Positions 1-41,349 of a stretch of DNA of 41,349 nucleotides are shown here, in pieces (the stretch's first letter is position 1; each line of letters opens with the position of its first letter). The stretch covers positions 1 to 41,349 of the forward strand of contig CAIOKO010000147.1 of assembly GCA_903858935.1 (NCBI GenBank). The letters run 5' to 3'. Made by a program: the position numbers and the translations under genes. Source of the DNA: an uncultured Schlesneria sp. (GTDB taxonomy: Bacteria; Planctomycetota; Planctomycetia; Planctomycetales; Planctomycetaceae). Under the pieces are notes generated by a model, which ran no database searches, was not told where the DNA came from, and was given only the letters and a program-made list of their open reading frames with translations.

Positions 1-3
1 GAC

Positions 4-175
4 CGAAGTAGCCATCATCGCTCCGCGTGATGAGCATTGTTCGAGAACCCACCAAATTTCATTCCGCATGGTCTCAAATCAGAAATTCAACCGGAATATC
101 TGCCCCGATGCGAAGGCAACGTGTAAATCGTTTCCGACGCATGCTCATCACGCGGAGCGATGATGGCTACTTTGG
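4..175. repeat. MITE-like element, copy 1, with perfect 32-bp terminal inverted repeats
   Basis: The left arm at 6-37 is exactly reverse-complementary to the right arm at 141-172, a perfect 32-bp inverted repeat around a core of about 100 bp. The core has no plausible coding frame. A diverged copy lies at 5261-5432 in the opposite orientation, and similarity covers core as well as ends. That pattern fits a small non-autonomous mobile element or a mobile structured repeat. No transposase gene is in the window. A flanking target duplication cannot be judged because the left edge lies almost at the window border. Confidence 0.75.
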
Positions 176-383
176 AAGAAACCCTGAAACTTGACTCAAC
201 GAGTCACGCTTCAGACCCGAAGACTACGAGGCCGTAGAATATTAAGATAACATCCTTCACGGAGGTGCGCAACTGGGCGGAAATGTTACGCGTTGATTTC
301 ATCTTCCGCTGGTTTTGTCGCTGCGATTCACTCATTGTTCGCAGACCGTTATCGCGGTGAGATAGTTACCGTGCCGTTCCGCG
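176..383. other. Intergenic stretch, no gene seen
   Basis: Between the MITE-like element and the 3' end of the broken thioredoxin-like gene I see no convincing reading frame, hairpin or promoter. A short plus-strand frame starting near 293 lies mostly antisense to that gene and looks like a shadow. Confidence 0.5.
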
Positions 384-881
384 TTACAAGTCTTTCGAAG
401 CGGGCAGATTCACATTTCCCCGCAGCTCGAGAAATTCAGCCTCGCCCATCCCACCTTGTTTCTGTCGAAGTACATTCACTTGCGAGTCAATCACGATCGT
501 GTATGGCGTAACACCAACGCGATAACGCGTGATCGCTACGGCTGCGTCAGGCTCATCCACGTCGATCATTACGGGAATGAACGCAGAATTAACGGTTGCG
601 GTCATCTTCATATCTGCCCAAACATTGCGCTTCATGATCCGGCAAGGAACGCACTACTTGCCAATGAAGTAGAGGATCACAGGCTTGTCAGCCTCGACAG
701 CTTTCTGTTGGGCGGCAGTGTCGTTGTCAGCCCAGGCGATGCTATTAGAGGGGACATAGAAGCAGTACCAGGCGTAGGCGAGTGAAACAACGGGAAATGA
801 AAGCCAGAAATGGAAAAAACTTTTTTTTGACGGGTTGTGATCGGGAATCGCCGGAAGTTGGCAACGGGGATGTCGAGTCAT
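384..881 (-). pseudogene. Thioredoxin-fold protein interrupted by an amber stop in its CxxC motif
   Basis: Read from the ATG at 881, the frame gives a basic N-terminus, a hydrophobic stretch ending near SIAWA (signal anchor or signal peptide), then EADKPVILYFIGK, a TAG stop at 654-656, and in the same frame CVPCRIMKRNVWAD. The rest is a thioredoxin-like beta strand with VGVTPYTIVIDSQ, where TP matches the family cis-proline. The stop falls where WCxxC thioredoxins have tryptophan, so one G-to-A change (TGG to TAG) would explain it. The intact protein would have about 165 residues. An AGAGG site lies 8 nt before the ATG. The frame on both sides is otherwise undamaged, so the lesion looks recent, or it is a sequencing error. 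It was probably a secreted disulfide-handling protein acting with the upstream membrane protein and tyrosinase. Confidence 0.7.
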
Positions 882-958
882 ACATGAAACCTCTTCTCGC
901 TGGATATTCTGACACCAATTGAACTTCTCGCCTTTTTCCGATTCCCTGACCGAATTGA

Positions 959-1393
959 TCATAACCGGTCGAGGATCTGGAATCGGCACTCACGTGGTCG
1001 TCGTTCGTCTCGGCGCATTCCTCCAGCGAAAGTACCTTCGGATTGTTTCCGGTGAGAAGTTCGAAAGACCCAAATCAACGCGGCAAGACCTGTCGTCACG
1101 ACGATCGGCGTTCAGATGACAACCAGCCAAGGATTGCAATCGTAAAGCGGCTTCAGTTGCGGCAACAGCGGAGGCAATCGATCGTGTATGCCGGGCCGCG
1201 GGATATCCCGAGCGACATTCGCTGCAAGAAGGAGAATCACCCACGATGTCGAGACGATTGCTGTAACGGCGAGCATCTCCGAAATTGACACTTTGATTCG
1301 CGGTAGTTTTGGTGCTTCGCTTGTCTTGGGGAAATTGCTGAACTCAACATTTTCCTCGATTGATCGAGGAGAATGCGAAATGCCGTGAAACAT
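959..1393 (-). pseudogene. Small two-TM membrane protein, probably broken by a TGA stop
   Basis: A minus-strand frame begins at an ATG at 1393 (MFHGISHSPRS) or somewhat upstream, just after the tyrosinase stop. It contains one clear membrane segment (LAVTAIVSTSWVILLLAANVA), then CNPWLVVI and a TGA at 1112-1114. Reading through in the same frame continues TPIVVTTGLAALIWVF, a second hydrophobic segment that joins smoothly to the one before the stop, and ends in a basic tail at a TGA at 959-961. A tryptophan at the stop would give one continuous membrane helix, so TGG to TGA is plausible. The family is not recognised. Alternatively the gene simply ends at 1112 and encodes about 93 residues. The start is uncertain. 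No stop is needed to explain the neighbouring intact tyrosinase. Confidence 0.4.
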
Positions 1394-1481
1394 CCACGAT
1401 GGCAGTCCGTTTTCGAGTCTTCGCGAAATAGATCTTACTTTCACGATGGCGTTTCTTATTGGTTCCGAACGACGTTCTTGC

Positions 1482-2426
1482 CTAGATAGCCATTGAATCG
1501 TAGGAGTAACCCAGGACGGAAATATCGAGCAAGTCGTCGTAGGACTCGGACCACGGGTCCATGATGCGGTCTGAACCTGTGAGCACGGGACCAGGCGCAG
1601 GATGGGTCTGTCGCCAGATCTGCCACAACCGATCAACTTCAGCGTGGTGCAGCCAAAACACCGGGTCGGTCGGCGACACACTTGTGTTGTTCATGATCCC
1701 GCCCGCCCAGGCATGGCCGTGGTTGTGGGCCGGCAGTCCCGTTCCATTAGGCCGAAGCCCCCACCCTTCGAGTCCGTAAGTAAATTTCGTGTAGTCGTTC
1801 TCCCCCGAAAGCCCCGTGTCCTGAATGGCAAACTGATTCAGAATAATGCCAATATCCGCAGCGTTCGCTTTGCTTGGAGGCGAGGCATTCTTGCGCGGCG
1901 GCGGTGAGGAGCCGGAGTTTGGATCGGGACAAGGGAGAAAGCCACTAAGCCAGGCTGGGAACGGGTCCTGCCATCGCCAGTAGGGGACGCCGAGCTTCTC
2001 TGTCGCGGTAGGACGCAGGATCTTATCGACTCGCTGGAGCTCGCGTTCGAATTCCACGAGATATCGCCGGTGCCAGCCCAGGAATCGGTAAAGCCCGACT
2101 TCCCCCATGGACCCGTGCATGTTGTGGGACATATCCATGTGGTGTCCGACCAGTTCCTGGTACTTCCCTTCCTCAACCAGCCGCACGATAGCGTTTTTAA
2201 AGGCCGTTTGCTCCACAGTCGTGAAGGTCGAGCTGGCGTCCTTCCGGGCGACGACGGGGGCCGCGGCCGCAGCTCCGCGTGTCCACTTCGGGGCCGTGAC
2301 ACCGCGGACGCGAGTCTCATTAGCCTTCCTCAAAGCGTCCAGATGTTCGTGCGGAAACCCGCGTGCGATCACTTCGTCGAACGTCTCTGGATGACCCTGC
2401 CCGTTGCCGTGGTGACCATGGTTCAT
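1482..2426 (-). CDS. Tyrosinase-family type-3 copper oxidase
   Basis: This 314-residue protein carries both copper sites of tyrosinases and polyphenol oxidases, which oxidise phenols to o-quinones with O2. CuA is in residues 95-120 (HHMDMSHNMHG followed by GWHRRYLVEFE). CuB is at 234-267 (HNHGHAWAGG, then DPVFWLHHAEVDRLW, with H234, H238 and H260 or H261 as likely ligands). The first 12 residues are His-rich (MNHGHHGNGQGH), perhaps a metal-loading tail. No signal peptide is evident. An AGGAG site lies 7-8 nt before the ATG. It heads a minus-strand group whose next two genes look broken. The central region 165-190 is Pro/Ser-rich, probably a loop. The family assignment is firm; the substrate is unknown. 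Confidence 0.93.
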   Translation of the reverse strand: MNHGHHGNGQGHPETFDEVIARGFPHEHLDALRKANETRVRGVTAPKWTRGAAAAAPVVARKDASSTFTTVEQTAFKNAIVRLVEEGKYQELVGHHMDMSHNMHGSMGEVGLYRFLGWHRRYLVEFERELQRVDKILRPTATEKLGVPYWRWQDPFPAWLSGFLPCPDPNSGSSPPPRKNASPPSKANAADIGIILNQFAIQDTGLSGENDYTKFTYGLEGWGLRPNGTGLPAHNHGHAWAGGIMNNTSVSPTDPVFWLHHAEVDRLWQIWRQTHPAPGPVLTGSDRIMDPWSESYDDLLDISVLGYSYDSMAI

Positions 2427-2797
2427 GGCGTATCTCCTGCAGATGGGGATTGAGAAGCCGAACGCGAAACAATTTAACCGGCACAGAAACAGGTGCCTGT
2501 TCGAGGAGTTGTCAGTGGATTTTACCGGCAGTTACGGCATTTTGGAAACCAACGTGAGCGCTCAAACAGTCCGATTCGGTTGACAATGAACGTCCTTCCG
2601 CCGCGTGGCCGATGCGTGCAGTGCCGGAATGAATCAGAAAGGCCGTCTTACAACTAACGGCATTTCGCCACTAAAAAATCCAATATTGCGCCCGTGCGTT
2701 TCCAGGTGGGACCGAATTCAAAGCCGTTTGGTCGCTGCTCAAAACCCGTGGTGTGGCAAAACTTGTCACCGTAATTTTTTTCGATGGGGACTGATTA
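2427..2797. other. Intergenic stretch upstream of tyrosinase, nothing assigned
   Basis: Apart from the tyrosinase ribosome-binding site I see no supported gene in this stretch. Short frames here have no ribosome site and no recognisable protein character. A promoter for the minus-strand tyrosinase group must lie here, but none is clear enough to mark. Confidence 0.4.
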
Positions 2798-2935
2798 ATG
2801 CGAACTTCCCGCGAACGAACCAAACGGAAGCGACTGGTTCACACTTATCGAGACATTGTCGTCGTGGATTTCGAACTCATCATCCCGGACGATGACCCGA
2901 CAGAACCTTGTTACGAATCCGAAACCGTGCAATGA
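2798..2935 (+). CDS. Small 45-residue acidic-tailed protein
   Basis: An ATG at 2798 opens a 45-residue frame starting MRTSRERTKRKRLVHTYR and continuing DIVVVDFELIIPDDDP, ending in SETVQ. The basic N-terminal third followed by a beta-like hydrophobic strand and an acidic patch looks like a real small protein rather than random sequence. It resembles my recollection of short conserved planctomycete proteins that usually continue beyond this point, so it may be truncated at the C-terminus. The ribosome site is poor (GGGGA about 8 nt upstream). It stands alone between the divergent tyrosinase and the 3' end of the 3073-3636 gene. No function can be assigned. Confidence 0.4.
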   Translation: MRTSRERTKRKRLVHTYRDIVVVDFELIIPDDDPTEPCYESETVQ

Positions 2936-3072
2936 CTTCGTAGCACTAGCGTTTTGTTTCTTAGCGCGGCGCGAAGATTTTCCGCGGGAGGATAAAGATG
3001 GAGTGATGAAACGAACTGAGGATGGGCGACAGCTCAATCGCGATCGTTTGACATTTCAGACGCAGAACTTTT

Positions 3073-3636
3073 TCAAGTTGTCAGGAATCTCATACACATG
3101 CTCTTAATTTTGTCGACTTTTTCTTCCTTGTCAGCAAATCTGCCAGCTTTCAGGATGTATTCGATATGTCTGAGCGCTGCTGCCGATTCGAGTGCAGAAT
3201 CGTTGCGGGGCGTACGCGAGTTAAACAGGAAGCGAAATGACAATCGCCGCTTCGGCAATTTTGTTCGCAAAAATCGAATTGTTTCATCGATACCGGCACC
3301 GACAAGAAGCACGCTACTCAAACCAAGAAAGGTGCTGAAGTTCGCGATTTTCGCATCCCAAATCAACAGGCAATCTTCCACATTGCCATGTCGTGCCAGT
3401 AAGTAAGCGCAAATAATTAAATGCTCTGACAAACCCTCATTCTGTTCGTGTTCCAATGTTTCGTATTTCAATAAATGAATGACGATCAGGCGGTCTTCTG
3501 GGCGGGGATCATGCATCAGTAACCGATACAGTTCTCGCATCGATCCTGCTTTGATAATCAGGCCTGCGACCTCGCGCGCTTCGCACTGTTTCTTGCTCCT
3601 CAATTCGCACAGTGTTTTGAGCGCCGAGTCAGTCAT
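3073..3636 (-). CDS. Orphan soluble protein, 187 residues, unknown function
   Basis: This is a cytoplasmic-looking protein with no signal peptide. It appears mostly alpha-helical, with phrases such as LYRLLMHDPRPEDRLIVIHLLKYE and LIICAYLLARHGNVEDCLLIWDAK that suggest HEAT- or TPR-like helical pairs. A basic stretch (LPKRRLSFRFLFN) lies near residue 130. It stands alone, with no operon partner and no clear Shine-Dalgarno site. Single orphan helical proteins of this size are often immunity or scaffold proteins, but nothing here proves either. The long uninterrupted frame and coherent amphipathic pattern support a real gene. I do not recognise the family. Confidence 0.7.
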   Translation of the reverse strand: MTDSALKTLCELRSKKQCEAREVAGLIIKAGSMRELYRLLMHDPRPEDRLIVIHLLKYETLEHEQNEGLSEHLIICAYLLARHGNVEDCLLIWDAKIANFSTFLGLSSVLLVGAGIDETIRFLRTKLPKRRLSFRFLFNSRTPRNDSALESAAALRHIEYILKAGRFADKEEKVDKIKSMCMRFLTT

Positions 3637-3790
3637 TTTGGAGACTCATTTATTAAATAACCGACGGCTTAGTCGTCGTCCGTATTAAATGTTTTGTTTG
3701 ACGATCTTACTCAACATGTTTGGATGTTTGAAATCGATTGAGGTATTCATTTACGTTTGAAGCGAGGGAACACTGTTTAAGCCGAAAAAC

Positions 3791-3922
3791 GGTGTCCCCG
3801 ACTTTGGTGGATGCACATTCGGCCCGCCAGTCTTAAGCCGCATCGCGGCGGCCGAGATTAGCCTGCAGCGGCTTCAGCCCCAGGATGAAATGCGTCAAAT
3901 ACATGACGAAGAAATGGGGACA
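3791..3922. repeat. Repeat-like segment bounded by TGTCCCC / GGGGACA
   Basis: GGTGTCCCC at 3791-3799 and GGGGACA at 3916-3922 form inverted ends of a ~130-bp segment. The interior holds a GC-rich self-complementary part around 3837-3875 (GCCGCATCGCGGCGGCC and CTGCAGCGGC). GGTGTCCCC/GGGGACA ends are a form I associate with dispersed repetitive extragenic elements in bacteria; this is recollection, not a search result. The segment lies just beyond the 3' end of the lipoprotein gene. Confidence 0.45.
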
Positions 3923-3968
3923 GGTCCCAGTGTTATCTGGACGCGTCGACGTTTCTCCTCCGAGTACC

Positions 3969-4955
3969 TTACATACCCGGGAATATCCACAACTTTGGGC
4001 GACCGGCCAGAAGTCGTCCGACTTCACGGTTGTTCTGAGCCGATTTCCAGTCCGACTGACGTCGGCCGCTCTTGTAGATGATGTCGGTCACGCAAAGGTC
4101 GCAATGATTATCATCGTCTGCAGCGGCGAGATCGGACGGTGGCGGGCTGACTACGGAGCAACTTGAAATCTGCTGAATCTGAATCGTTTGCCAGGGAACA
4201 CAACGGGTTCTGAGCAGACTATTGCCATCGGGACCGGGGATGACTTCCTGCGTCATACAGTTTGACAGTTTCAGTCCGTCCAGTCCGGCATGGGTAAGGA
4301 TCGCGTTATAGGCCTGACCTGATTCATCACGAATCGCCACCTGTGAACCGAGCGGAATTTCGGACAAATTCCGCTCCAGTTCAGCCGGTGAGCATTTCAG
4401 TCGATTGATTGTCGAATCCATTGTCGGTTCGAACCAGCGCTGAATGCGGCCGCTGCCAAACTCGAACGCGTCTACCGTTAAGTCTTCGGCCTGATATTTC
4501 ATTCCTTTTGGAGCGAATTTGTCTGAGGGGGGGGCCACGAGGGAATAGTGAGAGATTTGAGACGTCTCGACGATCTGGAACGGCGTATGGTTTTTCCTGG
4601 CATATTTTTGACCATCGTGATCGTCAAGTACTTCCTGCGACATGCTGTTGACCAGCACCAGTTTTCCGGGCTCTTTGCGCAGGAGGGTTCCCTGAAACGG
4701 CTGATTCAGGGCGGTGATGCTGACATACGAACCGACAGGAGTTCGGTCAATTTCCAGTTGCAACACTTCACGATCGATCGATGCAACTCCATTCGGAAGT
4801 ATTTCAGAGCCAGACGGCGGTGTTTCAGAGCCGTATGAATTCAAAGAAATGACGCGATCTTGTGACGCAAAAGAGTCGTGCCGGGCTGATCCAATGACAG
4901 CGCAACCGGATGTCGGCAACAGGAATAAAAGCAAACAGCTGGAAATTGCTTTCAT
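3969..4955 (-). CDS. Lipoprotein with two tandem copies of an ~85-residue domain
   Basis: I place the start at the ATG at 4955 (328 residues), because it begins a textbook lipoprotein signal: MKAISSCLLLFLLPTSGC with Cys18 as the lipidated residue. The longer open frame upstream lacks signal character. Residues 62-146 and 190-275 are homologous to each other. Both contain PVGS/PLGS, a Q..QGTLL or Q.YNAIL strand, N.M(S/T)QEV, a DG loop, PFQ/PWQ, I...S.YSLV or I..CSVV, and PPSD. The duplicated unit looks like a small beta-barrel. The C-terminal 50 residues contain an acidic, Cys-containing patch (ADDDNHCDLC). It stands alone. The protein is probably anchored to a membrane facing the periplasm. 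The family is not recognised. Confidence 0.75.
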   Translation of the reverse strand: MKAISSCLLLFLLPTSGCAVIGSARHDSFASQDRVISLNSYGSETPPSGSEILPNGVASIDREVLQLEIDRTPVGSYVSITALNQPFQGTLLRKEPGKLVLVNSMSQEVLDDHDGQKYARKNHTPFQIVETSQISHYSLVAPPSDKFAPKGMKYQAEDLTVDAFEFGSGRIQRWFEPTMDSTINRLKCSPAELERNLSEIPLGSQVAIRDESGQAYNAILTHAGLDGLKLSNCMTQEVIPGPDGNSLLRTRCVPWQTIQIQQISSCSVVSPPPSDLAAADDDNHCDLCVTDIIYKSGRRQSDWKSAQNNREVGRLLAGRPKLWIFPGM

Positions 4956-5260
4956 GGGCACGACACGGTTTCGATGGAGAGTTTCCTTCGTTTTTAATCG
5001 CCAAGAGAAGATTATTCTTGACGGATGCGGAGAGTCGAGAGAGGAGTTCAACGCCGAATCGGCAAACCGATCTCAGGCACGCAGATGGCTCCGACATCGG
5101 CGACTTTTGCCGGTGACAGGACAAAAGCCGGGATCATTGGCTAGCCCGACGCGCAACTTTTGACGTTATGCACTTTCGATATCTGGAGTGAAATTAAGAA
5201 TTCAACGCAAAGGCGTTAGGACGCAAAGAATGCAAAACGCGTTAACGCCATCGTTTCTTT
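4956..5260. other. Intergenic stretch with degenerate short repeats
   Basis: No gene is supported here. Positions 5205-5231 contain two ACGCAAAG words (AACGCAAAGGCG, then GGACGCAAAG). A related inverted sequence (TTGCGTTAAA near 5483) lies on the far side of the second MITE-like copy, so that copy may have landed inside an older dispersed repeat. Confidence 0.35.
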
Positions 5261-5432
5261 CAAAGTAGCGATCACCGTTCCGAGTGATGAGCATTCGTCG
5301 GAAAGGATTCGAGCGTTGCCTTAACATCGGAACAAAGACTTCGCTTGAATTCCTGAATTGAAAACGTGCTGATTCGTATTTGCCTGGTTCTCGAACAATG
5401 CTCATTACGCGAAGCGATGATGGCTACTTTGG
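5261..5432. repeat. MITE-like element, copy 2 (inverted relative to copy 1)
   Basis: The left arm at about 5261-5295 and right arm at 5397-5431 are imperfect inverted repeats (CAAAGTAGCGATCACCG against CGAAGCGATGATGGCTACTTTG). On the reverse strand the whole ~172 bp aligns with 4-175, sharing ATGAGCATTGTTCGAGAACC, AAGGCAACG and TTTCCGACG in the same order and spacing. Copy 2 has accumulated several arm mismatches, while copy 1 arms are perfect, so copy 1 looks younger or under constraint. Small open frames inside are a by-product. Confidence 0.72.
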
Positions 5433-5622
5433 TCTGAGATGGAACCTCCCTGGCTTCGATTGCGTCGCTGTTCCTTGGTGTCGTTGCGTTAAACTCCAAT
5501 TGAATTCGCATATTCTTGTGGGAAACCCGTTCTCGACGTCGCAAACCCGCAACTTCACACTTGCGTACCGGGCTGACGTGTCATGTGGTTCCAAACATTA
5601 AGAAACAAGTTTCATTTTTCCA
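5433..5622. other. Intergenic stretch before the array promoter
   Basis: I see no supported gene. The sequence becomes AT-richer near 5600 as it approaches the promoter-like site. Confidence 0.4.
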
Positions 5623-5651
5623 TTGACGTGCGACAAATTTCGATATATTAT
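5623..5651 (+). promoter_or_regulatory. Sigma70-like promoter reading into the 20-bp array
   Basis: TTGACG at 5623-5628 and TATTAT at 5646-5651 are separated by exactly 17 bp, the consensus spacing. Each hexamer differs from consensus by one base. The predicted start, near 5658, lies about 85 bp before the tandem array, and no protein-coding gene follows on this strand until 7099. It may therefore drive a non-coding transcript through the repeats or, less likely, a very long leader for the gene at 7099. Confidence 0.5.
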
Positions 5652-5740
5652 CTTGACGCCGCTTGGTTTGGACGGCGGAAATTGCGAATCTGGCCACGGC
5701 GGGGAATCGCCGAAAGAGTTGAAAGTAGAACTCGACAGTG

Positions 5741-6466
5741 CTCAAAGTTGCCCAATCGTTTCCATAGTTGCCCAACCGTTTCCATAGTTGCCCAATCGTT
5801 TCCATAGTCGCCCAACCGTTTCCATAGTCGCCCAACCGTTGTCATAGTTGCCCAACCGTTTTCATAGTTGCCCAACCGTTTTCAAAGTTGCCCAACCGTT
5901 GTCATAGTTGCCCAACCGTTTCCATAGTTGCCCAATCGTTGCCATAGTTGCCCAATCGTTGCCATAGTTGCCCAACCGTTGCCATAGTTGCCCAACCGTT
6001 TCCATAGTTGCCCAACCGTTTCCATAGTTGCCCAACCGTTTCCATAGTTGCCCAACCGTTTTCAAAGTTGCCCAACCGTTTCCAAAGTTGCCCAACCGTT
6101 TCCATAGTTGCCCAACCGTTTTCAAAGTTGCCCAACCGTTTCCAAAGTTGCCCAACCGTTTTCAAAGTTGCCCAACCGTTTCCAAAGTTGCCCAACCGTT
6201 TCCATAGTTGCCCAATCGTTTCCATAGTCTCCCAATCGTTTCCATAGTCGCCCAATCGTTTCCATAGTCGCCCAATCGTTTTCATAGTTGCCCAATCGTT
6301 TTCATAGTTGCCCAATCGTTTTCATAGTTGCCCAATCGTTTTCATAGTTGCCCAATCGTTTCCATAGTCGCCCAATCGTTGCCATAGTCGCCCAATCGTT
6401 GCCATAAATGCCCAATCGTTGTCATGGTTGCCCAATCGTTGTCATGGTTGCCCAACCGTTTCCAAA
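5741..6466. repeat. Tandem array: 36 copies of a 20-bp unit plus a 6-bp partial copy
   Basis: Starting at 5741 the sequence repeats with a 20-bp period, consensus tccatagttgcccaaccgtt, to 6460, then a partial unit to 6466. No insertion or deletion occurs in 720 bp. Unit positions 3, 4, 11-15 and 17-20 are the same in every copy. Variation is almost confined to position 1 (t 26, g 9, c 1), 2 (c 22, t 14), 5 (t 28, a 8), 9 (t 29, c 7) and 16 (c 20, t 16). Only three other changes were found outside these, in units at 6221, 6401 and 6421. Variant types cluster: position-16 c fills 5961-6200 and t fills 6201-6440. The block at 6041-6100 recurs at 6101-6160. There are no unique spacers, so this is not a CRISPR array. 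Each unit holds GTTGCCCAAC, a near-palindrome. Confidence 0.97.
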
Positions 6467-6588
6467 TGTATGTTCAAACCGAAAAGATTTTTTGTCTCGG
6501 ATAACACTGATGCGCATGGCGCGAGCTTCGCCCGCAACCCGATCACGAGAAGAATTTGAACCACGAAATACACGAAAAAAGAACAGTT
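6467..6588. other. Intergenic stretch after the array
   Basis: No gene is supported. The segment GAACCACGAAATACACGAAA at about 6558 resembles a short motif I recall as commonly dispersed in planctomycete intergenic DNA, which would need a genome search to confirm. Confidence 0.3.
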
Positions 6589-6740
6589 GAGGCGAGCCGC
6601 GTCAGCCCCTGGATTCTTTTTTCCGCGAATACGGACTGCCGGTCGTTTGACATAACCCCCCCCCGGCATTTGCGTGGTTCAATTCGTCGTCGAACGTGAC
6701 GGACGAAGAGTCCGAGGGCTAACGCACCTCGGCTCGCCTC
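6589..6740. repeat. Candidate ~150-bp element with 11-bp inverted ends
   Basis: GAGGCGAGCCG at 6589-6599 is the exact reverse complement of CGGCTCGCCTC at 6730-6740. The interior includes a run of nine C at 6656-6664. Minus-strand frames through it have no ribosome site and look repeat-derived. With a single copy in the window its status as a repeat is unproven. Confidence 0.35.
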
Positions 6741-7098
6741 GACAACGCGTGAACGACGATCCAATTCTGAACCCGTCGACCGACGCGTATGAACCGGCAG
6801 TGCCGGTCCGGGGTGAAAATTCCTGAATGGAACTTATTGGTTAAAAGTCAGTTGATAAAAACGCTGCAAGCATCGGAACACTCATCAACTTAGCGGCTCG
6901 GTGGAAACCTCGTCCTCCCGAAGAAAATGCCGGGAAACCTGATTTCTTCTGCGTCCTTATGTTACTTCCGGCGCGATTGCAAAAAGGAAACGTGATTTCG
7001 AATGAGAATCCTGAATCCTCGATGGATCAGAGTCTGTTGCTGTGTTACTTTAATTGATCAATTGCTGAACGTTTTTTGACTGAAGTGAGGGGTTTCTC
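6741..7098. other. Upstream region of the DUF1549 operon
   Basis: No gene is seen. A 12-bp perfect palindrome AATTGATCAATT lies at 7052-7063, some 36 bp before the TTG start at 7099, a place where an operator could sit. AGTGAGGGG at about 7084-7092 is the ribosome-binding site for that gene. Confidence 0.35.
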
Positions 7099-9465
7099 TT
7101 GCGCTCGACTCGTGCGACCTTTCGAGGATTTTTTATAGCGCTTGCCGTTACAGGCACCTGCTTCGGTCTCGGTGCTCAAATCGCCTCGGCCGACGCGATT
7201 TCGTTTGAGGATGATGTCATCCCTGTACTGACCCGGTTCGGGTGCAATTCTGGAGGCTGTCACGGAAAACTGGCCGGGCAGAATGGGTTTAAGCTTTCCC
7301 TGCGCGGGTTTGCTCCTGACGCGGATTTTGAATCGATCACCCGGGAAGCGGTTGGTCGACGTGTGAATCGGGCGATGCCGGAACTGAGTTTGCTCGTCGT
7401 TAAAGGATTGAATGCCGTTCCGCATGGTGGTGGTCAGCGCCTCGCACCCGATTCGCCCGGCGCGAAGCTACTTTCCGACTGGATTCGGAGCGGCATGCCA
7501 GGCCCGAAGAAGGACGAGCCGATGCTGGTGAAACTTGAGTTGACTCCCGCCACGGCAACGCTGGTGATCGGCGAAAAAATTCCTCTCACGGTGACAGCGA
7601 TCTATGACGACGGACATCGACGGGACGTCACTTGGCTCAGTCAATTCAACTCCCGGGATCGGGCGATGATTGATGTCTCGGATAAGGGTGAAGTTCAAGC
7701 GTTGCGACATGGCGAGACGGTCGTCACCGGAGCGTTTCGCGGTTTCGTGGAAGTCGCGGCTTTGACTGTTCGTTACGAAAACAAGGTGGAACCGGCGTGG
7801 TATGCCAGCCGGAATAATTCCGTTGATGAGGCGGTGTTTGACAAGCTGGCTCAACTTCAGATCGAACCGAGTCCACTCTGTGATGACGCGACCTTTTTGC
7901 GACGAGTGTCGCTCGATCTCTTAGGCGTTCTGCCGACGTCGGTGGAGGTCCGTACGTTCCTGGCTGATCCCCGAACAGATAAACGCGCGCAACTGGTCAA
8001 CGCCTTATTAGAACGTCCGGAATTCGTTGATTATTGGACTCATTGGCTGGGTGACCTGTTACAGAATCGCAAAGAACGGGATCACGATGTCCGTGGGGTC
8101 AAAGGAGTTCGCGGCTTCCATGACTGGTTACGAGCTCAAGTCGCGGCCAACAAAAGTTGGCGCGAGATTGCCACATCGGTTCTCACGGCGAAAGGTTCGT
8201 GCGTTGAACAACCCGCAGTCGGCTATTTCATTGTCACGGTTGGCGAGATGGAGGCTCACGAATCAGAAGTGGCCGATTCCGTAGCCCAGGCATTTCTCGG
8301 GACTCGCATCGGTTGTGCACGTTGCCATAATCATCCGCTCGAAAAATTTACCCAGGATGATTACTACCGATTTGTTGGCTTCTTCTCTCGTGTGGCACTC
8401 GATCGCCAGCGGCCAGAGGAACTTCCGACCACGCTAAAGGTCGGGACACGGCATCAGCTTAATTTATTACGGCAGATTGAGCAGGAACAAAAGAAGCTGG
8501 AGAAGCTTAAGGCTGATAACTCTGAAGCGAACAAGATTGAAGAAACTGAGAAACGGATTGCCGACATTCAGCGGCAAGTCGAACAGGCCGGTCAGTCACG
8601 TGTTGAGGTAAGGCAACCCCGGACCGGACAAATGCTGGCCCCGCGTCCGCTCGATCGGACCGAGACCAGCATTGCCAGCGGTAGCGATCCCCGTGAGGCA
8701 TTCGTCAACTGGATGACTGATCGATCGAACCCGTATTTCTCTGGTGCGATGGTTAATCGGTTATGGCGACATTTTCTCGGGGCTGGTCTGGTTGAACCGG
8801 TAGACGATTTGCGAGCGACGAATCCTCCTTCAAATCTGGCGCTGTGGAAAACTTTGAATCAGGAATTTGTGGCGAGTGAATACAGTCTGAAGCACGTGAT
8901 GCGTTTGATCCTGAATTCACGGACGTATCAACTGATGTCAGCCACGCGGGAATCGAATTTCCGCGATAGCCGGTTTCTTTCGCATTTCCAGGCACGTCGC
9001 TTACCTGCCGAGGTGCTGCTCGATGCGATCTGCTCGGTAACAGATCAGCCGGAGTCCTTTACCGGTTATCCGGTTGGACTGCGGGCTGTGCAGATTCCTG
9101 ATCCATTCACTGAATCGTACTTTCTGACGTTGTTCGGCAGGTCTGCTCGCACGACAGCCTGTGCTTGTGAGCGAAGCGGCGACGTAACGCTGCCTCAATT
9201 GTTGCACCTGCAGAATGGCGACGGCTTGTACGAGAAAATTCGATCTGGCGACGGCCTGCTGTCAAAGTTAGTGGCGGCACAGGCCGATGATTCCACTGTG
9301 GTCGATGAACTGTACCTGACGACCTTATCGCGGTTTCCGACATCTGAAGAACGAGCTGGAATCAACAAGGCGATTGCTGGCGTTGATCGCGCCGATCGAC
9401 TGGAGTTCTTCGCCGATCTGCTCTGGGCGCTGATGAATTCCAAAGAATTTACATTCAATCATTAA
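7099..9465 (+). CDS. DUF1549/DUF1553 secreted protein with Ig-like domain and heme-type Cys motifs
   Basis: This 788-residue planctomycete protein starts at TTG, chosen because AGGGG lies 6-7 nt upstream and a signal peptide follows at once (FIALAVTGTCFGLGAQIASA). Residues 49-55 are CNSGGCH, a wide cytochrome-like motif. Residues ~145-225 form a bacterial Ig-like (BIG2) domain. The DUF1549 domain follows, with CARCHNHP near 406-413, a CxxCH heme-type motif. Residues ~455-500 form a charged coiled coil (EQEQKKLEKLKAD). The DUF1553 domain closes the protein (MVNRLWRHFLGAGLVEPVDD). These proteins are exported and are usually encoded beside DUF1501 partners, as here, 24 bp downstream. The biochemical role is not established; heme binding is inferred from the motif alone. 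Confidence 0.93.
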   Translation: MRSTRATFRGFFIALAVTGTCFGLGAQIASADAISFEDDVIPVLTRFGCNSGGCHGKLAGQNGFKLSLRGFAPDADFESITREAVGRRVNRAMPELSLLVVKGLNAVPHGGGQRLAPDSPGAKLLSDWIRSGMPGPKKDEPMLVKLELTPATATLVIGEKIPLTVTAIYDDGHRRDVTWLSQFNSRDRAMIDVSDKGEVQALRHGETVVTGAFRGFVEVAALTVRYENKVEPAWYASRNNSVDEAVFDKLAQLQIEPSPLCDDATFLRRVSLDLLGVLPTSVEVRTFLADPRTDKRAQLVNALLERPEFVDYWTHWLGDLLQNRKERDHDVRGVKGVRGFHDWLRAQVAANKSWREIATSVLTAKGSCVEQPAVGYFIVTVGEMEAHESEVADSVAQAFLGTRIGCARCHNHPLEKFTQDDYYRFVGFFSRVALDRQRPEELPTTLKVGTRHQLNLLRQIEQEQKKLEKLKADNSEANKIEETEKRIADIQRQVEQAGQSRVEVRQPRTGQMLAPRPLDRTETSIASGSDPREAFVNWMTDRSNPYFSGAMVNRLWRHFLGAGLVEPVDDLRATNPPSNLALWKTLNQEFVASEYSLKHVMRLILNSRTYQLMSATRESNFRDSRFLSHFQARRLPAEVLLDAICSVTDQPESFTGYPVGLRAVQIPDPFTESYFLTLFGRSARTTACACERSGDVTLPQLLHLQNGDGLYEKIRSGDGLLSKLVAAQADDSTVVDELYLTTLSRFPTSEERAGINKAIAGVDRADRLEFFADLLWALMNSKEFTFNH

Positions 9466-9489
9466 GACTTTCGCAAAGCGAGCAAACCG

Positions 9490-10785
9490 ATGTTTGATCT
9501 CCGATTTCCCAACCGACGTGATTTTTTGCGGGTCGGTGCCGTTGCGCCGATGGGATTGTCGTTGTCCAGCTACTTGCAAGCCGAGTCTGCTGGCGCTGTT
9601 TCACAAAACCGTCGAGCCAAATCGGTGATCCTGGTTTATCTGGGTGGTGGGCTTTCTCATCACGACAGTTTCGATTTGAAGCCGAATGCGGTTGAAGATA
9701 TTCGTGGCAAGTATCAACCGATATCGACGAATGTTTCGGGGCTGCAAATTGGGGAGCTGCTTCCCAAGATGGCTCAGACGATGGACAAGGTCTGTCTGGT
9801 CCGGAGCGGTGCTCATAATAACGATCATCACGAAACGGCAACAAACTGGGTGATGTCAGGCCGCTTCGGTTCGGCGTTTGGTGACTGGCCGGCGATGGGT
9901 GCGGTGGTGGCTCATGAAAGTGGCTTTCCCGGCACATTGCCGCCGTATGTGGCGATCCCGCGAAACCCGTCATTTACGTGGGAACTCGGCAAGAGTGCTT
10001 ATCTTGGCGGCCGGTACGAATCATTCAAGGCAGGTGATCCGAACGAAGCCAACTACCGGGTGCGCGATGTTGTCAGAGCCGAACCGTTACCAGAAGCCCG
10101 CGTCCAGCGGCGGCAATCGTTGCTGTCGACCGTCGATAATCTCTCGCGATCGATCGAAGGGAACGACCAACTGAGTGCTTACGATCAGTTTCAACGTCGC
10201 GCGGCCGAGATGGTTCTTTCTGGCGAAGCCCGCGATGCGTTTGCGATTGAGAAAGAGGCGAACGAGCTGCGAGACAAATATGGACGAACAACATTCGGAC
10301 AGAGTTGCCTGCTTGCTCGTCGACTGGTGGAACGGGGAGTGATGTTCGTCACGGTCAGTTTTGGTGGCTGGGATCACCACGCCAAGATCTGGCCAGGACT
10401 CGAATCCAAGTTGCCTGACTTTGATCGAGGTTTTTCGTCGCTGATCAGCGACATGCACGAGCGGGGTCTGCTGAAAGAGACGATGGTCGTGATGATGGGC
10501 GAATTCGGTCGCACGCCGAAAATCAATAAAGATCTAGGCCGGGACCACTGGGCACCTGCCGCGTCGATGCTGTTCACAGGGGCCGGTGTCGTACCAGGCA
10601 AGGTGATCGGTGCAACGGATAAAGATGGCGCTCAAGTCACAGAATCGCCGGTCGCTCCAGCCGACGTGGCCTGCACGATTCTTTCGGCGCTCGGGATTGA
10701 TCCACACAATCAACTGAAAACACCAGACGGTCGACCGGTTGAAATCCTTGACCAGGGAAAACAGATCGAGGCTCTGTATGCGTAA
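9490..10785 (+). CDS. DUF1501 protein, Tat-type leader (first of the operon)
   Basis: The 431-residue protein begins MFDLRFPNRRDFLRVG, a twin-arginine-like leader, so export in folded form is likely. DUF1501 proteins have an alkaline-phosphatase/sulfatase-like fold. Recognisable features are VILVYLGGGLSHHDSFDLKP near the N-terminus, SFGGWDHH near residue 290, and MGEFGRTPKIN followed by GRDHW near 335-355, a probable metal-binding face. It follows the DUF1549/DUF1553 gene by 24 bp, and its last codons overlap the start of the PPC gene (ATGCGTAA), which indicates translational coupling. The enzymatic reaction is unknown for the family. Confidence 0.92.
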   Translation: MFDLRFPNRRDFLRVGAVAPMGLSLSSYLQAESAGAVSQNRRAKSVILVYLGGGLSHHDSFDLKPNAVEDIRGKYQPISTNVSGLQIGELLPKMAQTMDKVCLVRSGAHNNDHHETATNWVMSGRFGSAFGDWPAMGAVVAHESGFPGTLPPYVAIPRNPSFTWELGKSAYLGGRYESFKAGDPNEANYRVRDVVRAEPLPEARVQRRQSLLSTVDNLSRSIEGNDQLSAYDQFQRRAAEMVLSGEARDAFAIEKEANELRDKYGRTTFGQSCLLARRLVERGVMFVTVSFGGWDHHAKIWPGLESKLPDFDRGFSSLISDMHERGLLKETMVVMMGEFGRTPKINKDLGRDHWAPAASMLFTGAGVVPGKVIGATDKDGAQVTESPVAPADVACTILSALGIDPHNQLKTPDGRPVEILDQGKQIEALYA

Positions 10786-11536
10786 ACGCCTGTCAGTATT
10801 ATTTGTCATCGGTTTCGTAATGGTCTTCGTCAGTCTGTCGAGCCTCCATTCTGAAGACAAACCGGAAGCACCCCGAATTGCTCTCGCTGTTCCGTTCGCG
10901 ATGACACCGAATACGACGACGAAAGTGGTGGTTCGAGGCTGGAAATTAAACCGCGACATCGAAGCCAGAACGACCATTGGCAATGTCGGCTTGCGAGTCA
11001 TCAAACATGAAAATGCGAATATCTCCAACGGTCAGGAAGCGAAGCTGATTGGTGATACTCAGATCGAACTTGACGTGACCATTCCGCAGGATTTCTCAGC
11101 GCAGACACTGCCAATCACGTTCGTCGCAGGTGGTGTCGAAAGCAATTCCTACTCGCTGCTGGTTGGTGGGCGGTTCCCTGTTGTCGCGGAAATCGAACCG
11201 AACGACAGTTTTCGACAGGCTCAGCCAATTGCGGTGCCGCAGATTGTCGATGGTCAGATTCATGCCGATCGTAATGTCGACACCTATTCGTTTTTATTAA
11301 CAGAGGAACGAAGGGTAACCATTGAAGTGATTGCCCGCCGCCAGGGATCGGGACTCGACAGTTTACTGACTCTATTTGATTCAAAAAAAGAAATTATCGC
11401 GACGAGTGACGATGCCGAATTGACTGATTCCAGGATTGAAGTTGTGCTTCCCGCCGGGAAATATTTTCTTGTTGTTCAGGACGCACAAGATCACGGCGGT
11501 TCGGCGAGTCCTTATCGGCTTGCCGTTGGTTATTGA
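10778..11536 (+). CDS. Secreted protein with C-terminal PPC domain
   Basis: I choose the ATG at 10778 (252 residues) because it begins a signal peptide (MRKRLSVLFVIGFVMVFVSLSSLHS) and overlaps the preceding stop by 8 nt in ATGCGTAA, typical of coupling. A longer frame upstream lies within the DUF1501 gene. Residues ~30-130 look like an Ig-like beta domain (PFAMTPNTTTKVVVRGWKL). Residues ~135-250 are a PPC (bacterial pre-peptidase C-terminal) domain: EIEPNDSFRQAQPI, VDTYSFLLTEERRVTIEV, LDSLLTLFDS, YFLVVQDA, YRLAV. PPC domains often accompany secreted enzymes and bind polymers. A stand-alone PPC protein between two DUF1501 genes probably serves as a binding or targeting partner of that system. 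Confidence 0.88.
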   Translation: MRKRLSVLFVIGFVMVFVSLSSLHSEDKPEAPRIALAVPFAMTPNTTTKVVVRGWKLNRDIEARTTIGNVGLRVIKHENANISNGQEAKLIGDTQIELDVTIPQDFSAQTLPITFVAGGVESNSYSLLVGGRFPVVAEIEPNDSFRQAQPIAVPQIVDGQIHADRNVDTYSFLLTEERRVTIEVIARRQGSGLDSLLTLFDSKKEIIATSDDAELTDSRIEVVLPAGKYFLVVQDAQDHGGSASPYRLAVGY

Positions 11537-11564
11537 AAACGGTTACTTGAAGAATGAGGATGTC

Positions 11565-12980
11565 ATGCACAGAACGAATCTGCCTTGTTCTGGACCATTG
11601 ATGCGACGCGACTTCCTGAAGTTCGGGTCCCTGGGGCTCGGTGGGGGACTCGTGTCCAACCTGCTAAGCCAGCGTGCTTCAGCAAAGGAGCTGGGACGAT
11701 CTTCGCCAGATACGTCTGTCATTTTTCTGTGGTTGCCTGGTGGGCCACCGCATATGGAAACTTACGATATGAAGCCGGACGCTCCGGCAGAATATCGAGG
11801 TGACTTCAGGCCGATCCAAACGTCAGTCCCCGGCCTGGACGTGTGCGAGCATTTACCGCTGCACGCCCGGGTCGCCGATAAATTTTCGCTGATTCGCTCG
11901 ATCTCTCATACGTATGCCGGTCACGGCGACGGGATGAAGCATCTGCTGACAGGCCGTGAACCGGGAACCCCCGAGGATTTCGTCACCATCCATCCGATGG
12001 TGGGCTCGATGGTCTCCAAGTGTCGAGAAGACATTCATCGCGGAATTCCGAATTACGTCACCGTCACAGATCCTGGTCGCGACGGGATCGACGTTTACGG
12101 GTTCGGGTCTGCCTATCTCGGACCATCGACTCTTCCGTTTATTTTTGCTGGTGACCCCAGCGATCCAAAGTTCCATGTACCTAATCTGGCACTGCTTCCA
12201 CAGATTGCGGATCGGATGCCTGAGCGTCTGCGGCTGCTTGATGGTCTTGGTCAATCGTCCGCGTCTCGCGATTCGACGACGCAGATGGCCAGCATGAGTT
12301 TCTCTCGGAAACAAGCTCTCGAACTTTTGCAAAGCTCGGTTGCTCATAAGGCGTTCGACATCGGAAGCGAGTCCCCCTTGTTACGTGAACGATATGGAAT
12401 GCATGCCTGGGGTCAGCGATGTCTGCTGGCGCGGCGTCTGGTCGAACACGGAGCCAGTTTCGTGACCATGGTTCTCGAGAATCCTTATCAGTCAGGACTG
12501 CCTGCTTATAACGCCGGTACCTACAACTGGGATTCGCACGCCGTGAACTGTCATATTTTCAATGACTTGAAACAGCGGCTTCCGATTTATGACAAATGCG
12601 TTTCGGCACTAATCGAGGACCTGTATGCTCGGGGACTGAATCAGAAAGTCATGCTGGTTGTCACGGGTGAGTTCGGTCGTACACCGAGAATTGAGAATCA
12701 GGTCGGTACGCAGACGGGTGTCAAACAGCCTGGCCGCGACCATTGGCCGAACGCAATGTCGGTACTGATTTCGGGCGGGGGATTACGGACAGGTCAGGTA
12801 GTCGGGTCGACCAATAGCAAAGGTGAAGTCCCCAAGGATCGACCACTGAGACCGACTGATCTCTGGGCGACGGTGTTTCAGCATCTGGGCATCAACTGGC
12901 TCGATACAAACTTTCTGGACTACAGTGGTCGGCCACAACCGATACTTCCCTCGGGCGAGCCAATCAAAGAACTGATTTAA
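11565..12980 (+). CDS. DUF1501 protein, Tat-type leader (second of the operon)
   Basis: The ATG at 11565 is chosen (471 residues) because GAGGA lies 5 nt upstream and the N-terminus then carries MRRDFLKFGSLGLGGG, a twin-arginine-like leader. The frame is open further upstream but overlaps the PPC gene. Family features: VIFLWLPGGPPHMETYDMKP, DSHAVNCH near 325, VTGEFGRTPRIEN, then GRDHWPNAMSVLISGGG. It is only distantly like the first DUF1501 of the same operon, carrying instead the PPHMETYD signature that is also present at 19468-20832 (PPHQDMYD). It sits 28 bp after the PPC gene and 19 bp before the SDR gene. Confidence 0.92.
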   Translation: MHRTNLPCSGPLMRRDFLKFGSLGLGGGLVSNLLSQRASAKELGRSSPDTSVIFLWLPGGPPHMETYDMKPDAPAEYRGDFRPIQTSVPGLDVCEHLPLHARVADKFSLIRSISHTYAGHGDGMKHLLTGREPGTPEDFVTIHPMVGSMVSKCREDIHRGIPNYVTVTDPGRDGIDVYGFGSAYLGPSTLPFIFAGDPSDPKFHVPNLALLPQIADRMPERLRLLDGLGQSSASRDSTTQMASMSFSRKQALELLQSSVAHKAFDIGSESPLLRERYGMHAWGQRCLLARRLVEHGASFVTMVLENPYQSGLPAYNAGTYNWDSHAVNCHIFNDLKQRLPIYDKCVSALIEDLYARGLNQKVMLVVTGEFGRTPRIENQVGTQTGVKQPGRDHWPNAMSVLISGGGLRTGQVVGSTNSKGEVPKDRPLRPTDLWATVFQHLGINWLDTNFLDYSGRPQPILPSGEPIKELI

Positions 12981-12999
12981 AGAAAAAGGGCTGCAAGAT

Positions 13000-13770
13000 A
13001 TGGATCGCCTCAAAAACAAAGTTGCTGTGATTACGGGAGGTGGCGCGGGGATCGGTCGGGCCACTTGTGAATTGTTTGCCGAGGAGGGTGCGACCGTCGT
13101 CGTTGCGGAACGCAATGAATCGAACGGGCGAAGTGTTGCCGAAGGGATTGTCAGCCGAGGTGGACAATCGATGTTCGTTCCCTGTGACGTCGTCAGTGAA
13201 GCGAGTATTCAGGCCATGGCAGACGCCACCGCGAAGGCATACGGACGGCTGGATATTCTCGTGAATAATGCAGCGGTGTTCGTATTGAAGGGAATCGACG
13301 CTTCCGTGGAAGAATGGCGTGAAATCCTCGACATCAATGTGGTCGGCCCAGCCTTGTGTACCAAGCACTGTGTCCCCATCATGAGGCGCGGTGGCAGCGG
13401 GGCGATTGTGAATCTGGCTTCGATTTCGAGCGTGATCGCTCAACCGGAAATGGTGACGTACAACGCGACCAAAGCGGCCATTGCCAATATGACCCGATGC
13501 ATGGCGATGGACCTTGCAAAAGACAATATTCGTGTGAATGCTGTCGGGCCCGGGGCGGTCTGGACACAGATTGTTGAGCGACTGACGTCGGAAAAAGGGA
13601 TGGATCGCAAAGCGGCCGATGCCGATGCGGAATGGGGTGGAGCACATCTGCTGAAGCGGATCGCCGATCCACGTGAGATCGCATTTCCGATCCTGTTCCT
13701 GGCTTCGGATGAGGCGTCGTTTGTCACTGGTTCGTTGTTAATGGTCGATGGCGGGTATACGGCACGTTGA
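13000..13770 (+). CDS. Short-chain dehydrogenase/reductase
   Basis: A classical SDR of 256 residues: TGGGAGIG cofactor loop at 12-19, an acidic Asp near 63 after the beta strand (CDV), NNAA at 89-92, catalytic Ser141-144 region, Tyr154 and Lys158 (YNATK), and a C-terminal G(S)LLMVDGGYTAR. The absence of an acidic residue right after beta-2 is not clear-cut (AERNE has Glu at 37), so NAD rather than NADP is plausible. It is the only clearly cytoplasmic enzyme in the operon, following the second DUF1501 gene by 19 bp. It may oxidise a sugar or alcohol released by the exported proteins, but the substrate cannot be read from sequence. Confidence 0.93.
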   Translation: MDRLKNKVAVITGGGAGIGRATCELFAEEGATVVVAERNESNGRSVAEGIVSRGGQSMFVPCDVVSEASIQAMADATAKAYGRLDILVNNAAVFVLKGIDASVEEWREILDINVVGPALCTKHCVPIMRRGGSGAIVNLASISSVIAQPEMVTYNATKAAIANMTRCMAMDLAKDNIRVNAVGPGAVWTQIVERLTSEKGMDRKAADADAEWGGAHLLKRIADPREIAFPILFLASDEASFVTGSLLMVDGGYTAR

Positions 13771-13927
13771 TCGGTGGCGTTGCGACCGAATGATCAAACT
13801 TCGCAATTCGAAGATCAGTTCGAATATCAAGTAGTGAACGCGAAGGCAGATGGCAAAGGGTTGACGACACGACTAAGATCCGCGAGCGCTCGCACATAAC
13901 GGAATTTAACAGCGGTATTTACGGCGA

Positions 13928-14893
13928 ATGATTGAATACAACAGATACAGTTGGTGGAAAACGACTTTTTCATGGCGAGGAACAGCACTCTCGAGGGTCG
14001 CCGGGCGAGTTCTTCTCTTTACGTTTTACGCCTCGATCGTGCAGGTGGCATATAGTGCCGCAGTCAGTTTCGGGTTGTTCGAGCATCTCTTCGGAATTGA
14101 CCCTGTTGCGCACTCGGTGCTTGGTTCGTTACTTGGTTTTCTCATTGTTTTTCGCATGAACGCATCGAACGCTCGATTCTGGGAGGGACGGAGCAGTTGG
14201 GGACAGATCATCAATTCCAGTCGAAATCTTGTTCGAACTGGCAGTGAATACAGCAAAGAAAGCCAGGAGCTTGCGGGACTTGTGACAGGCTATGTGATCT
14301 GCCTGAGACGGTCGCTGCAGGGATTGAGGGACACGGAAGAGACCGAACTTTACTTGTCCGATGAGGTGCGACATTCCGCAGACACATTCGGCAATCCTCC
14401 TACGGGAATCACTGCAGCAATCACATCCTGGATTGCAGATCAGTATCGAGCTGGAGTTTTTGACTCCGTGATCGTTCGCCAGCTTGAAGAACAGTTGTCA
14501 AAAATCGTTGACTCACAGGGGGCTTGTGAAAAAATCCAGAAGACCCCGCTACCGTTCGTCTACGTGGTGATGGTCAAGCAATTGATTGTTGCATATCTTC
14601 TTACCTTGCCTGTCGTTCTCTGTGAGCGCTGCGGTTGGTGGTCTCCCGTACTGATGACGGTTGTTTCACTGGGACTGTTCGGGATGGAAGAAGCGAGCGT
14701 GGAAATCGAAGACCCGTTTGGAACCGATCATAATTGTCTCGATATGCAAGCCTTTACTTTGACGATCGCCCGTGATGCCGGACAGCTCGCCCGGCGGGCT
14801 GGGAAACGTTCAATGAAAGTTCAACCGACTGAAAACCATTCGACCTCAGATTTGGCTCATGCGTCAACGAAGTCGTTTCAGTCCGTTCAATAA
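13928..14893 (+). CDS. Bestrophin-like (RFP-TM) anion channel
   Basis: This 321-residue membrane protein begins with the family's N-terminal MIEYNRYSWWKTTFSWRGT and a first membrane helix, followed by the second helix and RMNASNARFWEGRSSWGQIINSSRNL, matching the R-x-x-x-A-x-x-R-[WF]-W/F-E-G-R signature of bacterial bestrophins. Later segments include LPFVYVVMVKQLIVAYLLTLPVVLCERCGWW and GMEEASVEIEDPFGTDHNCLDM, the latter typical of the conserved C-terminal cytoplasmic stretch. Homologues form pentameric ion channels in the inner membrane. The gene begins 157 bp after the SDR gene and ends 12 bp before the redoxin gene, so the two may be co-transcribed. No clear ribosome site precedes it. Confidence 0.9.
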   Translation: MIEYNRYSWWKTTFSWRGTALSRVAGRVLLFTFYASIVQVAYSAAVSFGLFEHLFGIDPVAHSVLGSLLGFLIVFRMNASNARFWEGRSSWGQIINSSRNLVRTGSEYSKESQELAGLVTGYVICLRRSLQGLRDTEETELYLSDEVRHSADTFGNPPTGITAAITSWIADQYRAGVFDSVIVRQLEEQLSKIVDSQGACEKIQKTPLPFVYVVMVKQLIVAYLLTLPVVLCERCGWWSPVLMTVVSLGLFGMEEASVEIEDPFGTDHNCLDMQAFTLTIARDAGQLARRAGKRSMKVQPTENHSTSDLAHASTKSFQSVQ

Positions 14894-14905
14894 CAGGAGT
14901 CGCTT

Positions 14906-16918
14906 ATGTCCAGTTCCAAATCATTGAAGCGGATACTGGTCTGTCTGCTCGCGATCTCAAATGGAGTGAATTTTTCCGAGCCAACTTTCGCTGCCGACGG
15001 CCGAGTGATACCCGAATTCCAATTGCTCGACGCGACTGGAAACGTGACGAAAGTCTCGAAGCAAACGAAAGGGCCGCTGACCGTCGTCTGCTTTCTAGGT
15101 ACTGAATGTCCACTCGCCCGCTACTACGGGCCGCGGTTGAGTGGTCTGGCTAAGGAATACAGCTCACGGAACATCCGATTCCTTGGCGTAAACAGTAACT
15201 CGCAAGATTCCTTGGACGAAGTGGCTGCATTTTCCAAAGAGTTTGGAATTTCATTCCCCATGTTCAAAGATCCTGGAAACAAAATCGCAGACCTGTTCGG
15301 TGCCCGACATATGGCCGAGGTTTTCGTGCTCGATCAATCGTTAACCGTGCAATATTGCGGACGCGTCGACGATCAGTACCAGCCAGGAGTCACTCGCGAG
15401 AAGCCAACACGTCATGACCTGAAGTTTGCGCTGGATCAGCTGCTGAATGGAACGCCGGTCACAGTTCCCCGTACCGAAACGACAGGTTGCTTGATCGGCA
15501 GAATAAAAACGCCGGTGAATGCCTCGGCGTCCGCTTCTGACGTCACGTTTTGCAACCAGGTAGCGCGGGTTTTGAACCAGCATTGTGTCGAGTGCCATCG
15601 ACCGGGCGAGATTGGTCCGTTCTCGTTGACGGACTACGATGAGATCACAGGTTGGGGCGAAACGATCATTGAGACGGTGGATACGGGCCGTATGCCGCCC
15701 TGGCACGCAAATCCGAAATACGGGGACTTCCATAATTCGCGGCAGATGCCGGAAGCCGACAAGCAGCTTCTGCGAGACTGGGTGAAAGCGGGTATGCCTT
15801 ACGGAGAGAAGTCGGATTTACCCAGGCCACAGGAGTACCAATCCGGTTGGCAATTGGCTCGCCAGCCGGATCTTGTATTGAAAATGCGAGACAGACCATT
15901 CCACGTTCCGGCGACAGGGACCGTTGAATATCAATACTTTGTGGTCGACCCTCACTTTGAAGAGGACCACTGGGTTTCTGGATCGCAAGTGATTCCCGGG
16001 AACCGACCGACCGTACACCATTGCATTGTGTTCGTCAGACCCCCTGATGGAACAGACGTACGAGGCGTGGGTTATCTTACCGGTTATGTCCCTGGCCAGC
16101 GAAGCTCCAGTTTCCCGTCCGGATACGCGCGACGCGTCCCAGCAGGTTCCAAATTTGTCTTTCAAATGCACTACACACCAAACGGTGTTGAGCAGACGGA
16201 CCTCACTCAAATCGGTATGACATTCATCCCGGAAGCGGAAGTGACTCACGAAGTCATCACACTCATTGGGATTGATCAGGAGTTTGAAATTCCGCCACAC
16301 GTTCCAGATTTTCCTGTCCATGGAAAGGTTGGCTGGTTTCCAAAGCGTGCGGAGTTGCTTGCGATCATTCCCCATATGCATGTCCGAGGAAAAGGGTTTG
16401 AGGTCACAAGCGTGACCGGCGAACAGACAAAGATTCTGCTCGATGTTCCACGGTATGATTTCAACTGGCAGCATGTGTACGAGCTGTCCAAGCCGTTGAA
16501 GCTTGATCAGATTGAGCAATTGGAATTCACGGCACGTTTCGACAACTCTGAAAACAACCCGGCGAACCCCGATCCGTCTCAGACGGTTACCTGGGGCGAT
16601 CAGACATGGGAAGAAATGGCCATCGCATTTTTTGAAGTCTCTGAACCCCGTGATGGCTACGAAGAAAAAGAGCCTCAACGGAATAAGCGAAGACTTGTCC
16701 TGAATGAAGGCACTAAGAAAAGCGATACGCAATCGGCGGATAATTTCGTGAGCGAATTCTTTCTGCGGTTTGATAAGAACCGCGATGACCTGGTGGAACC
16801 CCACGAAACGTCACTAGCCTTTCGCAAGTTTGGATTTCGAAATTACGATGAGAATCGTGACGGAAAGTTGAGTCGCGATGAAATTCGCTCGGCGGCAGAA
16901 CGACGGCAGAAACGGTAA
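14906..16918 (+). CDS. Redoxin / cytochrome-like / copper monooxygenase-like / EF-hand multidomain protein
   Basis: The 670-residue protein has a good AGGAG site 8 nt before the ATG and a signal peptide ending near FAADG. Domain order: a peroxiredoxin/TlpA-like domain at 35-185 with GTECPL (single Cys68 rather than CxxC); a cytochrome-like segment with CVECH at 227-231; a long domain at ~290-590 carrying copper type II ascorbate-dependent monooxygenase (PHM-like) marks HHCIVF (~371), FQMHYTPNG (~420) and HMHVRGKGFE (~491); and two EF-hand calcium loops near 622 (DKNRDDLVEPHE) and 648 (DENRDGKLSRDE). The redoxin-cytochrome-PHM order is recurrent in planctomycetes. It is presumably a periplasmic redox enzyme. 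Whether heme, copper and calcium all bind is inferred from motifs. Confidence 0.87.
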   Translation: MSSSKSLKRILVCLLAISNGVNFSEPTFAADGRVIPEFQLLDATGNVTKVSKQTKGPLTVVCFLGTECPLARYYGPRLSGLAKEYSSRNIRFLGVNSNSQDSLDEVAAFSKEFGISFPMFKDPGNKIADLFGARHMAEVFVLDQSLTVQYCGRVDDQYQPGVTREKPTRHDLKFALDQLLNGTPVTVPRTETTGCLIGRIKTPVNASASASDVTFCNQVARVLNQHCVECHRPGEIGPFSLTDYDEITGWGETIIETVDTGRMPPWHANPKYGDFHNSRQMPEADKQLLRDWVKAGMPYGEKSDLPRPQEYQSGWQLARQPDLVLKMRDRPFHVPATGTVEYQYFVVDPHFEEDHWVSGSQVIPGNRPTVHHCIVFVRPPDGTDVRGVGYLTGYVPGQRSSSFPSGYARRVPAGSKFVFQMHYTPNGVEQTDLTQIGMTFIPEAEVTHEVITLIGIDQEFEIPPHVPDFPVHGKVGWFPKRAELLAIIPHMHVRGKGFEVTSVTGEQTKILLDVPRYDFNWQHVYELSKPLKLDQIEQLEFTARFDNSENNPANPDPSQTVTWGDQTWEEMAIAFFEVSEPRDGYEEKEPQRNKRRLVLNEGTKKSDTQSADNFVSEFFLRFDKNRDDLVEPHETSLAFRKFGFRNYDENRDGKLSRDEIRSAAERRQKR

Positions 16919-16986
16919 ACTGCGGTTCGTCTGTTTGTCGTTGTGACCCGTGATTCATTCGATTTAATACCGTATCGGAAAACCGT

Positions 16987-19383
16987 TTGTCGATATCTCA
17001 AAACTTCGGTCGTTCTACCGCCTGGATTGTTGATCGCCCGATCTGGTCCATCATGTTGCTGATTTTGATCAGCTTGATTGCCCTCGTTGGCTACTTTGAT
17101 CCGGATCGTGTCAGGAATATTTTTGTACGTCAGACTGTTGCGGAAGCTGTCTCTGAACCCGTTGTGAAGGAAACAAATGGGGAACCGAAGGGGGGCAAGA
17201 AGCCACGTCCCGACGTTGAGGCGTTAGACCTGACTCGTTCCGATGCGATTCTCGTGATTGAGTCTGACGACGTCTTTACCCCGGCAGGCGCCAATGCCTT
17301 AAGGCAGATGGTGAAGTCGCTGGAGTCGTTGCCGTACATCAGAAGTGTCCTCTGGATGGATCGCGTGCCGGCTCTCAATATCTTTGGACTGCGAGAGCCT
17401 TTGTTTCCCAAGTCACAAGCTTCGGCGGCTCGTTTCACTGCGGCAAAAGAACATGCCCTTAGTAATCCTCTTGTGAAAGGTCAGTTACTCTCTCCCGACG
17501 GTCGGACAGTGATTGTACTGGTCAACTTCGACTGGCTTTATGTGACCAGCGACGAAGATTGCACAACGAATCTCAGGAATACCGCAGAAGCGGCGTTGTC
17601 TGAAAACCCTAACGTACATTTCACCGTTGGGGTGACTGGGAATGTTCCCATTCGATTAACGATGGAACAGACGCACGAACGAAACAATCTCAAGTTCCGG
17701 ATTATCGGGTATGGCGTCGTATTGATCATGGCTGCGATCCTGTTTCGCGGAATCGTTTCTGTCGTCATCGTGTCACTGGGGCCTGCGCTCGGCATCTTCT
17801 GGACGATCGGCTTTCTGAACTTTTTCAAATTGCAGGATAACCCGTTTAACGACGTGGTCCTGCCTGTCATGCTCAGCCTTGTTGGCCTGGCGGACGGAGT
17901 ACACATGATGGTTCAGATTCGAAGATTTCATGCATCAGGTATGAATGAACGGGTTGCCGCGAAGGCGGGATTAGAAGAAGTAGGCCTGGCCTGCTTTCTG
18001 ACCTCAATCACGACCAGCATTGGCTTCTGGTCGCTATCGCTGGCTCAGCATGTCATCGTACGGGAATTTGGCTGGAGCTGTGTGCTAGGGGTGCTATTGA
18101 CGGTCATCGCAATTTTACTTGTGATCCCGCTGGCTTATTTTTCATCGCCCGCCACGTTCTTTAGAAAGATCTTCAGCCGAAAATTCTTCGGGATTCGTCT
18201 GGAGCCGTCAGGACAGCAAGAGGGGCTTATCGAACGGCACCTGCATCGTGTGACGTCGCTGGTTGACCTGGTTTTGAAACGTCCAAAACCTGTGGCGTGG
18301 ATCGGTATCGCAGTCACCCTGGCTTGTGCCGCGATTGCCTTGCAACTTAGGCCGGATGAGCGGCGTTCGAGCTTCTTACCCGAGGGGAAGGAGGCCACGA
18401 AGACCCTGCATCAGATGGACCGAGCCATGGGAGGTCTCGAGTTTTCTGAGGTTCAGATTCGCTGGTCGGATAAGATTCCGTCGGATTCGCCTGAAGTTCT
18501 GAAAGTCGTTGTCCAGGTCGACGACTTATTAAAGTCAGAACAGCTGATTGGAACGCCGATCTCAATCCGCAGTCTGCTGGATGCCCTTCCCGGCGACAGC
18601 CCGACAGAAGAGCGTGCCTCGATGATCGAATTGCTCCCACCTCCCCTGAAGCGAGCGTTTTATCATCCGGAAGGACAATACGCGACGGTAACATTTCGGG
18701 TGCTGGATATCGGAATTGCCCAGTACAGTCCAGTCTTCCAGCGAGTCGAGGCAGAGCTGGCAAAACTGATGTTACAACACCCCGAATTCAAGCTGAACCT
18801 GACTGGGTCGGCCATCTGGCGGTGGCGCGATCTTTATCGAATTGCGCTGGATCTGGGATCAAGCCTTGGCAGTGAAACGATCATTATCATTTGCGTGCTG
18901 GGAGTTGTTTTCCGGTCTGTCCGATTAGGGCTGATTGCGATGATTCCGAATATCTTTCCGCTTGTCATCTGTGCAACATGGATGGTCTTCACAAATCAAC
19001 CACTTGAGATTGTCACTGTTTGCTGTTTTACGATTTGTCTGGGAATTGCCGTGGATGATACGATTCATTTTTTGACCCGGTTCCAGGAGGAGTTACCACG
19101 TTCAACCAGTCGGAAGCAAGCGATTCGAGCGACGTTTGAGGCAGTGGGAACTTCGATGTTGATGACGACCATGGTTCTGGTTGCCGGCTTCACGACAGTC
19201 ACGTTCAGCGACATGCGGGACCAGCGAATTTTTGCGAGTATGGGGGTCATGACCATGCTGACCGCTATGATTGGGGATCTCGTGATCCTGCCGGCAATCC
19301 TGGCACTCTATGCCCTCCCTGCCCCGGGCGAAATTGAAGGCAATTCCGTAGACGAAATCCAATCGCCAACGACCAGGACATAA
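16987..19383 (+). CDS. MMPL/RND superfamily transporter (patched-like)
   Basis: The 798-residue protein shows two repeats of the RND/MMPL plan. Each has one membrane helix, a large exported loop, then five to six helices. The first helix is IWSIMLLILISLIALVGYF; the first helix bundle starts near IIGYGVVLIMAAILF with the motif LVGLADGVHMMVQI; the second loop begins after GIAVTLACAAIAL; the second bundle contains GIAVDDTIHFLTRF, whose Asp-Asp pair matches the proton-relay helix. The start is TTG at 16987; ribosome site is weak. It follows the redoxin protein by 68 bp. Planctomycete relatives are thought to export lipids or hopanoid-like molecules, but here the cargo is unknown. Confidence 0.92.
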   Translation: MSISQNFGRSTAWIVDRPIWSIMLLILISLIALVGYFDPDRVRNIFVRQTVAEAVSEPVVKETNGEPKGGKKPRPDVEALDLTRSDAILVIESDDVFTPAGANALRQMVKSLESLPYIRSVLWMDRVPALNIFGLREPLFPKSQASAARFTAAKEHALSNPLVKGQLLSPDGRTVIVLVNFDWLYVTSDEDCTTNLRNTAEAALSENPNVHFTVGVTGNVPIRLTMEQTHERNNLKFRIIGYGVVLIMAAILFRGIVSVVIVSLGPALGIFWTIGFLNFFKLQDNPFNDVVLPVMLSLVGLADGVHMMVQIRRFHASGMNERVAAKAGLEEVGLACFLTSITTSIGFWSLSLAQHVIVREFGWSCVLGVLLTVIAILLVIPLAYFSSPATFFRKIFSRKFFGIRLEPSGQQEGLIERHLHRVTSLVDLVLKRPKPVAWIGIAVTLACAAIALQLRPDERRSSFLPEGKEATKTLHQMDRAMGGLEFSEVQIRWSDKIPSDSPEVLKVVVQVDDLLKSEQLIGTPISIRSLLDALPGDSPTEERASMIELLPPPLKRAFYHPEGQYATVTFRVLDIGIAQYSPVFQRVEAELAKLMLQHPEFKLNLTGSAIWRWRDLYRIALDLGSSLGSETIIIICVLGVVFRSVRLGLIAMIPNIFPLVICATWMVFTNQPLEIVTVCCFTICLGIAVDDTIHFLTRFQEELPRSTSRKQAIRATFEAVGTSMLMTTMVLVAGFTTVTFSDMRDQRIFASMGVMTMLTAMIGDLVILPAILALYALPAPGEIEGNSVDEIQSPTTRT

Positions 19384-19467
19384 TATTTTTCAGATTTCGA
19401 ATCAGGCCTCGATTTGCTTTATGATCAACATCCCTTTTGTTAGTTCATCCAGGGCACACTGAAGTGG

Positions 19468-20832
19468 TTATCCGACAAGTTCAGGGATTGGGCGGTGACT
19501 GTCAATCAGATAGCGAGGACGCCCCGCCGGGTCACGAACGGTCGTCTTATCAAGATCAATACCGAGGTTATGGTACAGCGTTGCCAACACTTCGCCGTAA
19601 TGGACCGGTCGTGTCTGGGCAGATTCGGCCAGCCGATTGGTTGATCCGATTACCTGTCCTGTTTTCATTGCTCCACCGGCTAGAAGTGCACAACTGACCT
19701 GAGGCCAATGATCACGTCCACCTGCAGGATTAATTCGCGGAGTTCTTCCGAACTCACCCCATGCCACAACGCTGACTTCATTTGAGAGACCGCGATCATG
19801 CAGATCATCCACCAATGCTGTGATCCCCTGGTCAAAAACAGGTAACACTTTGCGGGCGTGCACAAAGTTAGCTCCATGCCAATCGAAATCTGCAAACGAT
19901 ACGGTGACGCAACGCACGCCGGCCTCAATTAACCGACGAGCCACAAGAAACCGTGAGACCAAAGCTCGATAGCCCAAGTTTGAATAGGGGAGGATTTTAT
20001 CGTCGTCAGTACCATATCGGGCGCGGACTTTTGGATCTTCACGATCCAGATCAAGGGCCTGCATTACACGGCTTGATGTCAGCACGTCGAGAGCTTGCTC
20101 GACGTGAGTTTCGAATCCTCCCATCCGTCGCCGGATGTCGGACTCATGCCGAAAGCGATCGAATGAAGTCAAAAGTGCGCGACGATCATTTAATCGTGGC
20201 AGCAGATTTTCATTGGGCTGCATATTGGCTCGCGTTTCGCCATCCGGTCGAAACGGCTGATGAGCGGACCCCAGGAAACCTGGTCCCCCGACGTTGTAGG
20301 GCGAATGCTGCATGATCTCTGAAAGATCGGCGACGGCCGGTACGGCGCGATGCGTCGGTCCATGCACTGCCGACACAAGCGAACCAAAGTGAGGAGCACC
20401 GCCTTGAATCTTGTTTCCGTAAGGGGCGCCAGTCACGCATAGCGTCGAAGCATGTGCGCCGTCGGAGCCGACAAGTGATCGAATGATTGAGAAACGTTCC
20501 ATCCGTTGTGCTAAACGAGGCATCAACTCACTGATCTGAATTCCATTGACCGAAGTTGAAATCGGATCAAACTCGCCTCGTACCTCGACAGGAGCATCAG
20601 GCTTCAGGTCATACATGTCCTGATGGGGTGGCCCACCTGGCATGTAAATCATGATCACACCTCGATGCGCGGATGAGCCTTTTGAAGCAGTAGGTTCGCT
20701 CGGCAAGGTTTCTGCCTTCAACAGCCGAGGAAGGGACATTCCCCCGATGAACAGCCCGCCCACTTGAAGAAAGGATCGCCGGGTAAAGCCATCACAAAAC
20801 GACGAAATCCGTGAACCAGTCAGTGTCAGCAT
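19468..20832 (-). CDS. DUF1501 protein, no DUF1549 partner nearby
   Basis: The ATG at 20832 is preferred (454 residues): GTGAGG lies about 7 nt upstream, while the longer frame would start at that GTG itself. The leader is FTRRSFLQVGGLFIGG, twin-arginine-like. Family marks: VIMIYMPGGPPHQDMYDLKP, SFADFDWHG, VAWGEFGRTPRINPAGGRDHWPQ. It is convergent with the MMPL gene (84 bp apart) and divergent from the epimerase gene. Unlike the other three DUF1501 genes here it has no adjacent DUF1549/DUF1553 gene, so a partner must be elsewhere or be shared. Confidence 0.92.
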   Translation of the reverse strand: MLTLTGSRISSFCDGFTRRSFLQVGGLFIGGMSLPRLLKAETLPSEPTASKGSSAHRGVIMIYMPGGPPHQDMYDLKPDAPVEVRGEFDPISTSVNGIQISELMPRLAQRMERFSIIRSLVGSDGAHASTLCVTGAPYGNKIQGGAPHFGSLVSAVHGPTHRAVPAVADLSEIMQHSPYNVGGPGFLGSAHQPFRPDGETRANMQPNENLLPRLNDRRALLTSFDRFRHESDIRRRMGGFETHVEQALDVLTSSRVMQALDLDREDPKVRARYGTDDDKILPYSNLGYRALVSRFLVARRLIEAGVRCVTVSFADFDWHGANFVHARKVLPVFDQGITALVDDLHDRGLSNEVSVVAWGEFGRTPRINPAGGRDHWPQVSCALLAGGAMKTGQVIGSTNRLAESAQTRPVHYGEVLATLYHNLGIDLDKTTVRDPAGRPRYLIDSHRPIPELVG

Positions 20833-21070
20833 TTGCAACCTCACGGGTGGAAACAGGACTTTTCCTGAGCTTGATGATACATCAACATTTACTTACAGGA
20901 AATGGCTCGATCCTTGAACCGTGTTCGCGAAACCGAATGCACTATCATGTAAAGGCACTTGACGCTTCGATCATTCTTGGAATCTTTATACCTTCACTCA
21001 CGCAATCTCTTGTCCACTTCATACAATGCGTCAGTATTTTTTGGTGCAACAACGGAGCGATGGAAGTACG

Positions 21071-22081
21071 ATGAGCGAATCAACTATCGGAAGCCGAGTT
21101 CGGGTCATTGACTCGCATACGGGTGGCGAGCCGACTCGTGTTGTAATCGATGGTGCTCCCGATCTCGGTAGCGGTTCGATGGCGGACAAGCGGATCCGGT
21201 TCCGGGATTCGTTCGATTCGTTCCGGTCGGCAGTGGTGAATGAGCCACGGGGTTCAGACGTGGTTGTTGGCGCACTCGTTTGCGAACCTGCTGATCCGAG
21301 CTGTGTTGCTGGCGTTCTGTTCTTTAACAATGTCGGACCACTTTGGATGTGCGGTCACGGAACGATCGGCCTGGGGGTAACGCTTGGACACCTTGGGCGA
21401 ATCGGCAAGGGGACACATCGATTCGACACGGCGGTTGGTTCCGTGACGATCGAGTACGATGGCGCGAACCGAGTCAGCTTCGAAAATGTCCACAGCTATC
21501 GCTTTGCCAAAGATGTCCCAGTGAATCTCGAAGGCTTGGGAACTGTCACTGGCGATATTGCCTGGGGAGGAAATTGGTTCTTTCTTGTCAATACGGAAGC
21601 ACTCCCAGTCGAAGTTCTGCGTCGGCCTGAAAGTCAAACAGCGAAGCACTTTGGCTCGGGCGAAATCGAAACCCTCACCGATACCGCATGGAGAATCCGG
21701 CAAGCTCTGGAACGGAGTGGCATTACCGGGGCGGACGGTGGTGAGATTGACCACATTGAATTGTTTGGACCACCGGGTGACCCTAAAAATCACAGCCGCA
21801 ACTTTGTTCTTTGTCCGGGGCGTGCCTATGATCGATCACCCTGTGGAACGGGGACATCGGCGAAGCTTGCCTGTCTGTTTGAAGATGGCAAGTTGAAACC
21901 AGGTGACGTCTGGAGACAAGAGAGTATTATTGGAAGCGTTTTCGAGGGTTCGATTCGAATCGATAGTGACATAATGATCCCGCGAATTACCGGATCGGCG
22001 TATATCACCGCTGAAGCCACACTGATACTCGACCCGTCTGATCCGTTCCGTCTGGGAATTCGTTCGCAGCAAAGCCATTAA
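21071..22081 (+). CDS. 4-hydroxyproline 2-epimerase (proline racemase family)
   Basis: The ATG at 21071 has GGAAG 4-8 nt upstream and yields 336 residues, the usual length. The family interconverts L- and D-proline or trans-4-hydroxy-L-proline and cis-4-hydroxy-D-proline through two catalytic cysteines. Here both are present: Cys94 in MCGHGTIG and Cys258 in DRSPCGTGTSAK. IDSHTGGEPTRVV near the N-terminus is also characteristic. The two-Cys arrangement fits an epimerase or racemase and not the Thr-containing dehydratase subgroup. The next gene is a DadA-like FAD oxidoreductase, the usual next step for hydroxyproline, so 4-hydroxyproline is the likely substrate rather than proline. Confidence 0.9.
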   Translation: MSESTIGSRVRVIDSHTGGEPTRVVIDGAPDLGSGSMADKRIRFRDSFDSFRSAVVNEPRGSDVVVGALVCEPADPSCVAGVLFFNNVGPLWMCGHGTIGLGVTLGHLGRIGKGTHRFDTAVGSVTIEYDGANRVSFENVHSYRFAKDVPVNLEGLGTVTGDIAWGGNWFFLVNTEALPVEVLRRPESQTAKHFGSGEIETLTDTAWRIRQALERSGITGADGGEIDHIELFGPPGDPKNHSRNFVLCPGRAYDRSPCGTGTSAKLACLFEDGKLKPGDVWRQESIIGSVFEGSIRIDSDIMIPRITGSAYITAEATLILDPSDPFRLGIRSQQSH

Positions 22082-22154
22082 TCAGCGCCTTATTCTATTT
22101 CTATTACCGTTATCGAATCGTTTATGAAGGTTTGACAGCCAAGGAGACAATGAG

Positions 22155-23402
22155 TTGAGTCAGCGTGCGGTCGTTATCGGTGGCGGTGTGGTTGGAGCTG
22201 CGAGTGCTTACTACCTCAATCAATCTGGTTGGCAGGTCACAATTATCGAGCAGAAGGGGTTTGGTAGTGGTGCTGCACATGGGAACTGTGGCTATGTCTG
22301 CCCCAGTCATATATTGCCGCTTCCCCAGCCAGGAGTGATGGGCAAAACCCTGAAGGCAATGTTCAGCCCCAATTCCCCCTTCTCGATCAAGCCCCGATTC
22401 GACCTGGCGCTTTGGAGCTGGCTGTTGCAGTTCGCCCGTCATTGCAACGAGAAGGACATGCTTGCGACAGGTGTGACACTGCAACGAATGCTCAATTCTT
22501 CAAAAGCGTTGTACGAAGAACTATTTGCAAATGAACCAATTGATGCCGAATGGCAGGAGTCGGGTATTCTCTATCCATTTCGTCACGAGGCAGGTATGGA
22601 ACACTTTGCCGAGAACGACAAATTCCTGCGCGAGCATTTCAACCACGGGGCCGACCGATACGATAGTGACGAGGTTGTCAAACTCGAACCCGCTTTGAAG
22701 TCAGGGTTGGCCGGGGGTTGGCACTTTCCTGGTGACGCTCATCTTCGTCCTGACAAATTGATGTCATCCTGGAAGACCTTGCTTGAATCACAGGGTGTGA
22801 CGATACTCGAATGGCATCAATTCCAGGGGTTTTCGAATGAAAAAAAACCTCGCGCCTCCCGCGCAGTGACGTCTAAAGGGGATGTCGAAGCCGATGCCTT
22901 CGTTGTTGCGACGGGTGCCTGGACACCCTTATTGAATCAGCATCTCGGATGCAAAGTTCCGATCCAGCCAGGAAAGGGTTACTCGATGACGATGGCCCGG
23001 CCGAAGCTCTGTCCCAAGATGCCGTTGATTTTCGAGGAACACCGAGTCGCCGTGACCCCTTGGCCCTCCGGATATCGACTCGGCTCAATCATGGAGTTTG
23101 CCGGGTACGACGAGACAATTAATCCAAAACGAATCGAGATGTTACGAGCGGGTGCCAGTCACTATCTTCACGAGCCAACGGCAGAACCGGTCGTCGAGCA
23201 ATGGTACGGCTGGCGACCGATGACGCCTGACAGTCTTCCGATCATTGACCGCAGTCCGGCGCTGGAAAATGTCTTTATTGCGGCAGGCCACAATATGATT
23301 GGAGTCTCTATGGCGACTGCAACCGGAAAATTAATCACAGAACTATTGAACGGTGCGCCAACGCACATTCCTGTCGAACCGATGTCGGTTAAACGTTTTT
23401 GA
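22155..23402 (+). CDS. DadA-like FAD-dependent D-amino-acid (probably D-hydroxyproline) dehydrogenase
   Basis: A 415-residue DAO-family flavoprotein with the dinucleotide fold VVIGGGVVGAASAYYL at 6-21 and C-terminal FAD-contacting GWRPMTPDSLPIIDRSP and AAGHNMIGVSMATATGKL. The start is TTG at 22155, 8 nt after AGGAG (22142-22146). An ATG at 22150 gives only ATGAGTTGA, a two-codon frame, and cannot be the start. Next to the epimerase it most likely oxidises cis-4-hydroxy-D-proline to a pyrroline-4-hydroxy-2-carboxylate, passing electrons to the respiratory chain. Later pathway enzymes (deaminase, semialdehyde dehydrogenase) are not in the window. Broad D-amino-acid use is an alternative. Confidence 0.88.
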   Translation: MSQRAVVIGGGVVGAASAYYLNQSGWQVTIIEQKGFGSGAAHGNCGYVCPSHILPLPQPGVMGKTLKAMFSPNSPFSIKPRFDLALWSWLLQFARHCNEKDMLATGVTLQRMLNSSKALYEELFANEPIDAEWQESGILYPFRHEAGMEHFAENDKFLREHFNHGADRYDSDEVVKLEPALKSGLAGGWHFPGDAHLRPDKLMSSWKTLLESQGVTILEWHQFQGFSNEKKPRASRAVTSKGDVEADAFVVATGAWTPLLNQHLGCKVPIQPGKGYSMTMARPKLCPKMPLIFEEHRVAVTPWPSGYRLGSIMEFAGYDETINPKRIEMLRAGASHYLHEPTAEPVVEQWYGWRPMTPDSLPIIDRSPALENVFIAAGHNMIGVSMATATGKLITELLNGAPTHIPVEPMSVKRF

Positions 23403-23410
23403 GAGTCGAA

Positions 23411-23848
23411 ATGCCCTATCATTTTGTCGCTACGCACCGGGTTGAATTCTTCGAAACCGATCTCGCCGGAATCGTACACTTCGCGAATTTCTACCGGTAT
23501 ATGGAACAGGCTGAGCATGCGTTCTTTCGGTCGCTCGGACTAAAAATCCACGGGTCACTGCCTGACGGGACCGTGTTTGGCTGGCCTCGCGTTTCGGCCA
23601 CATGTTCGTTCAAATCTCCTGCATATTACGAAGACGAGTTAGAAATTGGCATCACCGTTCAGCGACTGACACAGCGATCATTGACGACCTCTTACCACAT
23701 TCAACGTGCCGGAGTGTCGCTGGCAGTCGGTGAAATGAAGACGGCGTATTGTGTAATTCCAGTAGGAGCTAAGCTCGAATCCGCCGAGATACCTTCCGAG
23801 TACTTTGATCGACTGATAGCGCTTCAACAGTCATCGGACGAAGTCTAA
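23411..23848 (+). CDS. Hotdog-fold acyl-CoA thioesterase (4HBT family)
   Basis: The ATG at 23411, 8 nt after the stop of the dehydrogenase gene and preceded by GAGAG, gives 145 residues. A TTG overlapping the upstream stop is a less likely start. The sequence shows the 4-hydroxybenzoyl-CoA thioesterase signature VEFFETDLAGIVHFANFYRYMEQAEHAF, with Asp17 (after ET) the probable catalytic acid, then SFKSPAYYEDELEI. It hydrolyses an acyl-CoA in the cytoplasm. The link to hydroxyproline breakdown is only positional. A hairpin follows 14 bp after the stop. Confidence 0.9.
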   Translation: MPYHFVATHRVEFFETDLAGIVHFANFYRYMEQAEHAFFRSLGLKIHGSLPDGTVFGWPRVSATCSFKSPAYYEDELEIGITVQRLTQRSLTTSYHIQRAGVSLAVGEMKTAYCVIPVGAKLESAEIPSEYFDRLIALQQSSDEV

Positions 23849-23862
23849 CGACACTTAGAAAA

Positions 23863-23882
23863 AAGCCTATATCGTTAGGCTT
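23863..23882 (+). terminator. Hairpin terminator after the hydroxyproline group
   Basis: AAGCCTA at 23863-23869 pairs with TAGGCTT at 23876-23882 around a 6-nt loop. The stem is preceded by A-rich sequence and followed by ATTTGT, a weak T tract. Position just after the thioesterase stop fits an intrinsic terminator for this operon. Confidence 0.6.
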
Positions 23883-24525
23883 ATTTGTCTCGCGGTAATT
23901 CACTTGAGGCGATATTGCGATGCTTGTTATGAATTGAGATTGAAGCCACATTCATCGACACAAGAGAAAATCACCGCCCCTACTGCAAACAAAGTTACAT
24001 GAATGCTGGGCGAATTTTTTCATGGTTGAAGACGAAACTTCGGTGTTGCAACGCTTGTGATGGCGTGTCTTTTCACGTGTGCTTGGTTGAGGAGCCTGTC
24101 AATTATCGACATCGTCAACATCATAACTCTCTTTGGAAAAGCTTATTCATTGGAGTGCTCTGATGGTGAACCGACTTGGCTGCATTGGAAAGAGCCTACC
24201 AGTATCAAAAAGGAATTCACTGGGCGGCACATTCACAGCCATTGACTGTCAAGCGATTCGTCGGGACAGAGCTTAAGCTCCCAATTCCAATCCGGTTTAA
24301 GACACTCTCGATAATGTATGTGCCGACCGCTACCGCCAAAGTAACGGTAATTGTCACTTCGAGTTAGGTGATTCTTCTTCCATTGACCGTCATCTCACTT
24401 TTGCTTTTCAGGTCCGGAAAATCGAGTCAGATGTAAATCGCTGAGCCAGCTACGGAAGATCGCATAACTGATGTAAGCCAATCAAGCCAACACGGTGACA
24501 GATTACATTGATTCGTCGAAACCTT
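23883..24525. other. 643-bp intergenic stretch, no gene supported
   Basis: Only short frames without ribosome sites or recognisable protein features occur here. It lies at the 3' end of both flanking transcripts (thioesterase on plus, hisB on minus). No repeat or strong hairpin beyond the terminator was noticed. Confidence 0.45.
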
Positions 24526-25113
24526 TTATAACGTACCCTTGGACGAGGGGACGCCTGTTTGACGAGGATCAACTGTCGTGGCCTGCCGGAGCGCACGCGC
24601 CGTCGCTTTAAACAAAGCCTCGGCGATATGGTGGCTATTGGTTCCGTGATGCAACAGCAGATGGAGATTCATTAAGGCGTTGGAAGCGATCGCCTGCCAG
24701 AACTCTTCGACCAGTTCGGTATCGAAATTGCCGATCTTCTCGGTTGGAAATTCGACTTTGTAAATGAATTTGATGCGACCACTGAGATCGAGAGCCGATG
24801 TCACGAGCGTCTCTTCCATCGGCAGCGTCATTGAACCATATCGCGCTAAGCCATGCTTATCACCGGCGGCCTGAGCAATCGCCTTACCGAGACAGATGCC
24901 AACATCTTCCGTCGTATGATGCGCGTCGATTTGCAGGTCGCCGATGGCGGCAACCTCAAGATCAAACATTCCGTGTTTCGCGAACAACGTCAACATGTGA
25001 TCGAGAAAACCAACTCCGGTCTCGACTTTTGCTGTGCCTGTCCCATGCAGGTTGAAGACGAGTTGGATATCGGTTTCAGCAGTTTTTCGATGGATCGTCG
25101 CGATGCGGGTCAT
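24526..25113 (-). CDS. hisB: Imidazoleglycerol-phosphate dehydratase
   Basis: At 195 residues this is the usual monofunctional length. It catalyses the sixth step of histidine synthesis, imidazole-glycerol-phosphate to imidazole-acetol-phosphate, with two Mn ions. The metal-binding motifs are complete: [26 protein letters not shown] and [26 protein letters not shown]. Residues [16 protein letters not shown] form the usual N-terminus. It lies 74 bp downstream of hisC on the same strand, so the two may share a transcript. Confidence 0.97.
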
Positions 25114-25187
25114 GTTGTTTACCTGGGATTGGATCTGCGTTGATTACGAGCGATTAGCGGTGCGCCCCTCGGTTCAAATGAGACGAC

Positions 25188-26264
25188 TTAGACGATTTCC
25201 TTAAGTGCGGCCAACAACATATCAATCTCAGCATCGGTTCCGACAGTGATACGAAGTCCATCCAGACGTTGGTCCCTAGCCCAGGCGACATTGTTGAATG
25301 TCATATATCGAACAAGAATCTTGCGGGCTCGCAACGCATCGTATTGCGCCTTATGGTCGCCGGAAGGGTGTGTTGCCCAGACGAAATTGGCCTGACTGGG
25401 GACAACATGAAATCCGAGTGAACTTAATGTCTCCGAAAGGCGTTCTCTTGTGGTACGAATTCTTGAGACGTTCGCCATCATCCACGCCTGATCCTGAATG
25501 GCAGCAGTCGCTGCTGCAAGTGAAATCGCGTCACAGTTATAGCTGTCTTTCATCTTCCTCAAGCCGGAAATAATCGTCGGATGAGCCATCGCGAAACCGA
25601 ATCGAATCCCCGCCAAGCTATAGCTCTTGCTGAATGTCCTGGTAATGACGACCTGCGAACCGATTGTGCTGTTCAGCAGTTCGCCGCGATGCGGGTAGTC
25701 CGCGAAATCGCCATAAGCTTCATCGAGAACCAGAACTCCACGCGGTGGCGTCAGCGAAATCAAATCGTCCCAAGTCCACCGATTGCCCGAAGGTGAATTC
25801 GGGTTTGGAACGAAGACTAATTTGCACCTCTCAACAACAGGCATAACTTTGTCGAAGTTCCAGGACCAGTCTGGTTCGAGGGGCAATCGAACACAGGGCG
25901 CTCCTTGAAGGTCAGCCAATGTTTCGTAAAGAATGTAGCTGGGAAAAGGAAAGGCTACCTGGTCACCATTACCCGCGAACGACCGAGTGAGTATCGTCAG
26001 GACTTCGTCGCTTCCATTACCGGGAAGAATCCAATCGGGATCGACATCCAGAACCTCGGCCGCAGCTTTGCGAAACATTGTTCCGTGCGGATCGGGATAC
26101 ATATTCAGCCGTCCCCGTGCTGCGTCGGAGATTGCTTCAACGACGAGCGGAGACGGAGGATACGGATTTTCGTTGGTGTTTAATTTAGTCCAACCGGTAT
26201 CTTGCGGTTGCTCGCCCGGCATGTATCCGGCAAGGCGATCAAGTTCAGGACGAAAAAAGCTCAT
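25188..26264 (-). CDS. hisC: Histidinol-phosphate aminotransferase
   Basis: A 358-residue class I/II PLP aminotransferase. KLNTNENPYPPSP at the N-terminus is the HisC hallmark; Asp181 and Tyr184 (VLDEAYGDF) contact PLP, and Lys213 in TRTFSKSYSLAGIRFG is the PLP lysine. C-terminal LRITVGTDAEIDMLLAAL is typical. It converts imidazole-acetol phosphate and glutamate to histidinol phosphate, the step after HisB. It starts 63 bp after guaB ends, on the same strand. Aromatic aminotransferase activity is sometimes shared by this family. Confidence 0.96.
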   Translation of the reverse strand: MSFFRPELDRLAGYMPGEQPQDTGWTKLNTNENPYPPSPLVVEAISDAARGRLNMYPDPHGTMFRKAAAEVLDVDPDWILPGNGSDEVLTILTRSFAGNGDQVAFPFPSYILYETLADLQGAPCVRLPLEPDWSWNFDKVMPVVERCKLVFVPNPNSPSGNRWTWDDLISLTPPRGVLVLDEAYGDFADYPHRGELLNSTIGSQVVITRTFSKSYSLAGIRFGFAMAHPTIISGLRKMKDSYNCDAISLAAATAAIQDQAWMMANVSRIRTTRERLSETLSSLGFHVVPSQANFVWATHPSGDHKAQYDALRARKILVRYMTFNNVAWARDQRLDGLRITVGTDAEIDMLLAALKEIV

Positions 26265-26327
26265 GGTTTCACAGGTGTTATTGCGGGAACGAGGTTAAGA
26301 GATATTCTGAATGATAGACATTCGTTT

Positions 26328-27824
26328 TCAAAAGGATTCCATGGGCGAATGTTCAGCCGAGTAATTGGGTGACTCTTCCACAATCGAGATGTCGTGTGGA
26401 TGGCTTTCGCGAACGGATGCCGGAGTGACCTGAATGAAGCGGGCTTCGGTTCTCAGCTGGTCGATCGTCCGAACTCCGCAATAACCCATACCGGCTCGCA
26501 AGCCTCCGATCAATTGGTACAACACACTGGGTAACGAACCGCGATAAGCAACGCGTCCTTCTACGCCCTCCGGAACAAGTTTTGACGTTCCTTGTGTACG
26601 TGTCTCTTCTCCATTCGATTGCCGATATCGCTCGCTACTTCCTTTAACCATGGCTCCTAGTGAACCCATTCCGCGATAACGCTTGAAGCGACGGCCTTGA
26701 TAAAGAATCGTTTCGCCAGGACTTTCGTCCAAACCCGCTAACAGGCCACCGAGCATGACAACATGGGCACCCGCAGCGAGTGCCTTCGTAATATCGCCGC
26801 TATAGCGGATGCCACCGTCAGCGATAATCGAAACGTTCGTCCCAGCTGCGGCCTTCGAGGCATTGGCGATTGCTGTGAGTTGTGGCACGCCGATCCCCGC
26901 AATGATGCGAGTCGTACAGATCGATCCGGGCCCGATACCAACTTTCACGGCATCCACACCGGCTCGAATCAATTCACTTGCGCCTTCCGTCGTCGCGACG
27001 TTTCCTGCGATCACATCGATATTCCAGCGGCGTTTGAGTTCTTTCACGGTCTCGACAACATTCTTCGAATGCCCGTGAGCACTGTCGACGCAGAGAACGT
27101 CGACACCCTTTTCGATCAGACACTGTGCCCGCTCATAATCTCCGACACCAATCGCGGCACCGACTCGCAATCGACCGCGTGAATCCTTCGCCGCTCGCGG
27201 ATATCGCAAGTTCTTATCGATGTCTTTGATCGTAATGAGACCTTTCAACTGGTAGTTCTCATCAACAAGCAACAGTTTTTCGACCTTGTTTTCGAGCAAA
27301 ATTCGCTGGGCATCGGCGAGCGTTGTATCTTCCTTGGCCGTGACAAGGTTCTCCTTGGTCATAACCTCAGAAATGGGGGTGTCTTTATCTCCCGAAGGCA
27401 TGAAACGGAGATCCCGACGAGTCAGGATTCCCATCAATCGACCGTTACGAGTGACAGGAACTCCGCCGATATTGCGTTTCTCCATAATGTCCCAGGCTTC
27501 GGCTGCCGTCGATTCCGGAGGGAGAGTAACAGGATCGACAATCACACCGTGTTCAGCGCGTTTGACTCGTTCCACCTGCATCGATTGATGCTCGGCAGAC
27601 ATGTTCTTATGGATGATTCCAATGCCACCTTCTTGAGCGATGGCAACTGCCATGTCGCTTTCTGTCACGGTGTCCATTGGGCTGCTGACGATCGGAACAT
27701 TAATACGTATATTTCGAGTTAATTGAGTGGCGACATCGGCCTCATTGGGCATGACTTCGCTGTAGCGAGGTTCGAGCAGAACATCGTCGAACGTGATTCC
27801 TTTATATGCAATACGATCTTCCAT
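26328..27824 (-). CDS. guaB: Inosine-5'-monophosphate dehydrogenase
   Basis: This 498-residue enzyme catalyses IMP to XMP with NAD, committing purines to GMP. The N-terminal [14 protein letters not shown] is diagnostic. Two CBS domains occupy about 95-150 and 155-210. The phosphate/active-site loop [12 protein letters not shown] carries catalytic Cys303. Asp251-region (DSAHGHS) and the flap [11 protein letters not shown] followed by the YRQ-type segment SERYRQ are present. The C-terminal half closes the barrel. It follows rsmA by only 15 bp and precedes hisC by 63 bp, so it is probably co-transcribed with both. Confidence 0.97.
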
Positions 27825-27839
27825 TTTGGCTCCCCTGCC

Positions 27840-28781
27840 TTATTGTCCGTCTACAAAATCTTTCGTGGGTGCAAGTGTCTCGCCTTGCACGCGGCGCTGC
27901 AACCGATTCGATAATTCCACAAGCTGATCTACGTCAAGTTCTTCCGCTCTGGTATCGGGTGGAAATTTCATCGATTCCAGCACTGAATCAATCTCTGGCT
28001 TTGACAATCGCTCTTTAAACAGGTTCACGACGACGCCGCGCAATACTTTGCGACGTTGGGTGAAAATATCGCGGAGAAAGACTTGGAACTCGCCGCGATT
28101 CACGATTTTAGAGCTTTTCTCGAGATTCGGATCGATTCGCACGATTGCTGAATCGATTGTTGGCCTGGGCCAAAACACGCTTGGCGGAAGTTTCCGAAGC
28201 ATTTTCAAATGACATTGGGACTGCAAGAATACTGAAAGCGCACTGTATTCACCGGTCCGAGGCTTTGCCAGCATTCGCTCTGCCAATTCCCATTGAATCG
28301 TAACAACCATTAATTCCCATGGAAGATCGCTGGCGATCAGGTTGGAAATTACCGGCGTGCCAATACTGTAAGGCAGGTTTGCAACGAGCTTCAACCGTCG
28401 CTTCGGATCGACGGCCAATTCGCGACGTACCGCATCCATGACGACCGGAGCGATTTCATTTTTGCTCTTCAATGCGTCCGTATGCAACATCGTTACATTG
28501 CTTCGCCCGGCGACCGCCTGGCACGCAAGAGTGTACATATTCGAATCATATTCGACGGAAACAACTGATGCCGCAGCAGATAAATAGGTCGTTAGACCAC
28601 CAGTTCCCGCCCCCACTTCCAGGACAACATCATCCGGGCCAAGTCGAGCCTCATGGACGATCAATTCCAATAGATTGAGGTCAATCAGGAAGTTTTGTCC
28701 AAGGTCCCCGCGCGGATGCAGTCCCAGTTCTTCGAAAAGGGAAATTAAATGCGTTCGTGTCTGCCGTTGCGGTGAGTTCAT
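27840..28781 (-). CDS. rsmA: 16S rRNA dimethyladenosine transferase
   Basis: The ATG at 28781 (313 residues, MNSPQRQTRTHLISLFEELG) is chosen over a longer frame because a perfect TATAAT box lies at 28812-28817, which would put the upstream start outside the transcript. The SAM-dependent enzyme dimethylates two adjacent adenines near the 3' end of 16S rRNA. Features: RGDLGQNFLID, SAM motif LEVGAGTGGLT (54-64), VEYDS, and catalytic NLPYSIGTP (NLPY at 135-138). The C-terminal helical domain ends with a short tail longer than in E. coli. No strong Shine-Dalgarno site is seen. Confidence 0.95.
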   Translation of the reverse strand: MNSPQRQTRTHLISLFEELGLHPRGDLGQNFLIDLNLLELIVHEARLGPDDVVLEVGAGTGGLTTYLSAAASVVSVEYDSNMYTLACQAVAGRSNVTMLHTDALKSKNEIAPVVMDAVRRELAVDPKRRLKLVANLPYSIGTPVISNLIASDLPWELMVVTIQWELAERMLAKPRTGEYSALSVFLQSQCHLKMLRKLPPSVFWPRPTIDSAIVRIDPNLEKSSKIVNRGEFQVFLRDIFTQRRKVLRGVVVNLFKERLSKPEIDSVLESMKFPPDTRAEELDVDQLVELSNRLQRRVQGETLAPTKDFVDGQ

Positions 28782-28811
28782 AAAAATCCGGTAGTTTCTT
28801 GTGAACTTGAG

Positions 28812-28817
28812 ATTATA
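28812..28817 (-). promoter_or_regulatory. -10 box for the rsmA-guaB-hisC-hisB cluster
   Basis: On the minus strand TATAAT occurs 31 nt before the rsmA ATG, a perfect sigma70 -10 hexamer, giving a leader of roughly 24 nt. No good -35 stands at 16-18 bp upstream, so an activator or a degenerate -35 would be needed. The 50 bp around it are AT-rich. Confidence 0.45.
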
Positions 28818-29048
28818 GTCAAAAGTCCGCAAGAAATCGCACTATCGACTAACAAGTTCAGGAACGAGATCGTCCCACACGATTGAATCTTAGGACAAAC
28901 AAACGGTATGAAGCTAAACTTCAGCGACTCACGACAGATTCTACGCCCATCTTCGACGTTCCGCAGGGGCATCAAAGTGAGCGGGACTGTTAAACGGTAA
29001 GTCGTACAACGAAATCAAACCCCGTGATCTCCTTCTGGGAAAATCCAA

Positions 29049-30155
29049 GTGAAAGTCAACCCGATTGATCTTAGTCAACTGAAAGTATTTCCGCTTTCTG
29101 AGCGCAAGAGTCTGACTCGCGCTGACGAAATCCTGATCGATCCTGATTCGGCAGCAAAGCCCTGCCCTGAACGAATTGCGCCGCTCATTAAGCAGTGTGC
29201 ACAAAACATCCTCGCGGCCAACCGGCGCAATGCCAGTATCATGCTGATTTATGGTGCGCATCTGCTTCGCAACGGTACGGCCAGAATTCTTGAACGAATG
29301 ATGGATCGAGGATGGCTTACGCATCTTGCGACCAATGGAGCCGGCACGATTCACGACTGGGAATATGCGTGGTTCGGAGCGTCGACCGAAAGTGTCGAGA
29401 TGAACGTCAGTAACGGTACGTTCGGAACCTGGCATGAAACCGCGTCAAATATCCATCTGGCTTTAATGGCAGGTGCGCTGGATGGTCTTGGTTACGGATG
29501 TGCGCTCGGCCGCTTGATCCACGAAGATGGAGTGTCATTGCCGACCACAACGCAACTTGAGAAGGAGATTATTTCCTCTCCTTCTCACCCTTTGACTTCG
29601 GCGAAATCGGACTTGTTGCGAACGATGTTTGAACAGAAATGGCCGGAGGGGCCAATTCGGATCGAACATCGCTGGAAACAGGCTTCGATACTTGCCCAGG
29701 CTTACCGACATGGTGTCCCGGTGACAGTCCACCCAGGGATTGGGTACGACATTATTTCGAACCACCCTGTCTTCAACGGAGCCACAATCGGCCGCGCAGC
29801 GGAATGGGATTTCAAGTTGTTTGGAGGTTCGGTTGAAAAACTTGACGGTGGAGTCGTCCTCTCTGTCGGCTCTGCCATCATGGGGCCACAAGTGTTTGAG
29901 AAAAGTGTCAGTTGCGTGAATAACCTCCGCTTACAGTCGAATCGACCTGTGGTGAACGGTCATCATGTGTATGTGGTTGACTTGCAGGACGGTGGCGGGT
30001 GGGATTGGACCAAAGGTGAACCCCCCAAATCGAATCCGGCTTATTATCTGAGATTCTGCAAGAGTTATTCGAGAATGGGAGGAGCGATGCAGTATCTTCA
30101 GTGTGACAACGCAATGTTCATCCATAATCTTTACCACGAACTCCTTCGAGTATGA
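29049..30155 (+). CDS. Conserved protein of unknown function, 368 residues
   Basis: The start is GTG at 29049 (MKVNPIDLSQLKVFPL), with GGGA about 10 nt upstream. The sequence is dense in conserved-looking motifs: MLIYGAHLLRNGTARIL, THLATNGAGTIHDWEYAWFGAS, ESVEMNVSNGTFG, VTVHPGIGYDIISNHP, LDGGVVLSVGSAIMGPQVFEKSV, WDWTKGEPPKSNPAYYLRFCKS. The Gly-rich segments suggest a Rossmann-like nucleotide or cofactor site. There is no signal peptide or membrane helix. A distant likeness to deoxyhypusine-synthase-like NAD folds occurred to me but I cannot support it. The gene stands alone, divergent from rsmA. Confidence 0.88.
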   Translation: MKVNPIDLSQLKVFPLSERKSLTRADEILIDPDSAAKPCPERIAPLIKQCAQNILAANRRNASIMLIYGAHLLRNGTARILERMMDRGWLTHLATNGAGTIHDWEYAWFGASTESVEMNVSNGTFGTWHETASNIHLALMAGALDGLGYGCALGRLIHEDGVSLPTTTQLEKEIISSPSHPLTSAKSDLLRTMFEQKWPEGPIRIEHRWKQASILAQAYRHGVPVTVHPGIGYDIISNHPVFNGATIGRAAEWDFKLFGGSVEKLDGGVVLSVGSAIMGPQVFEKSVSCVNNLRLQSNRPVVNGHHVYVVDLQDGGGWDWTKGEPPKSNPAYYLRFCKSYSRMGGAMQYLQCDNAMFIHNLYHELLRV

Positions 30156-30350
30156 GGCAACAAATCCGTCCGGCATTGCATCCTGGCCTTTGTCCCATTC
30201 GCCTCATTAATGTGCCATAAGACCCGTTCATGAAGACGATAAACAAAATGCCCCGCAGGTCTACTGCAGCCCAGAATTCTCTGGCATTCACCTGTATCTC
30301 CCTTTAGACTCAGCGATCTTCGCGATTTACTAATCAGCAGGAAGGTTGAA
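30156..30350. other. Short intergenic region
   Basis: No gene seen. AGGAAGG at 30340-30346 is the ribosome-binding site of the next gene. Confidence 0.4.
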
Positions 30351-30749
30351 ATGCAGTGGTTTTGTCCAAAAATATTGTGTTTGTTTACGGCTTTCGTCCT
30401 GTTGTCTGACGGCCAGGCGTGGGCTTATAAGAGGGAAACTCGAATTCCTTTGTCAGGGTGTCGTGGTCATTTCGCCGCCTCCGGCACAGCGCGCTACGTC
30501 TCAAAACAAAATGAGACAAAAACACCTGATCAGGAAGATATAATTGTTGAGATTAATAACGTACCGATGAGACCCGGAACCATACTGGTTGTCTATGTCA
30601 CTGACGAAGCAGTCGGAACGATCAAGCTCGACGCCAAACAAGGGGGGACGTTGAAGCTCACTTCTTCGTCCAAGAAGTTCATTCCGCCGCTTGATGAGAG
30701 CACCAGCGTCGTGCTGAAAACTGTTGATGGCCGAATGGTGATGTGGTGA
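30351..30749 (+). CDS. Small secreted protein of unknown function
   Basis: 132 residues with a signal peptide (MQWFCPKILCLFTAFVLLSDGQAWA) and strong AGGAAGG ribosome site 4 nt before the ATG. The mature part is probably beta-rich: IIVEINNVPMRPGTILVVYVTDEAVGTIKLDAKQGGTLKLTSSSKKFIPPL then STSVVLKTVDGRMVMW. Similar N-V-P-x-x-x-GT-x-L / VG-x-I-x-L-D patterns occur, as I recall, in small planctomycete secreted proteins, but no function is known to me. Its stop overlaps the start of the following membrane protein by 7 nt, indicating translational coupling. Confidence 0.78.
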   Translation: MQWFCPKILCLFTAFVLLSDGQAWAYKRETRIPLSGCRGHFAASGTARYVSKQNETKTPDQEDIIVEINNVPMRPGTILVVYVTDEAVGTIKLDAKQGGTLKLTSSSKKFIPPLDESTSVVLKTVDGRMVMW

Positions 30750-32365
30750 CAGAACCCAAGAGCCGGGCGATTCCGTCAGGCCCCGATACGGATTCTTTTC
30801 CTGACAAGTCAATCGTGGATGTCGGGGATGGCTGGCGTGTCTTTTGGGTGTTTTTTCAGTGGAGTATCCGGCGAGAAGCATTGAGACTATGGAATTACGC
30901 GATCTTAATCGTGCCTGTTCTGATGTCGGGCTATTTCGTTCGAAACCTCTTGTTCCGAGCGTTTCCCGTTCCGGGTGCCGCGTTGCTGGAAAACTTACTG
31001 TTTATCGCAGTATTTTTTATATTTACCGGAGGAGTCCTCCATGCATCAAAGGCGGTCTGCTGGGAAGTCTCACGCGAGCTAAGGGACCTGGTTCGCCTGA
31101 CTGGAATTGCCCCATCGACCCTTCTCTGGTGCCAATCGTTGTCGCGATGGTGGACGATCGCCCTGTCGATCATCCTGATCCTTCCGTTAGCAATGTACGC
31201 CCGAACGATGGGAGGAATTACCGGATACCAATGGTTTGCAGGGGGATGTTGGCTGTTACTCGTGACGGTTTTAACGGCGGGATTCGCAATGTTTGCGAGC
31301 GTCACGTCAAATCGGGCGAATAACGCAGAAACGGTCGCCGCGACCGCATCATTCCTGTTCATGGTGGTCTACCACCTGCTCTTTCTGGGAATTAGCGCTT
31401 TGATCGGGCTGGTCGCGTGGTATCTGAACGGTAAGGTTCAACCTGCAGTCGGATCGATAGGCCATCAGGCAGCTATGTTCGCTTTGGAATTTGCACCACC
31501 GATCGCCGGGGTTTATCGAGGCCTCAAATCGCCTGCAACTTTTTCTCCTCTCGATCCCGCGTTTTTTCTCCATTTTATAACCGCGTTCTTTTGTTTGTGG
31601 GCTGCAACTGTCGTCTTGAGAAATCGACTTCGTGTTACGACTCTGGGCGACGATCCGTTAGCGGAACCTGAAATCGTGCCGCGAAAAGTGCTCAACCTGG
31701 CGTCGCCAAGACCTCGCTGCAGCGACAGGCCTTTCTTGTGGAAGGACACATACATTCTTGGAGCTGGCCGATGGTCACGGGTGTGGTGGACGTTTCTCAG
31801 CGGTATAGGGCTTATTGTCGTGAGCGCTTCAACTATTCGAAATGTCGACAGTGCCGAAGTCATGCCATTGGTCATTGGAATTATTGCGATTTGTCTTTTG
31901 CCTTGCGTGATCGCCGTTAAATTTGATGCGCTGCTGACAGCCGAGTTTCGCGACAACACTTGGAACAGCTTGATGCTGCTTCCGATTGATCCTCGCATTC
32001 CGATCATTGCAAAAATTCAAGCAGCCGCATGGGAACGCAAAACGATTTTCGTGCCTGTGTTCGTCGGTGCGGCGATTGCCAGCTACTGGAACGTTACGGC
32101 CGTTTTAATTTCCGCAACAATTGCGTTGCTCGTGGGGATTCTGATGATTGAGGTTTCGATTTTGAATCAATTCTATTCGAAATCGTGGTGGGTTGGTCCC
32201 GTTATCGGACTTTTCATCGTATTGATGATTGGCGTCATCATTCCCGTCTGGGCTTTCTATGGAGTCGCATCAGGCTTTGTGTTTACCGTTTTCTCGCTTG
32301 CTGTGTTCAATTTCTGCATTTATGCAAATATCAATTGGCGATTGCATCATTGGACTGAAACCTAG
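30743..32365 (+). CDS. Polytopic membrane protein, ABC-2-permease-like
   Basis: 540 residues starting at GTG 30743, overlapping the previous stop; a second GTG three bases later is equally possible. There is a ~45-residue cytoplasmic N-terminus, then about 10-12 predicted membrane helices, for example LIVPVLMSGYFVRNLLF, LLFIAVFFIFTGGVLHASKAV, WWTIALSIILILPLAMYA, and near the C-terminus IGLFIVLMIGVIIPVWAFYG. The segment KAVCWEVSRELRDLVRLTGIAPSTLLWCQSLSRWW resembles the coupling region of ABC-2 type permeases. No ATPase gene lies beside it, so it would have to use one encoded elsewhere. The function is inferred from topology only. Confidence 0.82.
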   Translation: MVTEPKSRAIPSGPDTDSFPDKSIVDVGDGWRVFWVFFQWSIRREALRLWNYAILIVPVLMSGYFVRNLLFRAFPVPGAALLENLLFIAVFFIFTGGVLHASKAVCWEVSRELRDLVRLTGIAPSTLLWCQSLSRWWTIALSIILILPLAMYARTMGGITGYQWFAGGCWLLLVTVLTAGFAMFASVTSNRANNAETVAATASFLFMVVYHLLFLGISALIGLVAWYLNGKVQPAVGSIGHQAAMFALEFAPPIAGVYRGLKSPATFSPLDPAFFLHFITAFFCLWAATVVLRNRLRVTTLGDDPLAEPEIVPRKVLNLASPRPRCSDRPFLWKDTYILGAGRWSRVWWTFLSGIGLIVVSASTIRNVDSAEVMPLVIGIIAICLLPCVIAVKFDALLTAEFRDNTWNSLMLLPIDPRIPIIAKIQAAAWERKTIFVPVFVGAAIASYWNVTAVLISATIALLVGILMIEVSILNQFYSKSWWVGPVIGLFIVLMIGVIIPVWAFYGVASGFVFTVFSLAVFNFCIYANINWRLHHWTET

Positions 32366-32389
32366 TGTTTGTCGTTTATCGGAAGCGAC

Positions 32390-32425
32390 GTGTACAGCAT
32401 GACTTCCTTCAGTCATGTTGTGCAC
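32390..32425. terminator. Bidirectional hairpin between convergent genes
   Basis: GTGTACAGCATGACT at 32390-32404 pairs with AGTCATGTTGTGCAC at 32411-32425, a 15-bp stem (two G-T wobbles) around a 6-nt loop. It lies between two converging genes, 24 bp after one stop and 95 bp from the other. No strong T tract follows on either strand, so it may act with Rho or as an mRNA 3' end stabiliser. Confidence 0.55.
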
Positions 32426-32519
32426 ATTGACCAGCAAAGGGAGACTCCACTGCTCGGAAGAAGTCCGACCTAGTGGTTCGGAATCCAAACGTCAGGATTT
32501 TGACAAAGCGCTGGTTGTT

Positions 32520-33980
32520 TCAGGCTAACACATCGGTGATGACATTCCCCGCTACGTCCGTCAAACGGTAATCGCGACCGTTGAAGCGGTAGGTCAGTTT
32601 TGTGTGTTCCAACCCCATCAAATGCAGCAATGTCGCGTGCAGATCGTTCACGTGAACTTTATTGGTGACTGCCTTGTATCCAAATTCGTCAGTAGCTCCA
32701 TAATGAAAACCACCTTTGACTCCGGCGCCAGCCATCCAGATTGTAAATCCATTCGGGTTGTGATCGCGGCCTTTTGAACCTTGCGAATCGGATGTCCGGC
32801 CGAATTCGCCCCCCCAGATCACCAGAGTTGAATCAAGCAATCCTCTAGCCTCAAGGTCCGCGAGTAATGCTGCCGCAGGCTGGTCAGTGTGCAGACCGTT
32901 TGACCGGTGGTTTGTTTCAAGATCTGAATGACAATCCCAGGGAACATCGTTGACGCTGCCGTCCGCTGAAGTCCCCTTTCCTGCGAAGATCTGCACAAAC
33001 CGGACCCCACGTTCCACCAATCGGCGTGAGAGCAAACATTGTCTGGCAAACGTTGTACATTCCGGAATGTCTAACCCGTACATTTTATGAGTCGCTTCAG
33101 ACTCTTTCGTGAGATCCAACGCATCGGGCGCGGCCATTTGCATACGATAGGCTAGTTCATAAGAGTTGATTCGAGCGGCGAGATCGGCTTGAGTCGAACG
33201 GGAACTCGCATGGTCCTGGTTCAACCGACGAATCAAGTCAAGTTGCGAACGTTGTTGTGCGTCGCTATGCCGATTATCACGTAGCAGGTTATCGACCGCC
33301 TCTTTGCGACGTGCGTCAAGCGACAATGCCTGATAAGTCTTGGGTAGAAATCCCGCCGACCAGATCTGGTCGTCGCCGCGCGGCCTTGTGTCGTGCAGAA
33401 CAACATAAGACGGTAAATCTTGATTCATCGATCCGAGGCCATAGGTCATCCACGCACCCATGGCGGGCAAGCCGGGACGGTTCGTACCACACATGAGCTC
33501 AATCGAAGCCGGGGCGTGATTATTCTGTTTCAAATGCATCGAATGCAGGAAACACATCTTGTCGGCGTGCTTGGATAAATGTGGAAAAATCCCTGAAACC
33601 CACGATCCCGATTCACCGTGCTGCTTCCATTCGAATGGTGATTTCAGGCATTTACCGCTGGTTGTAAAGAAGCCGGTTTTCGGGTCAGAGCCGGCAAGAT
33701 CCTGACCGTCACGTTTCTGAAGTTCGGGTTTGTAGTCCCATGTGTCGACCTGTGATGGCCCTCCGGTCATGAACAACCAGATAATCGATTTGACTCGACT
33801 GGGGAAATCAGGCGATTTCAGCCCCAGTGGATCACCTGCTAGGCTTGGCGCGGCGTGACTTTCCTGATGCAACAGACTCGCCAGCGCCAGCTTGCCGAAT
33901 CCGAGTCCCGCCTGTTGAAGAAAACGGCGTCGGCTTGGAAGTACGATTTCACTGGCAGTCGCGGAATTCTCGAAAAGCAT
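32520..33980 (-). CDS. DUF1501 protein paired with the upstream DUF1549/DUF1553 gene
   Basis: The ATG at 33980 (486 residues) is preferred over a TTG at 34001: CAGGATCG lies 6-12 nt before the ATG. The leader LPSRRRFLQQAGLGFGKLALASLLH is twin-arginine-like. Family marks: IIWLFMTGGPSQVDTWDYKP, WDCHSDLETNH, VIWGGEFGRTSDSQGSKGRDHNPNGFTIWMAGAG. The GGEFGRT(S/P)DS/GRDHNP form differs from the GEFGRTP(R/K)I form of the other three, matching the usual split between DUF1501 subfamilies. It is 26 bp after the DUF1549 gene and is certainly its operon partner. Confidence 0.93.
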   Translation of the reverse strand: MLFENSATASEIVLPSRRRFLQQAGLGFGKLALASLLHQESHAAPSLAGDPLGLKSPDFPSRVKSIIWLFMTGGPSQVDTWDYKPELQKRDGQDLAGSDPKTGFFTTSGKCLKSPFEWKQHGESGSWVSGIFPHLSKHADKMCFLHSMHLKQNNHAPASIELMCGTNRPGLPAMGAWMTYGLGSMNQDLPSYVVLHDTRPRGDDQIWSAGFLPKTYQALSLDARRKEAVDNLLRDNRHSDAQQRSQLDLIRRLNQDHASSRSTQADLAARINSYELAYRMQMAAPDALDLTKESEATHKMYGLDIPECTTFARQCLLSRRLVERGVRFVQIFAGKGTSADGSVNDVPWDCHSDLETNHRSNGLHTDQPAAALLADLEARGLLDSTLVIWGGEFGRTSDSQGSKGRDHNPNGFTIWMAGAGVKGGFHYGATDEFGYKAVTNKVHVNDLHATLLHLMGLEHTKLTYRFNGRDYRLTDVAGNVITDVLA

Positions 33981-34006
33981 ATTGAACGATCCTGTGATCA
34001 ATGTTT

Positions 34007-37000
34007 TCAGTCGATGTAAACGAATTCATTTAAGCAGAGCAGGACATGACAGAACTCCACGAGTGCCGGTTCGATATTTGTACCGGCATCTATGCCCGCA
34101 ACGGATCTTTGACTTTCAATAAAGGCGAGCATCTGATTTCGTTCGGAATCTGACGGAGCATGAGCGAACGCAATTCGATAGGCGAGGTCAACTGAGGTTG
34201 CGATCGGGACTTCTTTTGTCGGGCGAATTCGTTGTGCGAGCTTCTCGGCCTGCTGACGTACGAACGGTGAATTCATCATTGCGAGCGACTGTGTTGGAAC
34301 TGTTGTGCTTATCCGCTCGCCAACGCTTTGGGTCGGTTCCGGAGCGTCGAACATTGTCATCAACGGAATCAGCTCGCTCCGTTTGACTCGTAAATAAATG
34401 CTGCGACGTGGTGTATTATCCAAAATACTGGGGCCGTACATCCCAAGGTCGAGATTTCCGCCGATTGAAAGTAAGGCATCACGAATCAATTCCGCATCAA
34501 GTCGTCTCGGCTGGAAATGCCACAAATACTTATTTGACGGATCGATTTGCAGATTCTCGGCATTGATTTCATGGGATTGTTGATAAGCGGCACTCAGCAT
34601 GATTTGTTTGTGCAACGGTTTCAGCTTCCAACCATTCGAGACGAATTGTGAAGCAAGCCATTCCAGAAGTTCCGGATGAGATGGTCGATCTCCCTGAGCA
34701 CCGAAATCATTGGGAGTGCCAACGATCCCTTCGCCGAAGTGATGCTGCCAGACGCGGTTAACCATCACTCGAGCGAGCAATGGACCGGCACCTCGTTCGA
34801 CGTTGGTGATCCAATCCGCCAAGTCGACTCGCGGATCGACCGTTCCTGAAACAGGCTGTGCCGCAACCGGCGCTGCCGGCGGGGTTTCTCGAAACAGAAC
34901 TTGTATGAACCCGGGTTCGGCCTTTCCCTGTTTGTTATCCACTTCGCCGCGCCGTAGCAGAAAGACATCCTGACCACCGGCCACTGTTGTGTAGACCTCA
35001 GTCAAGGGTGGACGTGGCTCAGACGCAGCATGCGCACGGACGGATTGATAAACCTTGGATGTCTCGGCATCGAAGGGACTGAACCAGCGAGTCATTGCTT
35101 CCCGTAAAGGCTCGGGCAATTTGTTTCCGTTCGCTGCCAGAATTGCTCGAATCTCGCCGACATTCTGTGCAACAACATCACCAGCCCATGTTGCGGGGTT
35201 CGGCTCGGTACTCAGCGAAAACCGAATTCGGCCAAGTCCCAAATCGCGAAACTTTAATTCAATCTGAAGTTCCGTTCCGCTCGCAAAGCCAGCAAGTGGC
35301 GATTCGAACTCAAAAATCGCAGCATTGTCTTTGTTGGCTGGCGGACGAACGACCCAAGCCGTTTCAGGTTTGCCGTCGACAGCGTGTCCGAGTGGCTGAT
35401 CCTTTTCTTCAAACGCGGCATAGATCGGCTTAAGCTTCAGCTCTTGCGGAGCTTCTGCCGCATTCCCGTCCAGCGGCCGAGCGACGACTTTTAATTCAGC
35501 CAGCTGAAAGCTGCCGTCTCCATTCAAACCCGGTCCCTTCGCGGGAAGTGATTTGTCGGCGAAAGCATCCAGTCGAAGTGATGCGATGTTTTTCTGGAAC
35601 GTATGAAGAGTGATTTTGTATCGTTCTTGATTAGGTACGACGCGACGCTGGCCCCTTTGGATTAAGACCGTTCCGGGACTAATTGCTCCATTGTGGGAAA
35701 TGATTCCACCAGGTAACCATTTCAGCCACGATCGGTCCGCATCGAGATCGACAGGCTCCATGAATTGCCAGCGAGGCGTATCAGCTTGTTTGGGTAACTC
35801 AGCGGATTGCCATGCTTCAAAACGTTTTGGTAATTCTTCGGTCGAGAATTTACGGAGGGCCGCTAATAAAGGCTCGTGCGCCTGTCGATAACTTTCCCAA
35901 GCGCGTTGCGTCGCCGCAGGATCGGGATCAATCGTTCGCGACCCATGCACCGTCCGTGCCAGCGACGCGGCCAGAGAATAATAGTCTTTCTGCTGCAGCG
36001 GATCATATTTGTGGTCGTGACAACGAACACAGCCAAGTGTGAGACCCAGCATCGATCCACCGACCGTCATCAGCATGTCGTCGAGTTGATCGTATCGAAT
36101 CCCTTCAACGGTTTTAGCTGTAATCTGGCCAGGGTATGGACCGGCGACAAGAAAGCCACTGGCGGATGCCCCGAGATAGTCATCAGGCTGCAGCTTATCA
36201 CCGGATAATTGCATTCGCACAAACTGATCGTACGAAAGATCATTGTTTAACGCCCGAATCACCCAATCCCGGTAGTGGTATGCTCCCGGCCGGAATCCAT
36301 CGAATTCGTACCCGCCGCTTTCAGCAAATCGGGCAACGTCCAGCCAATGTCTGGCCCACTTCTCGCCATACCGGGGACTTTCCAGCAGACCGTCGATGAC
36401 TTTCTCAAACGCTTGCGGTGACGAATCATTGAGGAAGTTATCGACCTGCTCAGGCGTCGGAGGAAGTCCAGCCAGATCAAAATAGGCGCGGCGAATCAGC
36501 TTCTCTCTGTTTGTCGGAACCCCAGGCTTCAGACGTTGTCGTAACTGGGCGGCGACGACGAATTGATCAATCGGAGATCGAGTCTGGATTCCTTCAGGAA
36601 TCGACGGGGGCGCAACGATCTTCAACGGCTGAAACGACCACCATTTTCGACCTTCATCGATGTTGATTTCGCGTTTGGGCTTGATTGGCGCGGCCCCCTC
36701 GCGTGGGTCGGGCGCTCCCATTTCGATCCATTTTGCAAAGTCGGCAATAATTTCGTCCGACAGTTTTCCTGAAGGAGGCATTTCCATGCCGTCATACTTC
36801 ATCGCCTTGAACATTCGACTTTCGGCGGACTTTCCTTTGACCAAAGCAGGACCACTCTCACCTCCAGCCAGAATCCCCTCTGCCGAATCCAGAAAAAGCG
36901 CTCCTTGCAACTTTTTTGTGTCGCGAGCGCCCACGGAATGGCAGCTATAACAATGTTGCACGAGCACCGGACGAATCTTCTGTTCGAAGAATTTTAATCC

Positions 37001-37078
37001 TTCTTCATTCGGGGATTGCGCTAATGACGACTTCGCGAACGTGACGAGCAGCAGGTATGCGATGATCCAACGGTACAT
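34007..37078 (-). CDS. DUF1549/DUF1553 secreted protein with N-terminal cytochrome-like domain
   Basis: This 1023-residue protein has a signal peptide (MYRWIIAYLLLVTFAKSSLAQ) and then a planctomycete cytochrome C domain: VLVQHCYSCHSVGA with CxxCH at 43-47 and MEMPPSGKLSD as probable axial Met region near 100. DUF1549 follows at ~165-375 with CVRCHDHKYDPLQQKDYY. The middle region (~400-690), partly a galactose-binding-like beta domain (LDAFADKSLPAKGPGLNGDG), separates it from DUF1553 at ~735-1015 (RVMVNRVWQHHFGEGIVGTPNDFG). It is much longer than the 788-residue relative at 7099, which has an Ig-like domain instead. Exported; precise activity unknown. It heads a two-gene operon. Confidence 0.94.
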   Translation of the reverse strand: MYRWIIAYLLLVTFAKSSLAQSPNEEGLKFFEQKIRPVLVQHCYSCHSVGARDTKKLQGALFLDSAEGILAGGESGPALVKGKSAESRMFKAMKYDGMEMPPSGKLSDEIIADFAKWIEMGAPDPREGAAPIKPKREINIDEGRKWWSFQPLKIVAPPSIPEGIQTRSPIDQFVVAAQLRQRLKPGVPTNREKLIRRAYFDLAGLPPTPEQVDNFLNDSSPQAFEKVIDGLLESPRYGEKWARHWLDVARFAESGGYEFDGFRPGAYHYRDWVIRALNNDLSYDQFVRMQLSGDKLQPDDYLGASASGFLVAGPYPGQITAKTVEGIRYDQLDDMLMTVGGSMLGLTLGCVRCHDHKYDPLQQKDYYSLAASLARTVHGSRTIDPDPAATQRAWESYRQAHEPLLAALRKFSTEELPKRFEAWQSAELPKQADTPRWQFMEPVDLDADRSWLKWLPGGIISHNGAISPGTVLIQRGQRRVVPNQERYKITLHTFQKNIASLRLDAFADKSLPAKGPGLNGDGSFQLAELKVVARPLDGNAAEAPQELKLKPIYAAFEEKDQPLGHAVDGKPETAWVVRPPANKDNAAIFEFESPLAGFASGTELQIELKFRDLGLGRIRFSLSTEPNPATWAGDVVAQNVGEIRAILAANGNKLPEPLREAMTRWFSPFDAETSKVYQSVRAHAASEPRPPLTEVYTTVAGGQDVFLLRRGEVDNKQGKAEPGFIQVLFRETPPAAPVAAQPVSGTVDPRVDLADWITNVERGAGPLLARVMVNRVWQHHFGEGIVGTPNDFGAQGDRPSHPELLEWLASQFVSNGWKLKPLHKQIMLSAAYQQSHEINAENLQIDPSNKYLWHFQPRRLDAELIRDALLSIGGNLDLGMYGPSILDNTPRRSIYLRVKRSELIPLMTMFDAPEPTQSVGERISTTVPTQSLAMMNSPFVRQQAEKLAQRIRPTKEVPIATSVDLAYRIAFAHAPSDSERNQMLAFIESQRSVAGIDAGTNIEPALVEFCHVLLCLNEFVYID

Positions 37079-37500
37079 GCAAGATCTCTTTTGTGATATC
37101 TGAACGTGTCTGAAACGTTATGGTTACGTCACGAAACTCACCGCGTGCCACTCTCATTAAAGTCAATAAGAGGCGTGCGAGTGCTTCCAGGCACTTTATC
37201 AGTTGGGAATGTTCGGCGGGACTAAATCTGTCAGGAGTACCAGCGTGTCGAGCCGTTCAGGATTCGACACTCATTAAGATACCTTAACGAACCGGCTAGA
37301 CGCCAGACCCAATCGAGAATCTTGATGAATTGAATCTCCGCCGGTGCTGATTCTTCCGACTTGAGCGAGTCGCAGGCAGGTCCAGACTACCCACTCATCT
37401 CAAGATCGGTTAATTTGCTTTGCTCGCGCGAATTGTTGTCGTTTGATACCGACGCGAGTTGTTGAAGACTGGTTTGTTCGATTGGAACAGGGACGCGTTC
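37079..37500. other. Intergenic region before the helicase
   Basis: No gene is supported. A weak hairpin GTGTCGA (37245-37251) with TCGACAC (37264-37270) is present. The divergent promoters for the flanking genes should lie here, but no convincing pair of hexamers was found. Confidence 0.4.
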
Positions 37501-40500
37501 ATGACGTTGTCGGAACTGCTGGAAAGCAAGTTTCGCGGAGATATTCGTTTCCGAGGGGCTGCGTATATTCAGGCGGAACGGGTGGCGGTAATCCGCGTCA
37601 CGTCCGACCATCTATTTGCCATCGTGCGTGACGGCGTCGAATACCAGACGCAGCTCAGTCGCGATAATGGCGTTTTAAAAGTTTCGTGCAACTGTGTTGG
37701 CACAGACGCGAACAAGAGCGGCAATCCGCACTGCAAACATTTGTGGGCGACGATTCTCGCGGCCGATGCCGGTAAATACATCGGCGACGGAGCGAAACAG
37801 GGATACATCCCCCCGTTCGCCGTCGAAGATGAGCCGCTCGATTTCGCTGACGACGACTGGGATGATAATGACGAAGAAGCCTATTCTTCGATCGGCAACT
37901 CAAGATCGACAAAACGGGCCGAGCGGGAATCAATTCGCGCCGAAATCGAGGCCGCTGCCGTTCCGCGCCTTCGTGAATGGGAATCTCGACTCAGCGAACT
38001 TCGCAAGGCCATGCAAGGGGAAGATGCCGCAGGCGCTTCGAATGCAGCAGGCCGAGAACGCCAGATTTTTTACGAGATCGATGCCGTTGCCAGCGAAGAA
38101 GCAGGATTGATCATCATCCAGACCTCGAATCGCCAGAGGCGATCGAATGGCGAATGGGGTAAACTTAAACCACTTAAGTTAAAACCCGGCAAATTTGAAG
38201 ATATCGACGATGACGAAGACCGCAGGATTCTCGCTCACCTTGTCGGTGGAACGCCTGATCGCAGCTCGATGACAGGGCCGGTGACAGACAGTCTCGCTGC
38301 ACACCGATATCGCTTGCCACATGACTTGTGTCAGCTGTTGCTCCCCGCAATTTGCGCTACAGGACGCATCCGAATTCTCGGCGATGATGAACGCGTTACC
38401 GAAACCCTGGCGTGGGATGATGGTGGTCACTGGGAACTGTGCCTGAAGGTCGAGTTCGAACCAGCCGAAGAAGCATGGAAATTGCGGGGATCGCTGCGAC
38501 GCGGTGAAGAACACATGTCCTTGAAGGACCCCGTACTCGTCGTTCCGGGCGGCTTGGCAATCACCACGACTTTGGTCAGACCATTTCAGGACTTTGACGC
38601 CTATCCGTGGGTCGCGCTTCTGCGTCGATCAGACGATCTGAAGGTACCCGTCGGCGAAGAACATGAACTCGTCGACCGTCTGCTGGATATGCCGGCATTG
38701 CCTCGACTCGAGCTACCCGAAGAACTGAAGCTCATGGAAGTCGTGCTCGAGCCCAAGCCAATTCTGGTGGTTCACGCACCTGGGAAGTCGCGATGGCACA
38801 ATGATCGACTCAAGGCCGAAGTCTTGTTTGATTACGATGGACTTTCGATCCGGGCATCAAGCAGTCAATGGGCAATCGTCCAGCGTGAAGCGAGCCGATG
38901 CCTTGTCCGTGATAAGCCGAAAGAGGCGCTCGCGTGGTCACAGCTGATGGACTACGGTTTTCGCAGACTGCTCGATCAGAAACGGGGTGCGCACGATGCG
39001 GAAATCGCCGCTCGCGATCTTGCCCCGGCGGTCCGAAAACTGATGGCCGAAGGCTGGCAGGTTCGTGCCGATGGAAAACACGTTCGTCAGGCAGTGGACC
39101 TGAAATTCCAGATCAAATCGGGAATCGATTGGTTCGAATTACACGGCGATGTGAATTTCGATGGCGCACGCGTCACCTTTCCGGAATTGCTCGCGGCACT
39201 CGCCCGTGGTGACGGCACGATCGTGCTCGATGACGGTTCTTTAGGCATCTTGCCGGAGGAATGGCTGGTTAAGTATGGCCTGCTGGCAGGACTTGGCGTC
39301 GCAGATGGTGAACATCTGAGGTTCAACGCGGTTCAGGTCAGCATTATCGACGCACTTTTGACGTCGAAGGAAGATGTCGATTTCGACGCCAAGTTCCTGG
39401 AAACACGAGAACGATTGGCAGCGTTCGATGGGATCAAGACCGAACGTGAACCACCGACGTTCCAGGGCGAACTTCGACCGTATCAACGCGAAGGGATTGG
39501 CTGGTTGAAATTCCTTGAGGAATTCAACTTTGGAGGCTGTCTCGCGGACGACATGGGTCTTGGTAAAACAATCCAGATGCTGGCGTTTCTGGAAGATCGG
39601 CGCCTTCGCGTCAAAAAGCGAAATCCAACGCTGGTCGTCGTGCCAAAGTCCTTGATGTTTAACTGGAAGCACGAATGCGAACGATTCACTCCCGCCATGA
39701 AAGTCATGGAATACGCGGGCCTGGATCGTGCGAAGATGCGCGACGAGTTTCTGAAAATGGATTTGATTTTGACGACGTATGGAACACTTCGTCGCGACGT
39801 GCTCATTCTGAAAGAATTGACCTTTGACTACGTGATTCTCGACGAAGCTCAGGCGATTAAGAACTCGACATCACAAGTCGCGAAAGCGGTCCGATTGCTG
39901 CAGGCCAAACATCGGGTTGGCCTCAGTGGTACGCCGATTGAAAACCATCTGGGTGATCTCTGTTCGATTTTCGAATTCCTTAACCCTGGTATGCTCGGTC
40001 GAAGTTCGGCCTTTAAGCAGCATGCGGCCGACCCGACGAATCAAGAGACGCGTCGAGTCCTTTCCGAAGGGCTGCGACCGCTGATTCTGCGCCGTACTAA
40101 AGCCAGCGTGGCCAGTGAGCTTCCCGAAAAGCTCGAACAGACCATCTTCTGCGAGATGGGCGAGGATCAGCAACGCCTTTACAACGAACTTCGCGACCAT
40201 TATCGCGATTCGTTGCTGGGCCTGGTTGCAGAACAAGGGATTGCCAAAACGCGAATGCACGTGCTGGAAGCATTGCTCCGCCTACGTCAGGCGGCGTGTC
40301 ATCCAGCCTTGCTGAATCGGTCCGCACCGGACGATTCCAGTGCAAAGCTTGACGTACTGATCCCGCATATCGAAGAACTGCTGGAAGAGAAGCACAAAAC
40401 GCTGGTCTTTTCTCAGTTCACAAGCATGCTGGCCATCGTACGACAGGCTCTTGACAAGAAGGGTATCGTGTACGAATACCTCGACGGTCAGACCCGTGAC

Positions 40501-40845
40501 CGTAAGGAACGAGTCGAACGATTCCAGACAGACGACAATTGTGGCGTGTTCCTGATCAGCTTGAAGGCAGGGGGACTTGGTCTCAACCTGACTGCTGCAG
40601 ATTACGTCTTCATCCTCGACCCCTGGTGGAACCCTGCGGTCGAAACGCAGGCAATCGACCGGGCACACCGCGTTGGTCAAACCAGACAAGTCTTTGCTTA
40701 TCGTCTGATCTGTAAGAATACCGTCGAAGAAAAAATCGCCGAACTGCAACAGGCTAAACGGGAACTGGCTGACGCGATTCTGGAACAGAACAATTCGATC
40801 ATGCAGAATCTGACGACCGACGATTTGAGGTTGCTGCTGTCCTGA
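37501..40845 (+). CDS. SWIM-domain SNF2-family helicase/ATPase
   Basis: The ATG at 37501 (1114 residues) is preferred because CAGGGAC lies about 6 nt upstream; a TTG at 37459 is the alternative. A SWIM zinc-binding motif is at 63-80 (CNC...CKH). An acidic linker (DFADDDWDDNDEEAY) and a large central region of bacterial SNF2 type follow. The ATPase core has DDMGLGKT near 682-689, DEAQ at 781-784, LSGTPIEN near 809 and LRRTK; the second lobe has VFSQFTSMLAIV, YLDGQT near 993 and QAIDRAHRVGQ near 1051. It should translocate on dsDNA using ATP, acting in chromatin, transcription or repair. The gene is monocistronic or followed by DUF4404. Confidence 0.95.
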   Translation: MTLSELLESKFRGDIRFRGAAYIQAERVAVIRVTSDHLFAIVRDGVEYQTQLSRDNGVLKVSCNCVGTDANKSGNPHCKHLWATILAADAGKYIGDGAKQGYIPPFAVEDEPLDFADDDWDDNDEEAYSSIGNSRSTKRAERESIRAEIEAAAVPRLREWESRLSELRKAMQGEDAAGASNAAGRERQIFYEIDAVASEEAGLIIIQTSNRQRRSNGEWGKLKPLKLKPGKFEDIDDDEDRRILAHLVGGTPDRSSMTGPVTDSLAAHRYRLPHDLCQLLLPAICATGRIRILGDDERVTETLAWDDGGHWELCLKVEFEPAEEAWKLRGSLRRGEEHMSLKDPVLVVPGGLAITTTLVRPFQDFDAYPWVALLRRSDDLKVPVGEEHELVDRLLDMPALPRLELPEELKLMEVVLEPKPILVVHAPGKSRWHNDRLKAEVLFDYDGLSIRASSSQWAIVQREASRCLVRDKPKEALAWSQLMDYGFRRLLDQKRGAHDAEIAARDLAPAVRKLMAEGWQVRADGKHVRQAVDLKFQIKSGIDWFELHGDVNFDGARVTFPELLAALARGDGTIVLDDGSLGILPEEWLVKYGLLAGLGVADGEHLRFNAVQVSIIDALLTSKEDVDFDAKFLETRERLAAFDGIKTEREPPTFQGELRPYQREGIGWLKFLEEFNFGGCLADDMGLGKTIQMLAFLEDRRLRVKKRNPTLVVVPKSLMFNWKHECERFTPAMKVMEYAGLDRAKMRDEFLKMDLILTTYGTLRRDVLILKELTFDYVILDEAQAIKNSTSQVAKAVRLLQAKHRVGLSGTPIENHLGDLCSIFEFLNPGMLGRSSAFKQHAADPTNQETRRVLSEGLRPLILRRTKASVASELPEKLEQTIFCEMGEDQQRLYNELRDHYRDSLLGLVAEQGIAKTRMHVLEALLRLRQAACHPALLNRSAPDDSSAKLDVLIPHIEELLEEKHKTLVFSQFTSMLAIVRQALDKKGIVYEYLDGQTRDRKERVERFQTDDNCGVFLISLKAGGLGLNLTAADYVFILDPWWNPAVETQAIDRAHRVGQTRQVFAYRLICKNTVEEKIAELQQAKRELADAILEQNNSIMQNLTTDDLRLLLS

Positions 40846-40953
40846 ACAACAAGGGGATGTTTATCTGGTATCAGGATTGGTACGCTGTTACTTGTAGCGG
40901 CGTGCTGAAAAGTCGTACGTCGATCAGGTTCTCCTTATTAAGAAACCGTCATC

Positions 40954-41319
40954 ATGTCCGATCAATCCGCACAAGGACCACAGACAGTTTCTGACCTTCA
41001 GGCCAGACTCCGTCAACTTTCAGCGTCGATCCGTCAGGCTGACCATCTGGATTCGTCAACCCAATCCTCGCTGGCCAGCTTGCTCGACGAACTCACGATC
41101 CACTTGGATTCCAACGGCCACGAGTTGGAAAAAACAACACACCTTGCCGAAGCGGTTAGCGAAGTCACTCATTCGCTGCACGAACCACATTCGGCGGGAT
41201 TGATCGAATCTGCGAGCAATCGCCTGCAAGAAGCCGCAGCGCGGGCGGAAGTCGAAGCCCCCGTCGCAACAGGCGTCGTCTATCGCTTCATTGATGTTCT
41301 GGCGAACATGGGAATCTGA
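40954..41319 (+). CDS. DUF4404 family small protein
   Basis: 121 residues without signal peptide, mostly helical, probably coiled coil: LQARLRQLSASIRQADHLD, LASLLDELTIHLDSN, SNRLQEAAARAEVEAP, then the characteristic ending TGVVYRFIDVLANMGI. The pattern of a small acidic helical bundle ending in NMGI is what I know of DUF4404. Function unknown. It lies 108 bp after the SNF2 gene on the same strand, with no clear ribosome site, and is the last gene in the window. Confidence 0.8.
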   Translation: MSDQSAQGPQTVSDLQARLRQLSASIRQADHLDSSTQSSLASLLDELTIHLDSNGHELEKTTHLAEAVSEVTHSLHEPHSAGLIESASNRLQEAAARAEVEAPVATGVVYRFIDVLANMGI

Positions 41320-41349
41320 ATTACGGCTCTGTTCGAAACTCGGGGTGCC

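What the first reader, a model, noticed from the sequence alone, without database searches (positions are those of the whole stretch)
5741..6466. 36-copy, indel-free 20-bp tandem array with variation confined to five positions
The 20-bp unit runs 720 bp without a single insertion or deletion. Eleven unit positions are identical in all 36 copies, and nearly all variation is two-state at five sites (1, 2, 5, 9, 16). Variant states are arranged in blocks: position-16 c through 5961-6200, then t through 6201-6440; alternating ttc/tcc before aaag at 6121-6200; a 60-bp block at 6041-6100 recurring at 6101-6160. This suggests growth by segmental duplication with later constraint, or a very recent expansion. 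The 20-bp period is close to two helical turns, so the repeated GTTGCCCAAC half-palindrome would face one side of the helix, as in a multi-site protein-binding array, centromere-like site or titration decoy. I know of no described system of this form in planctomycetes.
Basis: partly seen in the sequence, partly recalled or inferred. Interest (0 to 1): 0.78.

Follow-up and report, generated by a model that had tools for sequence, protein, structure and literature searches.

The report
Promoter-led non-coding satellite array family
The 36-copy repeat is real, but it is one member of a family of repeat arrays found in three related planctomycete species (with traces in a fourth), most of which lie downstream of the same promoter-like sequence, so the repeats may be copied into RNA; what that RNA would do is unknown.

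Summary
The array is as described: 36 copies of 20 bp, no indels, 11 invariant columns. It is not unique: the genome holds about 20 related arrays built on the core CANNGTTGCCCA(A/T), with periods of 20, 35, 89 and about 142 bp. Among 170 family genomes the core is clearly enriched only in this species and two relatives. The window array has an orthologue in G004 with the same leader but a different homogenised unit; the syntenic place in G001 lacks it. The core diverges less than the rest of the array, though no less than nearby non-coding flanks. A promoter-like element "P" (box TTCCAAACGTTAAGAA, TTGAC, 17 bp, TATTTT-like), almost confined to four species, lies upstream in the same orientation of 14 of 24 arrays and, in an independent set, 14 of 16; controls gave 0 of 64 and 0 of 49. 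The array RNA would be unstructured. Reading: the array is the 3' module of a promoter-led, probably non-coding unit, perhaps a multivalent RNA platform. Neutral or selfish satellite growth is equally likely. There are no expression data.

The parts
5589..5604 (+). Conserved upstream box of element P (TTCCAAACATTAAGAA; family consensus TTCCAAACGTTAAGAA, with dyad TTCnnAACGTTnnGAA); possible regulator site about 62 bp before the inferred start
   Evidence: in 41 aligned copies each box column is 38-41 of 41 identical, but the set was selected on this motif; 15/16 identical to the G004 orthologue
5623..5651 (+). Sigma-70-type promoter-like site of P: TTGACG, 17 bp, TATTAT
   Evidence: Scan (10 of 12 matches); G004 orthologue TTGACG-17-TATTGT with the spacer only 11/17 identical; the -10 region was not in the P search pattern yet reads T31 A31 T25 T30 T22 T27 of 41
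5652..5745 (+). Short leader between promoter-like site and array; holds a possible small stem-loop 5697-5712 (CGGCGGGGAATCGCCG) and part of a dispersed repeat module
   Evidence: Alignment with G004; window 5699-5730 also matches G000:C219 and G001:C182; 82 nt of it folds no better than shuffles, z -0.19
5741..6464 (+). 36-copy, 20-bp tandem array, consensus AGTTGCCCAACCGTTTCCAT; core GTTGCCCA
   Evidence: TRF; unit table; six listed matches of the family profile R1 inside it
5155..7005 (.). Intergenic interval of 1851 bp with no counterpart found in syntenic G001, where 194 bp lie between the same two conserved flanks
   Evidence: blastn
3969..5051 (-). Upstream, divergent gene (360 aa), no Pfam family; best matches 78-80% identical in G001, G004 and G005
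7099..9465 (+). Downstream gene (788 aa) with PSCyt2 (DUF1549) and PSD1 (DUF1553) domains
   Evidence: Pfam

Best explanation
The array is the 3' module of a promoter-led, probably non-coding transcription unit ('P-unit'), copies of whose promoter-like element occur 24-49 times in each of four Schlesneria-like species. A sigma-70-type promoter with an upstream dyad box would transcribe a leader (at other loci often built of hairpin modules, very short here) and then the array. The array RNA would be unstructured and present tens of copies of GUUGCCCA. Most likely this RNA works as a multivalent binding platform or sponge for an RNA-binding protein or a small RNA. Copies grow by tandem duplication and are homogenised within each locus, while the core changes more slowly than the rest of the unit. 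Shown: the family, its distribution, the P-array association and its orientation, the slower core, the lack of RNA structure. Inferred: that P is active, that the array is transcribed, that selection (not homogenisation) holds the core, and what binds it.
For: P (at least 16 of 21 matches) lies sense-upstream of 14 of 24 arrays (163-1742 bp), 0 of 64 control scans, and of 14 of 16 arrays with at least 400 bp upstream in an independent set found by the array profile alone (332-1180 bp), 0 of 49 controls. P is nearly confined to four species: 38, 24, 49 and 29 copies in G000, G001, G004 and G005, one each in G006 and G018, none in the other 164 of 170 family genomes. The unselected -10 region has a TATTTT-like consensus. 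At the window locus G004 keeps box 15/16, -35 6/6, spacing and -10 5/6 while the spacer is 11/17 and the array unit has changed. Core mismatch is below the rest of the array in all six pairs compared, e.g. 10/136 v 61/315, 15/132 v 75/266, 3/88 v 27/151, and at the window locus 8/48 v 22/70, and core diversity is below the rest in all six arrays tested. Predicted RNA folds no better than shuffles: z +1.07 sense, +1.93 antisense, 20 shuffles each. No sense ORF of 80 aa or more overlaps the window array.
Against: No RNA data. The same orientation would follow if all copies descend from one composite element. 12 of 40 arrays have no recognisable P in the up to 2 kb scanned. The 3' non-coding flanks beside four of the orthologous pairs diverge by 0.105-0.159, no more than the array cores (0.06-0.19), so the core is slow only against the rest of the array. 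Three of the six pairs come from one locus. Rotation tests are near-extreme in three of six arrays only. In the pair G000:C219/G004:C43 the -35 is 4/6 and the -10 2/6 although the box is 15/16, and in two close pairs the upstream flank is as conserved as the box. At one locus (C242) G004 keeps P and leader with only a four-core remnant, and G005 has 29 P boxes but one weak profile match, so the array is dispensable to the unit. 10 of 27 arrays, not the window's, overlap a mechanical sense ORF of 100 aa or more, one of 397 aa; five of these ORFs of 200 aa or more have no Pfam family, but coding there is not excluded. Only 9 of 40 array ends carry a T-run, and no terminator hairpin was looked for beyond the window. 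No partner was found.
Confidence: 0.4

Rival explanations
1. Selfish or neutral satellite: the arrays are a lineage-specific satellite family that multiplies with an intergenic element (P plus modules) and grows by slippage and unequal exchange, with no host function.
For: Few species, dispersed, variable period and copy number; homogenisation within the locus with a fixed unit difference between G000 and G004; presence or near-absence at orthologous loci; leaders are mosaics of dispersed modules; core no slower than nearby non-coding flanks; prokaryotic satellites are described (PMC6749651, passages).
Against: Core slower than the rest of the array in all comparisons made; P box kept 15-16 of 16 in five orthologous pairs, three of them with clearly more diverged flanks; several arrays kept at orthologous places in two or three species.
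Confidence: 0.4
2. DNA-level protein-binding array: a DNA-binding protein occupies the repeated core as a regulator decoy, nucleoid or partition site.
For: Asymmetric 8-bp core repeated tens of times and slower to change than the rest of the unit.
Against: All 28 P-associated arrays have one orientation to P; spacings of 13, 14, 19-21 and 52-55 bp do not keep one helical face; the two genes beside the window array show no par or rep domain; no clear enrichment of the core in the other 12 genomes of the genus.
Confidence: 0.13
3. Assembly artefact: the array or its copy number was made by short-read assembly.
For: Draft genome; many sibling arrays sit at contig ends.
Against: The window array is internal to its contig, has 17 unit types and a longest internal repeat of 76 bp, and an orthologous array exists in another assembly, G004.
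Confidence: 0.03
4. The antisense strand encodes a repeat protein (ORFs of 84-137 aa run through the window array).
For: Antisense ORFs 5581-5835, 5862-6155 and 5902-6315; a sub-threshold match of the last to DUF7372 over 15 residues (25.4 bits, cut-off 27).
Against: Period 20 shifts the frame at each copy; the ORFs end inside the array; the G004 unit read in antisense holds TGA and TAG once per 20 bp, hence stops in all frames (unit sequence).
Confidence: 0.01

Closest known systems
Prokaryotic non-coding satellite families (Subirana and Messeguer 2019, PMC6749651; passages seen, abstract included)
   Same: Tandem, related arrays dispersed in one genome, mostly species-specific. The paper reports transposed non-coding satellite families with long repeats only in Leptospira interrogans and Methanocella conradii among the species it surveyed.
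   Different: The window unit is 20 bp, below that long-repeat class; siblings have hierarchical units of 89-142 bp; 28 of 40 arrays tested lie downstream of a shared promoter-like element, which the passages seen do not mention.
NsiR1 tandem small-RNA array of Nostoc (PMC9045159; abstract and passages seen)
   Same: Tandem repeats in a region upstream of a gene, read as RNA, with divergent outer copies.
   Different: There about 60-nt RNAs in 12 copies each have their own promoter; here one promoter-like site precedes 36 copies of 20 bp, and many loci exist.
LTRR sequences of Nostoc sp. PCC 7120 (PMC2408588; passages seen)
   Same: Tandem intergenic repeats distributed over a genome.
   Different: No shared upstream promoter is mentioned in the passages seen; sequences were not compared here.
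CsrB/RsmZ-type protein-sponge RNAs (recalled, no call)
   Same: Many copies of one short motif in one RNA titrate a binding protein.
   Different: Those motifs are GGA in hairpin loops (recalled); here the predicted sense RNA is unstructured and the motif is GUUGCCCA; binding is untested.

Membership tests
Prokaryotic non-coding satellite family | Head-to-tail tandem repeat | tested here: met
   TRF; unit table
Prokaryotic non-coding satellite family | No coding function | tested here: inconclusive
   Window array: period 20, no sense ORF of 80 aa or more, antisense stops in the G004 unit. Siblings: 10 of 27 overlap a sense ORF of 100 aa or more, five ORFs of 200 aa or more without Pfam family
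Prokaryotic non-coding satellite family | Related arrays at several places of one genome | tested here: met
Prokaryotic non-coding satellite family | Repeat longer than 30 nt (that paper's long-repeat class) | tested here: not met
   Window unit 20 bp; sibling arrays 35, 89 and about 142 bp
CRISPR array | Unique spacers between repeats | tested here: not met
   Units are contiguous and near-identical
Iteron or partition centromere | Adjacent rep or par genes | tested here: not met
   The two flanking genes have no Pfam family, and PSCyt2/PSD1; genes further off were not tested
Tandem small-RNA array (NsiR1 type) | A promoter in every repeat | tested here: not met
   Only 9-of-12 hits at five places in the array; the one 10-of-12 site lies upstream
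Protein-sponge RNA | Repeated binding motif in one RNA | tested here: inconclusive
   Repeated core and upstream promoter-like element shown; transcription not shown
Protein-sponge RNA | Binds and titrates a regulator | not testable with these tools
   No binding data
Known RNA family (Rfam 15) | Match at or above gathering score | tested here: not met
   0 matches in the window and in 12 array or P loci

The most novel reading that the evidence does not exclude
A lineage-specific network of dozens of RNAs, all fired from copies of one boxed promoter, carries satellite arrays as multivalent, unstructured binding modules: a bacterial counterpart of transcribed satellite RNA that titrates or assembles a protein partner.
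Probability: 0.27. Interest if true: 0.82.

Novelty: new variant of a known kind. Interest (0 to 1): 0.6.

Why it matters
In the prokaryotic survey seen (PMC6749651, passages) dispersed non-coding satellite families are rare and their advantage is called not obvious. Here such a family is tied to a shared promoter-like element in constant orientation. That makes the question whether bacterial satellites are idle DNA or transcribed regulators directly testable by RNA-seq at many loci and in several related species. The P element is also a clear handle for finding the regulator that reads it.

Tried and rejected
RNA structure of the array: folds no better than shuffles on either strand; the alignment of 19 units of about 142 bp has a consensus energy no better than column shuffles, z 0.12 sense and -0.23 antisense. 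The consensus fold of the leader backbone (25 rows) gave energy 0.0, because its slot holds different hairpin modules; apparent compensatory changes seen by eye were not counted, so none are claimed. Rfam: no match. Mobile carriers: no match in viral contigs with one exact pattern, in plasmids or phages. A common neighbouring gene: none seen among 20 proteins taken from near arrays. Orientation to the nearest gene: mixed (that script left out ORFs overlapping the arrays, so it says nothing on whether arrays lie in ORFs; one search does). Rho-site and Chi-like ideas were considered and not tested. T-run at array ends: 9 of 40 against about 5% of random 40-base windows (there the window's row was taken at a stray core-like site past the array). 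Antisense coding in the window: disfavoured. Literature searches found no description of this kind of array in Planctomycetes; a general sponge search listed nothing to the point.

For the last reason the main reading went from 0.42 to 0.40, the neutral rival from 0.38 to 0.40, and the novel case from 0.28 to 0.27.

Full report
Tandem Repeats Finder reports one array in the window, 5746-6464, period 20, 36.0 copies, no indels. Neighbouring units are more alike than shuffled ones (1.34 against 2.37 differences, 0 of 5000 shuffles as low), as expected of local duplication.

IT IS ONE OF A FAMILY. The pattern CANNGTTGCCCAW occurs 203 times in the window's genome against 12 for the reversed control. 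Among 170 genomes of the family it stands out in G000 (203), G001 (92) and G004 (82); the next highest count is 19. A stricter two-core pattern is found in 1 of 392 genomes drawn from the phylum, the window's own; G001 and G004 are not among the rows of that draw. A scan of the GTDB-based collection found a similar pattern in 10 stretches, from two MAGs titled uncultured Schlesneria sp., whose contig numbers and lengths match G001 and G004; records of the window's own genome may be left out there. A sequence-only profile (R1) of the about 142-bp unit, made from 19 units, found 72, 35, 64 and 1 matches in G000, G001, G004 and G005 and none in the other 11 genomes of the genus; 150 first-look candidates per genome were scored, so counts may be low. 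The listed rows fall at 19 places in G000 by my count, and C91 adds one.

ARCHITECTURE. Sibling arrays use the same core at different spacings: pure 20 bp (C147 and C44), alternating 14/21 (C27), 89-bp units (C162), and a hierarchical unit of about 142 bp with cores typically at 20, 20, 14, 20, 13 and 54-55 bp. Many lie at contig ends. Neighbouring genes are unrelated to each other in the 20 proteins scanned. Of 27 arrays, 5 overlap a mechanical ORF of 200 aa or more and 10 a sense ORF of 100 aa or more; the five longest such ORFs have no Pfam family. The window array overlaps only antisense ORFs.

ORTHOLOGUES AND TURNOVER. The upstream neighbour gene has close matches in G001, G004 and G005. 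In G004 the same leader is followed, up to the contig end, by 20-bp copies reading GGTTGCCTAACCGCTGTCAT, a unit that differs from the window's throughout: concerted evolution. In G001 the flanking regions are syntenic but 194 bp stand where the window has 1851 bp, without an array. In G005 only part of the upstream gene aligned in the stretch taken. Other arrays are shared by two or three species at orthologous places, judged by flank similarity. At another locus (C242) G004 aligns over P and leader but not over 621 bp of the array interval, and holds four cores there.

THE CORE. In six arrays (36, 19, 4, 3, 4 and 2 units; a seventh with one unit was dropped) the GTTGCCCA columns are less diverse than the rest; by rotation of the core mask the ranks are 1 of 19, 3 of 34, 3 of 141, 43 of 138, 16 of 88 and 79 of 141, so support is uneven. 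Between orthologous arrays the core mismatch rate is lower than the rest in all six pairs compared, 0.03-0.19 against 0.18-0.34; three of these pairs share one locus. Against this, the 3' non-coding flanks of four pairs diverge by 0.105-0.159, so the core is not slower than its surroundings; rather the rest of the array is faster. Unit exchange between copies may produce part of that.

THE P ELEMENT. Upstream of the window array is TTGACG-17-TATTAT at 5623-5651. A DNA search with the leader found dispersed copies of its 5' part. A 47-base pattern with up to 3 mismatches found 6, 4, 11 and 8 copies in G000, G001, G004 and G005, none in the other 11 genomes of the genus, and no control hits. The 18-mer CTTCCAAACGTTAAGAAA with up to one mismatch gave 38, 24, 49 and 29, one each in G006 and G018, and none in the other 164 of 170 family genomes; reversed-control hits were at most one per genome. 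In 41 aligned copies the box is nearly invariant (the set was selected on it), the -35 reads TTGAC, and the unselected -10 reads T31 A31 T25 T30 T22 T27 of 41, with a G before it in 24. In five orthologous pairs the box is 15-16 of 16; in two of these the flank is equally conserved, and in C219/C43 the -10 is only 2/6. The box has a dyad, TTCnnAACGTTnnGAA, centred about 62 bp before the inferred start; that it is a regulator site is inference. That the four species form one clade was not tested with a tree.

P BELONGS TO THE ARRAYS. Scanning up to 2 kb around 24 arrays for the 21-mer CACCTTCCAAACGTTAAGAAA, 14 have at least 16 of 21 matches upstream in the array's orientation, and 0 of 64 control scans do (antisense upstream, both strands downstream; highest 15). 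The window array scores only 16 of 21 here, but 64.9 by a longer weight matrix, in whose training set it was; matrix scores of control scans were all below -30, and five arrays had intermediate scores of -9 to 3. An independent set of 20 places, found by profile R1 alone, gives 14 of the 16 with at least 400 bp of upstream sequence and 0 of 49 controls. Of 150 shuffled 2-kb windows the best score was 16, so the threshold is slightly permissive. Orthologous pairs inside these sets are not independent.

LEADERS. Between P and array other loci carry about 0.3-1.7 kb of dispersed modules, several palindromic. Seven of 14 leaders folded at z of -1.5 or below in sense, some as low in antisense. A conserved backbone (M2-M3) matches along its length only in the same four species among the five candidates scored per genome; its first 37-46 nt hit nine further family genomes as a dispersed module. 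In the window the leader is about 90 nt.

MECHANISM. Because 28 of 40 arrays follow a promoter-like element in one orientation, and the window array is unstructured and non-coding in sense, I favour a transcribed multivalent RNA module. Each step from 'promoter-like' to 'transcribed' to 'binds something' is inferred. Descent of all copies from one composite element would give the same orientation without function, and the core is not slower than its flanks, so neutral or selfish growth is equally likely. A DNA-level array is less likely.

COMPARISON. By kind this is closest to the prokaryotic satellites of PMC6749651 (passages), with hierarchical siblings and a shared promoter-like element as the unusual parts. 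NsiR1 (PMC9045159, passages) and LTRR (PMC2408588, passages) are looser parallels. The lake dataset paper PMC8121793 was seen only in a listing. No description of this family turned up.

Noticed in passing
window 5255-5442 (in the 600 bp upstream of the array): A dispersed repeat here is shared with the downstream flank of the second pure 20-bp array (G000:C44, 82% over 187 bp) and, inverted, with the upstream flank of the G004:C179 array (80% over 255 bp).
   Followed up: partly
L113 1-420 and L077 just upstream of the array: Both carry a long inverted repeat, GCGCAAGCGAGGGATCTT...AAGATCCCTCGCTTGCGCGTCGGGCTAACG, just before P or the array; a remnant seems to flank window 5148-5580.
   Followed up: no
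L200 1638-1779, L184 1972-2121, L074 11905-12062 and others: A leader backbone ...CCTGACGACGACAATTGATCTTTGACATCTTGGAA... followed by a hairpin slot is conserved among P-units of four species and gave no Rfam match in the loci scanned; possibly a new structured RNA.
   Followed up: partly
L205 3431-3560: A module of about 130 bp in this leader hits dozens of places in G001, G004 and G005: an abundant dispersed repeat.
   Followed up: no
window 6549-6600: Short motif TTTGAACCACGAAATACACGAAAAAA; similar 11-bp-phased CACGAAA repeats are, from memory only, common in planctomycete intergenic DNA.
   Followed up: no
L155 (G001:C182) and L187 (G005:C296), upstream of P: 685 bp upstream of P are 90.8% identical between G001 and G005, while G000:C219 matches only the last 149 bp (88.6%); the flanks have different histories.
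   Followed up: no
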